Assembly: GCF_030373545.1 (NCBI RefSeq)
Contig: NZ_JAUDCO010000002.1
Coordinates: 1 to 64,000, forward strand
Direction of reading: 5' to 3'
Origin: Collinsella tanakaei
GTDB taxonomy: Bacteria > Actinomycetota > Coriobacteriia > Coriobacteriales > Coriobacteriaceae
Length of the DNA: 64,000 nt
Position 1 is the first letter of the stretch. Each line of letters opens with the position of its first letter. This document shows, in pieces, positions 1-64,000 of the stretch. The position numbers and the translations under genes are program-made. The notes beneath the pieces were generated by a model, which did no database searches, was not told the DNA's origin, and was given only the letters and a program-made list of their open reading frames with translations.

Positions 1-19
1 AGATGTGTATAAGAGACAG
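1..19 (+). other. Tn5/Nextera mosaic-end adapter remnant
   Basis: The first 19 bases, AGATGTGTATAAGAGACAG, are exactly the hyperactive Tn5 mosaic end used in Nextera/tagmentation libraries. Its position at the extreme end of the window means it is an untrimmed library sequence and not genomic DNA. True genome sequence should be taken to begin at base 20. Confidence 0.96.
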
Positions 20-2607
20 GAGATAGGGGGAACGGGGGCGGATGGGCGGGCATAGCCGTCGCATGACGCCGTGCGATGTACCCGCCCGGCGTCGTCGGCG
101 AGGATCTTGCGCGCCCGTTCATGCAGGTACTCGACGGTGATCAAGTAGGCGCACGTCGCCGTGAGCGATACGATCCAACAGATGAGCAGGGCGAACTTGG
201 CGGGAAGCGCCAGCAGGGCGAGCAGCAGGGTCGCCGGCACCACGGCGAGGATGACCAGCCCGCGGCCGATAAGCATGGGGTAGCGACGCTCGAAGCGCGT
301 TGCCCGCTGCGGGTCGGCGACCCAGGCGCCGGCGCTCACGAAGCTCTCGCCGCCGCGCTTGTCTAGCGCGTCCTCGGCGACATCATGCTCGGCGATCATG
401 AGGTCGGTCTCGGCGAGCCTGCGGTCGAACAGGGTGTTGATGCCCACGAGATGCCGCCGCGCGCCGATGCCGACGAGCAGCGCCGGTATCGCGAACAGCA
501 GCAGGGTCGCCAAGCTGCGGGCGTAGAAGTCCCCGTAAAAGCCGGCGACCGCCTCGCGCATGGCGTCGATGCCGTAGGTGAAGGGCAGCCAGGGGTGCAG
601 GGCGCGGAAAAAGCCCGGCATCATCTCGATGGGATAGGTCCCCGAGGTGCCCGGAATCTGCAGCACCACGAGCAGGACGCCGAGCGCCTTGCCGATGTGC
701 TTGAAGGCGACGGCGAGCGCATAGACGATGAGCACGTAGATGAGCGACTCGACCATGCCTGCGAAGACGTAGGCGACCGGCGCCACGCACTGGATGCCGA
801 GTGCGATCACGCCTGCGCAGCAGATGATCGCCTGCAGCTGCCCCAGCACCGCAAGCAGCAGCCAGCGTCCGAAGAAGCCCTGCCAGGGTGCGATGGCCCC
901 GAGGCCTTCCGGGTCGACCTCCAGTTTGTAGATGGCGACGAGCACGAAGCCGCCGACCCACAGCGCCAGGTTGGTGTAGAACGGCGCCACGCCCGCGCCA
1001 TAGGTATCCACGGGGAAGACCGCGTGCGCGACCAGGGCTGCCGGTGCGCTCATGAACGAACCGACCTCGGTGGGGTCGAGGTGGACAAGGTCGCGCAGAT
1101 CGGCGAAGGCCTCGGCGCCGCCGAGGGTGTCGATGTCAGCGGCGAGCCCGTCGATGTCCGTTGCAGCTTCCCGCAGCGAGGCGGACGTATCTTCGATGGT
1201 GTCGGCTGCCTGGGCGAGCAGGGCGTCGAGTTGGTCGAGAGACGACGCGGCCTGCGACGCGATCGGGGCGATTGAGCCCACGGCGCCCGACAGGCGCCCG
1301 CCCGCGTCGGCGAAGGCATCGAGTGAGGACGAGATCTGCGGTCCGATGACGCCGGAAAGCTGTGCCTGCAGGTCGCTCAAGGCGTCTGCTCCGTCCTGAA
1401 TGCTCCCGTTCAACGAGCTCGACAGGTCGCGCACGCCATCGGCGGCCGCCTTGATGTCGTCTGATAGCTCCTGCAGTCGGTCGAGCTGGGCCAGCTGCTC
1501 GTCGGATAGATCGGAAAGCAGGCCGATTTCCGTATCGATCTGCTGGAGCGCTTGCGTTCGCAGACCGTTTTGATCGGCGCCGTCGAGCGCCTCGATTGCA
1601 TCGCGGGCGTTCTCAAGCGAGGTCATGAGGTTGCGCACCGTATCGTTGAGGGCGCGGATCTGCGCGATGGCGGCATCGATCTTGCCCTGCGCCCAGCCGA
1701 TGTCTCCGGCGAGCTCTCCGATGTCGTAGGAGGCTTTCGACGAGATGCCGGCGATGGTTCTCGCGTCGGTGCCCATGTCGCCTGCGAGCTGGCCTGCGAG
1801 CGTCTGGGTACCGGAGCGCGCGGTGCCGAGAGCGTCCTGCGCGCGGTCGAGCGAATCGGCAAGCGACGAGGTCGAGTCGGCGATCTGCTCCAGGGCGCCC
1901 CGGGCGTCCCCGACGGTCTGTCGAGCCGATCCGATGCGCCGCTGCGCACCGTCCAAGTCGTCTGCCAGCGCGGTGAGTGCCGCCGCGGTGTCGTGGAGGC
2001 TCCCCGCGGCATCCTGGGCCGTCTGGTCGACGCTTGCGGTCGCGGATGAGGCGGCCCCTTTGAGCTTGTCGGCCACGGTATCGCCCACCACGCGCATGAA
2101 CTCGCTTTCAATCTGGGCCTCGAGCGTGGTCGCGCCGGTGTCGGTCACCTTGGGCGCGATGGCGTTGGTCTTCTCGTTGACGTAGTAGGCGATATCCGCC
2201 GTCTTCGGCTTGCCGTCGACCACGCCTGCGAGTGTCGCCGAGAAGTCGCGGGGGATGACGATCGCCGCATAGGCGCGGCCCGCCTCGACCTCGGACACGG
2301 CATCGTCCTCGTTGGGGGAGAAGGTCCAATCGAGCTGGTGGTTCTCTGCAAGCCGTTCGCGGATCATCTCGCCGGCGTTGACGTCTCCCAGCCCGGGCAC
2401 CGTTGCGCCCTCGTCCTCGATGACGACCTCCACCGGCACGGTCCCCGTGTTCTCATAGGGGTTCCAGTTGGCCAGGATGTTGATCCATGCGTACAGCGAC
2501 GGGATGATGCACACGCCGAGCGCGATGACGATGGCGGCGGGATTGCGCGCGATGCGCTTAAGGTCCCTGATGAAGATTTGCAAGACGGTACCCACGGCGT
2601 CCCCCAC
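20..2607 (-). CDS. YhgE/Pip family membrane protein, 3' end missing
   Basis: The reverse frame is open from a GTG at 2607 to the contig edge, about 862 codons, with no stop. The N-terminus has one membrane segment ending in the family signature LYAWINI followed by NWNPYENTG. A long Ala/Ser/Asp-rich, probably helical, extracellular middle follows (about residues 150-520). The C-terminal part carries several membrane segments with the hallmark LPFTYGIDAMREAVAG. This is the YhgE/Pip architecture (phage infection protein and related type VII-associated proteins), whose molecular role is not settled. A second in-frame GTG at 2595, preceded by GGGGG, is an equally good start. The gene is divergent from a TetR regulator that probably controls it. 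The last visible codons run into the adapter at 1-19, so the true C-terminus is unknown. Confidence 0.9.
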
Positions 2608-2675
2608 GACGATTCGATGACAAAGTGTTGGAATGTTGTATCCGAGTGGATGGGTTCTTATGCACGCTCATCCAA

Positions 2676-2700
2676 GTTTTTTGAAAAAAATTCAAAAAAC
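2676..2700. promoter_or_regulatory. Perfect 10-5-10 palindrome, candidate TetR operator
   Basis: GTTTTTTGAA and its exact reverse complement TTCAAAAAAC are separated by five A residues. The palindrome lies in the 142-bp divergent space between the yhgE-like gene and the TetR gene, 50 bp before the regulator start. It is AT-rich in a GC-rich background. Position and symmetry fit an autoregulatory TetR operator that also controls the divergent membrane protein. This is inferred from position. Confidence 0.55.
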
Positions 2701-2749
2701 GTAAGCGATGCTACACTTTCCGGTGGATAAGCTGAGCGAAGGAGACGGT

Positions 2750-3379
2750 ATGGTGAAGCGGGCCGACGGAACGGAACAGGGTGGCGCGAGCGCCAAAACG
2801 GCGAAGAGCGCCGCGACGCGCGAGAAAATCATGGCCGCCGCAACCCAGCTCATGGTCGAGCGCGGCGGTACGGGCTTTCAGATCGGCGAGGTGTCCGATC
2901 GGTGCGGCATCTCCAAAGGCGCCCTCTACTACTATTTCGCCGATAAGGGATCACTTGTGCAGGCGATCTTCGATCGGGCGATGGAAGGGCTTGTCGCCGA
3001 CGTCGAGGCCGCGGTCGCCCAGGCTCCTTCCTCGCGCGCTTCGATTCTGGGGCTCGTCGGCGCACTCGCGCATGCGGTCCGTCCCGGCAGCGCGCTTACG
3101 CTTGCGCTCGCCCATGGCATCTGGGATGTGGAGCACGAGGTGCTTCCGCACATCAAGGAGCGCATGGAGCGCATCATCGCGGTGCTCGAGGCGCAGCTCG
3201 AGCGGGCCAAGGTCGAGGGGCTCGTCAAGCCGGATGCCAACAGCCATCTGGTGGCGGTCGCCATCATCGGCGCCTTCGCGATCTCCGAATACGCCGGCGA
3301 GGCGGTCGATGCCGCGGGCGACCCCGAGGCATTCGCCCACGGCGTGCTCGATGTGGTGTTCCACGGTATCGGCGCGTGA
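2750..3379 (+). CDS. TetR/AcrR family transcriptional regulator
   Basis: A 209-residue protein. The helix-turn-helix at about residues 43-70 reads IGEVSDRCGISKGALYYYFADK, the canonical TetR DNA-binding block. It is followed by an all-helical ligand domain of normal length. The ATG at 2750 is chosen because GGAG lies five bases upstream; an upstream in-frame ATG at 2708 has no such site. It is divergent from the YhgE/Pip gene and convergent with the ABC permease that ends at 3427. The usual arrangement suggests it represses the divergent membrane protein. The ligand is unknown. Confidence 0.92.
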   Translation: MVKRADGTEQGGASAKTAKSAATREKIMAAATQLMVERGGTGFQIGEVSDRCGISKGALYYYFADKGSLVQAIFDRAMEGLVADVEAAVAQAPSSRASILGLVGALAHAVRPGSALTLALAHGIWDVEHEVLPHIKERMERIIAVLEAQLERAKVEGLVKPDANSHLVAVAIIGAFAISEYAGEAVDAAGDPEAFAHGVLDVVFHGIGA

Positions 3380-3426
3380 CGAGGTGCCGCCTGCGTTTCG
3401 CGACAAAATTGAGCTGATTGCCAGGG

Positions 3427-5022
3427 CTAACGGAGTGCTGTCACGGTGACGAGGCCCACGATTGCCGCAGTCGCCCAGAACGCGAACGGGACGAGCTCGG
3501 GCGGCATCAGGGCGCAGGCGGCAGCTGAGACCAGCGCAGTGAGTCCCAGTGCGCTTTCGCAGGATAGGCGCGGTCTTCCCGGCGTGCGCTCGGCTGCGTC
3601 AAGCGCGCCGCAGAGCGCAAACACGATATCGAGGGCAAGCACGGACGAGAATGCGCCAAGCGCCGAGACGATACCCGAGCCCCATGCGATGGGGGTGCAG
3701 ACGAGAAGCGATGCCGCGGCGGTGACGGCGAGCGCGGGAAGGGCGTCCAGCGCGAGCAGCGCCGCCGTCGACACAGGCAAGTGGTCGCGCATGAAGCGGT
3801 TGCCCATATCGTCGGTGAACGTCCGGGCGATTGCGCGCGGGAGCTCGGAACAGGAGAGCGCAAACAGCAGCCATGAGGCGGCACCGAGGATGCGCCCGCC
3901 CGTTGCCCCTCCGAGCATGCCGGACGCGGCGCTCATCTCGGCAAGGGAGCCGGAAAGCAACGCGACGCCCATCGGCGCCAGGACGGCGCCAGCCCCCAGC
4001 AGCTGCGGCAGCATGTCGTATCTGCGAACGAGCGAGATGGCGGAGCGCGCGAGGACCGTTGCCGTTCCCCTGATGCATGGCATGTGGCCGATAGGGCGAC
4101 GCCGCGCCGCGCGACGGCTTTTGATGAGGCTGCGGTAGAGCTTGGGGTTGTAGACCGCCATGCGGCGCACCGCGTAGACGGAGGCGTCGCCGGCATCGCA
4201 CGTGAGCGCGCAGGCAGGTAGAGTGCGGGCGACGACCGCGCTCGTCGCGACGAGCAGAAGCGTACCTGCTGCAGCAGCGATGGGTGCGGATGCTCCGGGC
4301 TTGCCGAAGATCGGCGCTTGAGCAATGCCAGCGAACCGGGGGAGGAGCGCACCGGTCGTGACGACGAGCATGATGCCCGCCGCGGCGATGGCGCAGACGA
4401 GGGCGAGGCGCCGTCTGCCCACCATGCGCAGACGGACCTCTCCAACGATCCAGGCGAGGGTATATGCCGCACCCGTCATCAGGCCTGCGGTCATCGCGTA
4501 GGGCAGGCAGGTTACGAGGTCGGTTTGGGTGCCGAGCGCCGTTGCGACGAAGGCTGCGACGAGGTAGCCCGCAGCGCCTCCCATGAGGCAGCGCGCGGCC
4601 ATTCGCGGTACGAGGTCGACGAGGTTCCAGCCGGCAAGTGCCACGGGCGTCTGCGCGAGCCAGGCGGCGTCGGGCGCGGAGACGGCCCAGGGTGCACGCC
4701 AGGCGGCGCGAACTGACCACAGGGCTGCCGCGCAGACGGGGAGCGCAAGGGCGGCTCCCGCGATGAGCGGGGCGATATCGGCGGTGACGGCTGCCATCTC
4801 GGGGCTGTCGGTCTGCGCGGATCCGGTAACGAGGCCCAATATCCACAGCCAGCACGCGACAGTGCATCCGCAGACGATGACCGCCACGTAGAGCAGGTAG
4901 ATTCGTTCGCTCAAATCGCGCGTGTCGTCCAAGTCAGCACCGGCCGCCCACAGCCAGAAGTTGGCGGAGGCGCGCAGGTGTTTGCGCTTGAGCCAAAGCA
5001 TGGTGGAAAGACCATCGAACAT
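3427..5022 (-). CDS. ABC-2 type transporter permease, multi-spanning
   Basis: A 531-residue protein with about ten to twelve hydrophobic stretches and an N-terminal cytoplasmic segment (MFDGLSTMLWLKRKHLR) typical of ABC-2 exporter permeases. The ATG at 5022 is preferred because AGGTGA lies five bases upstream; an in-frame GTG at 5031 touches the stop of the preceding ATPase. It is the last gene of a three-gene reverse-strand operon (lipoprotein, ATPase, permease), so the ATPase is its likely partner. No substrate can be read from the sequence. The family call rests on topology and the adjacent ATPase, not on a strong signature. Confidence 0.75.
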   Translation of the reverse strand: MFDGLSTMLWLKRKHLRASANFWLWAAGADLDDTRDLSERIYLLYVAVIVCGCTVACWLWILGLVTGSAQTDSPEMAAVTADIAPLIAGAALALPVCAAALWSVRAAWRAPWAVSAPDAAWLAQTPVALAGWNLVDLVPRMAARCLMGGAAGYLVAAFVATALGTQTDLVTCLPYAMTAGLMTGAAYTLAWIVGEVRLRMVGRRRLALVCAIAAAGIMLVVTTGALLPRFAGIAQAPIFGKPGASAPIAAAAGTLLLVATSAVVARTLPACALTCDAGDASVYAVRRMAVYNPKLYRSLIKSRRAARRRPIGHMPCIRGTATVLARSAISLVRRYDMLPQLLGAGAVLAPMGVALLSGSLAEMSAASGMLGGATGGRILGAASWLLFALSCSELPRAIARTFTDDMGNRFMRDHLPVSTAALLALDALPALAVTAAASLLVCTPIAWGSGIVSALGAFSSVLALDIVFALCGALDAAERTPGRPRLSCESALGLTALVSAAACALMPPELVPFAFWATAAIVGLVTVTALR

Positions 5023-5031
5023 GATCGTCAC

Positions 5032-5709
5032 CTATACGGATTTCCAAAACGCATCGTCGACGGGGCCTTCAAGATGCTCCAGCCTTCCGTCCCTGAGCAT
5101 GAGCATGCAGGTGGGCTGGAGCGTTTCGAGCGCATGGTGGCAGCTCATGATTATGGCGCAGCCGCAAGCGGCGGCACGGGCGAGCTCCTCCTCGAGCACG
5201 CGCGCGGAGGTGGGGTCGAGCGGGCCGGTGGGCTCGTCGAGCATCAAAAGATCTGGCTGGACGGCCAAGGCGAGTGTGCAGGCGAGCTTCTCGCGCATGC
5301 CCCGCGAGAAGCTTTGCGGATACTGGTCGCAAAAGCGCGCGATGCCGAAGCGCTCGAGCAGGCGGTCGGCCTCGTCCCAGCGCTCGTCGTCCCAGCCGTT
5401 AGCCCGCCCCAAGAGCTCGACATGCTCGTATGCGGTAAGGTCGTCGTAGAACGCGGGGACGTCCGCGACGAACGCCATGCGGCTTCGCTCGACGGGCTTG
5501 GCGCGTTCGAGCGTGGTGCCGTTGAGCAGGATGGCGCCCTCGCGGAGCCGCTCCCAGCCCGCAAGGCAGCGCAGAAGCGTGGATTTTCCCGCACCGTTGG
5601 GGCCGACGAGCAGGGCGACGTCACCCGCAGCGAGCGAGAAGGTCACCTGCTCCCAGATATTGGCGCGCCCATAGCCGAACGCGATGTCTCGAACATCGAG
5701 GATGTCCAT
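5032..5709 (-). CDS. ABC transporter ATP-binding protein
   Basis: A 225-residue nucleotide-binding subunit. Walker A is GPNGAGKST (about residues 37-45), the signature loop reads SFSRGMREK in place of the usual LSGGQ, and Walker B is LLMLDEPTGPLD. The degenerate signature is common in ABC-2 drug or lipid exporters. The stop codon nearly abuts the permease start, indicating translational coupling. The upstream lipoprotein gene ends 14 bp before it. It should power the membrane protein encoded at 3427-5022. Substrate unknown. Confidence 0.93.
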   Translation of the reverse strand: MDILDVRDIAFGYGRANIWEQVTFSLAAGDVALLVGPNGAGKSTLLRCLAGWERLREGAILLNGTTLERAKPVERSRMAFVADVPAFYDDLTAYEHVELLGRANGWDDERWDEADRLLERFGIARFCDQYPQSFSRGMREKLACTLALAVQPDLLMLDEPTGPLDPTSARVLEEELARAAACGCAIIMSCHHALETLQPTCMLMLRDGRLEHLEGPVDDAFWKSV

Positions 5710-5723
5710 GGCGAGCCTTTCGC

Positions 5724-6605
5724 TTACCGCACCGTGAACACGTAGCTCACGGTGCCCTCGTCAAAGGTGACCTTCGCGCAATAGCGCCAACCGGGCTCGA
5801 TGGTGAGCGTTGCCGTGCTGTCGACGAGTGCTACCTCGACCTGCTCGCCGGAAAGCGCGTCCGCATCGATATCCGAAGGGGAACCGGCTTTCTCGGCAGC
5901 CGCCGCGATGGCGTCCTCCCTCCAGCGCGTGACCGATACCGAGCGGGCAGGGCGGTCGAGGGCGAGTGCGGCCTCGATGGCGTCGTCGATGCACGCATCA
6001 GGGATGTCGTCGCGGGAGATCTGCGTGGGGTGGGGGACGTCGGCAACGACGGTCTGCATCTGCCCGTCCTCCTTAAAGCTCCAGGTGAAGCCGTTGGTGA
6101 GGGGCATCAGCGAGACCGCCGCGAGATCGGTGGTGTAGTCGAGTGAGGCGCTTGCCGGCTGCGAGGGATCGGGCTCGCTCCAGAGCTGGGAGACGAGCTC
6201 GTCGTAGGCGGCGGCGTCCCCGGGCGCCCCTTCGTCGATAACCTCGACGCGGGTGATGCCGGGATACTGTCCGGGATAGCTCTCGAGCATGATGCCGTTG
6301 CCGGTTATGCGCACGACGTTGCCGGGCTCGAGGTCCTCAGGCGCGATGGCGGCGCCATCGATGTCGACGATCTCGGCGTCGCCGATCGCGGTCGGGACGA
6401 AGGGCGTCTCGGTGTCCCGGTCGACAAGCAGCAGGCTGTCGTCGCCCAGGCGAAGGACCATCGCGGTGCTCTCAAACTCCTGCTGTCCCTCTTGCTGTCC
6501 TGCGTCGCTTCCTTCGGTGCGCCGTGTGCCGTTGGTCGTGCAGCCGGCGATGCCGACAACGGCACCGAGACAGGCGAGCGCGATGATCGCGATGCGAAGC
6601 TTCAT
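5724..6605 (-). CDS. Lipoprotein with DUF3221-like domain
   Basis: A 293-residue exported protein. The signal peptide MKLRIAIIALACLGAVVG ends in the lipobox GIAGC, so it should be lipid-anchored on the outer face of the membrane. Residues 45-130 resemble the DUF3221 (YobA-like) small beta-barrel: a LLLVDRDTETPFVPTAIG run, then LEPGNVVRITGNGIMLESYPGQ. The C-terminal half is uncharacterised. It is the first gene of the operon with the ABC ATPase and permease, so it may be an accessory or substrate-binding component of that exporter. Confidence 0.8.
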   Translation of the reverse strand: MKLRIAIIALACLGAVVGIAGCTTNGTRRTEGSDAGQQEGQQEFESTAMVLRLGDDSLLLVDRDTETPFVPTAIGDAEIVDIDGAAIAPEDLEPGNVVRITGNGIMLESYPGQYPGITRVEVIDEGAPGDAAAYDELVSQLWSEPDPSQPASASLDYTTDLAAVSLMPLTNGFTWSFKEDGQMQTVVADVPHPTQISRDDIPDACIDDAIEAALALDRPARSVSVTRWREDAIAAAAEKAGSPSDIDADALSGEQVEVALVDSTATLTIEPGWRYCAKVTFDEGTVSYVFTVR

Positions 6606-6663
6606 GGGCGGCCTTTCGCTAGGGCGGATAGAGTGAGACGAAGGCGGCTTCCCCGATCAGTCG

Positions 6664-6681
6664 TATGCCCGGTCGGGCATA
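6664..6681. promoter_or_regulatory. Perfect 8-2-8 palindrome upstream of the lipoprotein/ABC operon
   Basis: TATGCCCG, two bases, then CGGGCATA. It lies about 60 bp upstream of the lipoprotein start, within the 177-bp gap to the neighbouring gene. It is a plausible repressor or activator site for the operon. The cognate regulator is not identified. Confidence 0.4.
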
Positions 6682-6782
6682 TCTCAAAGACTGACAGGTC
6701 GGTCATCGACTTCTTCAATATCTTTTCCCCATGGTACCCGAGAAGGCAGGCACACGATCGTCTCGCCGATAGCTTGCAGCCC

Positions 6783-7325
6783 TTACTTTCGCTCCTCCTC
6801 GTGGTTCGCCGAGATGTTGTGCGTGACGATCTCGTCCTCGTCTCGGCCGGTGACCATGCAATATACGAGGAAGATGAGCCGGACACCGAGATTCAAGAAC
6901 AATAGGGCAAATACGAGGCCCATAGCGTTGACGGTGACGACTTGCTGGACGGTCGTTCCCATAAACAAAGAGAGACGCACGTTGTTGAATACTTTGTATG
7001 CGACGATGATTCCGACGACGGCGACAATAGCACGCGCTGGTGCCCATGCCTTGCATACCGCCTTGAGGGAACGGCAGGAAAAGAGAACCATGGTGGCGAC
7101 GATGGCGAATGTGACGGCGACGATGCCGAGACAGGCAAGGACGAACGCTGGGTTGACGGGCTCATCATGGGCGGCTGCGCCGGAAAACCCGATGACGACG
7201 CCGAATATCGCGCCAAGAACCGTGAAGGTCACGATGATGAGCGCGTCGCGGGAGCGCTTTCCGCGGATGATGTCCCCAGCGTATTGCATTTCATCGCTGG
7301 TCGGCGGACGGACGAAGGCGACCAT
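6783..7325 (-). CDS. Hypothetical four-TM membrane protein
   Basis: A 180-residue protein with four clear hydrophobic segments (about residues 28-50, 62-85, 98-113 and 128-153) and a charged C-terminal tail ending in NHEEERK. AAAGGA lies seven bases before the ATG. No family signature is recognised. It stands alone between the ABC operon promoter and the DUF2087 gene. Its leader is identical over 19 bases to that of the VOC gene at 8186. Confidence 0.65.
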   Translation of the reverse strand: MVAFVRPPTSDEMQYAGDIIRGKRSRDALIIVTFTVLGAIFGVVIGFSGAAAHDEPVNPAFVLACLGIVAVTFAIVATMVLFSCRSLKAVCKAWAPARAIVAVVGIIVAYKVFNNVRLSLFMGTTVQQVVTVNAMGLVFALLFLNLGVRLIFLVYCMVTGRDEDEIVTHNISANHEEERK

Positions 7326-7495
7326 GGCATTCCTTTCGTCGGCTCGATTCCCGAAATGGTTTCGAGGCGTATCGCGATCGTACCCGTAAGGCTCAACGGC
7401 TCTGTAACGCTCGCGTAAAGCTTCGAGTCGAAAATGAGCGGGTCGATCGATGAGCAGACTGCCCGGCGGTGCCTTTGCCCGCGAAGTGTCTCATG

Positions 7496-7777
7496 TCATG
7501 CCGGAACACGGCGGTATGCGCGGCCGTCGTTGCTGCGCTCGAGGTATCCGAGGTCGACGAGCATGCGGCGCAGCCACGCGTGGTCGTCGACGATATCCAG
7601 CAGGATGAAGTTGACCTCCTGCTCGGTGTAGGTCCGGTTCTCTTCGAAGCGGCTCGTCGCATAGCGCAGCAACGCCTGCCGATAGACATCCTTGCGCGGT
7701 ATGGTTGCAACCCGACCCGTCTCATCGGTGAAACGGCGCCGGAACTCGGCGTCGATGTGCGCGATGTCGTCGTTCAT
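7496..7777 (-). CDS. DUF2087 domain protein
   Basis: A 93-residue protein. The C-terminal motif LVDLGYLERSNDGRAYRRV and the preceding YTEQEVNFIL match the DUF2087 family, a small winged-helix-like domain often attached to regulators. The start at 7777 is set by AGGAGG six bases upstream. The VOC gene ends 34 bp upstream on the same strand, so the two are probably co-transcribed. Function is unknown; a nucleic-acid-binding role is only inferred from the fold. Confidence 0.8.
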   Translation of the reverse strand: MNDDIAHIDAEFRRRFTDETGRVATIPRKDVYRQALLRYATSRFEENRTYTEQEVNFILLDIVDDHAWLRRMLVDLGYLERSNDGRAYRRVPA

Positions 7778-7811
7778 GGGCGCCTCCTGGGGCGAGGGGT
7801 GTTCCGGCGCA

Positions 7812-8186
7812 TCAGTCCGCCATGTAATCGTGGAGCACGGCCTCGATGTTGTTGCCCTCGGGGTCGAGCACGAAGCAGGCATAGTAGCCAGGATGGTAGT
7901 CGCGCGGGCCCGGGGCGCCGTTATCGGTGCCGCCGTCGAGCGCAGCCTCGTAGAATTCCTGGACGTCGTCGGTGGTCTTGGCGCGCCATGCGTAATGGCT
8001 CGGCGCGGGGGCGATGCCCTCCTTGGCCGCCGAGATCCAGACGGCGTCACCCGTCTCGTCGTCGACGAACTGCGTACCGCCCGGGTACTCCACGCCCTTG
8101 TGATAACCGACGGTCGCAAGCACACGCTCGTAGTAGGCAGCCATGGCGGCGGGGTCGGACGCATGGATGATGAGATGGTCGAACAT
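7812..8186 (-). CDS. VOC (glyoxalase/bleomycin resistance-like) family protein
   Basis: A 124-residue single vicinal-oxygen-chelate domain: it opens with MFDHLIIHASDPAAMAAYYE and closes with CFVLDPEGNNIEAVLHD. The His near the start and the Glu in the NNIEAV strand are the usual metal ligands. The substrate cannot be inferred; members include glyoxalases, epimerases and drug-binding proteins. It is followed closely by the DUF2087 gene. Confidence 0.88.
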   Translation of the reverse strand: MFDHLIIHASDPAAMAAYYERVLATVGYHKGVEYPGGTQFVDDETGDAVWISAAKEGIAPAPSHYAWRAKTTDDVQEFYEAALDGGTDNGAPGPRDYHPGYYACFVLDPEGNNIEAVLHDYMAD

Positions 8187-8372
8187 GGCATTCCTTTCGT
8201 CGCCGGGTGCCGGCGGACGGGTGGGGACGTGTCCGGTTCATCCCCTTTTCGCCAGCGATGGTGACGGCCGGCTCCATTTTCCCATCGCGCCCATGGGCGG
8301 ATGCCGATACCTTCGGCGAGTGGCGCGCCTCGCGCTGGGGACCAGCAGTTGCCCCGTGTCAGAATCGAGATG

Positions 8373-8504
8373 TTCGCGAAGTGAGTGCTTCATATCGAAA
8401 ACCCTTTGTATACGGCAGAGGTTGCAATTCGTGTAACTGCGGATTCCTTGCTGTGCAGCAGAGGGACACTCGAGGAATCCAAAACGAAGCGCTCACTTCG
8501 CGAA
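8373..8504 (+). repeat. 132-bp element with 19-bp terminal inverted repeats, copy 1
   Basis: The left arm at 8373-8391 and the right arm at 8486-8504 (TTCGCGAAGTGAGTGCTTC and its complement) pair at all 19 positions with one G-T. Inside are a TTTGTATAC box (8409-8417), a GCAG/CTGC stem around GCAATT, and an 8-bp stem GGATTCCT/AGGAATCC. A second copy of exactly the same length lies at 35198-35329. It sits in the 484-bp gap between the VOC gene and the TetM-like gene, about 165 bp before the latter. The rest of the gap holds only a small GGGGCTGCCCC palindrome at 8531. Whether it acts as RNA or as a mobile element is unknown. Confidence 0.65.
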
Positions 8505-8670
8505 GTCGGGCGAGCCCCAGTGCGCTCGGAGGGGCTGCCCCATCGATCAGAGGGAGCACTATCGTGCAAAATGGCCACGTCGCCCGAGACCGCCTTGCCG
8601 TTTTGGCGTGCGTTTCGCCATCTTCAGCGTGCTACCATCGTGGACGCGATACGAAAGCGAGGAGGCGCGC

Positions 8671-10674
8671 ATGAAGCAGGCGGTCGTGGGGCTTGTCGCC
8701 CACGTGGACGCGGGCAAAACGACACTGGCGGAAGCCATGCTCTTCGCAGCGGGCTCCATCCGCGCACGCGGGCGCGTCGACCGCGGGGATGCGCACCTGG
8801 ACAGCGATGTCATGGAGCGCGAGCGCGGGATCACGATTTTCTCCTCGCAGGCGTCGTTCGATTTCGAGGGCTTCCATTACATGCTGCTCGACGCCCCGGG
8901 GCACGTCGACTTTTCCGCCGAGGCCGAGCGCACGCTGCGCGCACTCGACTGCGCCGTGCTCGTAATCGGCGCAAACGACGGCGTCCAGGGGCATACCGAG
9001 ACCATGTGGGACCTGCTTGCGCGCTATCGGGTGCCGACATTCCTGTTCGTCAACAAGATGGACCTTGCCACCGCCGATCCGGATGCGCTGATGCAGCAGG
9101 TCCATGGGCGCCTTGACCCGATGTGTCTGGACGGTGCGGCCCTGCTCGATGCCGACGAGTCCGTAACGGAGGACGCCGCGGCGACCGACGAGGCGGCGCT
9201 CGATGAGTATCTCGAGACTGGCACGCTCGCCCCCGCGACGCTTCGCCGTCTGGTCGCCGAGCGTCGCATCTTTCCCGTGTTTTCGGGGGCGGCGCTGCGC
9301 GGCGACGGCGTCGAGGACCTGCTGCGCGGTATCGCATCGTTCATGCCCGAGCGCACGTGGCCCGACGAGTTCGCCGCGCGCGTGTACAAGGTGAGCCGTT
9401 CGTCGCGCGGCGAGCGGCTGGCATGGCTCAAGGTCACCGGCGGGGTGCTGCGCGCCAAGATGTTCGCCTCGGGCACCGACCATGGCGAGGTATGGGAGGA
9501 AAAGATCGATCAGGTCCGCATCTACCAGGCCGATTCGTTTCAAACGGTGACGGAGGTCCCCGCAGGGCGCATCTGCGCGGTGACGGGTCTTTCGCACGTG
9601 ATGCCGGGCAGCGCCCTCGGTGCCGAGCCGCAGGGTCTGGCGCCGCTGCTCGCCCCCGTCCTGTCCTACCAGGTGCTCCCCGGCGAGAACGACGTGCATA
9701 CGGTGGTGCGCGCCCTGCGCGAACTCGCCGATGAGGACCCTCTGCTCGGCGTGAGCTGGCAGGAGCATCTGCAAGAGGTGCACGTGCAGCTCATGGGCGC
9801 CGTGCAGCGCGAGGTCGTGCAGCAGGTGCTCGCGGAGCGCTTCGGTCTAGCCGTCGATTTCGGTCCGGGCGGCATTCTGTACAAAGAGACGCTGCGCGCG
9901 CCCGCGGAGGGTGTCGGCCACTTCGAGCCGCTTCGGCATTACGCTGAGGCCCACCTGCTTATCGAGCCCCTGCCGCGCGGGATGGGAATCGAGGTCGGTA
10001 CGCGCTGCTCGGAGGACGACCTCGACCGCAACTGGCAGCGGCTCATTCTCACCCATGTGCTCGAGCGCGAGCATCTCGGCGTGCTGACCGGCTCGCCGCT
10101 CGCTGACGTGCGCATCACGCTGCTCGCCGGTCGCGCGCATGCCAAGCACACCGAGGGCGGCGACTTTCGGCAGGCGACCTACCGCGCCATCCGCCAAGCG
10201 CTCATGTGCGCCCGCGAGCAGGGGGCGTGCGAGCTGCTGGAACCCTGGTACCGCTTCCGCCTGGTGGTGCCCGCGGACAAGGTCGGGCGGGCGCTCGCCG
10301 ACCTGCAGCGCATGGGGGCGTCGTTCGATCCGCCAGCGACAGCGGGGGAGGTCGCCACGCTCGTCGGATTCGCGCCGGCATCAGAGATGCGCGAGTACGC
10401 GCTCGACGTGACGGGCTACACGGCGGGGCTTGGACGTCTGGCGCTCGAATATGCCGGGTATCGGGAATGCCACGACGCGGAACGCGTGATTGCCGAGGCC
10501 GCCTACGATCCGGAGGCCGATCTGCCCAACACGCCGGATTCGGTCTTCTGCGCGCACGGGGCGGGCTATACCGTCAAGTGGCACGAGGTCGCCGAGCAGG
10601 CGCACGTGGAGGTCGATCCCGCGCGCCTGCGTCCCTGGCGCGAAGCCGACGCCTCGTTTTTCGCGCGGGGGTAG
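8671..10674 (+). CDS. TetM/EF-G-like ribosomal protection GTPase
   Basis: A 667-residue translational GTPase. G1 is AHVDAGKTT, the switch region has ERGITIF, G3 is DAPGHVDF and G4 is NKMDLA. Length and domain order (GTPase, beta-barrel, EF-G-like domains 3-5) match the TetM/TetO/TetW class, which releases tetracycline from ribosomes. The ATG at 8671 follows GGAGG at five bases. GC content and codon use look like its neighbours and no mobile genes adjoin it, so it appears to be a long-resident chromosomal homologue. Resistance cannot be assumed. Confidence 0.85.
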   Translation: MKQAVVGLVAHVDAGKTTLAEAMLFAAGSIRARGRVDRGDAHLDSDVMERERGITIFSSQASFDFEGFHYMLLDAPGHVDFSAEAERTLRALDCAVLVIGANDGVQGHTETMWDLLARYRVPTFLFVNKMDLATADPDALMQQVHGRLDPMCLDGAALLDADESVTEDAAATDEAALDEYLETGTLAPATLRRLVAERRIFPVFSGAALRGDGVEDLLRGIASFMPERTWPDEFAARVYKVSRSSRGERLAWLKVTGGVLRAKMFASGTDHGEVWEEKIDQVRIYQADSFQTVTEVPAGRICAVTGLSHVMPGSALGAEPQGLAPLLAPVLSYQVLPGENDVHTVVRALRELADEDPLLGVSWQEHLQEVHVQLMGAVQREVVQQVLAERFGLAVDFGPGGILYKETLRAPAEGVGHFEPLRHYAEAHLLIEPLPRGMGIEVGTRCSEDDLDRNWQRLILTHVLEREHLGVLTGSPLADVRITLLAGRAHAKHTEGGDFRQATYRAIRQALMCAREQGACELLEPWYRFRLVVPADKVGRALADLQRMGASFDPPATAGEVATLVGFAPASEMREYALDVTGYTAGLGRLALEYAGYRECHDAERVIAEAAYDPEADLPNTPDSVFCAHGAGYTVKWHEVAEQAHVEVDPARLRPWREADASFFARG

Positions 10675-10716
10675 CGCGCGCAGGGGTGCTCGGCGCTCCC
10701 TGCGAAGCGCATGTGC

Positions 10717-10853
10717 GTTTACGGTTCGGTTTATGGATGACCTGCCGAGTAGACCGCTGAAACCGCAAGCTCGCTACCAGCGCGTTTGCTTCGAGCGTCG
10801 GCGATGATACTCGGCCATCCCGCCGTAAACCGCACCGTAAACCATTTTTTTTT
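10717..10853 (+). terminator. Long imperfect hairpin plus T9, between convergent genes
   Basis: Arms 10717-10751 and 10808-10842 match at 27 of 35 positions before counting G-U pairs, with a 56-nt loop that itself contains GCTCG/CGAGC. A run of nine T follows at 10845-10853. For the forward TetM-like gene this has the form of an intrinsic terminator, though the stem is far larger than usual. It occupies the gap to the convergent GH13 gene. Confidence 0.65.
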
Positions 10854-10879
10854 GAGATAAAGAGGAAGCCCTCGCGTTC

Positions 10880-12826
10880 TCAGCGCAGCATCCAGGCAAA
10901 ACCCCAGCTTGGCATATCGACGGTCGCGACCTCGGCGGTCGTGCCGGCTACCAGATCGGTGTATGCGGCAGCCTCGGGCATCCAGATCGTCTTGGCGTCG
11001 TCGCTGAAGTTGAACACGGCGTGCAGCGTCCTGTCGCCGAAGCTGCGCACGATCCACAGGATCGAGGCGTCGTCGTAGTTCTTGGTGCGCACGTCGGCAT
11101 CGGCCGAGAACACCGGCTCGCTGCGGCGGATATCCTCAAGCGTGCGCAAGGCGTTAAAGATCCGCTGCTGGACGGACCCGGGTCCGTCGATGTTCTCTGC
11201 AAGCCGCCAGTCGAATGCGCCGCGGTGGATGTAGCGGGAGTCCTCGGCCTTCTCGGGGTCGTCCTTGTAGGTGTAGTCATTGACCTGGCCGACTTCGTCG
11301 CCGCTGTAGATGATGGGCAGCCCCGACTGCGTGAACATGTAGGCGTGCAACATGATGTCCTTGCGGATGGCAACCTCCATCGCCTCGTCGTCGCCTTCGA
11401 AGCCGGCCGCCTCGATGCCGCACATGGATGCGGTGGTGGCGCAGAAGCGCGCATCGCCCGTGACGGGGTCGGCGTTGTAGAGCTCGCCGCGCGAGACGCT
11501 GCCGGGCGTATGGCCCTGGAAGTAGTCGTTCAGGTACGCCTTGTGCGGCACTTCCGCCATGCCCCACGTCGAGAGCGTCCCGTAATCCAAGCCCCAGCCG
11601 ATATCGTCGTGGCAGCGCAGATAGTTGAGGAAGGTGTAGCTACGGGGCAGCGAGCATACGATGTCGGTCTGCTGGCGCAGCAGGCGCGCATCGCGCGTCG
11701 CGACGGTATTCCAGGTGGTCGCCATGGTGGTCACGTTGTAGAGCATGTGGCACTCGGGCTTCTCGACGGTGCCGAAGTACGGCGCGACCTCCACCGGCGC
11801 CATGACGACCTCGCCCAGAAGCACGATGCCCGGGCACACGATCTCGCCGATCATGCGCATCATGCGCACGATAGTGTGGACCTGCTTGAGGTTGCGGCAG
11901 TTGGTGCCGAGCTGCTTCCAGATGTAGGGGACCGCATCGATGCGGATGATGTCGATGCCCTGGTTTGCCAGGAACAGGAAGTTGTACATCATCTCGTTGA
12001 ACACGCGCGGGTTGCGGTAGTTGAGATCCCACTGGTAGGGGTAGAACTGCGTCATCACGCACTGGTCAAGTTCGGGCAGGTAGGTGAAGTGGCCGGGTGC
12101 GGTGGTGGGGAAGACCTGCGGCACGTCGCGCGTGTAGCGGTCGATGATGCCCTGATCGCGCACGAAGAAGTAGCGGCTCATGTACTCGCCCTCGCCGGCG
12201 CGGGCGCGCCGGGCCCACTCATGCTCGTCGGAGGTGTGGTTCATGACGAAGTCCATGCACAGGCTGATGCCGCGTGCGTGGCATTTTGAGGCGAGGTGCG
12301 CGAGGTCGTCCATGGTGCCGAGCGCGGGGTTCACGCGTCGGAAATCCGAGACCGCGTAGCCGCCGTCCGAGCGGCTCTTGTCGGCGGGCGTGTCGAGGAA
12401 CGGCATGAGATGGATGTAGTTGACGCCGCATCGCTCGATATAGGGGAGATTCTTCTCGACGCCTTTGATGGTGCCGGCGAAATTGTCGATGTACATCTGC
12501 ATGCCGAGCATGTTGGTCGCGCGGTACCACGCGCCGGCCTCCTCGCGTGCGAGGTCGAGCTTCTTGAGCTTGTTGTCGCGCTCGTCGAAGAAGCGCTTCA
12601 GCCCGTCGCAGAGCTCGGCGAACATATCGCCGTTGTCGTAGAGCTCCATGTAGAGCCAGCGCAGCTCATCGCGATGGCGCGCCATGCGCTCAGCGAAGAT
12701 GGCGTCGGCGCGGGCGCGGGTCATGCGCATGGCGGGTTTGCTTGCGGGGGTGGCGGCAGTCGTGTCCGGTGCCGTCGCGGGGGAGGCGGGTGCTGCGCTC
12801 TCCGTGGTCTTCGTCATGTTCGCCAT
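10880..12826 (-). CDS. Amylosucrase-like GH13 alpha-glucan enzyme
   Basis: A 648-residue cytoplasmic GH13 enzyme. The block DGGYAVSDFRRVNPALGT, the region FVMNHTSDEHEW, the nucleophile segment GIDIIRIDAVPYIWK (Asp), the acid/base ILLGE-type segment VLLGEVV (Glu) and HDDIGW (transition-state Asp) align with the amylosucrase subfamily GH13_4. Family members make glucan from sucrose or act as sucrose hydrolases or phosphorylases, and sequence alone does not separate these. The ATG at 12826 follows GAGGG; an in-frame ATG further upstream is not supported. No sugar transporter or glycogen gene is adjacent. The first 45 residues are a low-complexity Ala/Thr/Pro leader. Confidence 0.87.
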   Translation of the reverse strand: MANMTKTTESAAPASPATAPDTTAATPASKPAMRMTRARADAIFAERMARHRDELRWLYMELYDNGDMFAELCDGLKRFFDERDNKLKKLDLAREEAGAWYRATNMLGMQMYIDNFAGTIKGVEKNLPYIERCGVNYIHLMPFLDTPADKSRSDGGYAVSDFRRVNPALGTMDDLAHLASKCHARGISLCMDFVMNHTSDEHEWARRARAGEGEYMSRYFFVRDQGIIDRYTRDVPQVFPTTAPGHFTYLPELDQCVMTQFYPYQWDLNYRNPRVFNEMMYNFLFLANQGIDIIRIDAVPYIWKQLGTNCRNLKQVHTIVRMMRMIGEIVCPGIVLLGEVVMAPVEVAPYFGTVEKPECHMLYNVTTMATTWNTVATRDARLLRQQTDIVCSLPRSYTFLNYLRCHDDIGWGLDYGTLSTWGMAEVPHKAYLNDYFQGHTPGSVSRGELYNADPVTGDARFCATTASMCGIEAAGFEGDDEAMEVAIRKDIMLHAYMFTQSGLPIIYSGDEVGQVNDYTYKDDPEKAEDSRYIHRGAFDWRLAENIDGPGSVQQRIFNALRTLEDIRRSEPVFSADADVRTKNYDDASILWIVRSFGDRTLHAVFNFSDDAKTIWMPEAAAYTDLVAGTTAEVATVDMPSWGFAWMLR

Positions 12827-13256
12827 GGGCCATCCCTCTCCTTGTGCCTGCATGGGGGTTCAACGCGTTCATTCTATGTCCGGCTGGGAACGTTCACACC
12901 CCTCATGAGCACGATGGTTTCGACTCGTTGCATAGATGCATATCGGGACGGCATTCGACCACGCACCAGGTGCAGGTCGGCGTGAAGATGTGAGGGTGGC
13001 GCGGTGTCGTGCACAGCGGACATGGCGCTGTGGCGCCCATGCGCGCCGCATTGCGGCGACATGTCTTGGGGGCGTCCGCGCGCGCCGGCGCGTGCGTACG
13101 GAATGCGATATCTTGGTCGTGAAGTAACTGGGGCGTCCGCGCGCGCCGGCGCGTGCGGCTGGCGTAGACTTTCGATACAGTCAAATACAGTCAAACGTTG
13201 GATGGATAGGACGCGCAGCCCAGCGGTTGCCGGCGTCATGGAATGAGGGAGGAACC
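12827..13256. other. 430-bp divergent intergenic region with repeats
   Basis: This separates the GH13 gene from the ketopantoate-reductase-like gene. It contains the 28-bp direct repeat listed separately and a short tandem ATACAGTCAA at about 13176-13195. No convincing gene or RNA was seen. It probably carries both divergent promoters. Confidence 0.5.
13069..13157. repeat. 28-bp direct repeat, two copies 61 bp apart
   Basis: Identical 28-base copies at 13069-13096 and 13130-13157 begin GGGGCGTCCGCG, contain the palindromic core GCGCGCCGGCGCG and end GTGCG. The spacer is 33 bp. Two copies are too few for a CRISPR, and no cas gene is present. They could be paired binding sites upstream of the gene at 13257. 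Confidence 0.7.
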
Positions 13257-14186
13257 ATGGCTATCGAGCGGGTCGCCATCATCGGCAAGGGTGCGGTCGG
13301 ACTTCTGCACGGCAGCAAGATCGCGCGAAACGTCGGGCACGACGCCGTCGTCTACGTCATGGACGATGCGCGCTTTGCACGCCATGCGGGAGAGGTCGTG
13401 ACCATCAACGGCGAGCCGTGCGACATGGCGACGATTCCTGCGAGCAGCGCCGAGCCGGTCGATCTGGTGATCTTGGCCGTGAAGGCGACGGGGCTTGGTG
13501 CAGCGATTGAGACCATGGCGCCCCTGGTCGGTCCCGACACGGCGATCATGTCGCTGCTGAACGGTGTGACCAGTGAGGAGCGCATCGCCAAGCGCTACGG
13601 CTGGGAGCATCTGGTGCTGAGCGTCACCCAGGGTATGGACGCGGTTTTTATCGGCGGCGAGCTCACCTATACCCATCCGGGCGAGATCCGCTTCGGCGCC
13701 GCGCCCCAGACGGCGCCGGGCGTCGTCGAGGCGATCGATGCGTTTCTCGACCGTGCGGGAATCGTGCATGCGGTCGAGGAGGACATCCGCCATCGCATGT
13801 GGACGAAGCTTATGACCAACGTCGGCGTCAACCAGACCTGCATGGTCTTTGGATGCGATTACGGCGCAGTATGCAAGCCGGAGAGCGAGGAGCACCGGTG
13901 TCTGATCGCCGCCATGCGCGAGGCGCTCGCGGTGGCGCGTGCGGAGGGCGTCGATGTGACGGAGGACGACCTGTGCCAGATGTACGCGATGTTCGAGTCG
14001 TTGACGCCTGATGGCTTGCCTTCGATGGCGCAGGACCGCATCAATAAAAAGCCGAGCGAGGTGGAGGAGTTCGCGGGGACCATCATCCGCCTTGCCGAGC
14101 GCCACGGCATCCTCGTGCCGCAGAACCGCTGGCTGTACCGGCGCGTTCATGAGATTGAGGAGACCTACGTCTCTGCAGCCCTGTGA
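13257..14186 (+). CDS. Ketopantoate reductase (ApbA/PanE) family protein
   Basis: A 309-residue NADPH-dependent reductase. The N-terminal Rossmann fold starts VAIIGKGAVGLLHGSKIA (GxGxxG-type), the middle has VILAVKATG, and the C-terminal helical domain contains the family RMWTKLMTNVGVNQ segment with the conserved Lys and Asn. ApbA/PanE members reduce 2-dehydropantoate for pantothenate synthesis, but many paralogues act on other 2-oxo acids. No panB or panC is nearby, so the specific role stays open. The ATG at 13257 follows GGGAGG. Confidence 0.85.
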   Translation: MAIERVAIIGKGAVGLLHGSKIARNVGHDAVVYVMDDARFARHAGEVVTINGEPCDMATIPASSAEPVDLVILAVKATGLGAAIETMAPLVGPDTAIMSLLNGVTSEERIAKRYGWEHLVLSVTQGMDAVFIGGELTYTHPGEIRFGAAPQTAPGVVEAIDAFLDRAGIVHAVEEDIRHRMWTKLMTNVGVNQTCMVFGCDYGAVCKPESEEHRCLIAAMREALAVARAEGVDVTEDDLCQMYAMFESLTPDGLPSMAQDRINKKPSEVEEFAGTIIRLAERHGILVPQNRWLYRRVHEIEETYVSAAL

Positions 14187-14212
14187 AATAGCGCCCGAGC
14201 GGCGTCACGCGG

Positions 14213-15391
14213 TCACTGCGCGGAGCTCACGTAGCTTTCGTCGATGGTGATCTTGGGAATCGTGCGCGGATAGTGGTCGCGCACGATGTCCGAGACCCGT
14301 CGGCGAAGCGCGTCCTCGGAAAGCGGCAGGTCGGTCGGGCGCACGCAGTCAAAGATGACGTTGGTATGCGTGGGGCCGGGGACGCAGCGCAGGTCGTGGA
14401 TGGTGATGCGCGGGTCGATGATCTTCACCGCCTGGTCGATCCAATTGCGCATGTTCGCGACGGTCGGGTCGTCGGTCACGATCGGGTCGTAATGCAGGGT
14501 GACGACGAGCCCGTCATCGTTTTTGAAGTCCTGCTCGATGTTGTCGATGAGGTCATGGCTCTCGAGGGGGTCCGCCTCCGCCGCCATCTCGACGTGGGCG
14601 CTCGCGAACTGACGCCCCGGACCGTAGTCGTGAACCATGAGGTCGTGGGTGCCCAGCACGCCGGGGTAGGACATGATCTTGGCGCGGATGTGCTCGACGA
14701 GCTCGGGCGAGGGCGCCTGGCCGAGCAGGGGATTGACGGTGTCGCGCACGAGGCCGATGCCGCTCCATACGATGAACAGGCCGACCGCTGCGCCGACGAT
14801 GCCGTCGAGCTGGATATCGGCGACATGGGCAACGACGGCGGACAGCAGTACCGCGGATGTCGAGATGACGTCGTTGCGCGAGTCGACAGCGGTCGCCTCG
14901 AGTGTCTCGGAGCCGATGCGCCGGCCGATTGAGCGGTTGAAGGCGGCCATCCACAGCTTCACGACAATGGAGAGCGTCAGGATCGCGACGAGTACGGCGT
15001 TGAACTCCACGGGCGTGGGGTGCAGGATTTTCTCGATCGATGAGCCGACGAGGTTGATGCCAATCGCGAGCACGAGCGCGGCCACGACGAGGCCGGCGAG
15101 ATACTCGTAGCGTCCATGGCCGTAGGGGTGCTCGGGGTCGGCGGGCCGACTCGCGAGCTTGAAGCCGAGCAGGCTCACGATGTTGCTCGCCGCATCCGAC
15201 AGGTTGTTGACGGCGTCGGCGACGATGGATACCGAGCCCGCGAGCACGCCGATGGCGCCTTTCGCCATGCAGAGCAAGACGTTGCACACGATGCCGACGA
15301 TGCCGGCGAACTGCCCGTAGCGCGTGCGCACGACGGGGTCTGCGGTGTCGGTGAAGTTGCGGACAAAGTGTCTGACGAGCCATTCGGTCAT
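14213..15391 (-). CDS. Cation diffusion facilitator (CDF) family transporter
   Basis: A 392-residue protein with six membrane segments (about residues 22-210) followed by a long cytoplasmic dimerisation domain. Transmembrane helix 2 carries DAVNNLSD and helix 5 carries DSRND, giving an Asp/Asn metal site of the kind seen in MntE-like manganese exporters, where zinc exporters have His. GRYEYLAGL lies between them. Manganese is therefore the favoured cargo, by inference. The start at 15391 is set by AGGAGG nine bases upstream; the same frame runs open to 15877 but without another credible start. It is divergent from nrdD and convergent with the reductase gene. Confidence 0.9.
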   Translation of the reverse strand: MTEWLVRHFVRNFTDTADPVVRTRYGQFAGIVGIVCNVLLCMAKGAIGVLAGSVSIVADAVNNLSDAASNIVSLLGFKLASRPADPEHPYGHGRYEYLAGLVVAALVLAIGINLVGSSIEKILHPTPVEFNAVLVAILTLSIVVKLWMAAFNRSIGRRIGSETLEATAVDSRNDVISTSAVLLSAVVAHVADIQLDGIVGAAVGLFIVWSGIGLVRDTVNPLLGQAPSPELVEHIRAKIMSYPGVLGTHDLMVHDYGPGRQFASAHVEMAAEADPLESHDLIDNIEQDFKNDDGLVVTLHYDPIVTDDPTVANMRNWIDQAVKIIDPRITIHDLRCVPGPTHTNVIFDCVRPTDLPLSEDALRRRVSDIVRDHYPRTIPKITIDESYVSSAQ

Positions 15392-15741
15392 GGGTGATTC
15401 CTCCTTGTGAGGCTGTATTGTACCCCTGTGCTCGGCTGCCTTGCGCTTCGCCCGGCGACGATTGTCACCGTTGCGAACGCGTGACACGACGCCGCGTCGA
15501 ATGCCGACGGTCCGCGCTCTCCGCACCGCCGATTCCGGCGTCCACAATATCTTGGTCAAGACCTTTTGTCGAATCATTTGATGTGAAGCGCGTGACGCGT
15601 CCTGTGGATTTTTCTCGACAGGCGCGTCGGATGGCAAAAGGCCGAAGCGCTGGTCAGAACCGTGACGCTCTCCGGTTTGCCGCCGCGGCTTAACGATCGA
15701 TTTGAGTGAAGAAAAAAACACACGAGCGATGACCTGCCTAA

Positions 15742-15791
15742 ACACAAGATATAGGGTCCTGCCGCTAAAAAGCCAACACCATGTAGTGAAT
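15742..15791 (+). promoter_or_regulatory. Tandem NrdR-box-like sites upstream of nrdD
   Basis: ACACAAGATATAGGGT (15742-15757) matches about 14 of 16 positions of the NrdR consensus acaCwAtATaTwGtgt. A weaker second box, ACACCATGTAGTGAAT (15776-15791), starts 34 bp downstream, close to three helical turns. The second box overlaps the likely -35 region of a promoter with TATAGT at 15801. NrdR represses ribonucleotide reductase genes in most bacteria. The nrdR gene itself is not in this window. Confidence 0.6.
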
Positions 15792-15800
15792 CGCGTGACG

Positions 15801-15872
15801 TATAGTAGGTATCCGCCGCCACTCGCCGCAGGGGAGCCGCACCCGGTATCGGGTTCCCTTTCGGCGAGTGGC
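15801..15872 (+). promoter_or_regulatory. nrdD promoter -10 and structured 5' leader hairpin
   Basis: TATAGT at 15801-15806 is a plausible -10. Just after the expected start lies a hairpin with an 11-bp perfect outer stem (15818-15828 with 15862-15872, GCCACTCGCCG) and an inner ACCCG/CGGGT stem closed by GTAT. It ends 41 nt before the nrdD ATG. It could stabilise the mRNA or act as a cis-regulator; no known riboswitch was recognised. The rest of the 522-bp gap to the CDF gene has no gene. Confidence 0.5.
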
Positions 15873-15913
15873 CGCATGGTGATGGGCTACCACGGATTCG
15901 AGAGGGCATACGC

Positions 15914-18136
15914 ATGAAGATCATCAAGCGCAACGGCACCGAGGTCGCATTCGATATCGACAAGATCACGAATGCCATCCGCGGAGCCAACCGCGAGGTG
16001 AAAGAGCAGGACCGCATGACGGAGCGCGAGATCGTGTTCGCGTCCCAGAATGTTGCCGAGGCGTGCGAGAACGCCGGCCACACCGTCTCGGTCGAGGAGA
16101 TTCAGGACCTCGTCGAGGACGAGATCATGGCGCTCGACCACTTCGAGGTCGCCCGCCACTACATCATCTACCGCTACGTGCAGAGCCTGAAGCGCCAGAA
16201 GAACACGACCGACGACAAGATCCTGTCGCTCATCGAGTGCAACAACGAAGAGGTCAAGCAGGAGAACTCCAACAAGAACCCGACCGTCAACTCGGTGCAG
16301 CGCGATTACATGGCGGGCGAGGTCTCCAAGGACCTCACGCAGCGCGTGCTGCTGCCGCAGGAGGTGGTCGAGGCCCACAACGAGGGCATCATCCACTTCC
16401 ACGACTCGGATTACTTCGCCCAGCACATGCACAACTGCGATCTTGTGAACCTCGAGGACATGCTGCAGAACGGCACGGTCATCTCCGGCACGCTCATCGA
16501 GCGCCCGCACAGCTTCTCCACCGCCTGCAACATCGCCACGCAGATCATCGCCCAGGTCGCTTCCTGCCAGTACGGTGGCCAGTCCATCAGCCTCACGCAC
16601 CTCGCCCCCTTCGTCGAGGTGTCCCGCCAGAAGATTCGCGGCCAGGTCGAGCGCGAGCTCGCCGAGCTCGGCGCGACGGCGCCCGAGGACAAGATCGCGA
16701 GCGTCGTCGAGGAGCGCCTGCGCGACGAGATCCGCCGCGGCGTTCAGACCATCCAGTACCAGGTCGTCACCCTCATGACCACCAACGGTCAGGCGCCGTT
16801 CGTGACCGTGTTCATGTACCTCAACGAGGCGCGCTCCGAGGCCGAGAAGCGCGATCTGGCCATGATCATCGAGGAGACGCTGCGCCAGCGCTACGAGGGC
16901 GTGAAGAACGAGGCAGGCGTGTGGATCACCCCGGCGTTCCCCAAGCTCATCTACGTGCTCGAGGAGGACAACGTCGCCGAGGGCTCGCCGTATTTCTACC
17001 TCACGCAGCTTGCCGCCAAGTGCACCGCCAAGCGCATGGTCCCCGACTACATCTCCGAGAAGATGATGCGCAAGCTCAAGCTGTCGAAGGGCGAGACCGA
17101 GGGCAACGGCGATTGCTACACCTGCATGGGGTGCCGCAGCTTCCTGACGCCCGACCGTTCGGGCAACGGCTTTGACAACGTGGCGCGCGCCAAGAACTAC
17201 GAGCCCGGCAAGCCGAAGTACTACGGCCGCTTCAACCAGGGCGTCGTGACCATCAACCTGCCCGACGTTGCCCTGTCCTCGCACGGCGACCACGACCGCT
17301 TCTGGGAGATCTTCGACGAGCGCCTCGAGCTGTGCCACCGTGCGCTCATGTGCCGTCACGAGCGCCTGAAGGGGACGCTCTCGGACGCCGCGCCGATCCT
17401 GTGGCAGTACGGCGCGTTGGCGCGCCTGGACAAGGGCGAGACCATCGACAAGCTGCTCTATGGCGGCTACTCGACGATCAGCCTGGGATACGCGGGCCTG
17501 TACGAGTGCGTGAAGTACATGACCGGCGCCTCGCATACCGACGAGCGCGGCAAGGGCTTCGCGCTGGCGGTCATGCAGCACATGAACGACAAGTGCGCTG
17601 AGTGGAAGGCCGCAAGCAACATCGACTTCTCGCTCTACGGCACGCCGCTCGAGTCCACCACCTACAAGTTTGCCAAGTGCCTGCAGCGCCGCTTCGGCAT
17701 CATTCCCGGCGTGACGGACAAGGGCTACATCACGAACTCCTACCACGTGCACGTGTCCGAGGAGATCGACGCGTTCAGCAAGCTGAAGTTCGAAAGCGAG
17801 TTCCAGCAGCTTTCGCCCGGCGGCGCCATCTCCTACGTCGAGGTGCCCAACATGCAGGACAACCTCAAGGCCGTCATCCGCGTCATGCAGTACATCTACG
17901 ACAACATCATGTACGCCGAGCTCAACACCAAGAGCGATTACTGCCAGGTGTGCGGCTACGACGGCGAGATCAAGATCGTGGAGGACGACGGCAAGCTGGT
18001 GTGGGAGTGCCCCAACTGCGGTAACCGCGACCAGGAGAAGCTCAACGTGGCACGCCGTACCTGCGGCTACATCGGTACCCAGTTCTGGAACCAGGGCCGT
18101 ACCGAGGAGATCCGCGACCGCGTTCTGCATCTGTAG
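15914..18136 (+). CDS. nrdD: Anaerobic ribonucleoside-triphosphate reductase (class III)
   Basis: A 740-residue glycyl-radical enzyme that reduces ribonucleoside triphosphates to dNTPs under anoxia. The N-terminal ATP-cone domain (about residues 1-95) begins MKIIKRNGTEVAFDIDKI. A zinc site near the C-terminus is formed by CQVCGYDG and CPNCGN. The glycyl-radical loop RRTCGYIG has its radical glycine at about residue 718. Length is normal. The activase gene nrdG follows 273 bp downstream. NrdR-like boxes and a leader hairpin precede it. Confidence 0.97.
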   Translation: MKIIKRNGTEVAFDIDKITNAIRGANREVKEQDRMTEREIVFASQNVAEACENAGHTVSVEEIQDLVEDEIMALDHFEVARHYIIYRYVQSLKRQKNTTDDKILSLIECNNEEVKQENSNKNPTVNSVQRDYMAGEVSKDLTQRVLLPQEVVEAHNEGIIHFHDSDYFAQHMHNCDLVNLEDMLQNGTVISGTLIERPHSFSTACNIATQIIAQVASCQYGGQSISLTHLAPFVEVSRQKIRGQVERELAELGATAPEDKIASVVEERLRDEIRRGVQTIQYQVVTLMTTNGQAPFVTVFMYLNEARSEAEKRDLAMIIEETLRQRYEGVKNEAGVWITPAFPKLIYVLEEDNVAEGSPYFYLTQLAAKCTAKRMVPDYISEKMMRKLKLSKGETEGNGDCYTCMGCRSFLTPDRSGNGFDNVARAKNYEPGKPKYYGRFNQGVVTINLPDVALSSHGDHDRFWEIFDERLELCHRALMCRHERLKGTLSDAAPILWQYGALARLDKGETIDKLLYGGYSTISLGYAGLYECVKYMTGASHTDERGKGFALAVMQHMNDKCAEWKAASNIDFSLYGTPLESTTYKFAKCLQRRFGIIPGVTDKGYITNSYHVHVSEEIDAFSKLKFESEFQQLSPGGAISYVEVPNMQDNLKAVIRVMQYIYDNIMYAELNTKSDYCQVCGYDGEIKIVEDDGKLVWECPNCGNRDQEKLNVARRTCGYIGTQFWNQGRTEEIRDRVLHL

Positions 18137-18144
18137 GTTAGGTT

Positions 18145-18166
18145 CCGCGGTTCTGCCGAACCGCGG
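18145..18166 (+). terminator. 9-bp hairpin just after nrdD
   Basis: CCGCGGTTC, a TGCC loop, then GAACCGCGG. It starts nine bases after the nrdD stop and has no following T-run, so it may be a partial terminator or an mRNA-stabilising hairpin between nrdD and nrdG. The remaining gap to 18409 holds one more weak stem near 18354-18390 and no gene. Confidence 0.45.
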
Positions 18167-18409
18167 GACTGAGTCGACGCTGCGCGGACATCTGGCGGGC
18201 GATCTGACCTTCACTCGTCGGGCATGGGCAAAAGCCCTATGCCCTCCTCGTTCAGGCCACCTCGCCTCGCCAGCTGCCCGCTCGCTGACTGAGTGCTCGT
18301 CCCGAAAGCTTTTTGTGCTGGAAACAGGGGTGGCTCCATGTTCCCGGTTCGTGGTGGCGCGCTTCTCCCGAGAAGGGAGCAGTGCGCCTTTGTGCAGGGA
18401 GGCTGACGC

Positions 18410-18991
18410 GTGAATTACGCTGAGATCAAGTATTCCGATATCGCCAACGGCGAGGGCGTGCGCACGACGCTGTTCGTCTCCGGTTGCACGCGCGGCTGCC
18501 CGGGATGCTTCAACTCCGGCGCCTGGAGCTTTTCGGCGGGCGAGCCCTTCACCTGCGAGGTCGCCGACCGGGTCATTGCGAGCCTCGAGCCCGCTTTTGT
18601 CGATGGGCTCACGCTGCTGGGCGGCGAGCCTATGGAGCCCCAGAACCAGGCGGGGCTCGTCGACTTCATCGAGCGCGTGCGCGAGCGGTTTCCGCGCGGA
18701 TGCGGCAAGACCATCTGGTGTTTCACCGGCGACACGCTCGACGAGCTCCTGCCCGGCGGGCGCCATCACACCGAGGTGACCGACCGGCTGCTCGATTGCA
18801 TCGACATCTTGGTCGACGGTCCGTGGGTGGAGGATCTCTACGACATCACGCTGCGTTTTCGCGGTTCGTCCAACCAGCGCCTCATCGACCTGAACGCCAC
18901 GCGCGCGCAGGCGGAAGAGCGGGGCGTGCCGCTTGACCAGGCGATTTGCCTGTGGCACGACGAAGAGGTGTACAGCACCCATTCGATGTGA
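18410..18991 (+). CDS. nrdG: Anaerobic ribonucleotide reductase activating protein
   Basis: A 193-residue radical-SAM enzyme that generates the glycyl radical on NrdD. The cluster motif is CTRGCPGC (CxxxCxxC, about residues 26-33), followed by the SAM-binding LLGGEPM. GTG at 18410 is the start, with AGGGAGG seven to eight bases before it. It lies directly downstream of nrdD, as is usual. Protein length is slightly above the 150-180 residues typical of the family. Confidence 0.95.
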   Translation: MNYAEIKYSDIANGEGVRTTLFVSGCTRGCPGCFNSGAWSFSAGEPFTCEVADRVIASLEPAFVDGLTLLGGEPMEPQNQAGLVDFIERVRERFPRGCGKTIWCFTGDTLDELLPGGRHHTEVTDRLLDCIDILVDGPWVEDLYDITLRFRGSSNQRLIDLNATRAQAEERGVPLDQAICLWHDEEVYSTHSM

Positions 18992-19085
18992 GGCGCCTGC
19001 CCGCCCCTTATGGCGGGCGTCTGCGATGGCAGGCGACATGCATGGTACGATAGCGGGCATATAACGCGTTTGTTCGGGAGGGTTC

Positions 19086-19646
19086 ATGGTCGATCAGGAA
19101 AAAGTTCAGCAGGCGGTGCGCCTGCTTCTCGAGGGCATCGGTGAGGATCCCGAACGCGACGGCCTTATCGATACGCCCGAGCGCGTGGCCCGCATGTACG
19201 CCGAGCTCGTATGCGGTATGGACCAAGATCCCTCGACGCATCTGTCCCGAACGTTCGAGATCGATTCAAACGATATGGTCGTGGAGCGGGGCATCACGTT
19301 CTACTCGCTGTGTGAGCATCATCTGCTGCCGTTTTACGGCACGGTGACCATCGGATACATCCCCTGCGGACGCGTGGCGGGTCTTTCCAAGCTCGCGCGC
19401 ACCGTCGAGGTGTTTGCGCGCCGCCTGCAGCTACAGGAGCGTCTGACCTCTCAGATCGCCGATGCGCTCATGAAGGAGCTCGGCTGCGCGGGCGTCATCG
19501 TGCATATCGAGGCAGAGCACATGTGCATGACCATGCGCGGCGTCCAGAAGCCGGGTACGGTCACGATAACCTGCGCCTGTCGCGGCGCCTTCGAGGACGA
19601 TCCATCGCTCGAGCGGCGCTTCTTCCAGATGCTGGGGCGGGCGTAG
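19086..19646 (+). CDS. folE: GTP cyclohydrolase I
   Basis: A 186-residue enzyme converting GTP to 7,8-dihydroneopterin triphosphate, the first step of folate synthesis. Zinc ligands are visible in [10 protein letters not shown] and in the later HMCMTMRG. The [16 protein letters not shown] segment is the family core. The last base of its TAG stop is the first base of the next gene's GTG, so the HD protein is translationally coupled. folB follows after that, making a short folate operon. Confidence 0.97.
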
Positions 19647-20161
19647 TGAAACGGGCGCCCGAGATGGCGCGCGTCGATGCCATCTGGCGCCATCCTCTGT
19701 ACCAAGAGCAGCTCATGCGCATCGAGGAGCTCGAGCGCGACCGCGTTTTCTGCCGACACGGCCTGACGCATCTGCTGGACGTGGCGCGCATCATGTGGAT
19801 GCTTGCGCTGGAGGAGGATGCGGCGGACGGGCTCTCCCGCGACGTGGTCTACGCTGCCGCCCTGCTGCACGATATCGGGCGCGCGGCGCAATACGAGATG
19901 AAAGAACCGCATGATATCGCCGGTGTTCGCATCGCGCGCGAGATTATGGGTACGGTAGATGACGGCCATGCATTCTCGCGTGAGGAGCAGGATCTGATCG
20001 CGGGCGCCATCGGCGCGCACCGTGATGGGATGGGCGCGGCAACGCCGCTTTCCCGCCTGCTGTATCGGGCCGACAAGCTGTCGAGACCCTGCTTCGCCTG
20101 CCCCGCCCGTCCGGAGTGCAACTGGCCTGAAGAGCAGCAGAACCTCACTATCTGCAGGTAA
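19646..20161 (+). CDS. HD domain phosphohydrolase in the folate operon
   Basis: A 171-residue HD-domain protein. Metal ligands are RHGLTHLLDVAR (first His), LLHDIGR (HD) and GAIGAHR (later His). The start GTG at 19646 overlaps the folE stop by one base; an ATG at 19664 is the alternative. Cys residues in CFACPARPEC near the C-terminus could bind a metal. Its position between folE and folB suggests a pterin phosphate hydrolase step, such as removing phosphate from dihydroneopterin triphosphate or monophosphate. That role is inferred from context only. Confidence 0.8.
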   Translation: MKRAPEMARVDAIWRHPLYQEQLMRIEELERDRVFCRHGLTHLLDVARIMWMLALEEDAADGLSRDVVYAAALLHDIGRAAQYEMKEPHDIAGVRIAREIMGTVDDGHAFSREEQDLIAGAIGAHRDGMGAATPLSRLLYRADKLSRPCFACPARPECNWPEEQQNLTICR

Positions 20162-20207
20162 CGGGAAACGGGCGCGGTCCCCTTTCCCACGAAGGAGACG
20201 ATTCGCC

Positions 20208-20702
20208 ATGGGCAAGAAGCATCAGAAGCATCTGCCGGAAAACGCCACGCCCGTCGAGGGCGCCGAGCTCGCGTGCCGCGAGACGGGGCTTCCCGCTACG
20301 CGCACCGCACTTGCGCGCGTGACGCACGATGACCTTTCGCGCGCCGACAAGATCCAGGTCGACGGCCTCGAGGTCTTTGCCAACCACGGAGTCTATGCGG
20401 AGGAGAACACGCTCGGCCAGAAGTTCGTCGTGTCGCTCACGCTCTACGCCGACCTGCATGCTGCCGGTCGACATGACGACCTCGCGGCGTCGATCGACTA
20501 CGGCAAGGTGTGCCACGACGTCGACGCGTATCTGCGCGAGCATACGTTCAAGCTCATCGAGGCGGCAGCGGAGGGCGTGGCCGCGCAGCTGCTGTCGCGC
20601 TACGACGCGCTGCTCGGCGTGCGCGTGCGCATCGAGAAGCCCTGGGCGCCCGTCGGTCTGCCGCTGCGCACCGTCGCCGTGGAGATCGAGCGCACGCGAT
20701 AA
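20208..20702 (+). CDS. folB: Dihydroneopterin aldolase with N-terminal extension
   Basis: A 164-residue protein. Residues 48-164 form the FolB fold: VDGLEVFANHGVYAEENTLG with the conserved Asn-His-Gly, then DYGKVCHDV and VRIEKPWAP, where the Lys is catalytic. It cleaves dihydroneopterin to 6-hydroxymethyl-dihydropterin. The ATG at 20208 follows GAAGGAG. About 45 residues precede the catalytic domain, unlike the roughly 120-residue typical enzyme. folK and folP are not in this window. Confidence 0.93.
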   Translation: MGKKHQKHLPENATPVEGAELACRETGLPATRTALARVTHDDLSRADKIQVDGLEVFANHGVYAEENTLGQKFVVSLTLYADLHAAGRHDDLAASIDYGKVCHDVDAYLREHTFKLIEAAAEGVAAQLLSRYDALLGVRVRIEKPWAPVGLPLRTVAVEIERTR

Positions 20703-20722
20703 GCGACAAGATGTGGTCGGGT

Positions 20723-21493
20723 TCAAGTTTGTCGGGGTGGCGCCGCGGCGTTCGCGACGTCGCAAGCGCTGCGCTTGAGGAGCGCCGACATCGTGCGATT
20801 GTGCGGGCAGTAGATGTCCAGCAGCATATGGAACCGTGCGTTGTGGCTGGGCTCCATCAGGTGCGTGAGCTCGTGCGCGACGACGAACTCCAGGCATGCG
20901 CGGGGGTAGGCGGCGAGATTTGTGTTGATGCGGATGGCGCGTGTCGCGGGCGTGCAGGAGCCCCAGCGGGTCTTCATGCGGCGCAGGCTCCATCGGCTTG
21001 CGCTCACGCCCATGGCCGTCTCGGCGCGTGCGCTCACTTCGGGTAGCGCGCGTGCAAGCTCGCGACGGTACAGCTCATCGACGAGAAGGTCGTATTCCTC
21101 CGCGGAAAGGGGGGAGAGCCTGTCGCGCTCGACGGGGGCCGGCGCACCGAATGTCGAGGGCTTGGCCGCCGCACCAAAGCGGATGCCGGCGCGCTCGAGG
21201 GCGTCGGATAGCGGGATCAATGTCCCCCAGAGCGGGACGGTCGCAAGGTCTTGGGGGCGCTGCGGGCGCTGGCCGGTGTCCTCCCGCTGTCGTATTCGCT
21301 TCAGTATCCATGTCGCCTTTGCGTCCAGAAACGCTTGGGCCGCCACCAAGCTCGTACGGGCGGGAATGCTCAGCGCCACGCTTCCGTCGCTGCGGATGCG
21401 CAGGTTGAGGTTGCGCACACGCTTGCGCGAGACGGCGACGGGGATCCTTCTGCCGTCTGCTTCGACAAAAAGCGTATGGGTTGTTCCGACCAA
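20723..21493 (-). CDS. YgjP-like (DUF45/M48) metallopeptidase
   Basis: A 256-residue protein of the YgjP/DUF45 family. The zinc site is HELTHLMEPSHNARF (HExxH with a third His), near residue 210, and the WGSC motif precedes it. The start is TTG at 21493, six bases after AAGGAG. Family members are putative zinc peptidases or SprT-like proteins; substrates are not established. It is convergent with folB. Confidence 0.9.
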   Translation of the reverse strand: MVGTTHTLFVEADGRRIPVAVSRKRVRNLNLRIRSDGSVALSIPARTSLVAAQAFLDAKATWILKRIRQREDTGQRPQRPQDLATVPLWGTLIPLSDALERAGIRFGAAAKPSTFGAPAPVERDRLSPLSAEEYDLLVDELYRRELARALPEVSARAETAMGVSASRWSLRRMKTRWGSCTPATRAIRINTNLAAYPRACLEFVVAHELTHLMEPSHNARFHMLLDIYCPHNRTMSALLKRSACDVANAAAPPRQT

Positions 21494-21730
21494 GATGGCT
21501 CCTTACGGGGACGTGCGCATGAATACCGGCACAACGCTCCCGATTGTAGGGTATCCGCATGGACGGCTCGTGCGTGCGGCGTGAATTCTCGATGATGCCG
21601 CAGGCGATTGCAGAGGTCAGGCCGGCGCTGTCGGGCGCACGGGAGCAGGTCGCAAGTCCGGCTCGCTATAATGATGGGCCACAGCAAGCGCGACCCCTCG
21701 TGTCGCCCGACCAGAAGGAGCACGCATCCC

Positions 21731-22798
21731 ATGATCAAGGTTGCCGTCCTCTTCGGTGGCATCTCCACCGAGCACGATATCTCCCTCAAATCCGCCGACA
21801 ACGTTATCGCCCAGCTTCCGCGCGACCGCTTCGAGCCGGTGCTCATCGGCATCGACCGCGAGGGCGCTTGGTTCCACTACACCGGCGATGTCGCCGATAT
21901 CGTCACCGGCGCCTGGGAGGAGCACGACATCAACCCGGTGGTCCTCATCCCGGGCCGTGGCGACGCCGACGCGCGCGGCGGCATGCTCGAGCTCGTGGGA
22001 GACGAGTTCGCCGAGCTCGACGTGGACATCGCCCTGCCCGTGCTGCATGGCCAGGGCGGCGAGGACGGCACCGTACAGGGTACGCTCGAGGCTTGCGGCA
22101 TTCCATATGTGGGGTGCGGCGTGCTCGCGTCCGCGGTGTGCATGGACAAGGATGCCTCGCATCGTCTTGCCGCTGCCGCCGGCGTGCGCTCGCCCCAGTG
22201 CGAGGTGCTCTACCGCGGTGCGAGCGACGAGGCGTGCCTCGCCGTGGTCGAGAAGTGCGGCGGATACCCCGTGTTCGTCAAGCCCGCACGCGGCGGGTCG
22301 TCCATCGGTGTGTCCAAAGCGGCCGACGAGGCTGCCTACCGCGAGGCGCTCGACGCCGCGTTCGCCCTGGACGAGAAGGTCGCCGTCGAGGAAGCCATCA
22401 CCGGCGTCGAGGTCGGCTGCGCCATCATGGGCGACGCGATCCACGGCACCAAGATGGGCGAGGTCGACGAGATCGTCATCACCGGCGACGGCTTCTTCCG
22501 CATCCATCTCGAGAAGGATCCCGGCGCCAACACCGAGCTGCGCTGCCCGGCGGAGCTTCCCGCCGACGTCATGGCGCGCGTGCGCGAGGCGGGTCGCACC
22601 GTGTACGAGGCGCTCGGGTGCTCCGGTTTCGCCCGCGTCGACCTGTTCGTGACGCCCGAGGGCGAGGTCGTGTTCAACGAGGTCAATTCCACGCCGGGTA
22701 TGACCTACTACTCGCGCTTCCCGCAGATGATGCGCGTTGCCGGCCATGAGCTGGGCGAGGTGCTCGCCGAGCTCATCGACACCGAGATGGAGAACTAG
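21731..22798 (+). CDS. D-alanine--D-alanine/D-lactate ligase, Van-type
   Basis: A 355-residue ATP-grasp ligase that joins D-Ala to a second residue for peptidoglycan. Motifs are LFGGISTEHD, LHGQGGEDGTVQG, CMDKD, FVKPARGGSSIGV and FNEVNSTPG. Lys20, in DISLKSA, and His259, in FFRIHLEK, occupy the positions of VanA Lys22 and His244, which favour D-lactate as second substrate. Typical Ddl enzymes have Tyr in the omega loop. The overall layout also resembles VanG-type ligases. No vanH, vanX or sensor genes are adjacent. The ATG at 21731 follows AAGGAG. Confidence 0.9.
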   Translation: MIKVAVLFGGISTEHDISLKSADNVIAQLPRDRFEPVLIGIDREGAWFHYTGDVADIVTGAWEEHDINPVVLIPGRGDADARGGMLELVGDEFAELDVDIALPVLHGQGGEDGTVQGTLEACGIPYVGCGVLASAVCMDKDASHRLAAAAGVRSPQCEVLYRGASDEACLAVVEKCGGYPVFVKPARGGSSIGVSKAADEAAYREALDAAFALDEKVAVEEAITGVEVGCAIMGDAIHGTKMGEVDEIVITGDGFFRIHLEKDPGANTELRCPAELPADVMARVREAGRTVYEALGCSGFARVDLFVTPEGEVVFNEVNSTPGMTYYSRFPQMMRVAGHELGEVLAELIDTEMEN

Positions 22799-22902
22799 AG
22801 GGCCTGTCGCCCGTTTGCCCGCGCATCGCGCGCGGGGGTATAGTGACCACCATGTGCTCGCGTCCAGACGGGGTGCGAGCGGCTACAGAAACGAGGATGT
22901 AC

Positions 22903-23331
22903 ATGTCCAACGATGGCAAGAAGGTTCGCGCCCACTACCGCGGCACGCTCGACGACGGCACGCAGTTTGACAGCAGCTACGATCGCGGTGAGCCCATTGA
23001 GTTCACCTGCGGCGCCCATCAGATGATCGCCGGCTTTGACGCGGCGGTCATGGAGATGGAGGTGGGCGAGAAGAAGACCGTCCATATTCCCGCTGATCAG
23101 GCGTATGGCCAGCACCGCAAGGAGCTGGTGTTCCGCATCCCCGCCGAGCAGGTTCCCAACATCGACCAGGTTCACACTGGTGACCACGTGTTCCTGTCCG
23201 GCCCCGCGGGCCAGCCGATCCCCGCGGTCGTGCTCGAGGTGCTGCCCGAGGGCGTCGTGATCGACGCCAACCACGAGATGGCCGGCAAGGACCTCAACTT
23301 CGAGATCGAGCTCGTCGAGGTGCTCGACTAA
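22903..23331 (+). CDS. FKBP-type peptidyl-prolyl isomerase, SlyD-like
   Basis: A 142-residue protein with an FKBP core split by an insert-in-flap domain: VRAHYRGTLDDGTQFDSSYDRGEPIEF, then IAGFDAAVMEMEVGEKKTVHIPADQAYG, then the insert and a final strand. It catalyses proline isomerisation and probably has chaperone activity. Unlike SlyD of E. coli it lacks a His-rich metal-binding tail. The start ATG at 22903 follows GAGGA. A terminator-like hairpin lies downstream. Confidence 0.9.
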   Translation: MSNDGKKVRAHYRGTLDDGTQFDSSYDRGEPIEFTCGAHQMIAGFDAAVMEMEVGEKKTVHIPADQAYGQHRKELVFRIPAEQVPNIDQVHTGDHVFLSGPAGQPIPAVVLEVLPEGVVIDANHEMAGKDLNFEIELVEVLD

Positions 23332-23368
23332 CGCTGGGCAAACAGAGCGCGAAGCGCTCCCACACAAA

Positions 23369-23394
23369 GAGGGCGAGCCGAAAGGCTCGCCCTC
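23369..23394. terminator. 11-bp GC hairpin with GAAA tetraloop after the SlyD gene
   Basis: GAGGGCGAGCC, GAAA, GGCTCGCCCTC. It lies 38 bp after the SlyD-like stop. The flanking AT-rich bases are short on both sides, so termination could work weakly in either direction between these convergent genes. Confidence 0.65.
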
Positions 23395-23451
23395 GCCATA
23401 TTTAACCCGCCAGCTCGTCCGGTGGATGCCGATGGCGTGTGGGATAACGCA

Positions 23452-23534
23452 GGATGCCCCACCGCATCCCCCTGCGCGCGCATTCCGCAGGCGAAGCCGA
23501 GGACGCGCGCGCAGGGGGATGCGGTGGGGCATCC
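23452..23534. repeat. Perfect 29-bp inverted repeat hairpin between convergent genes
   Basis: Arms 23452-23480 and 23506-23534 are exact complements (GGATGCCCCACCGCATCC and 11 further bases), separated by 25 nt. The structure ends eight bases before the reverse-strand ATPase gene's stop codon. Such a long GC-rich stem exceeds what a terminator needs. See the related hairpins at 10717, 26299, 39962 and 61815. Confidence 0.8.
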
Positions 23535-23541
23535 GGTGGGA

Positions 23542-25452
<1,911 letters not shown>

Positions 25453-25517
25453 GGTTCGATCACCTGGGTGTTCTATACTCGATGGGTCAACGGTATGAGA
25501 TGTGCCGGTTGATTCGA

Positions 25518-25551
25518 AGCCGCCCGCGCCTGCCCGCGCGGGCGGCTTTTT
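25518..25551. terminator. 12-bp GC hairpin between HMA and ATPase genes
   Basis: AGCCGCCCGCGC, CTGCCC, GCGCGGGCGGCT, followed by a T-run on the plus strand only. On the coding (minus) strand the hairpin has no trailing U-run, so it may attenuate transcription into the ATPase gene only partly, or stop antisense transcription. Confidence 0.55.
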
Positions 25552-25566
25552 GCTGCGCGACGCCGA

Positions 25567-25785
25567 CTAGCGCAGAATCTCGCAGTCGGGTTCGATGTCA
25601 GCGGTGAGCTTGACTACGCGCTCAAGCACCTCATCGAAGCGGTCATCGGCGGCGGTGAGCGTGAGCTTCTGGGTCATGAAGTTGACGCTGGCGCGCTCGA
25701 CGCCGTCGAGCTTGCAGATGGCGTCTTCGAGCTTCTGGGCGCAGTTGGCGCAATCGATCTCGTCGAGCTTGAATGACTTACGCAT
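25567..25785 (-). CDS. Stand-alone HMA heavy-metal-binding peptide
   Basis: A 72-residue ferredoxin-like metal-binding domain with the motif DCANCAQKLED (CxxC), close to the SxCANC form of zinc/cadmium ATPases. It lies between the ArsR sensor and the P1B ATPase and probably delivers metal to that pump, or is its detached N-terminal domain. The ATG follows AAAGGAA. Confidence 0.9.
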   Translation of the reverse strand: MRKSFKLDEIDCANCAQKLEDAICKLDGVERASVNFMTQKLTLTAADDRFDEVLERVVKLTADIEPDCEILR

Positions 25786-25806
25786 GGTGGTTCCTTTCTG
25801 TATTTG

Positions 25807-26184
25807 CTATTCGCAGATGTGGCTCATGCCCTGGTTGAGCATGGTGTAGACGTGGTCGTCGGCGAGCGAGTAGTTGATGTTGCGGCCGTCGCGGCGAAAC
25901 TTCACCAAGTGCGACTGCTTCAAGATGCGCAGCTGGTGGGAGACCGCCGACTGCGAGGTCGAAGTGGCCTCGGCGATATCGGCCACGCACAGCTCGCGGC
26001 CCATGAGGGCGTAGAGGATCTTGATGCGTGTGGTGTCGGAGAACACCTTGAACAGGTCCGCCAGGTCGTAGAGGAGTTCCTCGTCGGGGAGGTCCTCAGG
26101 CAAGCAGGTGGTTGCGAGCTGCTCCGGCTCATGGGTTGTGCCGGCAGCTTGCTTCTCATCCGCATGTCTCTGAGAAGAGCTCAT
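25807..26184 (-). CDS. ArsR/SmtB family metal-sensing repressor
   Basis: A 125-residue winged-helix repressor. The recognition region is STSQSAVSHQLRILK. It has the ELCVADIAE Cys of alpha3N-type sensors and a C-terminal DDHVYTMLNQGMSHICE, which supplies the alpha5 zinc ligands (Asp, His, His, Glu). It is therefore a zinc/cadmium sensor like SmtB, CzrA or CadC. It is the first gene of the operon with the HMA peptide and ATPase. Two matching operators lie immediately upstream. Confidence 0.93.
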   Translation of the reverse strand: MSSSQRHADEKQAAGTTHEPEQLATTCLPEDLPDEELLYDLADLFKVFSDTTRIKILYALMGRELCVADIAEATSTSQSAVSHQLRILKQSHLVKFRRDGRNINYSLADDHVYTMLNQGMSHICE

Positions 26185-26201
26185 GGAAGTCTCCTTTCTT
26201 C

Positions 26202-26258
26202 ATATGAGCAATCGTTCATATTTCTATCGACTCTGATTATATGAGCGTCTGTTCATAT
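26202..26258. promoter_or_regulatory. Two ArsR operators, ATATGAGC-N4-GTTCATAT
   Basis: Two 20-mers share the same palindrome: ATATGAGCAATCGTTCATAT (26202-26221) and ATATGAGCGTCTGTTCATAT (26239-26258). They start 37 bp apart directly upstream of the arsR-like gene. The geometry matches known SmtB/ArsR sites. Metal binding should release the repressor and induce the operon. Confidence 0.8.
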
Positions 26259-26298
26259 GTCAATGGTTTTCTGGCTGTATTTCGCCGGGCGGTAGGGA

Positions 26299-26464
26299 CA
26301 ACTTGCTAGATTTGCACTTTTCGGGGGTTTCGGAGGGCATTGAAGGCACGTCCGGTTGCTGAGCATTGCCCGCAACTCATCTACCTGCCATTTTGCAAAT
26401 GGCCAAATCAGTCAATTACGCAGTCCTCTTCGAAACCCCCGAAAAGTGCAAATCTAGCAAGTTG
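26299..26464. repeat. Perfect 34-bp inverted repeat with 98-nt loop
   Basis: Arms 26299-26332 (CAACTTGCTAGATTTGCAC then TTTTCGGGGGTTTCG) and 26431-26464 are exact complements. The element is 166 bp long and lies between two reverse-strand genes, 12 bp beyond the stop of the nuclease-like gene. The loop holds no gene. Its AT-rich arms differ from the GC-rich hairpins elsewhere and are closest to the arms at 61815-61977 (TTGCAGATTTTTC). Confidence 0.85.
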
Positions 26465-26476
26465 AGTTCTCTCGAA

Positions 26477-27676
26477 TCATTCCCATTCATATCCGGGGCC
26501 GTCCTCATTGGGTTTTCCATCCGGTTGTTCGGGCGCATTGTCATTCGAACGGTCCTCCGGCGGGATATCGTCGAAGTCCTCCCACTCGGGCGGCAGCTCC
26601 TGGTTGATATCCATTTCATCGGTAGGAATCTCATCAATGTATGGATCGGATTCGTCGGAGATGCATCCTGCGTTCTCGTTCGGGCTGTCGTCTTCCGAGC
26701 TCAACCAGCGGCGCAACACGAACTTGCGGAGCTGCTCCTGTCGTTTATCGAAATCTTCCGGTAGATGCGCCGGTCCGATGCCAGCTCTTCTGCGCACGGA
26801 TACCATGATCCTCTTAAAAGCCTCGGCATCGAAAAGCGACTGCCTCCGGAATGTGACGAGCTGATACCCCATGGCGTCAAGGGCGTTTTTGCGCTCCTCG
26901 TCAATGGGCTCGGCGTCCTCGCTTTCGTGAATCCGTCCGTTGTACTCGACATCGAGGCGCGCCCGTTTGATATAGATGTCAAAGTAAAAATAAGCTCGCC
27001 GCGTGACTTTTCTCGCTGCGTCGCTGACGCGGACGAAATAGTTCAGTTCGATGTCGCGGATGGAGAGGCCTCCGCAAGATTTGGGCAAAACGAAGAGCAG
27101 CGCGAGGGCGGTTTCCATGGGCGAGCGCGCGCCATCGCGTGTAAAACGAACGGCCCGACGGGCGAGCCGCAGTCCATGTTCATGCTTTTGACGAGAGAAG
27201 TATTCCCTGAGGAGCTGGACGGAAGTGAGAGGCGGCCGCGTTTGATACGAATCGTCGTCAACGAGTGGAAGGGCGTAGTCCGAGCAGATTTCGTAATAGT
27301 ATTCGACAAGTTCTTCGAGATCCATTTGACAAGCAGCCTGAAGTGCACACAAACGGATGTCTACGACATAAAGACCGTCGCCAAGATACACAAGATCGCT
27401 GATGGGAATGGGTTTTCCGTGCAGGTGAACGCGCGCGCCGTTAAGGTTTCTGCAATTGTTGGGTTCCGTAACGGTGAATTCGAGGGTGCTGACGGATTCT
27501 TCATCCAGTCCCCGTGTCATGAGTTTGGTGCGGATGGCTGCCAGGTCGTTCTTGCTCGGAGCGGAGCCCCGAATCGCAGCGATTCCTTTGTGTAGAAGCT
27601 CGGGCTTCAGGGCGTCGCGCGGTAAGCGGTGGATTAGGCGCGCGGTGCTATGTGAGAGGATGAGCATCTTGGTCAT
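26477..27676 (-). CDS. Predicted PD-(D/E)XK (DUF559/Vsr-like) nuclease-fold protein
   Basis: A 399-residue protein without a clear named family. Around residues 245-300 it has FDIYIKRARLDVEYNGRIHE, then DEERKNALDAMGYQLVTFRR, the pattern of DUF559/Vsr-like endonucleases in the PD-(D/E)XK superfamily; an earlier SPMETALAL may supply the first acidic residue. The last 60 residues are very acidic and low-complexity. Similar proteins sit in AbiEi-type and defence contexts in actinobacteria. Base composition is less GC-rich than the neighbours. The start at 27676 is uncertain, and the Met three codons on is an alternative. Function is inferred from the fold only. Confidence 0.6.
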   Translation of the reverse strand: MTKMLILSHSTARLIHRLPRDALKPELLHKGIAAIRGSAPSKNDLAAIRTKLMTRGLDEESVSTLEFTVTEPNNCRNLNGARVHLHGKPIPISDLVYLGDGLYVVDIRLCALQAACQMDLEELVEYYYEICSDYALPLVDDDSYQTRPPLTSVQLLREYFSRQKHEHGLRLARRAVRFTRDGARSPMETALALLFVLPKSCGGLSIRDIELNYFVRVSDAARKVTRRAYFYFDIYIKRARLDVEYNGRIHESEDAEPIDEERKNALDAMGYQLVTFRRQSLFDAEAFKRIMVSVRRRAGIGPAHLPEDFDKRQEQLRKFVLRRWLSSEDDSPNENAGCISDESDPYIDEIPTDEMDINQELPPEWEDFDDIPPEDRSNDNAPEQPDGKPNEDGPGYEWE

Positions 27677-27927
27677 ATGATGAGTATTGATGAGTCCTTA
27701 ATATATAGCAAGAGAAAAACTAATTCATATTATCTAACAACTATCAAACAGAAATAAAGCAGGATGACAGAGTCATTTCTTCTGTGCGGCAAGTCGAATA
27801 TCACTGTAGGAGAGGAGAGTCGTTGATAGCCAGAGAGTGCGTGCAATTCTGAAAATATTTAACGATAGTCATTAAAGATTTGGGTATACTGAAGCTACCG
27901 AGGAACCCGTGGAGATCGGAGGCTCCC

Positions 27928-28641
27928 ATGAGTATCGGTAAGGCCTTCTCGGCGGTGTTGTTGCCCATGAACGAGCGCGAGGCGTCGCGCGAGAGACAGC
28001 TCGAGCACATCTCCCAAGCTGCCCGCGCGGCGCTGTGGTTCTGCCGTATCGGGGCGGTGGCATGTGCGGTGGGCATCTTCCTGCAGCTCGCTGCGTTTTC
28101 CGCTACGCTACCGGCCCGGATTCCCCAGATGCTCGGATGGGAGTGCGTCGGTATCGGCTTTTCAGACGAAAACGGTCTTTCCACCATCCGGTCGTATCTG
28201 GTAGAGGACCCGGATCGGATTTGGGGCGACGACGCCTCGGCTCGTTACGAACTTGCCGACGAGGCGGGCAACATCCACGCCGCACAGACGGCTGCGACGA
28301 TCGCGTCGCTCGCATTCGGCATCGGCATGTTCGCCGTCGGCGCGCGCTGCTTCAGACACATCGCACAGACAGGCAAACCGTTCGAGCGGGCGCGCACGCG
28401 TGAGATCTGCGTGCTCGGATGGGTTGCCGTGGCGGCATCGGTTGTCCCCAACCTCGTCGGGTTGGGCGTCGCGACGGCGGCATACAACCTGTTCTACGCC
28501 GCGAACGGTTTCGAATGGGGACCGTGGGAGCCGGGTGTCGTCAACTGGTGGATGCTCGTGCTCGGCATCTTCATCCTGCTGATTGCGCGCATCTTCGAGT
28601 ACGGCTGCATCCTGCAAGACCAGGACGACCGGCTGCTGTAG
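27928..28641 (+). CDS. DUF2975 family membrane protein
   Basis: A 237-residue protein with four hydrophobic segments (about residues 40-60, 125-148, 168-192 and 210-228), matching DUF2975 architecture. The start at 27928 follows CGGAGG. An XRE regulator follows ten bases after its stop, the standard DUF2975/XRE pairing in Gram-positive bacteria, where the membrane protein may sense a signal or sequester the regulator. The 250 bp upstream (27677-27927) are AT-rich and hold the promoter but no gene. Confidence 0.78.
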   Translation: MSIGKAFSAVLLPMNEREASRERQLEHISQAARAALWFCRIGAVACAVGIFLQLAAFSATLPARIPQMLGWECVGIGFSDENGLSTIRSYLVEDPDRIWGDDASARYELADEAGNIHAAQTAATIASLAFGIGMFAVGARCFRHIAQTGKPFERARTREICVLGWVAVAASVVPNLVGLGVATAAYNLFYAANGFEWGPWEPGVVNWWMLVLGIFILLIARIFEYGCILQDQDDRLL

Positions 28642-28650
28642 GATGGTCCC

Positions 28651-28890
28651 ATGATCGTGACGAGACTCGACCGCGTGCTCGCGGACAGAAAAGTGACCAG
28701 TAAGGAGCTGTCGGAACGCATCGGCATCTCGCAGGTGAACCTGTCGCGCTTAAAGACCGGCAAGATCAACGCCGTGCGCTTCTCGACGCTCGAGGCCATC
28801 TGCCAGGCGCTCGACTGCCAGCCCGGCGACCTGCTGGAGTACATCCCCGACGACGAGCTGTCGGCGCGCCTGGGGATGACGGAGGAATAG
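28651..28890 (+). CDS. XRE/Cro-CI family regulator (YozG-like)
   Basis: A 79-residue helix-turn-helix protein: SKELSERIGISQVNLSRLKTGK, then AICQALDCQPGDLLEYIPDDE. This is the YozG/HTH_26 subclass that accompanies DUF2975 proteins. It is co-transcribed with the membrane protein upstream, whose expression it probably controls. Confidence 0.9.
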   Translation: MIVTRLDRVLADRKVTSKELSERIGISQVNLSRLKTGKINAVRFSTLEAICQALDCQPGDLLEYIPDDELSARLGMTEE

Positions 28891-28910
28891 CGGCGGGTGT
28901 TCGGTCGACG

Positions 28911-29858
28911 CTACCCGTCATTCGATAGTATCGATTGCCAGTTTTCTGGAAATCCCATTGGCAGAAGGGATACGCCCGGACGCTGCTCGAATGCGTTCAA
29001 AAGGTCTTCGAACAGCATGCTCCATCTGTCTGGCCACGAGCGCTCGTATATCCGCTTGAGCACCAAGAGGGTCGGGAACTCCTTATCCCCATCGTATCCG
29101 GAATCCGCTTTAAGCAGATTAGCGCGTGTCGTTATGATGCGGTTGTAAAGTCTGCTGTGGTGGCCGCAGATGTTTCGGATATACGTCAGGTGTCTGAGCC
29201 AGCTTTTCAGCAAGAAGGGTTTGACCCTAAAGTCTTGAGCAATCAGCTTTGCAACGTTGCTATTGGCGGGGTTCAGATTTCCGTAGAGCTGTGAAACGGT
29301 ACCCATGCTCATGATTTCAACGGCAGCCCAGATCGGAAGGTCGCTGTATTTTTCGATGTTGTGGACAACGCAGGGAACACCATCTTTCAGCGCCCTGTTT
29401 CGTTCTCGCGCGAGTGATGCCATAGACCTTGCATGAGCTTGAGTGCTTCTGAAATACCGAGTGTTCTTATGGGCGATGGGACCGCATTCTCGTGACATGT
29501 GGTACGCGAATTGCGTTCTGGCTTTTATTTCTATAGGTGCTATTGCACGCCACATCTAATTGCGGAGATCGGCGTCAAGTTCATAGGTGTCCCAGATTTG
29601 CTCGAAAGTGACACCGGGTTTGAATCGGTTGTCTCCTTCGTAGGTAAGCCAGTAACCACGAAGTCGATAGTAATTCGATTCGGCGAGTCTTCTTATTGCG
29701 AGAGGCCTGTCATTGACGATAAGGCCTCGGCCAATCATAAGGTCAATTTGCTCTTCGAAGGAAAGGGGTGGCTTCATCGAGATAGAAAACGACCCCGCCC
29801 GGTTCGCTCCATATTCATGGGTCGCGTGCGGGGTACTGTCCTCATAGATAGTATGCAT
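28911..29858 (-). pseudogene. Abi_2 (AbiD/AbiF-like) abortive infection gene with in-frame amber stop
   Basis: One reverse-strand frame encodes an Abi_2 protein in two parts. The N-terminal part has SFEEQIDLMIGRG, YRLRGYW and DADLRN, then a TAG at 29556-29558. The frame continues at once with ATG and MWRAIAPIEIKARTQFAYH, NICGHHSRLYN and RIYERSW to 28911. No base is gained or lost, so a single nonsense change explains the break. The ATG directly after TAG might allow re-initiation, giving two polypeptides. The start at 29858 follows AAGGAG. Abi_2 proteins are phage-defence or RNA-targeting factors. Confidence 0.85.
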
Positions 29859-29919
29859 CCTGGCTCCTTCAAGCAATGCCGCTCACCGAATGTGCAATGT
29901 GTTGCCATTATCCATTGTT

Positions 29920-29940
29920 GATTATATATTCTATATAATC
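29920..29940. promoter_or_regulatory. Perfect 9-3-9 AT-rich palindrome upstream of Abi_2 gene
   Basis: GATTATATA, TTC, TATATAATC. It lies about 60 bp before the Abi_2 start, within its likely promoter. It could be an operator for an unknown regulator or simply an AT-rich promoter with dyad symmetry. Confidence 0.45.
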
Positions 29941-29980
29941 AAATTAATCAAGTTCGAAATAGATAATCGAATATGGGTAT

Positions 29981-30011
29981 GGGGTCCGGCTTCGCGTGAG
30001 AGCCGGACCCC
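29981..30011 (-). terminator. 11-bp hairpin downstream of the exonuclease gene
   Basis: GGGGTCCGGCT, a nine-base loop, then AGCCGGACCCC. It begins 26 bases after the exonuclease stop on the minus strand. There is no strong U-run, so termination efficiency is uncertain. Confidence 0.6.
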
Positions 30012-30036
30012 GTCAGAATGCATGCTGTTGCTGTGG

Positions 30037-31011
30037 CTAGGCTTTGAACATCGACTTCCTGTTGAACTCCGCCTGCACGGTGCGCAGCATGAGGTCGGTG
30101 TCCTCGAGGCCCAGATGGCGCTCGTCGGCGTCGGCGGCCAGCGTGCCGCGGCGGCGCGCCCAGTTCTCGAGCGAGGCCGGGGCGCTCTCACGCGGCAGGG
30201 TGCGGACCTCCTCGTCGATGGAGCGGCAGATCTGGCGCGTGTCGATGGGGATGATCTTACCCGCACGGCGCAGCTCGGCATAGCCGGGCAGGTGCATCAT
30301 GAACCAAGAGTCCTCGAAGGCGGCGTTGTGCGCCATGTAGGGGTACTTCTTCATGAGCTTGAGCAGCGTCTTGTGGAGCGCCGTGTTCTGACGGAACGGG
30401 ATCTTGCCGTCGATATCCGCCCACTCGATGTGGTGGATGTCGGCCAGCGGCACGCCGGCCTCGCGGTACATCTCGGGCAGACCGCAGTAGTGGGCCTCGG
30501 CGTCGTGCGGCGTGGCGTCGCTCGTCATCTCCATGATCTCCCAGCCCACGTTGATGATGTAGCCGCGCTCCGGCGCACGGCCGGTGGTCTCGATGTCGAT
30601 GCCCAGCACGCAGCCCTTGATGGGCTTGCGCACCCATTCGACGGCGTAGGCGTCGCGGTCGCCGCGGACGGCTCGCGCGATCACGTTGGCGCCGCGGCCC
30701 TGCAGCTTGCTGATGCCCGCGCAGGTGTCGGCGTCGGAAAGCGAGCGCGCGAGCAGGGGAGAGGACAGGTTGCGCAGGCGCGCCTCGCCGATCTGGTCGC
30801 ACAGCTCGCGGTTGCGGTCGGCGAGCTCCAGGATCACGTCGTAGGAGAAGTTGGGCTCGTCGTTTGTGCGCCATTCGTCGATGAGCGCCTTCATGGCCTC
30901 TTCGCCGCGCTGGCGCTCGGATTCCATGGCGTCGTAGTCACCGTAGATGAACATGGGGATAAAGGGCTGCATCGAGTATTCGAGTGCCTGATTGACGTTC
31001 ACGGTGGTCAC
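30037..31011 (-). CDS. DEDD-family 3'-5' exonuclease (DnaQ-like)
   Basis: A 324-residue protein. The exonuclease fold occupies the C-terminal two thirds: GIDIETTG (ExoI, DxE), HNAAFEDSWF (ExoII) and HLGLEDTDLM (ExoIII, HxxxxD), all present. About 130 residues precede this domain and do not match a family known to me. It should digest single-stranded DNA or RNA ends; a DNA polymerase partner is not indicated. It is divergent from the metal exporter. Confidence 0.85.
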   Translation of the reverse strand: MTTVNVNQALEYSMQPFIPMFIYGDYDAMESERQRGEEAMKALIDEWRTNDEPNFSYDVILELADRNRELCDQIGEARLRNLSSPLLARSLSDADTCAGISKLQGRGANVIARAVRGDRDAYAVEWVRKPIKGCVLGIDIETTGRAPERGYIINVGWEIMEMTSDATPHDAEAHYCGLPEMYREAGVPLADIHHIEWADIDGKIPFRQNTALHKTLLKLMKKYPYMAHNAAFEDSWFMMHLPGYAELRRAGKIIPIDTRQICRSIDEEVRTLPRESAPASLENWARRRGTLAADADERHLGLEDTDLMLRTVQAEFNRKSMFKA

Positions 31012-31022
31012 CTCTCGTGTTC

Positions 31023-31042
31023 ATATGAATAGTTCGACATAT
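31023..31042. promoter_or_regulatory. Possible third ArsR-type site upstream of the metal exporter
   Basis: ATATGAATAGTTCGACATAT has the same 20-bp spacing and outer half-sites (ATATGA and CATAT) as the two operators at 26202-26258. It lies in the promoter region between the exonuclease and the 10-TM exporter. The inner bases match less well, so the call is tentative. Confidence 0.4.
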
Positions 31043-31152
31043 GTAACTTGCGTAGATACAATACCTCACTTCGGCTTGCGCCGCGCGTGGGCGCGAAAAG
31101 GGTATTACCCTTATCTGCCGGAAAACGATTATACGAAAGGGAGCGCCGCTCC

Positions 31153-32184
31153 ATGGAACTTCTGCTTCACGTGCTCGAGCACGCCTTCGAGGACACGTTG
31201 CCGCTCGTGCCGTTTCTGCTCGTCACCTACCTTGTACTCGAGGCGCTCGAGCATGCGGCGGGCGAGCGCGTCAACGCCGCCGTGCGCCGGGCGGGTGCGG
31301 CGGGGCCGGTGATCGGCGCCGTGCTCGGTATCGTCCCACAGTGCGGGTTCTCCGCGATGGGCGCCACGCTGTACGCTGGTCGTGTCATCACGCTCGGCAC
31401 GCTCGTCGCGGTGTTTTTGTCCACGTCCGACGAGATGCTGCCGCTGCTGGTCGCCGAGCGCATGGCCGCCGATCAACTTGCGTTCGTGCTGCTCGTCAAG
31501 GCCGCGATCGCCGCGGTGACGGGCCTGGCGATCGATGCCGTGCTGCGTGCGCTGCGTCGGAACGCGCGCGCTCACGAGGCACTTCGACGGATTGCCCGCG
31601 GCGGCGCGGAGGGTGACCTTATCGAGGAGATGGCAGCTGCCGGCGAAGGCGCCGAGCGCATCCATCGGCTGTGCGAGCAGGACCATTGCGGTTGCGATGA
31701 CGACCACGGGTCGGAGTCGGGTCACGGTCACGACCATGGGCATGACCACGGCCATGGGCACGATCATGCCCATGGGCACGATCATGCCCATGGGAGCGGT
31801 GCGCTGTCCTCGATCGTGAGAAGTGCCGTTTCGCACACCGTGCAGGTGACGGTGTTCATCTTCCTGATCACGGCGGCGCTCATCGCCGTGCTCGAGACGG
31901 TGGGGGAGGGCGCGCTGGCGTCGTTCGTCGCCGGCAATCAGGCGCTCGCGGTGTTCGCCTCCGCGCTTGTGGGGTTGGTGCCCAATTGCGCGGCGAGTGT
32001 GGTCATCACCCAGCTCTATCTGGAGGGCGTGCTCGGGTTCGGGCCGCTCATGGCCGGTACGCTCGTATCGGCTGGCGTCGGCTTCCTCGTGCTGTTCCGC
32101 ACGAACCGCAATGCGCGTGAGAACGCCATCATCCTTGTGCTGCTCTATGTGATCGCTGTGGTCTGGGGATTCATCCTCGGCTGA
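31153..32184 (+). CDS. 10-TM putative heavy-metal exporter (ArsP_2-like) with His-rich loop
   Basis: A 343-residue membrane protein. Two related membrane halves carry PQCGFSAMGATLYAG and PNCAASVVITQLYLEG, the duplicated motif of the ArsP_2 (putative 10TM heavy-metal or manganese exporter) family. They are joined by a cytoplasmic loop rich in His/Asp (HGHDHGHDHGHGHDHAHG, about residues 190-220), a likely metal-binding segment. The start at 31153 follows AAAGGGAG. It ends 12 bp before an IS256-family insertion. The divergent promoter region contains a possible ArsR site, fitting a metal-stress role. Confidence 0.8.
   Translation: MELLLHVLEHAFEDTLPLVPFLLVTYLVLEALEHAAGERVNAAVRRAGAAGPVIGAVLGIVPQCGFSAMGATLYAGRVITLGTLVAVFLSTSDEMLPLLVAERMAADQLAFVLLVKAAIAAVTGLAIDAVLRALRRNARAHEALRRIARGGAEGDLIEEMAAAGEGAERIHRLCEQDHCGCDDDHGSESGHGHDHGHDHGHGHDHAHGHDHAHGSGALSSIVRSAVSHTVQVTVFIFLITAALIAVLETVGEGALASFVAGNQALAVFASALVGLVPNCAASVVITQLYLEGVLGFGPLMAGTLVSAGVGFLVLFRTNRNARENAIILVLLYVIAVVWGFILG
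31753..31788 (+). repeat. Tandem 18-bp repeat coding HGHDHA twice
   Basis: CATGGGCACGATCATGCC is repeated exactly at 31753-31770 and 31771-31788 within the exporter's His-rich loop. It is in frame, so slippage would change the number of His residues without breaking the gene. Confidence 0.85.
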
Positions 32185-32196
32185 CGGTCGGGAGAC

Positions 32197-33537
32197 GGCA
32201 ACGTACAATTTCTTGCGCACTTTGACAGCGGAATAGCGTCCAGGTAAGAAAGGAGGGCACGGCCCGCCCCGGTATGATTCGAGTTGCCTAGACAAGAAGC
32301 ATATTGGAGGCAGGCCATGCCCGATTCCATTGTATCTTTGAACGAGGGGTCGCTGAGGGCCGACCTGCGCGAGCTCGTCAGGAGGACCGTCGAGGAGATG
32401 CTCAACGGCCTCCTGGACGAGGAGGCCGACGACCTGGTCGGCGCGGAGCGCTACGAGCGGACGGCTGATCGCGAGGCGTGCCGCGCCGGCCATTACGAGC
32501 GCAAGCTCACGACGACGTCCGGCGAGGTCACGATCCGCATGCCAAAGCTCAAGGGGATGCGCTTCACCACGGCGGTCATCGAGCGTTACCGGCGCCGGGA
32601 GGCCAGCGTCGAGGAGGCCATGATAGAGATGTGCCTCGCCGGCGTCTCGACGCGCGGGATTGAGGGCGTGGGCGAGATCCTGTGGGGGTCGTCGGTGTCC
32701 GCGGCGACCGTCTCTAACCTCAACGAGAGGGCGTTCGAGGCCGTGGAGGCGTGGGGGAACGGGCCCCTCGAGCGGGCGTGCCCCTACGTCTACGTTGACG
32801 GGATCTACCTCAAGCGCAGCTGGGGAGGCTCCTACGAGAACGTGGCCGCGATGGTGGCGATAGGTGTCGACGACGACGGCTACCGCGAGGTCATAGGCGC
32901 GGCCGAGGGCTTCACGGAGTCCTCGGAGTGCTGGCGGGAGCTCCTCTCCTGGCTAAGGTCGCGCGGCCCGCGCGGGGTCCGCATGTTCACGGGCGACAAG
33001 GCCGCCGGCATGGTGGGGTCGATCGCCGAGGTCTTCCCGGAGGCCGCCCACCAGCGCCGCACGGTCCACTTCTACAGAAACGTTCTGGCGAGGGTGCCGA
33101 AGACCAGGCGCCCGAGGGTCGCCGCCATGCTGAAGGCGATCCACGCGATGGAGTCGCGCGAGGCCGCCGAGGCCAAGGCCCTCGAGGTTGCATCCGAACT
33201 CGAGAAGTCCAAGCTCAGGGAGGCCGCCATGGTCGTCAGGGACGGCTACGCCGAGACGCTGGCGTACACCAGGTTCCCCCGCGAGCGCTGGCGGAGGATC
33301 AGGACCAACAACGCCATCGAGCGCCTCAACCGCGAGATTCGCAGACGCACGCGCGTGGTCGGCACCTTCCCCGACGGCAGGTCGGCCCTCATGCTCGTGA
33401 CCGCGAGGCTCAAGTACGTTGCGGAGAGCTCCTGGGGCTCCCGGCGCTACCTGGGCGTGACCCTGCTGGATGAGTAGCCGTACCGGAAGGCGGGTCAGTT
33501 AGGCTGTCGGAAAGTGCGCAAGAATCTTGACGGTACC
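32197..33537 (+). mobile_element. IS256-family insertion sequence, complete
   Basis: A 1341-bp element. The inverted ends are imperfect, 32197-32228 and 33503-33537, sharing TTCTTGCGCACTTT near each tip. An 8-bp direct repeat borders them, and one intact transposase gene fills the interior. It is inserted in the convergent gap between the metal exporter and the YaiI-like gene, interrupting neither. Intact ends and reading frame suggest a recent and possibly active copy. Confidence 0.9.
32317..33477 (+). CDS. IS256-family (mutator-type) transposase
   Basis: A 386-residue DDE transposase. Sections typical of the family are RAGHYERKLTTTSGEV, PKLKG, the catalytic YVYVDGIYLKR (first Asp), FTGDKAAGM (second Asp) and RTNNAIERLNREIRRRTRVVG containing the final Glu. 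The start ATG at 32317 follows GGAGG. Full length suggests it is functional. Confidence 0.95.
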   Translation: MPDSIVSLNEGSLRADLRELVRRTVEEMLNGLLDEEADDLVGAERYERTADREACRAGHYERKLTTTSGEVTIRMPKLKGMRFTTAVIERYRRREASVEEAMIEMCLAGVSTRGIEGVGEILWGSSVSAATVSNLNERAFEAVEAWGNGPLERACPYVYVDGIYLKRSWGGSYENVAAMVAIGVDDDGYREVIGAAEGFTESSECWRELLSWLRSRGPRGVRMFTGDKAAGMVGSIAEVFPEAAHQRRTVHFYRNVLARVPKTRRPRVAAMLKAIHAMESREAAEAKALEVASELEKSKLREAAMVVRDGYAETLAYTRFPRERWRRIRTNNAIERLNREIRRRTRVVGTFPDGRSALMLVTARLKYVAESSWGSRRYLGVTLLDE

Positions 33538-33559
33538 CGGGAGACGCGGCGGATGCTCG

Positions 33560-34072
33560 CTATCGCCGTGCCCGTCGAAGCAGTTCGGTGAGGTTGCGGG
33601 AAAAACGTTCGCGGTCCTCGTCGGTGAAGGCCGCGGGTCCGCTTGTGCGCCCGCCGGCGCGCCGGACCTTCTTTTCCTCGTGGCGTATGAACAGATCCAT
33701 GTCGATCGTCGCGCGCGAGTAGATGTGGCCGCGCACACCGATGGCCGCCGCTCCGCGTCCGAGCACCATGCTGGCAAGACCGATATCCTGCGTGACCACG
33801 ACGTCGTCGGGCTGCAGGCGCTCGACGATGGCGAAGTCGGCGCTGTCGGCACCGATGGACACGTCAAGCACCTCGACCCAAAACCCCGGATGGGCGGCGT
33901 CGCGTCCGCGGGCATGCTCGGCATCGCGCGGATCGCTGCGGCGGATGTGCCGTGCGAGGTTCTGCGTGGTGTTGCCGACGATGACGACGGGCACGCGCGC
34001 CTGCCGCGCACAGGCGAGCGCCTCGCGCGTGACGGGGCACGCGTCGGCATCGATGTACAGGGTGCGGGTCAT
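33560..34072 (-). CDS. YaiI/YqxD family protein (UPF0178)
   Basis: A 170-residue protein with the family pattern LYIDADACPV at the start, then VVTQDIGLA, RGHIYSRATIDMDLFIRH and a C-terminal GGRTSGPAAFT. The acidic residues resemble a PIN-like metal site, but no activity is established. The start at 34072 has only a weak ribosome site. The XRE-LURP gene ends 76 bp upstream on the same strand. Confidence 0.9.
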   Translation of the reverse strand: MTRTLYIDADACPVTREALACARQARVPVVIVGNTTQNLARHIRRSDPRDAEHARGRDAAHPGFWVEVLDVSIGADSADFAIVERLQPDDVVVTQDIGLASMVLGRGAAAIGVRGHIYSRATIDMDLFIRHEEKKVRRAGGRTSGPAAFTDEDRERFSRNLTELLRRARR

Positions 34073-34148
34073 TCGGAGTCTTTCTGTTGCGTTCGGTGTC
34101 CCAACCATTGTAAAGGGGCTGGGGGCAACTTGGGCCATCGGCGCGGCA

Positions 34149-34961
34149 TCACGTATCGCGCACGAGGTTGCGGTCGTAATCTCGCATGAGCAGGATCGCG
34201 AGGGCGACACCGAGCGCGAGAGGCCGGGCTCCCTCGTCGACGACCTCGAGCGAGAAGGCGAGGTGTCGTCCTGCGGGTACCGCGCAAACGTGCACGAGCG
34301 GCTCGTCGTTTCGCATCACGCTGAATTCAGGACCCAGCACGTTGCCTTCAAAGGAGAGACCCTCGCCTTCAAGGCGGTAGACCGTCGCGATGCCGTCGGC
34401 AACCTTGAGGTCGCGCTTGAGCTGCACGCGCCCGAAGCCCTCCATGCGCACGTCGTAGTACGGATAGAACAGCGCCCGTCCGCGCCGGATCGTCCCGATC
34501 GGGCGCCCACCTTCCTCCACGCGATAGCCCGCCGCGTTGAACCAAGCCCAACGGCGAATCAGGCGGATCGAGTCGGTCGCACCGGGCGGCGCGGTGACAT
34601 CGATGGCGGGATAGCTTTCCAAGACCGGATTGTCCGCAGGGGACGGCATGTCGATGCGCCATGTCGGCGTGTCATCGCTGGCGCCCTGTTCGACGTGTGC
34701 CTCTGTGCCGCCTACGAGCAGCAGGTGATTCCGGTCGCGTTCCAGAGCGCGGGCCATGACGTCGGAATCTTCGCGGACCATCCTATCGATCGAGATGCCA
34801 AACAGCGCGCTCATGAGGACGAAGCTTTCGATGTCCGGGGCCGTGGTGCCGCATTCCCAGTTTGAGATCGTGTTGCGCGACACCCAGAGCGCTCGGGCGA
34901 GTTCCGCCTGCGACATTCCGCATGCCTCGCGGCAGGTACGGATCCGCTCGCCGATGTTCAT
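34149..34961 (-). CDS. XRE regulator fused to a LURP-one-like domain
   Basis: A 270-residue protein. Residues 1-65 form a XRE helix-turn-helix (MSQAELARALWVSRNTISNWE). Residues about 120-262 resemble the LURP-one/tubby-like fold: WFNAAGYRVEEGGRPIGTI, ALFYPYYDVRMEGFGRVQL, then EGNVLGPEFSV and a final hydrophobic LALGVALAILLM helix. LURP-one proteins in bacteria may bind membranes or lipids, so this could be a membrane-linked regulator. The second-domain match rests on pattern and order, not on a search. The divergent neighbour is the hydroxyproline activase gene. Confidence 0.72.
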   Translation of the reverse strand: MNIGERIRTCREACGMSQAELARALWVSRNTISNWECGTTAPDIESFVLMSALFGISIDRMVREDSDVMARALERDRNHLLLVGGTEAHVEQGASDDTPTWRIDMPSPADNPVLESYPAIDVTAPPGATDSIRLIRRWAWFNAAGYRVEEGGRPIGTIRRGRALFYPYYDVRMEGFGRVQLKRDLKVADGIATVYRLEGEGLSFEGNVLGPEFSVMRNDEPLVHVCAVPAGRHLAFSLEVVDEGARPLALGVALAILLMRDYDRNLVRDT

Positions 34962-35197
34962 GGCAGCCTCCTTGTCTCAACAGGTCCCCAACGGTCTCGG
35001 GCAGTTCGGGATACGTGCAGTATGCCCCGTATCGCCTGTTCGCACGACCAAGAGCCTGCCCAAAGTCTTTGGCAAGCCCCGAATATGCCCCTGAGGAGGA
35101 CTGCCCGGCGTCCTATGGTGCGATCACGGGCCACTATCGCATGGCGCCACATGAGAGGGGGCAAATCGCGCTTCGGGCGGTAGCATCAGGTCTGTAC

Positions 35198-35329
35198 GTC
35201 GCGAAGTGTGCGCTTCGTTTTGGAAACCTTTTGTATACAACTGCAGTAGCAATTAAGCTACCTGCTGATTTACTGTCACACGAATGCCCTGTACCCGCTG
35301 ACTCGAAAATGAAGCACACACTTCGCGAA
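35198..35329 (+). repeat. 132-bp element with 19-bp terminal inverted repeats, copy 2
   Basis: The left arm (35198-35216) and right arm (35311-35329) pair at 17 of 19 positions. It has the same orientation, exact length, GAAACC-TTTTGTATAC box and GCAG/CTGC hairpin around GCAATT as copy 1 at 8373-8504. Base changes in the arms and internal stem keep pairing (GAG versus GTG with matching complement), which supports structure. It lies about 115 bp before the hydroxyproline activase gene, in a 483-bp divergent gap that otherwise holds only a short TGGGCTGTCCCA palindrome at 35344. Confidence 0.65.
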
Positions 35330-35444
35330 CCTGGCGCAATGAATGGGCTGTCCCAATAGGGTTCAAGGGCGAATCGGGGCATCACGAGCCTGAAGACTTC
35401 TGCGAAAATGGTGTCCGTCCTGCTCCCATACGAAGGAGACGGTG

Positions 35445-36365
35445 ATGGCCTCGCGCCCCCTCATCTTCAACATTCAGCGGTTCTCGACCCACGACGGGCC
35501 GGGCATCCGCACGACGGTGTTTTTCAAAGGATGCCCCCTGCGCTGCGCGTGGTGCCACAACCCCGAGTCGCAGTCGTTTGCTCCGCAGCTCATGGTCGAT
35601 GAGGACCGCTGCGTATCGTGCAGCATGTGCCTCGCCGCCTGTTCACAGGCCGCCATCGCGCGTGATGCCGCCGGGCGTGTCCGAACGGACCGCGCGCGCT
35701 GTATCGCCTGCGGGGCGTGCGTCGACTTCTGTCCCGAGGATGTCCGCGAGCTCGCCGGCTCTCCGGCGCCGTCGGCCGCGGAGCTCGCCGAGCGCTTGCT
35801 TGCCGATCGAATGTTCTTCGAGCGCTCTGGCGGCGGGGTCACGCTGTCGGGCGGGGAGTGCCTGGTGCAGGATATCGACTACCTAGAGGGGCTCTGCCGC
35901 ACCCTCCATGACGAGGGCGTGCACGTCGCTATCGACACTTGCGGGTTCGCACCGCGCGGGCATATCGAGCGGCTGCTGCCGTATGCGGACCTGTGGCTCT
36001 ACGATCTCAAGGTGCTTGACGACGAGGTCCACCGACGCGTCACCGGCGTCTCGAACGAGCCCATCCTGGATAATCTGGCGTTTCTGGCGCGATCGGGCGC
36101 GGTCGTCGAGATCCGTGTGCCCGTGGTGCACCCCGTCAACGACAGCGAGGAGGCCATGCGCGCGCTTGCCGCCTGCGTTACCGAACGGGTTGGGGCTCCG
36201 CGCGTGAGCTTGCTGCCGTATCATACAACGGGTACGGGAAAGTATCGGCGGCTCGGCATCGAGCCCGGTCAGGAGGCGTTTTGCGCTCCGTCCGCAGAGC
36301 AGATGGATCGGTTGGTCCACATGCTTGTCGAACAGGGCTTAACCGATGTGGGGCTGGGAGGCTAG
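35445..36365 (+). CDS. Glycyl-radical enzyme activating protein (radical SAM)
   Basis: A 306-residue activase. The radical-SAM cluster is GCPLRCAWCHNPE (CxxxCxxC, about residues 29-40). Two further ferredoxin-type clusters follow (CVSCSMCLAAC and CIACGACVDFC), then the SAM site LSGGECL. It installs the glycyl radical on the enzyme encoded three bases downstream. The ATG at 35445 follows GAAGGAG; an in-frame GTG lies one codon earlier. The two extra clusters are the norm for activases of dehydratase-type glycyl-radical enzymes. Confidence 0.92.
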   Translation: MASRPLIFNIQRFSTHDGPGIRTTVFFKGCPLRCAWCHNPESQSFAPQLMVDEDRCVSCSMCLAACSQAAIARDAAGRVRTDRARCIACGACVDFCPEDVRELAGSPAPSAAELAERLLADRMFFERSGGGVTLSGGECLVQDIDYLEGLCRTLHDEGVHVAIDTCGFAPRGHIERLLPYADLWLYDLKVLDDEVHRRVTGVSNEPILDNLAFLARSGAVVEIRVPVVHPVNDSEEAMRALAACVTERVGAPRVSLLPYHTTGTGKYRRLGIEPGQEAFCAPSAEQMDRLVHMLVEQGLTDVGLGG

Positions 36366-36368
36366 ACG

Positions 36369-38876
36369 ATGGCGGATTTGACGATCACCCGCTTTGATGA
36401 CATTGCGGCGCAGCAGCTCGAGGCGATCGATGCGGCGCTCGCCGCCGTGCGCTCGCACGGCGCGCCGATGCGGGCAACCTCGCATGCTACGTGGGCCGAC
36501 GACCGCGGCATGAACGAGCGCATCAAGCGTCTGCGCCATCAGTCCGAGACCACGCAGCCCTATCTCGACATGGAGCGCGCCCTTATCGAGACCGCGACGT
36601 ACCTGCGCCACGAGGGCAGCGTGTCCGTGCCCGAGCTGCGGGGCATGGTGCTGCGCGACTACTTTGCCAACAAGACCATCTCGATCGAGCCGGGTGAGCT
36701 CATCGTCGGCGAGAAGGGGCGCGGGCCCCAGGCGGCGCCCACGTTTCCGGAGCTGTGCTGCCACACGCTGGCGGACATGCACAACATGAACGACCGCGAG
36801 CAGGTGAACTTCCGCGTGACCGACGACGACCTCGCCGCGCAGGCGGGCATCGTCATCCCGTACTGGCGCACCCGCGCGAGCCGCGAGAAGATCATGCGTG
36901 CGCAGACGAGCGCCTGGCACGATGCCTTCGAGGCGGGGATCTTCACCGAGTTCTACGAGCAGCGCGCCGGCGGGCATACGTGCCTGGGATCGGAGCGCGG
37001 CGTTCGTGCCGGCTTCGACGAGATCCGTGCGGACATCCAGGCCGCGATCGACGCGCTCGACTATATGGCCGACGACCACGCGGTCGCCAAATGCGACGAG
37101 CTCCACGGCATGCTGATTGCCCTCGATGCGGTCACGATTCTGGCGGAGCGCTACGCCGAGCTGGCCGAGCACATGGCATCGGAGGAGTCCGATGCCGCGC
37201 GCGCCGCCGAGCTCATCCAGATCGCGGAGAACTGCCGCACGGTGGCACGCGACCGCCCGCGGACCTTCTGGCAGTGGATCCAGCGCTACTGGTTCATCCA
37301 TCTGGCCATCACGAGCGAGACGAATCCGTGGGATGCCTACACGCCGGGCCGCCTGGACCAGCATCTAATCGGATACTACCGCGCCGACGTGGAGGCCGGC
37401 GAGCTCACCCGCGAGCGCGCCCTCGAGCTGCTCGAGTGCCTGTGGGTCAAGTTCAACAACCAGCCCGCGCCGCCCAAAGTGGGCGTCACGCTCAAGGAGT
37501 CCGGCACCTACAGCGACTTCGCCAACATCAACACCGGCGGCATCACGCCCGAGGGTACCGACGGCGTGAACGAGGTTTCCTATCTCATCTTGGACTGCAT
37601 GGACGAGATGATGTTCATCCAGCCCAACTCCAACGTGCAGATCTCGCGCAAGACGCCGCGGCGTTTTTTGCGTCGCGCCTGCGAGGTCGCCCGTGCGGGA
37701 TGGGGGCAGCCGGCGTTCTACAACACCGAGGAGATCGTCGACGAGCTGCTCGCTGCGGGCAAGAGCCTCGCCGATGCGCGTCGCGGCGGGTCGTCGGGCT
37801 GCGTGGAGACGGGCTGCTGGGGCTACGAGGCCTACCCGCTCACCGGTTACTTCAATCTGCCCAAGATCCTTGAGATCACCTTGAACGACGGCGTCGACCC
37901 GCGCACGGGCAAGCTCATCGGCCTGCGAACCGGCGATCCGCGAAGTTTCGCTACCTATGATGAGCTCTTCGATGCCTACGTGCGGCAGATGAACCACTTC
38001 ATCGACATCAAGGTGCGCGGCTCCAACATCAACACGCAGATCTGCGCGCGCGAGAACCCGGTGCCGTTCATGTCGCTCATGACCGAGGACTGCATCGCCC
38101 GCGGCGAGGATTACAACGCCGGTGGCGCGCGCTACAACACCACCTACCTGCAGGGCGTGGGCATCGGCTCCATCACCGATGCGCTGGCGTCCATCAAGTA
38201 CAACGTGTACGACCATGCGCGCTTTACGATGGATGAGCTGCTCGGGGCGCTTGCGCGCAACTTTGCCGGCGATGCCGACGCTCCCATTCGCGTGTTGGCG
38301 AGCCGCCGCACGCCCAAGTACGGCAACGACGATGACTACGCCGACGACATCATGCGCGCGGTGTTCGCATGCTTCCGCGACAGCGTGACCGGGCGACCCA
38401 ACATGCGTCGCGGCGAGTGGCGCATCGACATGCTGCCGACGACGTGCCACATCTACTTCGGAGAGGTCACCGGCGCTTCGCCCTCGGGTCGCTTGGCGGG
38501 CGAGCCGGTGAGCGACGGCATCTCGCCGGAGGCGCATGCCGACGTGAACGGCCCTACGGCCGTCATCAAGTCGTGCGCCAAGATGGACCATGCGTCCACG
38601 GGCGGCACGCTGCTGAATCAGAAGTTCACGCCGTCGTCCATCGCTGGCGATCGCGGGCTGGACAACCTTGCCGACCTCGTGCGATCGTACTTCGACATGG
38701 GTGGCCATCATGTCCAGTTCAACATCGTCGATCGCGAGACGCTCATCGACGCGCAGCGGCATCCCGAGGCGTATCGCGACCTGATCGTGCGCGTTGCGGG
38801 TTTTTCCGAGAAGTGGTGCAATTTGGGTCGTGAGCTGCAAGACGAGATCATCAATCGTACGGTGCAAGGGTTTTAG
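36369..38876 (+). CDS. hypD: Trans-4-hydroxy-L-proline dehydratase (HypD-type glycyl-radical enzyme)
   Basis: An 835-residue glycyl-radical enzyme. The thiyl-radical cysteine is Cys478 in SGCVETGCWG, with Glu480 two residues on as a candidate base. The glycyl loop RVAGFSEKW has its radical glycine at about residue 811. The GCVE-type active site, the adjacent activase and the following proC together indicate hydroxyproline dehydratase, which makes pyrroline-5-carboxylate. Other dehydratase-type members (choline lyase, glycerol dehydratase) are less consistent with proC. The enzyme is oxygen sensitive, fitting an anaerobe. Substrate assignment relies mainly on context. Confidence 0.82.
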   Translation: MADLTITRFDDIAAQQLEAIDAALAAVRSHGAPMRATSHATWADDRGMNERIKRLRHQSETTQPYLDMERALIETATYLRHEGSVSVPELRGMVLRDYFANKTISIEPGELIVGEKGRGPQAAPTFPELCCHTLADMHNMNDREQVNFRVTDDDLAAQAGIVIPYWRTRASREKIMRAQTSAWHDAFEAGIFTEFYEQRAGGHTCLGSERGVRAGFDEIRADIQAAIDALDYMADDHAVAKCDELHGMLIALDAVTILAERYAELAEHMASEESDAARAAELIQIAENCRTVARDRPRTFWQWIQRYWFIHLAITSETNPWDAYTPGRLDQHLIGYYRADVEAGELTRERALELLECLWVKFNNQPAPPKVGVTLKESGTYSDFANINTGGITPEGTDGVNEVSYLILDCMDEMMFIQPNSNVQISRKTPRRFLRRACEVARAGWGQPAFYNTEEIVDELLAAGKSLADARRGGSSGCVETGCWGYEAYPLTGYFNLPKILEITLNDGVDPRTGKLIGLRTGDPRSFATYDELFDAYVRQMNHFIDIKVRGSNINTQICARENPVPFMSLMTEDCIARGEDYNAGGARYNTTYLQGVGIGSITDALASIKYNVYDHARFTMDELLGALARNFAGDADAPIRVLASRRTPKYGNDDDYADDIMRAVFACFRDSVTGRPNMRRGEWRIDMLPTTCHIYFGEVTGASPSGRLAGEPVSDGISPEAHADVNGPTAVIKSCAKMDHASTGGTLLNQKFTPSSIAGDRGLDNLADLVRSYFDMGGHHVQFNIVDRETLIDAQRHPEAYRDLIVRVAGFSEKWCNLGRELQDEIINRTVQGF

Positions 38877-38907
38877 CGACAAGATTGGACCTGGTGCCAT
38901 CTTGTCG
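38877..38907 (+). promoter_or_regulatory. 9-bp hairpin in the hypD-proC intercistronic gap
   Basis: CGACAAGAT, a 13-base loop, then ATCTTGTCG, starting immediately after the hypD stop and ending 14 bases before proC. There is no U-run. It may mark an mRNA processing or stability site between the two genes. Confidence 0.45.
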
Positions 38908-38921
38908 GAGAGGAGATCGAT

Positions 38922-39722
38922 ATGGCTAAGGAATTCGCGCTGATCGGATGCGGGAACATGGGGACCGCGATCGCCAAGGGCATCGTCGCCGCGGGGCTCA
39001 TAGCGCCTTTCGACATCGTCGTGTCCGACGTGAATGAGGCCTCGCAGCAGCGGCTTGCTGCAGAGCTCGGTTGCTCGGGCACCTGCGACAACGTTGATGC
39101 GGTGCGCGACGCGCACATCGTGCTCATCGCGGTCAAGCCGCAGTATCTGGACAGTGTGGTGCGCGGGTTTGCGGACGCCGTCGCTCCGGATGCCCTCGTG
39201 GTGTCGATCGCCGCCGGCGTGACGCTCGAGCGCCTGGAGGGGCTGCTCGGCAAGACGCGCAAGATCGTGCGCGTGATGCCCAACCTGCCGGCGATGGTGC
39301 TTGCCGGAATGAGTTCGCTTACGCCGAACGCGAACGTGGCCGCTGACGAGATCGCACACGTCAGAGAGCTGTTCGAGAGCTTCGGCCGCGCCGAGATCGT
39401 GCCCGAGCATCTGATTGACGCCGTGATCGCGGCGTCGGGCAGCTCGCCGGCGTACGTGTGCGTGTTCATCGAGGCGCTCGCCGATGCAGCGGTGGCCGAG
39501 GGCATGCCGCGCGCCCAGGCCTATACCTTCGCCGAGCAGGCCGTACTTGGCACCGCAAAGTACCTGCTCGAGACCGGTACGCATCCGGCGGTGCTCAAGG
39601 ACATGGTGTCGTCGCCGGCGGGTACGACCATCGAGGCGGTTGCCGCGCTCGAGGCCGGCGGGATGCGGGCGGCCGTGATCGACGCCGCGCGCGCTGCCGC
39701 TGCGCGCAACCGTGCCATGTAG
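38922..39722 (+). CDS. proC: Pyrroline-5-carboxylate reductase
   Basis: A 266-residue NAD(P)H-dependent reductase making proline. The Rossmann motif is LIGCGNMGTAIAKG, then VKPQ, VRVMPNLP and the signature GSSPAYVCVFIEALADAAV. The stretch VSSPAGTTIEA is the proline-site loop. As the third gene of the hydroxyproline operon it likely reduces the HypD product to proline. A strong terminator follows. Confidence 0.95.
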   Translation: MAKEFALIGCGNMGTAIAKGIVAAGLIAPFDIVVSDVNEASQQRLAAELGCSGTCDNVDAVRDAHIVLIAVKPQYLDSVVRGFADAVAPDALVVSIAAGVTLERLEGLLGKTRKIVRVMPNLPAMVLAGMSSLTPNANVAADEIAHVRELFESFGRAEIVPEHLIDAVIAASGSSPAYVCVFIEALADAAVAEGMPRAQAYTFAEQAVLGTAKYLLETGTHPAVLKDMVSSPAGTTIEAVAALEAGGMRAAVIDAARAAAARNRAM

Positions 39723-39749
39723 CAGGCCGCAACGATTCGGCGCGTCTAA

Positions 39750-39789
39750 GCGCTCGGCCGGTCACGGGGCGAGCGGCCGAGCGCTTTTT
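39750..39789 (+). terminator. Intrinsic terminator of the hydroxyproline operon
   Basis: An 11-bp perfect stem (GCGCTCGGCCG with CGGCCGAGCGC) followed by TTTTT. It lies 27 bases after the proC stop. Confidence 0.92.
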
Positions 39790-39961
39790 CAGCCATTGCC
39801 CTCTGCAGGCAAGGCATCCGGATTCCCCTTGCACGCGCCTCTGACTGAACGGAGTGGGAGGGGTGCAGCTGCGATGTATAAACGGACGCCATACTACCAG
39901 TTCGGGGAAATCCCGATGGATAAAAACGAACCGAACCGGGTTCGCCAAGTTGTCCGGATGT

Positions 39962-40094
39962 TCTGGGGCGCGGTTTTTCGGTGCCCAACGCCGGCACGGG
40001 TGATACCTCCCAACAAAAGCCCAGTTCGTTCCTGCGGTTTTGCCGAGCAGTGCCGTCCGTACTGGCGAGGGGCACCGAAAAACCGCGCCCCAGA
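39962..40094. repeat. Perfect 25-bp inverted repeat with 83-nt loop
   Basis: Arms 39962-39986 (TCTGGGGCGCGGTTTTTCGG plus TGCCC) and 40070-40094 are exact complements. The loop has a further CCGGCACGG/CCGTACTGG pairing. It lies between the proC terminator and the DUF1015 stop in a convergent gap; the rest of the 422-bp gap has no gene. Confidence 0.82.
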
Positions 40095-40144
40095 GCTATA
40101 CATGGTTTCTGCGCCCCAGCCAAGCATGGGGCGATCTCAAATCG

Positions 40145-41401
40145 CTACTTCGCGATGCGGTGGATGAACAGGCCGCTGCGCAGTTTGGGCTCGAACCAAG
40201 TGGACTTGGGCGGCATGAGCATATCGGCGTCTGCCACGGACAGCAGCTGGTCGATGGATGTCGCATGCATGGAGAATGCCACGCCTTCCGTGCCCGCCCG
40301 TCGCTCGAGCTCGTCGGTTCCGCGGATGCCGCCCACGAAGCTGATGCGCGGGTCGGTGCGCACGTCGCCGATACCCATGATCGGAGCGAGTACACGCTCC
40401 TGCAGAACCGACACGTCGAGGGCAGACACGGGATCCGCCGAGGCGACCTCGGCGGCAAGCGCTTCACTGAAGGCGAGGCGCCACCAGCGGCCGTCGGTAA
40501 ACATGCCGACCACACCTGCCGTCTCGGGCTTTACGGCGGCATCCGCCTCGATGACGTCGAAGCCTGCCGCGCGCACGCGATTCAGCAGCTCGTCGACGGA
40601 AAGCCCCGAGCGATCGGCGACCACGCGGTTGTACGGCAGGATCGCGAGCTGGCTTGCGGGGAACAGCACCGACAGGAAGAAGTTGAACGGCTCCTTGCCG
40701 GTGAGCGTCCCGTCCTTGCGCGCCTGGTCGCGCATGGCTTGGGCGACCTTCACCGCCGAGGCGGTGCGATGGTGCCCGTCGGCGATATAGGCGCAGGGCA
40801 CATGGGCGAACATGGCATGAATCGCCTCGACGGCATCTTCGCGCACGACTTCCCACACCGTCTGTTCCACGCCCTCGTCGTCGGTAAAGCGATAGATCGG
40901 CGTGGATTCCTTTGCCGCGTTGATGATGATGTCCAGCACGGGCTGGTCGCGATAGGTCAAAAAGATGGGGCCAGTCTGACAGCCCAGCGCGCGCATGTGC
41001 TCGATGCGGTCGCGCTCCTTGTCCTCACGCGTGAGCTCGTGGCGCTTGATGGTCCCGTCCTCATACTCATCGATTGCGCAGACGCCCACCAGGCCCGTTT
41101 GCGTGTGCGCGCCGCAGCGCAGCTCGTAGATGTAGTAGGCGCGGTTAGCATCGGCGATGTAGGTTCCATCGTCCAGGCGCTCGTGCAGCAGCTCGGCGGC
41201 GCGAGCGTAGACCTCCGGTGCGTACATATCCTGATCGGGCGCGAACTGCGTCTCCGGACGATCGATATTCAGAAACGACAGCGGCCGCCCCTGCACGTAC
41301 GCAACAGCCTCTGCGCGGTCGAAGACGTCGTAGGGCAGCGCCGCGACCTCGGCGGCATGTGCGGGAACGGGGCGAATGCAGGGGAAGGGAAGCACGCGCA
41401 T
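40145..41401 (-). CDS. DUF1015 family protein
   Basis: A 418-residue protein matching DUF1015: the N-terminal RVLPFPCIRP and VAALPYDVF, then FLNIDRPE, and the conserved YIADGHHRTASA. No enzymatic role is firmly established for the family; in anaerobes it often lies near serine biosynthesis genes, as here (serA and serC about 3 kb away). The start at 41401 follows AAAGG. It is divergent from the AEC transporter. Confidence 0.9.
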   Translation of the reverse strand: MRVLPFPCIRPVPAHAAEVAALPYDVFDRAEAVAYVQGRPLSFLNIDRPETQFAPDQDMYAPEVYARAAELLHERLDDGTYIADANRAYYIYELRCGAHTQTGLVGVCAIDEYEDGTIKRHELTREDKERDRIEHMRALGCQTGPIFLTYRDQPVLDIIINAAKESTPIYRFTDDEGVEQTVWEVVREDAVEAIHAMFAHVPCAYIADGHHRTASAVKVAQAMRDQARKDGTLTGKEPFNFFLSVLFPASQLAILPYNRVVADRSGLSVDELLNRVRAAGFDVIEADAAVKPETAGVVGMFTDGRWWRLAFSEALAAEVASADPVSALDVSVLQERVLAPIMGIGDVRTDPRISFVGGIRGTDELERRAGTEGVAFSMHATSIDQLLSVADADMLMPPKSTWFEPKLRSGLFIHRIAK

Positions 41402-41511
41402 ATCGGTGCCTTTCTGGCCGAATCGGGTTTGCTGTCTCGTCATGATACCGCAGCGGGCGGGTGTATCCTGAAGACCTTACGCATTGGAAACGTCGGGAGA
41501 TAGTGCTTCAT

Positions 41512-42438
41512 ATGGGATTTATCGACACCGCTTTGACGATGGTGACGCTCGCCATCCCCATCATCATCGGCTATGCCGCCCACAAGCTCGGCTTCATGGG
41601 GGGCGAGTTCGACAGCGCGCTGTCCAAGCTCGTGATCAACATCACGCTTCCGTGCATGATCTTGGTGTCCGTGTGCGACCGGGAGCTGCCTGCTGCCGAA
41701 GTGCTGCTCCAATTGCTGGGACTATCGGCAGTCGGCTACGTCATTGCGGTGGTCTCCGCCCTCGTCGTGCCGCGCCTCATGTGCGCTCCCGAAAGCGGCG
41801 CCTACAGCTTCGTCATCGCGTTCGGCAACGTCGGGTTCATCGGGTTTCCCGTGCTCGGAGCGGTGCTGGGGCCCGATGCGGTGCTCTATGCCGCCATCGC
41901 CAACATCCCGTGGTACATCCTTTCCAGCAGCGCCGGCGTCCTCATGATCTCGGGCATCCCCGAAGGTGGCGCCGCGAAGGCTGCACGCGAGAGCGCGAAG
42001 CGCCTGCTGTCGCCCATGCTCGGTGCCAGCGTGGTCGTGCTCGCGATGGCGCTTGCCGGCGTCAACGACCTGGGCGTGCTGGGCGACGGCCTGTCCAACT
42101 GCGGCGCGTTCACCACCCCGGCTGCCCTGCTCATCTGTGGCTCGTCGCTGGCGAACTATTCCGCCCGCGAGATGGTGACCAACTGGCGCGCCTATGTCGC
42201 CTGCGCCATGCGTCTGGTCGGCGTGCCGCTTTTGCTGCTCTGCGCGTTTCGCGGTATCGCCCCCACGCAGCTCACGTTGGCGGTTATCGTGCTCGGCCAA
42301 GCCATGCCCGTCGCCACGAACGGCATCCTGTACTGCCTCATGTACGGCGTGGACGCCAAGCCGGTGATGCAGGGCATGTTCCTGTCGGTCTTCGCCTCGA
42401 TCGTCACGATTCCGCTTATGGCGCTGCTGGTCGCCTAG
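41512..42438 (+). CDS. AEC (auxin efflux carrier) family transporter
   Basis: A 308-residue protein with about ten membrane segments. The repeated half is marked by ITLPCMILVSV, FVIAFGNVGFIGFPV and a second-half QAMPVATNGILY with the broken helix. AEC members export or import organic acids such as malate; the substrate is not apparent. The start at 41512 has a moderate GGGAGA site. It is convergent with the M20 peptidase. Confidence 0.9.
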   Translation: MGFIDTALTMVTLAIPIIIGYAAHKLGFMGGEFDSALSKLVINITLPCMILVSVCDRELPAAEVLLQLLGLSAVGYVIAVVSALVVPRLMCAPESGAYSFVIAFGNVGFIGFPVLGAVLGPDAVLYAAIANIPWYILSSSAGVLMISGIPEGGAAKAARESAKRLLSPMLGASVVVLAMALAGVNDLGVLGDGLSNCGAFTTPAALLICGSSLANYSAREMVTNWRAYVACAMRLVGVPLLLLCAFRGIAPTQLTLAVIVLGQAMPVATNGILYCLMYGVDAKPVMQGMFLSVFASIVTIPLMALLVA

Positions 42439-42465
42439 GACACAGCGCCCGCTTGGCAGCTCGTA

Positions 42466-43659
42466 TCAGTCCGTCTGCCAAAGCGTTTTGCGCATGAGGG
42501 CCCGAAGCACCGCCTCCACGCGCACCACGTCGGCTTTCGGCACGTACTCGTTGGGCTTGTGGGCGAGCGCGAGCGATCCGGGCCCGTAGGACAGGCAGGT
42601 GCGGTTGGCGCACATGCCGGCGATGACGGCGGTATCGGTATAGCCGGTGAAAAACCCTATGTCGGCAGGTTGTCCGGTTGCAGCTCGGACGGCGTCGGAC
42701 AGCGTGGCGAGCAGCGGGGAGGCGGGATCGCGCTCGATGGCGGGGCGGTCGCCGGTGATCCGGAAACTGCCGTGCGCGCCCGGCACGGCGGCTTCTGCCG
42801 CGTCGATTGCATCGGTGACGATGCGGCGGGCGGCCTGCGTATCCGTCGGCGGCACGAGGCGCATGTCGATCCACGCCGTGCACGCATCCGGTACCACATA
42901 GGGCTGATAGCCGCCGGTGATCTGCCCGAATGTGACCGTAGCGGGGCCGAGCTCGTCGTGTGCGGGAAGGGCTGCGAACGCCCGGCGTATCTCCGAGATG
43001 GCCTCGGCCATGGCGGCGACGGCGTCGGCGCCTTCCCACGGTTGGCTGGCGTGGGCGGTGACGCCGGTCATCGTCAGCTCGAACCAGGTGCGGCCCTTGT
43101 GCGCCACCTGGATCTGCCCATCGGTCGGCTCGGTGTCGAGCACCCATTCGCTCGACCCCACCCATCCCGCTTCGATGGCCGCCTCGGCGCCCCGCATCTG
43201 GTCTTCCTCGTCAACCGTGCAGATCAGCGAGAATCCGCGGCGGGGGAGCGAACCTTGCGCCTCGATGTCGTCGAAAAGGCCGAACAGCGCCGAGAGCGCG
43301 CAGGCAAGGCCGCTTTTCATGTCGCAGGCGCCGCGGCCATAGAGTCGGTCGTCGCGTACGACGGCGTCAAACGGCGGGGTTGCGGGCGACCATCCATCGC
43401 CCGTCACGACCGTATCCATATGGCAGATGTAGACAAGGCGCGGCTCGGCGCCCGTTCCCGGAACCGTCACCATGAGGTTGCTCCTGCCGGGCAGCACTTC
43501 GAGCCGCTCAAGGGAGACGTGACGCCTGACGGCATCCGGCAGCTTGGCCACGCGCGCCTCGACCATCGACGCGATCGCGCATCCGATCGCGCCCTCATAT
43601 GCTCCCGGATCGGTGCTGTCGATACGCACCAGCTCCTGTGCCACGCTCCACGCGTCCAC
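42466..43659 (-). CDS. M20 family metallopeptidase (ArgE/DapE/ACY1 type)
   Basis: A 397-residue zinc amidohydrolase. Metal ligands lie in ICHMDTV, GRGACDMKSG and TVDEEDQMRGA, and the last in NEYVP near the C-terminus. The lid-domain segment GVTAHASQPWEGADAV is typical. Substrate (acetylated amino acid, succinyl-diaminopimelate or dipeptide) is not determined. The GTG at 43659 is chosen because AGGAGG lies six bases upstream; an ATG at 43674 lies within that ribosome site. It is downstream of serA but separated by a terminator. Confidence 0.9.
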   Translation of the reverse strand: MDAWSVAQELVRIDSTDPGAYEGAIGCAIASMVEARVAKLPDAVRRHVSLERLEVLPGRSNLMVTVPGTGAEPRLVYICHMDTVVTGDGWSPATPPFDAVVRDDRLYGRGACDMKSGLACALSALFGLFDDIEAQGSLPRRGFSLICTVDEEDQMRGAEAAIEAGWVGSSEWVLDTEPTDGQIQVAHKGRTWFELTMTGVTAHASQPWEGADAVAAMAEAISEIRRAFAALPAHDELGPATVTFGQITGGYQPYVVPDACTAWIDMRLVPPTDTQAARRIVTDAIDAAEAAVPGAHGSFRITGDRPAIERDPASPLLATLSDAVRAATGQPADIGFFTGYTDTAVIAGMCANRTCLSYGPGSLALAHKPNEYVPKADVVRVEAVLRALMRKTLWQTD

Positions 43660-43689
43660 GCCAACCTCCTGCATGCTCGATGACGGATA

Positions 43690-43720
43690 GGGCCCTGTCC
43701 CACATTGTAGGACAGGGCCC
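43690..43720 (-). terminator. Hairpin after the serC-serA operon
   Basis: An 11-bp perfect stem (GGGCCCTGTCC with GGACAGGGCCC) and nine-base loop, 31 bases after the serA stop. No T-run on the coding strand, so it may be a factor-assisted terminator. Confidence 0.7.
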
Positions 43721-43751
43721 CGTACGCGATGCGACGTATGCGGCGACGCGA

Positions 43752-44915
43752 CTACTTGATCACGCGCACGCGGTAGACGGCGGGAATGCGCTTCAAGGCC
43801 TCGATGGTGGAGCTGTCGAGGTGCTCGTCGGTATCGAACATCGTGTAGGCGTTCTCGCCGGCGCTCTCGTTGACCATGCGCTGGACGTTGGCGTTGTCGT
43901 CGGCGAGGATGCGGGTGATCTGGCCGATCATGTTGGGCACGTTGGCGTGCAGGCAGGCGATGCGGGATGCGGCGCGCGCCTTGCCCATGGAGCAGGCGGG
44001 GTAGTTCACGGAGTGCGCGATGTTGCCGTTTTCCAGGTAGTCCTTGAGCTCGGAGATGGCCATGTCGGCGCAATTGGCCTCTGCCTCGCCGGTGCCCGCG
44101 CCGGAGTGCGTGGTGATGAACGTGTTGGGCATGAGGACGGTCTTGGGCGTGGCGAAGTCGGTGGCGAACCAGGAGAGGCGTCCGCTGTGCAGGGCGGTGT
44201 CGACCGCGTCCTCGTCCACGATGGTCTCGCGCGCGAAGTTCACGAGCACGGCTCCGGGTGCGAGCAGGTCGAGCTGCTCGGTGGAGATCATGTTGACGGT
44301 GTCGGCCTTGGAGGGGACGTGCAGCGTGAGGTAGTCGCAGTTGCGGCAGAGGTCCTCGAGGGTGCCCACGCGCTGCACCTCCTGGGACAGGGCCCACGCG
44401 TGCTCGACTGAGATGAACGGATCGTAGCCGTAGACATCCATCCCCAGGTGGACGCAGGCGTTGGCGACCTTGGATCCCACGTTGCCGAGGCCGATCACGC
44501 CGACGCGCTTGCCCTTGAGCTCGTGGCCGACGAAGGCCTTCTTGGCCTTCTCGGCGTTTACGAGGATGTCGGGGTCGTCCGCGTTGGCCCGCACCCACTC
44601 CATGGACTGCACGATACCGCGGCTGGACATGATCATCATGGCGATGACGATCTCCTTGACGGCGTTGGCGTTGGCGCCGGGGGAGTTGAACACGACGACG
44701 CCGCGCTTCGCGTACTCCTCGATGGGGATGTTGTTCACGCCGGCACCGCAGCGCGCGATGGCGCGGATGGAGTCGGGCAGCTCGTAGCCGTGCAGGTCGG
44801 TGGAGCGCATGAGGATGGCATCCGCGTCGGCCGTCTCCTCCACGAACTCGTAGCCGTCGCCGAACTCGACGTCGCCGTCTTTGGTGATGTCATCGATAGT
44901 CTTGATATAGCGCAT
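43752..44915 (-). CDS. serA: D-3-phosphoglycerate dehydrogenase
   Basis: A 387-residue enzyme of serine synthesis. The NAD motif is GVIGLGNVGSKVA (about residues 145-157), the catalytic Arg lies in NFARE, and the catalytic His in ITTHSGAGT. A C-terminal ACT-type domain (PNMIGQITRILADDNANVQ) probably binds serine for feedback. It is the short form lacking the extra intervening domain. The start at 44915 follows AAGGAG, and serC lies 92 bp upstream on the same strand. Transcribed with serC. Confidence 0.93.
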   Translation of the reverse strand: MRYIKTIDDITKDGDVEFGDGYEFVEETADADAILMRSTDLHGYELPDSIRAIARCGAGVNNIPIEEYAKRGVVVFNSPGANANAVKEIVIAMMIMSSRGIVQSMEWVRANADDPDILVNAEKAKKAFVGHELKGKRVGVIGLGNVGSKVANACVHLGMDVYGYDPFISVEHAWALSQEVQRVGTLEDLCRNCDYLTLHVPSKADTVNMISTEQLDLLAPGAVLVNFARETIVDEDAVDTALHSGRLSWFATDFATPKTVLMPNTFITTHSGAGTGEAEANCADMAISELKDYLENGNIAHSVNYPACSMGKARAASRIACLHANVPNMIGQITRILADDNANVQRMVNESAGENAYTMFDTDEHLDSSTIEALKRIPAVYRVRVIK

Positions 44916-45007
44916 GGGATAAGCTCCTTCGTTCTTCATCGCGATACGGACCTGACAAAGCGGCACGCCCCCTTTGCCAGATGCGGCGTGGGGCCCGCGG
45001 ATGCGGG

Positions 45008-46117
45008 CTAGCGCGATCGTGTCGACGGGGCGTGCTGCGCTTCGAAATCACGCATGTAGTCGATAAGCGCCTCGACAGATTCCATGGTGACGGCATTGTA
45101 GATGCTTGCGCGCATGCCGCCGACCAGGCGGTGGCCGCCGATGCCCTCGATGCCGCGGGCGCGGGCGCCGGCGACGAAGGCGGCGTCGAGCTCGGGCGTC
45201 GGCGTGCGGAACGTGACGTTGGCGATCGAGCGGGAACCGGGGCGCGCGGTGCCGCAGAACACCTCGCTTTCGTCGAGCACGCGGTAGAGCGCATCGGCTT
45301 TGGCGCGGTTGCGCTGCTCCATGGCGGCGAGGCCACCGGTCTGCTCGACCCAGGAGAACACCTTGCCGCAGGCATAGATACCAAACGTGTTGGGCGTGTT
45401 GAGCATGGACCCCTTTGCCGCCTGCGTGCGGTAGTCAAGATAGGAGGGGCAGATGGAGAGCGCCGGGTCCTCCAGCAGGTCGCGCCGGACGATCACAACG
45501 GTCACGCCCGCGGGGCCCGCGTTTTTCTGCGCGCCGGCGTAGATCAGGCCGTAGCGTTCAACTTCGAGCGGGAAGGACAGAAAGCAGCTCGAGACGTCTG
45601 CTGCAAGCGGGATGTCGCCGGTGTCGGGCAGCTCATGGTACATCGTGCCGAAGATCGTGTTGTTCTGGCAGATATGGACGTAATCGAAGCGCTCCTCGCG
45701 GCAGCGCGCCTTGACGGGCGCGAGGTCGGGGATGCGGTCGAAGCCGGTGTCTTCGCTGCTCGCCAACAAAACGGCGTCGCCGTACTTGGCCGCTTCCTGC
45801 CAGGCCTTTTTCGCGAAGTGTCCGGATACGACGTAACCGGCGCGCCCCGTGTGCATAAGGTTCAGCGGAATCGCGGCGAACTCAAGCGTGGCGCCGCCCT
45901 GCAAAAACAGAACCGCGTAGGTGTCGGGAACGTTCAGCACGCGGCGCAGGCATGCCTCGGCCTCGTCAAAGATCTGCTGATAGGCGGCAGATCGATGGCT
46001 CATCTCCAGAACCGACATGCCGCATCCGCGGTAGTCGGGCAGCTCTGCGGCGATCTCGGACAGAACGCTTGCGGGCAGCGCAGCGGGTCCGGCGGAGAAG
46101 TTATGCACGCGCGCCAT
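45008..46117 (-). CDS. serC: Phosphoserine aminotransferase
   Basis: A 369-residue PLP enzyme. NFSAGPAALP at the start, LFLQGGATLEF, and YAGAQKNAGPAGV with the PLP lysine mark SerC. It transaminates 3-phosphohydroxypyruvate made by SerA with glutamate. It precedes serA in one operon. No serB phosphatase was seen nearby. Length matches the family. Confidence 0.95.
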   Translation of the reverse strand: MARVHNFSAGPAALPASVLSEIAAELPDYRGCGMSVLEMSHRSAAYQQIFDEAEACLRRVLNVPDTYAVLFLQGGATLEFAAIPLNLMHTGRAGYVVSGHFAKKAWQEAAKYGDAVLLASSEDTGFDRIPDLAPVKARCREERFDYVHICQNNTIFGTMYHELPDTGDIPLAADVSSCFLSFPLEVERYGLIYAGAQKNAGPAGVTVVIVRRDLLEDPALSICPSYLDYRTQAAKGSMLNTPNTFGIYACGKVFSWVEQTGGLAAMEQRNRAKADALYRVLDESEVFCGTARPGSRSIANVTFRTPTPELDAAFVAGARARGIEGIGGHRLVGGMRASIYNAVTMESVEALIDYMRDFEAQHAPSTRSR

Positions 46118-46321
46118 GCGGGATGAACCTCCAAAAGACGGGAATCGGTTCGAACTACTCTAGCATAGTGGAGTATCTCGTTGGCATCTGTAACGTATAC
46201 GAAATGACAGCGATCCTATGCATCCGTGCGCACGGCGTGAACGGGGAGGGCGGATTCGCGCGCGGCACCCCGTCGCGCTACAATAAGGTTCAAGTTGAAG
46301 GTTAAGGTGAGGGGGCGACGC

Positions 46322-47155
46322 GTGGCGACTTTTGTGACCTCGGACGCGCACGGCCATCTGAAGGCGCTCGACCGGGCGCTCGAGCTCGCCGCTCCCGGCC
46401 CGGACGATACCGTCTACGTGCTCGGCGACATGGTCGATCGCGGCCCGGATCCCGTCGGCGTGCTCCGTCTGGTGCACGGCCTGCCTCGCGCCCGCGTGCT
46501 GCTGGGCAACCACGAGGACATGCTGCTCACCGCCCTTGCCACCGGCGAGCAGCTCGATTTGCTCACCTGGGAGATGAACGGCGGCTCCTCGACCGCCGCG
46601 GGGCTCGATGCGCTTCCGCGCGACGAATATCTCGAGCTGCTCAACTGGATCGAGAACCTGCCGCTGTGGGATGTTGTCGAGGTGGGGGATAGGTCATACC
46701 TGCTATGTCATGCCGGCATCGACGCGCTCGCGCTGCGCGGGTACCTCGCCTGTGCGGGCTACGGCCCCGAAGAGGGGTTCGCGCGCGTTCCGTTAGACGT
46801 GCTGCGCGCCGGCATGGAGGCGCAAGATCCCGAGGACCTGCTTTGGATTCGCGGCGAGTTCTGGAGCGAGCCGACGGGCCTGGTCGGCCGCGACGGGACG
46901 GGGCCGGTTGTCATCGCGGGGCATACGCCGTCGATTCTGCTGTACCGCTATGCGAACAACATGTGCGAGCCGGTGCTTTCGCCAGATGGGCGGGCGTGCA
47001 TGGTCGAGGTCGGTGCCAGCTGGGATACCGGTGGCGTCGCCGACCGCGTCGATATCGACTGCTCGGCTGCAGGCGGCGCGCCCGTCGGCCGCGTCGGCGT
47101 CATGCGTCTGGATGACCGCCGCGTTTTCTACGCCGACATCGAAGAGGGCGAATAG
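46322..47155 (+). CDS. Calcineurin-like metallophosphoesterase
   Basis: A 277-residue phosphatase. Metal motifs are TSDAHGHLKAL (DxH), LGDMVDRGPDP (GDxxDRG), LLGNHEDM (GNHE) and AGHTPS (GHT). The set resembles PrpA/ApaH-type PP2A-like serine/threonine or Ap4A phosphatases. The GTG at 46322 has GAGGGG upstream; a TTG at 46295 is an alternative. It stands alone between divergent serC and the convergent flippase. Confidence 0.9.
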   Translation: MATFVTSDAHGHLKALDRALELAAPGPDDTVYVLGDMVDRGPDPVGVLRLVHGLPRARVLLGNHEDMLLTALATGEQLDLLTWEMNGGSSTAAGLDALPRDEYLELLNWIENLPLWDVVEVGDRSYLLCHAGIDALALRGYLACAGYGPEEGFARVPLDVLRAGMEAQDPEDLLWIRGEFWSEPTGLVGRDGTGPVVIAGHTPSILLYRYANNMCEPVLSPDGRACMVEVGASWDTGGVADRVDIDCSAAGGAPVGRVGVMRLDDRRVFYADIEEGE

Positions 47156-47194
47156 CGCGCGAACGCGTTAAATGGAGTCGGGCACAATGCCACG

Positions 47195-48682
47195 CTAGTT
47201 TGCGAAGGGGTCGCGGGCGCGCGTGATCTCCTGGCGGATCTGGGCGTACTGCCAGACCAGCAGGGCGAGCAGCACCGCCATGACGACCAGGTAGCTCACC
47301 ACCGCTCCCGTGAGGCCGAGGATGCGCACGAGCACGAACGGCAGGATGGCGGAGGCGATGAAGGCGACCAAGTAGAGGCGCATGACGTCGCCTTGACGGC
47401 GCAGCACCGTGATGATGGCGTACAGGAAGTCGATCGCCGCCGTGATGCCTCCCGCGGCGACCATGAGGTAGGACAGGGCGCGGAACCGCTCGAAGTCCAA
47501 ACCGTAGGCAAAGCTCATGAACGGAATGCCGACCGTGCCCATGATCGCGGCGGTCGCGATGCACAGCGCTACCACCACGCACATGACGGCCGCGATGACC
47601 AGGTCGAACCGGCGCCTGCGGCGCGGGTTTGCCCAGATGCCCGCCAGGCGCACGAGCTGGGGCTTGTAGATGAACCCGACGGTGAGCAAGATGCCCTGCG
47701 CAGGGAAGTAGAGCGCGTTGAAGTACAGCTGGTTCTCGTAGGCGAGCGTGCCCTCCATCGCAAACTTGGGCATGCTCTCGATGAGGTTGAACAGGAACAG
47801 CGCGGCGAACAGGGGAGCGCCTTGGCGGAACAGACGGGTGACCTCGTCGACTGCCATCGGTCGCGACTTGTCGGTCTCGAGCAGGGCCAAAGGCGCGCTC
47901 AGCAACACGAGCGAGGCGACGGCGGCGACCGCCATGGCGATGGAGGCGACCTCCAGGCTTCGCGTGACGAGCAGCAGCACGGCGAATGCGACGATCGCGC
48001 AGGCGGACCGGACCGTCTGGCTGATACCGGCGAGATAGAGCTTGTCGGCCTGCTGGAGGCGCCCCTCGTACACGTCGGCAATGCCGTCGACGACCTTGTA
48101 GGTGAACACGCCCAGGCAGATGGTCGTCATCGAGGCGTCATAGGAGCGCAGCGTGCAGTAGAGCGTGCCGGCGACGAGGGCGGCGATGCCGGTGATCCAT
48201 CGATGCGCCTGGTAGGAGGAGAACGAATTCGTCTCGTCGATATCGGAGACCTGGTAGTTGCGCACGCCGAAGTTCGCGGCGATCATCAGCAGCGTGCCCA
48301 CGACGAAGGCCATGGAGAACATGCCCGCGCCCTCGGCGCCCGCAAGCTGCGTGGCCACGATGGTGAGCACGGGAAACGAGCAGCCCCAAAGGGCGGTGCC
48401 GAGCGTGTTCCACAGATAGTCGCGCCCGGTGCTGCCGTCCTCATAGCGCGCCTCCTGCTCTGAGAAGGAGCCGGAAAAAATCGCCTCCAGAAGGCGCGTC
48501 CACCAGCGGTTGATCAATCGGGCGATCGGGCCGGGCTGACGGGATGAGGAGGGACGGCGCACGGTGGCGCCGACCGGCACGGAGCCTTCGGGCGCCTGGC
48601 GGAACCGGGGCTTGCCCGTAGTGTGCGCGGCGTCTCGCGCGTCTTTGAGATCGCGAATCCTGTCGAGCGGTGAGATCGCCAT
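47195..48682 (-). CDS. Polysaccharide flippase/MATE-like membrane protein
   Basis: A 495-residue protein with about twelve to fourteen membrane segments and a 75-residue cytoplasmic N-terminus. The order and PQLVRLAGIWANPRRRRRFDL loop between helices suggest a Wzx/MurJ-like oligosaccharide flippase of the MATE superfamily. No glycosyltransferases are adjacent, so the exported glycan is unknown. The start at 48682 follows GAGGAG. Confidence 0.78.
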   Translation of the reverse strand: MAISPLDRIRDLKDARDAAHTTGKPRFRQAPEGSVPVGATVRRPSSSRQPGPIARLINRWWTRLLEAIFSGSFSEQEARYEDGSTGRDYLWNTLGTALWGCSFPVLTIVATQLAGAEGAGMFSMAFVVGTLLMIAANFGVRNYQVSDIDETNSFSSYQAHRWITGIAALVAGTLYCTLRSYDASMTTICLGVFTYKVVDGIADVYEGRLQQADKLYLAGISQTVRSACAIVAFAVLLLVTRSLEVASIAMAVAAVASLVLLSAPLALLETDKSRPMAVDEVTRLFRQGAPLFAALFLFNLIESMPKFAMEGTLAYENQLYFNALYFPAQGILLTVGFIYKPQLVRLAGIWANPRRRRRFDLVIAAVMCVVVALCIATAAIMGTVGIPFMSFAYGLDFERFRALSYLMVAAGGITAAIDFLYAIITVLRRQGDVMRLYLVAFIASAILPFVLVRILGLTGAVVSYLVVMAVLLALLVWQYAQIRQEITRARDPFAN

Positions 48683-48882
48683 GAAGCTCCTCGGTGTGCC
48701 GATTGAATACGTTATACGAGAGGGTAGCATGCCCGGGCCAGTCGCCAAAATCGCACCGAAACATGCCGGTAATGCATGGGGTTCCCGCATGTCGGACGCG
48801 CAGGGTGAGCTATTATTCCCGGTGGGAGGAAAATAATTTTCCATTTCCATTTTCCTAGTTTCGCTTCCTTGAGGGAGGGCCT

Positions 48883-50433
48883 ATGGATTCGCTCGCGTTC
48901 GCTTTGGCGCTCTTGCCCATCCTGTGGTTGGTTGTGGTTCTGCTGGTGTTCAGGCTCCCTGCCTGGAAGGCTGCGCTCGGCTCGTTTGCCCTTGCGTGCG
49001 CCTTGGCGCTGCTCGTGTGGCATCTGCCGGCGCGGGAGGTGGCGACGGCGAGCCTTGAGGGCTTCTGCATGGCGCTTTGGCCGATCGTGCTCGTCATCAT
49101 CGCCGCGGTTTTCGCGTACAACCTGTGCGTGAGCACGGGCGCGATGGGCACCATCAGCCGCATGATCTGTTCCATCTCGAGCGACCGGCGGATTCTCGCG
49201 CTGCTGGTCGCCTGGTGCTTCGGCGGCTTCATGGAGGGCATGGCGGGTTTCGGGACCGCGGTGGCGATTCCTGCCGGCATGCTCGTCGGCTTGGGCTACA
49301 AGCCGCTGCCGGCGGTGCTCATGTGCCTGCTTGCCAACGGCGTGCCCACGCCCTTCGGCTCCATCGGCATCCCGACGGTGTCGCTGGCGGGGCTGGTGGG
49401 GCTCGACCCCGCGCGCCTTGCGTTTGTCGAAGTGCTTCAGCTCGCCCCCTTCTTCATGGTCGCGCCGTTTCTGATCGTGCTCGTCGCGGGGGCCGACGAT
49501 GCCTACCGGGCGACGGTGCGCACGCGTCTAGCCGGCGTCGGGTTGGTCGCTTTGGTTTCCGGCGCTTCGTTTGTCGTGCCTACGGCGGTCGTGGCGGCGT
49601 TCGTGGGACCGGAGCTCGCCGTGGTGGTGGGCAGCATCTGCTCGCTCGCGGCGACGGCGCTTGTCAGCATGCGCGTCGAGCGTGCCGGCGCGCTCGACGT
49701 GCGGTTCCATCTTGAGACCGAGGAAGGCGAGCCCGTCTCCCTTGCCGGTGCGCTGACCGCCTGGTCCACGTTCATCCTGATCTTCATCTTGCTCATGGGC
49801 TCCTCGAAGCTCGTGCCGCCCGTCAACGAGTGGCTTGCCCGCTTCAGCTCGACGGTCACGATCTACACGGGGAAGAACCCCGGGTCGCTGTCGTTCTCGT
49901 GGGTGAACACGCCGGGTGTCTGGATCCTTGTTGCTGCGATTGTCGGTGGGCGCATCCAGGGCGCCGGCGCAAGGCAGATGGGCCGCGTGTTCGTGGCCAC
50001 CGTGCGCCAGATGATGCCGACGGTCGTTACCATGCTCGCCGTGCTCGGTTGCTCCAAGGTTATGGGCTACGCCGGGATGATCTCGTCCATCTCCTCCTTC
50101 TGCATCGCGGTGACCGGCTCGCTCTATCCGCTCGTGGCGCCTTGGATCGGCATGGTCGGTGCGTTCGTCACGGGCTCCGGCACGAGCTCCGCCATGCTGT
50201 TCGGTCTTATCCAAAGCCAGGCCGCCGAGGCACTCGGTACCGATCCGTACTGGATGGTCGCCCTGAACGAGCTGGGCGTGGCGGCGGGCAAGATGCTGTC
50301 GCCCCAGACGCTCGCCATCGGTCTCGCATCCGTGCGCGTGGTGGGAAAAGACGCCGAGCTGCTGCGCGCCGTACTGCCCTATGTGCTGGGGTTCCTGGTC
50401 GCCATGTCTGCCATCGCGCTGGCCTTCGCGTAG
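48883..50433 (+). CDS. L-lactate permease (LctP family)
   Basis: A 516-residue transporter with about thirteen membrane helices. Family blocks are GFMEGMAGFGTAVAIPAGMLVGLGY, LLANGVPTPFGSIGIPT, and the late GSGTSSAMLFG. It imports lactate or related 2-hydroxy acids by proton symport. The next gene is pckA, so imported lactate could feed gluconeogenesis once oxidised. The ATG follows GAGGGAGG. Confidence 0.92.
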   Translation: MDSLAFALALLPILWLVVVLLVFRLPAWKAALGSFALACALALLVWHLPAREVATASLEGFCMALWPIVLVIIAAVFAYNLCVSTGAMGTISRMICSISSDRRILALLVAWCFGGFMEGMAGFGTAVAIPAGMLVGLGYKPLPAVLMCLLANGVPTPFGSIGIPTVSLAGLVGLDPARLAFVEVLQLAPFFMVAPFLIVLVAGADDAYRATVRTRLAGVGLVALVSGASFVVPTAVVAAFVGPELAVVVGSICSLAATALVSMRVERAGALDVRFHLETEEGEPVSLAGALTAWSTFILIFILLMGSSKLVPPVNEWLARFSSTVTIYTGKNPGSLSFSWVNTPGVWILVAAIVGGRIQGAGARQMGRVFVATVRQMMPTVVTMLAVLGCSKVMGYAGMISSISSFCIAVTGSLYPLVAPWIGMVGAFVTGSGTSSAMLFGLIQSQAAEALGTDPYWMVALNELGVAAGKMLSPQTLAIGLASVRVVGKDAELLRAVLPYVLGFLVAMSAIALAFA

Positions 50434-50781
50434 CGTCCCCGTATGAGGCCTCGTCGAGGGCGCGTACGGGCGGTGCACGGTTTTCACATCGATGTACTTG
50501 GCTTTTCCGGTCTGCTTGACGGGGCGCATGGGCGAAGCCGGATGCATGGCGAGGGGAAAGCACGGAATGCGCGTCCTGTCAAGGTGCGCCGTGCACGCCT
50601 TGGTGAGGTCCTTTCGCTGTTTTTTGCCCCGATTTTGGTATACGAGTCGCAAACGAACCGGCTATTATCAATGAAGTGCGCCGTCATTTCTCCATATTTG
50701 CGGTGCATGCCAGACTTTTCGCGGTATCAATCGGGGCGCGTCGCCTTCCGGTGCGCGCCAGCGTAGGAAAGGTTGCTGTCT
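50434..50781 (+). other. 348-bp gap upstream of pckA
   Basis: This contains the likely pckA promoter: an AT-rich patch TTTTGGTATACGAG near 50635, and TATTAT at 50664 that could serve as -10. No gene, repeat or clear riboswitch was seen. Confidence 0.4.
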
Positions 50782-52371
<1,590 letters not shown>

Positions 52372-52449
52372 GGCGACCGTTCGCCCTGTTCGGTGGTAGA
52401 ATGGGGCACCGATAGAGAGCCCGCATCTCCGGATGTGGGCGACGCGCAA

Positions 52450-52505
52450 GCGCCCACGCGCCGGCACCGTAGGACTTTGAAGGTGGCCGGCAGTGGGCGC
52501 TTTTT
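52450..52505 (+). terminator. Intrinsic terminator between pckA and the B3/4 gene
   Basis: A long stem begins GCGCCCAC and GCCGGC and closes with CCGGC and GTGGGCGC, enclosing an ACC/GGT inner pair, and is followed by TTTTT. It lies 79 bp after pckA and 20 bp before the next gene, so it could also act as an attenuator for that gene. Confidence 0.85.
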
Positions 52506-52524
52506 CGATAGGGAGGCATTTGCT

Positions 52525-53253
52525 ATGAAGAAGTTCGTGACCGACGATTCGTTTTGGGAGCTGTTTCCCGATGCCGCGATCGGCGTCGTTGTCGCGCGCG
52601 GCATGAAGCGCGCCGACGAGGTTTCCGATGAGGACAAAGCCGAGCTCGAGCGCTTGCTCGTTCGCGCCAACATGATGGCGGAACGCCACCTGACGAGCGA
52701 TACCATCTCTGAGAACGCGCCGGTGAAGGCCTGGCGCGAGGCCTATCGCAAGTTCAAGACGAAGAAGGGCGCCCGCTGCTCGATTGAGAATCTGCTCAAG
52801 CGCGTGCTCAAGGGAAACCCCGTAGGCCCCATCACCCCGTCGGTCGATATCTACAATGCCGTCTCGCTCACCTACGCCCTGCCCGTGGGCGGCGAGGACA
52901 TCGATGCCTTCCAGGGCGACCTGCACCTGACGGTCACGCAGGGCGGGGACGCCTTCTTGCCGCTCGGTTCCGACGAGCACGACGACCCGACCCTTCCCGG
53001 CGAGCTGTGCTATCTCGATGACGCAGGCGCGGTGTGCCGGTGCTGGAACTGGCGCGACGGCGTGCGCACGGCCCTGACGGATGACTCGCGCAACGCGTTT
53101 TTGATTATCGAGTGCGTCGAGCCCGACCGGGTTGAGGAGCTCTCTGCCGCCATCGATGAGCTCGCCGAGTCCGTGGAGCGCTATCTGGGCGCCGCCATCG
53201 AGGCGAAGCAGGTCGTGGATGCCCAGCATCGCGAGGTCATCATCGAGCCCTAG
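52525..53253 (+). CDS. B3/B4 tRNA-binding domain protein
   Basis: A 242-residue stand-alone B3/4 domain as found in the beta subunit of phenylalanyl-tRNA synthetase. Typical pieces are SIENLLKRVLKGNPVGPITPSVDIYNAVSL and VGGEDIDAFQGDLHL. Stand-alone members may edit mischarged tRNA or bind nucleotides; none is assigned here. The start at 52525 follows GGGAGG. Confidence 0.85.
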   Translation: MKKFVTDDSFWELFPDAAIGVVVARGMKRADEVSDEDKAELERLLVRANMMAERHLTSDTISENAPVKAWREAYRKFKTKKGARCSIENLLKRVLKGNPVGPITPSVDIYNAVSLTYALPVGGEDIDAFQGDLHLTVTQGGDAFLPLGSDEHDDPTLPGELCYLDDAGAVCRCWNWRDGVRTALTDDSRNAFLIIECVEPDRVEELSAAIDELAESVERYLGAAIEAKQVVDAQHREVIIEP

Positions 53254-53345
53254 CGTAAACCGCTTCGCTTTCGGCCACGTGGCTGCGGAATTGCGCCGCG
53301 GTCTCGGTCTTGAAGTGGCTGAGACCGCGGCGACGTGGTATATAG

Positions 53346-53367
53346 TAATGTTGACGAGTCAACATTA
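53346..53367. promoter_or_regulatory. Perfect 10-2-10 palindrome, MarR operator
   Basis: TAATGTTGAC, GA, GTCAACATTA lies 22 bp before the MarR start. It overlaps a TTGAC-type -35 element. This is the typical autoregulatory site form for MarR proteins. Confidence 0.75.
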
Positions 53368-53389
53368 CGCAGAATGAGAGGTGAGCGCT

Positions 53390-53851
53390 GTGGAGGCGTC
53401 GCGGTTCGAGGATTTCGTCGGGCTCATCACACTCATTTCCAAAGAGATTCAGCGCATCAAGACGGTCGAGGCGACCAAGCTCGGCCTCAAGGGTTCGGAC
53501 ATCATGTGCCTGTACTACCTGGGGCAACATGAGGAGGGACTGACTGGGTCCGAGCTTGCGCGCGAGGCCGATGTCACCCGCGCCGCCGTGTCGCGCACCC
53601 TCGCGCGCCTCGAGAGCGAGGGGTACGTCGAGGTGCAGGATGAGCAGGGTACCGGCTCTCGCTATCGCGCACCGGTGCGCCTGACCGAGCGCGGCCGTAC
53701 CGTGACCGCCGAGGCCAACGAGATCATTCGCGCCGTCGTGCAGGAAACAGGCGAGGAACTGGGCGATATTCAGCGCGTCCAGATGTATCGCTCGCTCAAC
53801 GTCATATACGAGAAGCTCAAGAGGATATCGCGCGACAATTCAGCGGACTAG
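53390..53851 (+). CDS. MarR family transcriptional regulator
   Basis: A 153-residue winged-helix regulator. The DNA-binding part is LTGSELAREADVTRAAVSRTLARLESEGYV with the wing containing RYRAPVRLTERG. The GTG at 53390 is favoured because AGGTGA lies upstream; an in-frame GTG lies at 53381. A perfect palindrome just upstream suggests autoregulation. No target operon is adjacent, and it is convergent with the PerR-like gene. Confidence 0.9.
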   Translation: MEASRFEDFVGLITLISKEIQRIKTVEATKLGLKGSDIMCLYYLGQHEEGLTGSELAREADVTRAAVSRTLARLESEGYVEVQDEQGTGSRYRAPVRLTERGRTVTAEANEIIRAVVQETGEELGDIQRVQMYRSLNVIYEKLKRISRDNSAD

Positions 53852-53875
53852 GTGCGGTATCGCCGTGCGGCGCGC

Positions 53876-54283
53876 CTAGTTGGCGGCTTTCACCTGGCCG
53901 CGTGCCTGGCACGCGGGGCACACGCCCTCGAAGATGGTGCTGTGCGAGGTGATGGTAAAGCCGGTCGCCTGCGCGACCGATTGGTCCGCGGCCTTGTCGT
54001 AGGGCACCGTCGCGTCGATGACCGTGCCGCACTCGATGCAGACCACGTGGCAGTGGGCATCGAGGCGAAGATCGAAGCGGTCGCCACCGGGGGCTTTGAC
54101 GCAGGTGATCGCATGGGTCTGCTCAAGAAGGCGCAGATTGCGGTAGACCGTGGCGCGGCTGATCCGCTCGTCGCGGTGGCGGACATCCAGATAGATATCC
54201 TCTGCGGTCGGATGGTCGCAACGATTGCGGACAGCGTCGAGGATGAGGGCTCGCTGTTTGGTGTTTCTGCGCTGAACAGACAT
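53876..54283 (-). CDS. Fur-family regulator, PerR-like
   Basis: A 135-residue Fur-family repressor. Structural zinc cysteines are CIEC and CPAC. The recognition helix is ISRATVYRNLRLLE. Regulatory metal ligands at CDHPTAED, DRFDLRLDAHCH and VID include an Asp in DRFDL where PerR proteins, but not classical Fur, carry the peroxide-sensing Asp. A PerR role in oxidative stress is therefore favoured. No target genes are adjacent. Confidence 0.88.
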   Translation of the reverse strand: MSVQRRNTKQRALILDAVRNRCDHPTAEDIYLDVRHRDERISRATVYRNLRLLEQTHAITCVKAPGGDRFDLRLDAHCHVVCIECGTVIDATVPYDKAADQSVAQATGFTITSHSTIFEGVCPACQARGQVKAAN

Positions 54284-54385
54284 GAGCCGCCTCCCTTATC
54301 GTGAACGGTTACTAACAGCATTTCACCAGAAGAGAGATGGGGAATCAAGATAACGCGCGTCGTCCACAGAATGGATACGCCGCGC

Positions 54386-54874
54386 TCAGTCTGCGTCGCT
54401 TTCGTTGAACCCCGTGTCGCAGTGCAACGGCCCGTTGTCGGCCGCCGTCGTGGCGAGCTGGTCGCACCGCTCGTTGAACGTGTGTCCGGCATGGCCCTTG
54501 ACCCAGATGAAGCGCACGTCATGGGGCTCCATCGCCTTGAGGAGGCGTTTCCAGAGGTCGGGATTTTTGACGGGCTTCTTGCCGGCGGTCTTCCAGCCGC
54601 GCTTGATCCATCCCTCGATCCAGTGCTTGTTGAACGCATTGACCACGTATTGGGAATCGGAGTGCAGCTCGACGGAGCAGGGGCGGTTCAGGACCTCGAG
54701 CGCTGCGATGACGCCCATGAGCTCCATGCGGTTGTTGGTCGTCCGCTCATAGCCGCGCGAGAGCTCGAGCACGTGCTCCTTGCCGGACGGTGCGGTGTAG
54801 CGCAGCACGGCTCCATAGCCCCCCGGGCCGGGGTTGCCGCGAGCGGCGCCGTCAGTGTATATGGTGACGTTCAC
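54386..54874 (-). CDS. rnhA: Ribonuclease HI
   Basis: A 162-residue enzyme that degrades RNA in RNA-DNA hybrids. Active-site acidic residues are in [26 protein letters not shown] and RCDQLA. The GTG at 54874 follows AAAGGA; an ATG five codons upstream (54889) overlaps that site. The C-terminal 15 residues are a short acidic tail. Confidence 0.95.
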
Positions 54875-54922
54875 GTGCGATCCTTTCATGCGCGCGGACA
54901 GGATGCGAGCGCGGTCGCACCA

Positions 54923-55351
54923 TTATAGGTCGAGGCCGGTTTCAAAACGCACCTCGAATGTTCGCTCATCGGGCACGGACGATATCTCGCGCTCGTCCTC
55001 CAGCCAGATATTGTTGTTAAAGCCGAGGTAGTATGCATGGAGTCGGTCGAGGTGCATCACGATCTGCTGGGGCGTTCCCTGTATCTCCATATCGACCGAG
55101 CCGTCGGATTGGTTCATGACCCATCCGGAGAGCCCGCGCTCGCGCGCGAGCCCCTGGTTCGTCCAACGAAATCCGACGCCCTGGACGCGCCCGCCGAAAT
55201 GCAAGCGGAGGCGGAGCCGAGGGGTGTTTTCGGGGTGCTCGGCTATGGCGTTCTGCAAGCGCTCGATCAGCTGGAGCTCGACGGGGCTGCGACGTGCCTG
55301 CTCGCCGCCACCTCGCCGGCTTCCCGACACGAATCTGTCGAACATCCCCAT
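54923..55351 (-). CDS. Acylphosphatase with N-terminal extension
   Basis: A 142-residue protein. The acylphosphatase core (about residues 45-130) has GRVQGVGFRW with the catalytic Arg, and GWVMNQSDGSVDMEIQG with the catalytic Asn. It may hydrolyse acyl phosphates or be a non-catalytic ligand domain. About 45 basic residues precede the core, longer than classical 90-residue enzymes. The start at 55351 follows AAGGAG. Confidence 0.87.
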   Translation of the reverse strand: MGMFDRFVSGSRRGGGEQARRSPVELQLIERLQNAIAEHPENTPRLRLRLHFGGRVQGVGFRWTNQGLARERGLSGWVMNQSDGSVDMEIQGTPQQIVMHLDRLHAYYLGFNNNIWLEDEREISSVPDERTFEVRFETGLDL

Positions 55352-55487
55352 GGCCTCGCTCCTTCCGCGATGGTGGTATGAGCCAGTGTAGCGCATCGTC
55401 GCCATCTGACGCGGGCGCGGCCCGCCGTGGCCCGCTCGACGTTTTTCAGGCATAATGCAGCTGAAAGGCTTTCTTGACGGGAGACGC

Positions 55488-55655
55488 ATGGAGTTTTTGA
55501 TCTATATCGCGATCCTGCTGGTCATCGCAGCGGTCATCTCACTTGTCCTATCCTTTGTGGGGACGGTGCTCGTCGGCGCTCTGCGCTTGCTGCCCATCGT
55601 GTTCGCGGCCCTGGCGATCGCCGCGTTTGTCCGGTGGTATCGCGAGCGCTCCTGA
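55488..55655 (+). CDS. Small hydrophobic membrane protein
   Basis: A 55-residue protein with two membrane helices (IYIAILLVIAAVISLVLSFV and VGALRLLPIVFAALAIAAFV) and a basic tail RWYRERS. The ATG follows GGGAG. No family recognised. It is probably real given its start signal and coding bias, but function is unknown. Confidence 0.6.
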   Translation: MEFLIYIAILLVIAAVISLVLSFVGTVLVGALRLLPIVFAALAIAAFVRWYRERS

Positions 55656-55774
55656 TGCGCACTGAGAAGGCCGGCGTCCCGTATGGAGGCTGCGTGGTGG
55701 GTCGTTTGGAGACATTCGATCGGTTCGCCATATGTAACAATCTCGGTAGCAATTAGAGCCGAGAAGGGGAAGAC

Positions 55775-55996
55775 ATGGGAAAGCCAGTCGTCAAGATATG
55801 CAAGAAGTGCACGGGAATCAAGGCGAAAGACCTGAAAGGTATCATCCCCAAAGATGCCTGGAAGGAAGGTTGCGTCCACGCCTGCGTCAAGAAATCGGAG
55901 AGGGGCGAGCGCGTGTTCGCGCGCATCGACGGCAAGCTCGTGGTCGCGTCCTCGAAGGCGGACCTGATCGCCAAGATTCAAGAGGCTGTAGCATAG
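55775..55996 (+). CDS. Small cysteine protein, DUF1450/2Fe-2S ferredoxin-like
   Basis: A 73-residue protein with four Cys arranged as KICKKC and EGCVHAC, followed by RVFARIDGKLVVASSKADLIAKIQE. The order (CxxC, later CxxxC, then FA-x-I-x-G-x-x-V-x-A) recalls the DUF1450 and thioredoxin-like 2Fe-2S families. It may bind an iron-sulfur cluster or zinc. A stem CTCGG/CCGAG lies just upstream of the ribosome site. Confidence 0.7.
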   Translation: MGKPVVKICKKCTGIKAKDLKGIIPKDAWKEGCVHACVKKSERGERVFARIDGKLVVASSKADLIAKIQEAVA

Positions 55997-56071
55997 CGCT
56001 GCGCGCGGCGGGGTGCACGGTCGGGGCGGCGCTACAATGGGCTTCGGTGTCCCCGCGTATCAGGAGTCTTC

Positions 56072-57265
56072 ATGCAGGTTCGCATAGATCCGAAATCCGG
56101 CAATCGCATCTCCGCGCTTGGCTTGGGGTGCATGCGCTTTCCCGGGTTCGCGCTCGGCAAACCCGATCCGCGCGCGGCGCGGGCGATTATCGAGCGTGCG
56201 GTTGAGCGAGGCATCAACTATCTGGATACCGCGTATCTCTATCCCGGCAACGAGTCGGCGGTCGGCGCTGCGCTCTCGCAGGCCGGCGTGCGCGATCGCG
56301 TCTTTCTGGCGACCAAGCTGCCGCACGCGTCCTGCAAGCGCGCTGAGGACTTCGATAGGTTTTTCGACGAACAGCTGCGCCGTCTGCGCACGGACCACAT
56401 CGACTACTACCTGATGCACAACATCACGAGCCCGGCGCAATGGGAACGCGTTCGCGCCTTGGGGATCGAGGACTGGATCGCGCGCAAGAAGGCGAGCGGC
56501 GCGATCGGGGCGATCGGGTTCTCGTTTCATGGCAGCACGGATGATTTTCCAGTGCTGCTCGATGCGTACGATTGGGATTTCTGCCAGATTCAATACAACT
56601 ACGTCAACGAGCGATACCAGGCGGGTACGGCAGGGTTGCATGCGGCGGCGGCCCGCGGCATGGCGGTGTTTGTCATGGAGCCGCTGCTGGGCGGGCGCCT
56701 TGCCGACAAGCTGCCCGCGTCCGCGGCGCGTCTGCTCGCGCAGGCAGGGGAGCAGGGGCTGGCAACTCCTGCCGACTGGGGATTAAGCTGGGTGTGGAAC
56801 CATCCCGAGGTGACCATGGTGCTGTCGGGCATGAGCTCCCCTGAAATGGTCGACGCCAACGCCGACATCTCCGAGCGCGCCCTTCCGAATACGATGACCG
56901 AGAAGCAGCTTGCGACGATCGCCCGTGTCGTCGAGCTCTTCGAGCGGGCGAATCGCGTGCCGTGCACGGGCTGCAACTACTGCATGCCCTGCCCGCACGG
57001 CATCAACATCCCGGGGTGCTTCGCGGCTTACAACGCGAGCTTCGCCCATGGATGGTTCACCGGCATGCAGCAGTATTTCACGGCGAGTGCGGTGCGGACG
57101 GCTACGCCGCGCTTGGCGAGCAACTGCGTGTCATGCGGGGCGTGCGCTCGCCATTGCCCGCAGCATATCGACATCCCGGCGCGCATGGCCGACGTGCGGC
57201 GAAGGTTCCAACCCGGCCCCATCAACGCCGTCCTCAAGCACTTGGTGCAGGTAAAAAGACCCTAG
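56072..57265 (+). CDS. Aldo/keto reductase with C-terminal ferredoxin clusters
   Basis: A 397-residue protein. The N-terminal TIM barrel has the AKR pattern LGLGCMRFPGF, NYLDTAYLYPGNE (Asp and Tyr), and the catalytic Lys in ATKLP. The C-terminal part (about residues 300-365) carries CTGCNYCMPCPHGINIP and CVSCGACARHCPQHI, two 4Fe-4S binding sets. These fused proteins are common in anaerobes and act as redox enzymes on unknown substrates. Confidence 0.93.
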   Translation: MQVRIDPKSGNRISALGLGCMRFPGFALGKPDPRAARAIIERAVERGINYLDTAYLYPGNESAVGAALSQAGVRDRVFLATKLPHASCKRAEDFDRFFDEQLRRLRTDHIDYYLMHNITSPAQWERVRALGIEDWIARKKASGAIGAIGFSFHGSTDDFPVLLDAYDWDFCQIQYNYVNERYQAGTAGLHAAAARGMAVFVMEPLLGGRLADKLPASAARLLAQAGEQGLATPADWGLSWVWNHPEVTMVLSGMSSPEMVDANADISERALPNTMTEKQLATIARVVELFERANRVPCTGCNYCMPCPHGINIPGCFAAYNASFAHGWFTGMQQYFTASAVRTATPRLASNCVSCGACARHCPQHIDIPARMADVRRRFQPGPINAVLKHLVQVKRP

Positions 57266-57281
57266 GGATTTTTTAACATCG

Positions 57282-57608
57282 TCAGCGAATCGCCTCGAGG
57301 GTGACGGCGGTGCCGCTCGCGCTCACCATGAGCATGCCGCCCTGGCCGAGCACCTCGTAGTCGACGTCGACTCCCACCACGGCGTGAGCGCCCATCTCGG
57401 CGGCGCGCTGCTCGATTTCGGCGAGCGCTTCCCGACGCGCCTCGATGAGCTCGTCCTCGTATCCCTTGCTGCGGCCGCCGACGATGTTGCGCAGGCTCGC
57501 ACCGAGGTCCTTGATGAAGTCGATGCCGGTGATGACCTCGCCGAACACGATGCCGTAGTACCCGGTGATACGGTAGCCGTCGACAGAGGGGGTGGTCGTG
57601 ACGATCAT
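57282..57608 (-). CDS. YbjQ/UPF0145 heavy-metal-binding domain protein
   Basis: A 108-residue protein of the UPF0145 family: [50 protein letters not shown] and [15 protein letters not shown]. It forms pentameric beta-barrels in known structures; the biological role is unclear. The start at 57608 follows AAGGAG. Convergent with the AKR gene. Confidence 0.92.
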
Positions 57609-57684
57609 GTTCGCTCCTTTTGCGCCTTGACGGGACGATGCGGGTGCCATGTGGCGCCTCGGAACCATCGTACCCACCGGCGTG

Positions 57685-58602
57685 CTACGCCATGCGGTCC
57701 AGCTGGGAGCGAAGGATGAGCACGGGTCCCAAATCCGGCTCGCGCCGGGGTGCAACCAGTTGGCAGGAGGAGGGGAGCGCCGCCGCGAGGGGGCGCAGGA
57801 TAAGCTCTTTGGCGTTGAAGGTCCCGCCGACATAGGTGACGGGAATCGGGTCGAGGACACCATCGGCGAACAGGGCGTCCGCGATGGCGCGCACCATATC
57901 CGCCTCCTCCCGCGCGGCGCGGGCAAAGATGTCGAGTGCGCTCGTATCGCCGGCGCGCGCCGCCTGCGTGACGAGGGGGCAGAGCGCGGCGATGGTGCCC
58001 CGCTGTCCCATGGAGGCCTGTGCGAAGGGGATGATCTCGTAGTCGTCGCTTAAGGCGAGCTCGCGTCGGACGATATCGTAGAGCGGACCGCGCGGATCGC
58101 GGCCGTCGCATTGGCGCGTGAAGGCGCGCAGGAGCTCTTTTCCCATCCAGCCGGCACTGCCTTCGTCGCCGATCTCGTAATCCCATCCTCCGCAGCGCAG
58201 CTGCCGCTCGCCGCGTACGCCCAGCGCGATGGAGCCGGTTCCCGAGATCAGGGCGATGCCGTCGGCCATCGCAAGGCCCGCGGCCCATGCGGCCTCGACA
58301 TCGTTGACGACGACGTAGGGGCATCCGTCAGCCAAGCTGGCGGCACAGCGCGCCAGCGCCTCGTCGGCTTCGGGATTCTCGCCGTATCCGCAGATGGAAA
58401 AGCCGATGCCGAACTGAGTCCCGGCAAGACCGTTCTCGCGCGCCCATGAGACGCCGCGGCGCAGGATATCGGCGGCCCCCTCTATCCCTGCCTGCGCGTA
58501 GTGACAGGTGGGGAGCACCAGCCGATCGAGGCGGTTCAGATGTTCGTCGTAGACGGAGAAGGCGGTCTTCGTGCCCCCACCGTCGATGCCCAGCCAGCGC
58601 AT
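57685..58602 (-). CDS. BadF/BadG-type ATPase, N-acetylglucosamine kinase-like
   Basis: A 305-residue ASKHA kinase. The phosphate-1 motif is [11 protein letters not shown], the phosphate-2 motif is [10 protein letters not shown], and the adenosine motif is VTYVGGTF. Length and motifs match N-acetylglucosamine kinases (NagK-like), though the same fold serves as activator of 2-hydroxyacyl dehydratases; the lack of the activator cluster cysteines favours a sugar kinase. Confidence 0.85.
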
Positions 58603-58630
58603 GCATCAGCTCCTGTGCCCGGAGGCGAGG

Positions 58631-60250
58631 TTAGGACAGCGTGAACCAGAGGATGACGATGAGCAGGATGACGACGGACACGCCGACGATTGCCGCGATG
58701 AACTTCAGGCGCGACGAGCGGGTGCGCTCACGCACGTTCGCCTCGACTTCGGCGAGCGACTGGACCTGCTGGGCCTGCTCCTCGCGCTCGGCGCGATCGG
58801 CTTCGCATGCCGCGGCGATGCGCTCGGTGATCTCGGGGTGGTCGTGGATGTCGGTTGCCTCGGCGATCGTGCGGTCGGCGTCCTCGGCGTCCTTTGCCGC
58901 TTCCGCCTCGACGCGCTGCTGCTCCTTCAGGTCCTTCTCCTGCTCGGAGATTTTGCCCTTGAGTTCCTTTTGGCGAGCGGCGGCGTCTTTGCGGGCGGCG
59001 TCGAGCGCGTCGCGCGCCTCGGCGGTCGCATCGGTGATGGAGCGGAAGGATTCCTTGGCGTCGGCGATGGGCTTCTCGGTCTCGCGCACCGCCGTCTGGG
59101 CGGCGGCGAGCGTCGCCTGTGCGTCGGCGGTCACGCGGGGAAGCTCGTCTTTCGCGCGGCGCAGCTGCTCGGTCACGTCTGAGATCTCGACGGCAAGCTC
59201 GGTGTCGCGCACGCTGTAGGCGGCGGAGTTGGCAGAGGGGTTGCGCTGGATCTCGGCATACTCCTCACGCAGGGAGGCAAGCTTGCTTTCGGCGTCTGCG
59301 ACCGCGTGCTCGGCCGCCTCGATGCGCTCTTTCGACGAGGCCTCCGCTTTCTCGAGGGCATTTTGGGCGTCGGCCAGGCGGCGCTTCAGGCGCGTCGCGG
59401 CCTCGCGGGCGTCCTCCTCGCGGCCCTCGGCCGCCTCAAGGGCGGACTTGAGCTGCTTTTCGGTCGCGGCGTCGGCCTCCTTCATCTTTTCGAGTTGGGC
59501 CTTCAGGGCGTCGATCTGCTCTTGGATGGTCTTCTGGAGTGCCCGGGCCGCCTTGACGGAAGCCTGGGCGCTGCTCTTGCGCGCATTCTGCTCGGCGACG
59601 ATCTGGTCGAACCTGCAGGTGATGTCGATGCGCTGCTCGAGTTCGCGCGCCTGGTCGGCGATGCGCCGGTCGAGCTCGTCGAGCTGTCCGCGCGCTTCGG
59701 CGTGCGCGCGCTTGGCGGCGCTCATCTCGCGGACCGCGCGGGCGCCCTGGGTGAGGAATGCGCTCACGTTGCTCGCAGCTTCTGCCGCCGCGTGCGAGAA
59801 GTTCTCGCCGGCCGCCTTGATGTCGTCCAGGCGCTGTGTCTCGGGGACGTCGCGGTCGTCGGCGATCTCGATCGGCTCGGGGGACGGGGACGCCCCGCCG
59901 TCGATGACTTCGAACCCCTCCGGTAGCGGATCGGGGTCGTCACCGAAATCGCCGCTCCCATCGTGCGTCAAAAAGCTCGGGATCGTCCCGAACGCTTCGG
60001 TCGCCGCGGCGTCTTCTGCCCCCTGTGGGGTGCTATCGGAGACGCCGGGCTCGTCGAGGGCTTTCTCTGCCGTTGCGTCCGGCTCGACCTCGCCTTGCAG
60101 CCCGTCCGGCTCGACCTCGTCCGCCGAAGCCATGCCGGCCTCGTCGGAAGCGGGGTCGATGTCGGTGGGAACAGGCGCCTGCGCCTCGGGCTCCACAACG
60201 TCGCTCTCGTCCACGATCTTAGGGTCTTTGATGTTCTGCTCGTCGCTCAT
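58631..60250 (-). CDS. Long coiled-coil, tail-anchored protein
   Basis: A 539-residue protein. The first 130 residues are acidic and Pro-rich. Residues about 150-490 are heptad-rich coiled coil with many Ala/Glu/Arg/Lys. The last 25 residues form one membrane helix (LKFIAAIVGVSVVILLIVILWF), so it should be C-terminally anchored with the coil in the cytoplasm. No family known; it may be a structural or envelope-linked scaffold. The start at 60250 follows AGGAG. Confidence 0.8.
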   Translation of the reverse strand: MSDEQNIKDPKIVDESDVVEPEAQAPVPTDIDPASDEAGMASADEVEPDGLQGEVEPDATAEKALDEPGVSDSTPQGAEDAAATEAFGTIPSFLTHDGSGDFGDDPDPLPEGFEVIDGGASPSPEPIEIADDRDVPETQRLDDIKAAGENFSHAAAEAASNVSAFLTQGARAVREMSAAKRAHAEARGQLDELDRRIADQARELEQRIDITCRFDQIVAEQNARKSSAQASVKAARALQKTIQEQIDALKAQLEKMKEADAATEKQLKSALEAAEGREEDAREAATRLKRRLADAQNALEKAEASSKERIEAAEHAVADAESKLASLREEYAEIQRNPSANSAAYSVRDTELAVEISDVTEQLRRAKDELPRVTADAQATLAAAQTAVRETEKPIADAKESFRSITDATAEARDALDAARKDAAARQKELKGKISEQEKDLKEQQRVEAEAAKDAEDADRTIAEATDIHDHPEITERIAAACEADRAEREEQAQQVQSLAEVEANVRERTRSSRLKFIAAIVGVSVVILLIVILWFTLS

Positions 60251-60505
60251 GGCGGCTCCTATTCTCATGCGCGCGGTGCACGACCGCGCGCTTGCGTTCA
60301 CGGTCCCATGATATACCCTCGCGGGGACGAAGGCCCCCGCGGACGGGGGCGGCTATGTTTTTCTATACGCACGTTTCCCCGTACGTGCAAAAGCACCCCA
60401 TGCATGCCGACTTCGCTGGGCTTTTACGCTTTTCTCGCGACCGATCCCGTACGCCGTTATACTGGGTGCTCGTGAACACGACCTGAGCGCAAAGGACGCG
60501 AGCCC

Positions 60506-61645
60506 ATGGACCAGAAGCTCTTCACCTACGACATCGTCGCCGAGGACCCCGCCACGCATGCCCGTGCGGGCATCCTGCACACGCCGCATGGCGACATCGA
60601 GACGCCGATTTTCATGCCGGTGGGCACGAAGGCCAACGTGAAGGGCATCCCGACCGAGACCGTGAAGGGCCTGGGCGCGCAGATCGTACTCGCCAACACG
60701 TATCACTTGGCCATGCGCCCGGGCGCCGACCTCATCGACGAGCTCGGCGGGCTCCACACCTTCATGAATTGGCATGGGCCGATTCTCACCGATTCGGGCG
60801 GCTTCCAGGTCTTCTCCCACAACGACGCCGTCAAGCTCACCGACGAGGGTGTCCGCTTCATCGCGACCGACTACGACGGCAGCCATGTGTTCTGGACGCC
60901 TGAGGACAACATGGCCATCGCCCAGAAACTGGGCTCCGACATCTGCATGCAGCTCGATCAGTGCCCGGGTTACCCGGCCACGCGCGCCTACGTGGAGCGC
61001 GCGGTCGAGCTCTCCAGCATGTGGGCCGAGCGCTGCTACGCGGCGCACACCCGCCCCGACCAGGCGCTGTTCGGCATCGTGCAGGGCGGCATGCACCTCG
61101 ATTTGCGTCTGCGCAGCCTGCGCCATCTGGAGGAGTGCGGAGACTTCCCGGGATACGGCATCGGCGGCTACTCGGTGGGCGAGGACCACGAGACGATGTT
61201 CGAGTCGCTGACCCCGCTCGTGTCCGAGCACATGCCGCGCCATAAGCCCCGCTACCTCATGGGCGTGGGCAACCCCACGACGCTCGTGCGCGCCGTCGGC
61301 ATCGGCGTCGACATGTTCGACTGCGTGCTGCCCACGCGCACCGGTCGCATGGGTACGGCGTTTTCCCACGAGGGGCGCCTGAACTTCCGCAACGCGCGCT
61401 TCGCCCGCGACGCCGGCCCCATCGATCCGCAGTGCACCTGTCCGGTGTGCACGGGCGGCTACAGCCGTGCGCTCATCCGCCATATGGTCACGCAGAAGGA
61501 GATGCTCGGCGGCATCCTGCTGTCCATGCACAACATCTACTTCCTGCTCGACCTTATGCGTCAGGCGCGCACAGCGATCATCGAAGGCCGCTACGCCGAG
61601 TTCCAACGTGCGTGGATGGACAGCCCCGCCGCGAAGGACTACTAA
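60506..61645 (+). CDS. tgt: tRNA-guanine transglycosylase (queuine tRNA-ribosyltransferase)
   Basis: A 379-residue enzyme that inserts preQ1 at the wobble base of tRNA-His, Asn, Asp and Tyr. The active-site Asp is in DSGGFQVFS, the nucleophile Asp in GVDMFDCVLPTRTGR, and the zinc site in CTCPVC with a later His. The start at 60506 follows AAAGGA. No other queuosine genes (queA, queC-F) are adjacent. Confidence 0.97.
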   Translation: MDQKLFTYDIVAEDPATHARAGILHTPHGDIETPIFMPVGTKANVKGIPTETVKGLGAQIVLANTYHLAMRPGADLIDELGGLHTFMNWHGPILTDSGGFQVFSHNDAVKLTDEGVRFIATDYDGSHVFWTPEDNMAIAQKLGSDICMQLDQCPGYPATRAYVERAVELSSMWAERCYAAHTRPDQALFGIVQGGMHLDLRLRSLRHLEECGDFPGYGIGGYSVGEDHETMFESLTPLVSEHMPRHKPRYLMGVGNPTTLVRAVGIGVDMFDCVLPTRTGRMGTAFSHEGRLNFRNARFARDAGPIDPQCTCPVCTGGYSRALIRHMVTQKEMLGGILLSMHNIYFLLDLMRQARTAIIEGRYAEFQRAWMDSPAAKDY

Positions 61646-61688
61646 ACACATAATCACTATCGGCGGGCGCCGCCGCTTTCGATGCTGA

Positions 61689-61728
61689 GGCCCCACGGGT
61701 GTCGAGCCATCTCGACACCCGTGGGGCC
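61689..61728. terminator. 17-bp perfect hairpin after tgt
   Basis: GGCCCCACGGGTGTCGA, GCCATC, TCGACACCCGTGGGGCC. It lies 43 bases after the tgt stop, with a short ATTT following. It is probably the tgt terminator. Confidence 0.8.
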
Positions 61729-61814
61729 ATTTGCGTGCTCATCGATGTGCGAACGGGCAGGTTCCGCTCATATCTAGGACAGAGAGGCGCCGGCGTCAAA
61801 AGACGACCGGACTT

Positions 61815-61977
61815 TTGCAGATTTTTCCGTGTTGTGTACGTGCGATATTTCGAGCGCAGCAAAACGGCACAAACGGACAGCTTGTGACCTGCTATTACTC
61901 CAGTCGCCACGCTCCAAATGAGTGCTGTTTTGCGGGGCTTCCAAAATCACCCGTACACAACCGGGAAAAATCTGCAA
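61815..61977. repeat. Long imperfect hairpin with 56-bp arms
   Basis: Arms 61815-61870 and 61922-61977 match at 45 of 56 positions, starting TTGCAGATTTTTCC and including GTTGTGTACG and GCAAAAC, with a 51-nt loop. GGCGCCGG flanks both outer sides. It lies between tgt and the convergent DUF2252 gene; the remaining 386-bp gap has only the tgt terminator. Short open frames here have no ribosome site and change with strand, so they are rejected as genes. Confidence 0.78.
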
Positions 61978-62031
61978 CAAAGGGGCGCCGGTCTGCCGCT
62001 AGCGGGTTTGGGGCAGGTACCGAGTACGCAG

Positions 62032-63456
62032 CTATGCGAGCTTCGAGCAGGGGAGCTCGCCGCGCTCGATCTTGGCGCAAAACAGCTTGTAGTCTGCCTC
62101 GTTCTGGTCGGCGTACGCCTGCGCGAACTCCCACAGGGCGTCGTCGAAGGCATCGCTGTCGCCCAGATAGGCCGCGATGGCCACACCGTCTCCGGTGCGC
62201 GCGTGCGCGTGGGCGAGCGCCCAGGCGCACAGCCTTGCCGTGCTGGCAAGACCCTCCTCGCCGATGTTCTCCAGATCGATCGAGCCCTTGCCGTTCCACA
62301 GCTGGCGGACATAGTAGTCGCGCGTGCCGCCGCCGGGCCGCTCGATGCTCGTCCAGCCGAGCAGGATATCGCTTGTCGATTGGATGAGCCGCTGGCCCTG
62401 CACCACGCGCTCGCCTTGGGTTGCAAAGGGCGCCGCGCGATAGACGCGCTCGACGACCGAGGTGCTCGCCTCCTTCATCTGGAGCACGAGCGGGTCGTCC
62501 TCGTCCTTGCCGTGCATGAGCGCCACCCAAGCGCGCGTGCCCACGCTGCCCACGCCCACGACCTTGCGCGCGATGTCGTCGGGGTGGTAGCGGTTGACCA
62601 GGCAGCGCTTGTCGTACGAGAGGCTGTCGATGTAGCTCGCGTACAGCGCGCCGATGCGCCGTCCCAGCTCGTCGGCCTCGATTCCCTCAAACGACCCGAG
62701 CTCGCGCAAGGGCACGAGTTCGGGTGGCACGCAGCGAAACCGCGCGCTGCCGTCGGCGTCGCGATAGGCGAGCTTGTCCGCCGCGCGTACGTTGTCCTTC
62801 GTGCGGGCTTTCTCGACGGCGCGCCTGAGCGTCTTGCTCTGCTTGCCGTCGAGTTCGTCCTCGAAGCCCTCGATCGTCTGCTCGACGTCGAGATGCGCAT
62901 ACCAGATGTCCAGCTCGCTCATCTGGGCGAATCGGTTCATGTTCTTGCGGTACGCCTTGGCGCATGCTCGCACCGCGCGCTCCCGGGCGCTCGCCTTGAA
63001 GCCGCGGTCGCGCCCGCAGATCTCGACGCTCGCGACGAGGCGCTTGATGTCCCATTCCCACGGGCCGGGCGCGGTCTCGTCGAAGTCGTTGATATCAAAG
63101 ACCAGGTGTCGGGTAGGGCTCGAGAAGATGCCAAAGTTGGCGATGTGGGCATCTCCCACGCATTGCACCTCGATGCCCGTGCACGGCGTGGCCGCAAGGT
63201 CGTGCGCCATGATGAGGGCGCTTCCGCGATAGAAGGTGAAGGGCGAGACTCCCATGCGCGCGTAGCGAAGGCCGATCAGTTCCTGGACGCGCGTGCGAGA
63301 CTGCTCTTCCAGCAGCGCGATGACCTCCTCGCGTCCCTCGCGGACGGTCCAGCTGCCATGTGCCGACCGCGGACATGCGCTGCGGGCGGCGCGTCCGCGC
63401 TCGCGACGGGAAAGGTCGCCTCCGCGCTGGCGGCGGTCGGGGGTGGGTTTAGGCAC
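62032..63456 (-). CDS. DUF2252 family protein
   Basis: A 474-residue protein with the DUF2252 pattern: RMGVSPFTFYRGSALIMAHDLA, CVGDAHIANFG, DINDFDETAPGPWEWDIKRL, and the late GVGSVGTRAWVAL. The set resembles a protein-kinase-like fold with the DND-type catalytic residues, but no activity is assigned. The GTG at 63456 follows AAGGAG; the frame is open to 63591 without another good start. Confidence 0.88.
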   Translation of the reverse strand: MPKPTPDRRQRGGDLSRRERGRAARSACPRSAHGSWTVREGREEVIALLEEQSRTRVQELIGLRYARMGVSPFTFYRGSALIMAHDLAATPCTGIEVQCVGDAHIANFGIFSSPTRHLVFDINDFDETAPGPWEWDIKRLVASVEICGRDRGFKASARERAVRACAKAYRKNMNRFAQMSELDIWYAHLDVEQTIEGFEDELDGKQSKTLRRAVEKARTKDNVRAADKLAYRDADGSARFRCVPPELVPLRELGSFEGIEADELGRRIGALYASYIDSLSYDKRCLVNRYHPDDIARKVVGVGSVGTRAWVALMHGKDEDDPLVLQMKEASTSVVERVYRAAPFATQGERVVQGQRLIQSTSDILLGWTSIERPGGGTRDYYVRQLWNGKGSIDLENIGEEGLASTARLCAWALAHAHARTGDGVAIAAYLGDSDAFDDALWEFAQAYADQNEADYKLFCAKIERGELPCSKLA

Positions 63457-63629
63457 GGCGTCTCCTTCACGGTTCGTAGCGTCGTTCCTATTGTGGCACA
63501 CGCATGCACGTTGACGGCTGAGGTCGATGTGGAGGGGTGCCGCGAATGCGCTCTTGCGCCCGATGGCATTTCCTACCTGCGGTATACTCAACCAGTTAGC
63601 GATAATCGACCGTATGGAGGCATAGACCC

Positions 63630-64000
63630 ATGGGCCGTCTCGGATATATCTTCCGCTGCATTGCGCATATGGATTACGGCGCGCTGTTCGATACCGTCGG
63701 CCGCGTTCACGAGAAGAGCGGCAAGAACCGCGTGTGGCTCTTCTTCGACGTGGTCAAGTGCGGCTTCAAGTTCGGTGCCGGCTACAAGGACTATGACCTG
63801 CTCGAGTTCTACAACATGGACGATGCGCACCGCGCCACCTTCGTCACGCGCGGCGTGAACAACACGATCGTGCGCATGCTCAACGATCCGTCCTACTACC
63901 ACATCGTCGACAACAAAAACGAGTTCTATACCGTATTCGGCGAGTACCTGCATCGCGAGTGGCTCCACTTCTCCCAGAGCTCCAAGGAGGATTTCATCCG
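63630..64000 (+). CDS. Partial gene, sugar-transfer-associated ATP-grasp-like protein
   Basis: The first 123 residues of a protein cut by the window end. It begins MGRLGYIFRCIAHMDYG, then KDYDLLEFYNMDDAHRATFVTRGVNN and YHIVDNKNEFYTVFGEYLHREWL. This N-terminal region is typical of proteins annotated as sugar-transfer-associated ATP-grasp enzymes in capsule or surface-glycan loci. The ATG follows GGAGG at nine bases. A TATACT -10-like box lies at about 63581. Confidence 0.75.
   Translation, partial: MGRLGYIFRCIAHMDYGALFDTVGRVHEKSGKNRVWLFFDVVKCGFKFGAGYKDYDLLEFYNMDDAHRATFVTRGVNNTIVRMLNDPSYYHIVDNKNEFYTVFGEYLHREWLHFSQSSKEDFI

Follow-up and report, generated by a model that had tools for sequence, protein, structure and literature searches.

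A probable superfamily of small palindromic DNA repeats with a conserved core and variable arms in Collinsella and its relatives

The 64,000-nucleotide stretch of the Collinsella tanakaei genome analysed here (contig NZ_JAUDCO010000002.1, positions 1 to 64,000; the window) carries members of what is probably a superfamily of short palindromic DNA repeats, interspersed, non-autonomous and specific to the lineage, of the MITE, ERIC or BIME kind. The elements behave like old mobile DNA that is now partly preserved by the host, and not like regulatory RNA. A sequence-only reading of the window had noticed two copies and offered three identities for them, a leader RNA, a regulatory element or an old MITE; the observation is genuine and its extent much greater than was noted, the old MITE is the best fit and the leader RNA is not supported. 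Apparently the superfamily is undescribed so far: neither Rfam nor the open-licence literature yielded an earlier description, which is weak evidence of absence.

The two copies first seen lie at 8373-8504 and 35198-35329, both on the + strand and both 132 bp long, as had been reported. The 19-bp terminal inverted repeats ascribed to them are present but imperfect (18/19 and 17/19 matched), and the conserved box reads GAAAACCCTTTGTATAC in one copy and GGAAACCTTTTGTATAC in the other. In copy 1, with arms CGAAGTGAGTGCTTC, the TIR-like arms occupy 8373-8391 (+) and 8486-8504 (-) and enclose a core at 8399-8478 (+), which consists of a left GTATAC block, the centre TGTAACTGCGG on the dyad and a right block (alignments A2 and A3). 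This copy is found in the same place in genomes G023 and G013; in G016 (contig C13, orthologous to window 8327-8626) about 1.6 kb of other DNA replaces it and appears to encode a metallophosphoesterase-like protein. Copy 2 lies upstream of the gene that the sequence-only reading calls a hydroxyproline activase, and is missing from the orthologous interval of G016, where there is a 195-bp gap. Both copies are intergenic and sit between divergent genes, as described. The hairpin of GCAG and CTGC around GCAATT occurs in both, but is not shared family-wide.

A blastn search with copy 1 against its own genome (2.2 Mb in 25 contigs) returned dozens of matches, the best of the others with E values of 1e-12 to 1e-6. 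Family 1 has about 22 complete members whose conserved ends are separated by 126-129 bp, as well as two truncated copies; its arms, allowing at most two mismatches, always have a partner at fixed spacing, apart from those of the truncated pair and a few stray matches to the pattern. The two copies thus belong to a repeat family and are not a chance pair, given about 22 full copies with near-fixed arm spacing in a single genome. A covariance model built from the 22 family-1 copies (R1) was run on 41 genomes and matched 25 of them, and its distant matches had wholly different outer arms with similar length and core. Superfamily searches used a second covariance model (R2), and 37 diverse members were aligned as A3. 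In the own genome R2 detects about 53 members, almost all of them 131 or 132 bp long, with family 1 forming one branch.

The distribution follows the lineage of the window. Of 200 genomes of the class, R2 matched 65, in 14 of the 93 sampled genera: nearly all genomes of the window's family, many of a second family of the same order and, with single weak matches, three genomes of a third. Across 297 genomes of the phylum there were ten matched genomes, all in the first two families. Copy number ranges from roughly 10 to more than 50 in the genomes counted, and one named Collinsella contig carries two elements. Pattern matches on viral contigs and one in Clostridiales fall outside the superfamily and resemble coding sequence matched by chance, and two element queries found no match in phages. 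Plasmid carriage was considered and rejected: the matches for two elements were to one 900-kb Collinsella replicon with rpsL, rpsG and fusA, and a third element gave none. This record (NZ_OY725717.1, Collinsella aerofaciens, labelled 'plasmid 6') also carries pckA and, with these four genes, is probably a piece of chromosome.

Within the window we identified four further members, or probable members, that had been missed. The element at 10714-10845 (+; R2 69.8 bits) has arms CGTTTACGGTTCGGTTT, lies between convergent genes and is found in the same place in G013, G016 and G023. The element at 39960-40096 (+; R2 weak) has 27-bp arms CTGGGGCGCGGTTTTTCGGTGCCC, again between convergent genes; its predicted fold reaches -91.5 kcal/mol (z -8.9), and three paired substitutions separate four species at this orthologous locus. 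The element at 61815-61977 (+; R2 33.4 bits, E 5e-5) has long arms, TTGCAGATTTTTC.../...GAAAAATCTGCAA, and lies between the convergent tgt (+) and DUF2252 (-) genes, the neighbours being named by Pfam. The stretch at 26299-26464 (+) is a probable member of a long subclass, with arms of about 33 bp (CTTGCTAGATTTGCACTTTTCGGGGGTTTCG) and the core ATCTACCTGCCATTTTG; its R2 match is weak (17.4 bits, E 0.48), and its arms recur with a full core at G016:C10:130443. The R2 limits of the last three (39969-40087, 61825-61966 and 26320-26443) were widened slightly by the inverted repeats to the coordinates given here. A longer subclass of about 140-166 bp coexists with the 131-bp form in G058, G080 and G024, as well as in the window at 26299-26464 and 61815-61977.

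What the members share is a length of mostly 131-132 bp, a single dyad register and an asymmetric conserved core. The core runs from CCGAGTAGACCG (the left block, also written CCGAGTAGAC) through TCTACCTGCGGTTTTG on the dyad to GTCTACTCGG. The register of the symmetry is constant, column i pairing with column 136-i among the 37 members of A3, and ACC-TGC-GGT falls exactly on the dyad inside TCTACCTGCGGTTTTG. The outer arms, in contrast, are self-complementary stretches of 17-27 bp that come in about 20 unrelated sequences among 113 distinct members, for example CGAAGTGAGTGCTTC, CTAAGTGAGTAGAC, CGGAAGTATGCGGC, GGTTGTCAGTGG, GTTTAGGGGACGG, GTTTAGAAGACGG and GTTTACGGTTCGG. Several arm types occur per genome and a single type is found at many loci; left and right types are nearly always equal, with few chimaeras (such as C4:5443 and C1:282504 in G000). 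Other repeats were seen nearby. A palindromic, REP-like repeat about 36 bp long (GGTTGGTTGGGGACGTGTTCC...) adjoins many family-2 elements, at G000 C1:281000-295000 and elsewhere; a deletion in G016 may have arisen through it. Several intergenic regions (L008, L064 and L186) hold a further dispersed palindrome, GACAAGATGGGG(A/C)CGGGTTCAA...TTGAACCCGTCCCCATCTTGTC.

The elements avoid genes and favour particular gaps between them. No member of 115 reaches more than 20 bp into a called gene, and about 85% of the window is coding (genes were called with a retrained gene caller, in agreement with Pfam at the loci checked). Among 107 classified members, 45 are in convergent, 15 in divergent and 47 in tandem gaps, where intergenic length would predict 17%, 41% and 41%. 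The convergent excess (42% vs 17%, binomial P = 1.6e-9) and the divergent deficit (14% vs 41%, P = 8e-10) rest on counts that are not fully independent, several loci being mutually orthologous; counted by itself, the own genome has 19 convergent, 9 divergent and 25 tandem placements. Hence the two copies first seen, both in divergent gaps, are atypical, and their setting does not extend to a superfamily that is enriched between convergent genes. The pneumococcal BOX, RUP and SPRITE repeats show the same convergent bias, which has been read as a sign of parasitic elements (PMC3049150). Between tandem genes the orientation of the element is random (23 same, 24 opposite). An intrinsic terminator was rejected as a general function: a T-run lies 3' of the right arm at 10714-10845, but this is not general.

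A structured RNA (a leader, an attenuator or a small RNA) selected for base pairing is a very unlikely reading of these elements, even though single members are predicted to form very stable hairpins (z -4.3 to -8.9). The sequence-only reading had taken compensating changes, GAG/CTC in one copy against GTG/CAC in the other, as a sign of selection on structure. Over the 22 family-1 copies that column pair is paired in 15 and broken in 7, and arm covariation in the family equals that of shuffled data (0.112 vs 0.109), so the example fails inside the family. Pairing is kept across arm types, where arm covariation is 0.645 vs 0.208 shuffled and 92% of arm cells are paired. Because of this, and because of the three paired changes at 39960-40096, structure or end-matching does matter at the level of the superfamily, though not for the reason first given. 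The paired substitutions could come from selection on pairing or from conversion of one arm by the other. Arm mismatches over 113 members are divided between G-T (48) and A-C (42) with no strand preferred. The absence of covariation in family 1, the lack of a G-T over A-C bias and the random orientation in tandem gaps are more easily reconciled with inverted DNA recognition sites than with an RNA stem. A cis-regulatory leader is further opposed by the lack of a sense orientation and the depletion of elements in divergent gaps. Rfam (release 15) gave no gathering-score match in the window and none that was credible with relaxed thresholds.

Comparison of orthologous loci shows both retention and turnover. 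The elements at 10714 and 39960 are kept in four genomes and that at 8373 in three; the element at 288560 is missing from the orthologous interval of G013, as is that at 35198 from G016. At loci 288560 and 292704 the element of G016 has another arm type on both sides and a diverged core. In C. aerofaciens the interval upstream of rpsL carries an element in G006 and G169 and none in G007, where the right junction falls at the element edge and the left one lies about 28 bp beyond it; in G009, the stretch homologous to G006 begins at the left edge of the element. With junctions at element edges in G007 and G009, the elements mark ends of recombination or rearrangement, and these ends, together with the differences in presence and absence, indicate a mobile, recombining history. 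Neither a transposase nor a target duplication was found for the superfamily: a clean empty site with target duplication was sought at 35198, 26320, 288560, 292704, 282504 and upstream of rpsL, and all of these were imprecise or one-sided; another three queries yielded no counterpart for comparison. TA adjoins many family-2 copies, inconsistently, with no duplication established. As for an autonomous partner, the own assembly showed no element that carries genes between arms of family 1 or family 2, and these arms stand there at fixed spacing. In one further region (L186, G023:C61, 77-1677) a predicted-ATPase gene and a family-1 element occur together in G023; both are absent from G000 and G016, and the remaining interval is about 31 bp.

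The placement of elements at rearrangement ends, and the joint presence or absence of this gene and its element, would also suit a recombination site that folds as a single strand and is used by a tyrosine or HUH recombinase (attC-like or REP/RAYT-like), the arms forming the hairpin stem and the core providing the part that is recognised. The imperfect hairpin with asymmetric conserved inner blocks and a sequence-free outer stem is consistent with such a site, as are the tetranucleotides GTAG and CGTC, which within the element occur only in the core. We nevertheless regard this explanation as highly improbable. There is no obvious replication-strand bias in orientation in the one single-contig genome examined (G216), and neither cassette arrays nor a linked recombinase were seen. 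Integron attC sites have conserved outer R'/R'' boxes and a variable centre and stand in cassette arrays; here the outer arms vary, the centre is conserved and the elements are dispersed singly or in pairs, so that assignment to attC was rejected.

Low divergence between species indicates constraint on some copies. At a convergent locus common to 11 species, the element has a mean p-distance of 0.066 and no gaps, compared with 0.144 and 0.180 (17-18% gaps) in the flanking noncoding DNA and 0.079-0.091 in the flanking genes. The element at 10714 differs by 0.158 vs 0.230-0.270 in adjoining noncoding DNA, and that at 39957 by 0.197 vs 0.297-0.321; these comparisons concern single loci and short stretches, and the three loci agree in direction. 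The same loci are kept in at least 10 species, two of these loci being separated by about 1.4 kb. Such constraint at fixed loci is not expected for a purely parasitic element and therefore counts against our preferred reading, as do the paired substitutions at 39960-40096, which suggest selection on pairing or arm-to-arm conversion. The failure to find a clean empty site with target duplication or a gene-bearing partner in the own assembly also speaks against it, and so does a pattern of conserved inside and variable ends that is the opposite of the MITE norm. The constraint agrees, together with the constant dyad register, the near-invariant core and the convergent placement, with elements that are mainly a host chromosomal site, that is, a two-fold symmetric binding platform for a nucleoid, topology or terminator protein that spread anciently and is now maintained. 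We consider this unlikely, since copy number and arm types vary strongly between species, elements are missing from orthologous intervals, the arm type switches at the same locus and no binding protein is known.

Under the preferred reading of the elements as old, non-autonomous mobile repeats, the arms would be where trans-acting recombinases or transposases, differing in specificity, recognise the element ends, and the core may bind a common protein required for movement or synapsis. Many copies would be old and some now maintained by the host, the retained ones having probably been put to host use, for instance in forming hairpins at the 3' ends of convergent transcripts or in serving as nodes where proteins bind. 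A bolder version, which we put forward tentatively and at somewhat less than even likelihood, is that the elements form a modular class: one conserved core with two-fold symmetry would be joined to self-complementary 'specificity' arms that are interchangeable and have many unrelated sequences, both arms switching together; a putative arm-reading recombinase would drive spread and recombination, and the host would have adopted many copies as fixed intergenic nodes. Collinsella is a common genus of the human gut, and nearly all genomes sampled from its family carry the repeat. The superfamily offers typing markers and explains some rearrangement ends, and it poses the puzzle of what reads the numerous arm types around an unchanging core.

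Among known systems, ERIC (IRU, RU-1) is a 127-bp enterobacterial repeat of one sequence family with 7-bp TIRs, TA ends and a target duplication (PMC2229807). Like ERIC, the present elements have a near-fixed length of about 130 bp, form imperfect palindromes, are intergenic and exist in many diverged copies in one lineage (PMC2229807, in part); unlike ERIC, they have arms of 17-27 bp in about 20 types around a common core. Correia/NEMIS elements of Neisseria are similar in size (about 105-155 bp), with long TIRs (24 bp) and an internal IHF site in the long form (PMC2229807), but have one TIR family, TA ends and target duplications, and are limited to Neisseria. RUP, BOX and SPRITE of Streptococcus pneumoniae are likewise small interspersed repeats with inverted ends and a convergent excess (PMC3049150); RUP and BOX ends, however, resemble those of resident IS and give target duplications, neither of which was found here, and the conserved part here is the inside. 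With REP/BIME and the RAYT-mobilised GTAG/CGTC palindromes the elements share inverted units that are intergenic and often paired, in families with differing stems (PMC3733652). REP units measure 20-40 bp, with stems of 5-13 bp and an unpaired terminal GTAG/CGTC tag, in contrast to a single 131-bp dyad here; membership in REP/BIME was rejected, as the 17-27 bp arms reach the ends and GTAG/CGTC is internal only, with no terminal tag.

The superfamily works like ERIC, RUP, Correia or BIME and is not assigned here to any of them, being set apart by their published descriptions and by having no matches outside its order. As MITEs do, its members combine short length, lack of coding capacity, terminal inverted repeats and multiple dispersed copies. 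A classical MITE has conserved ends and an interior that is free to vary. The present elements reverse this pattern, and their combination of a fixed inside with variable ends is the unusual feature of the superfamily.
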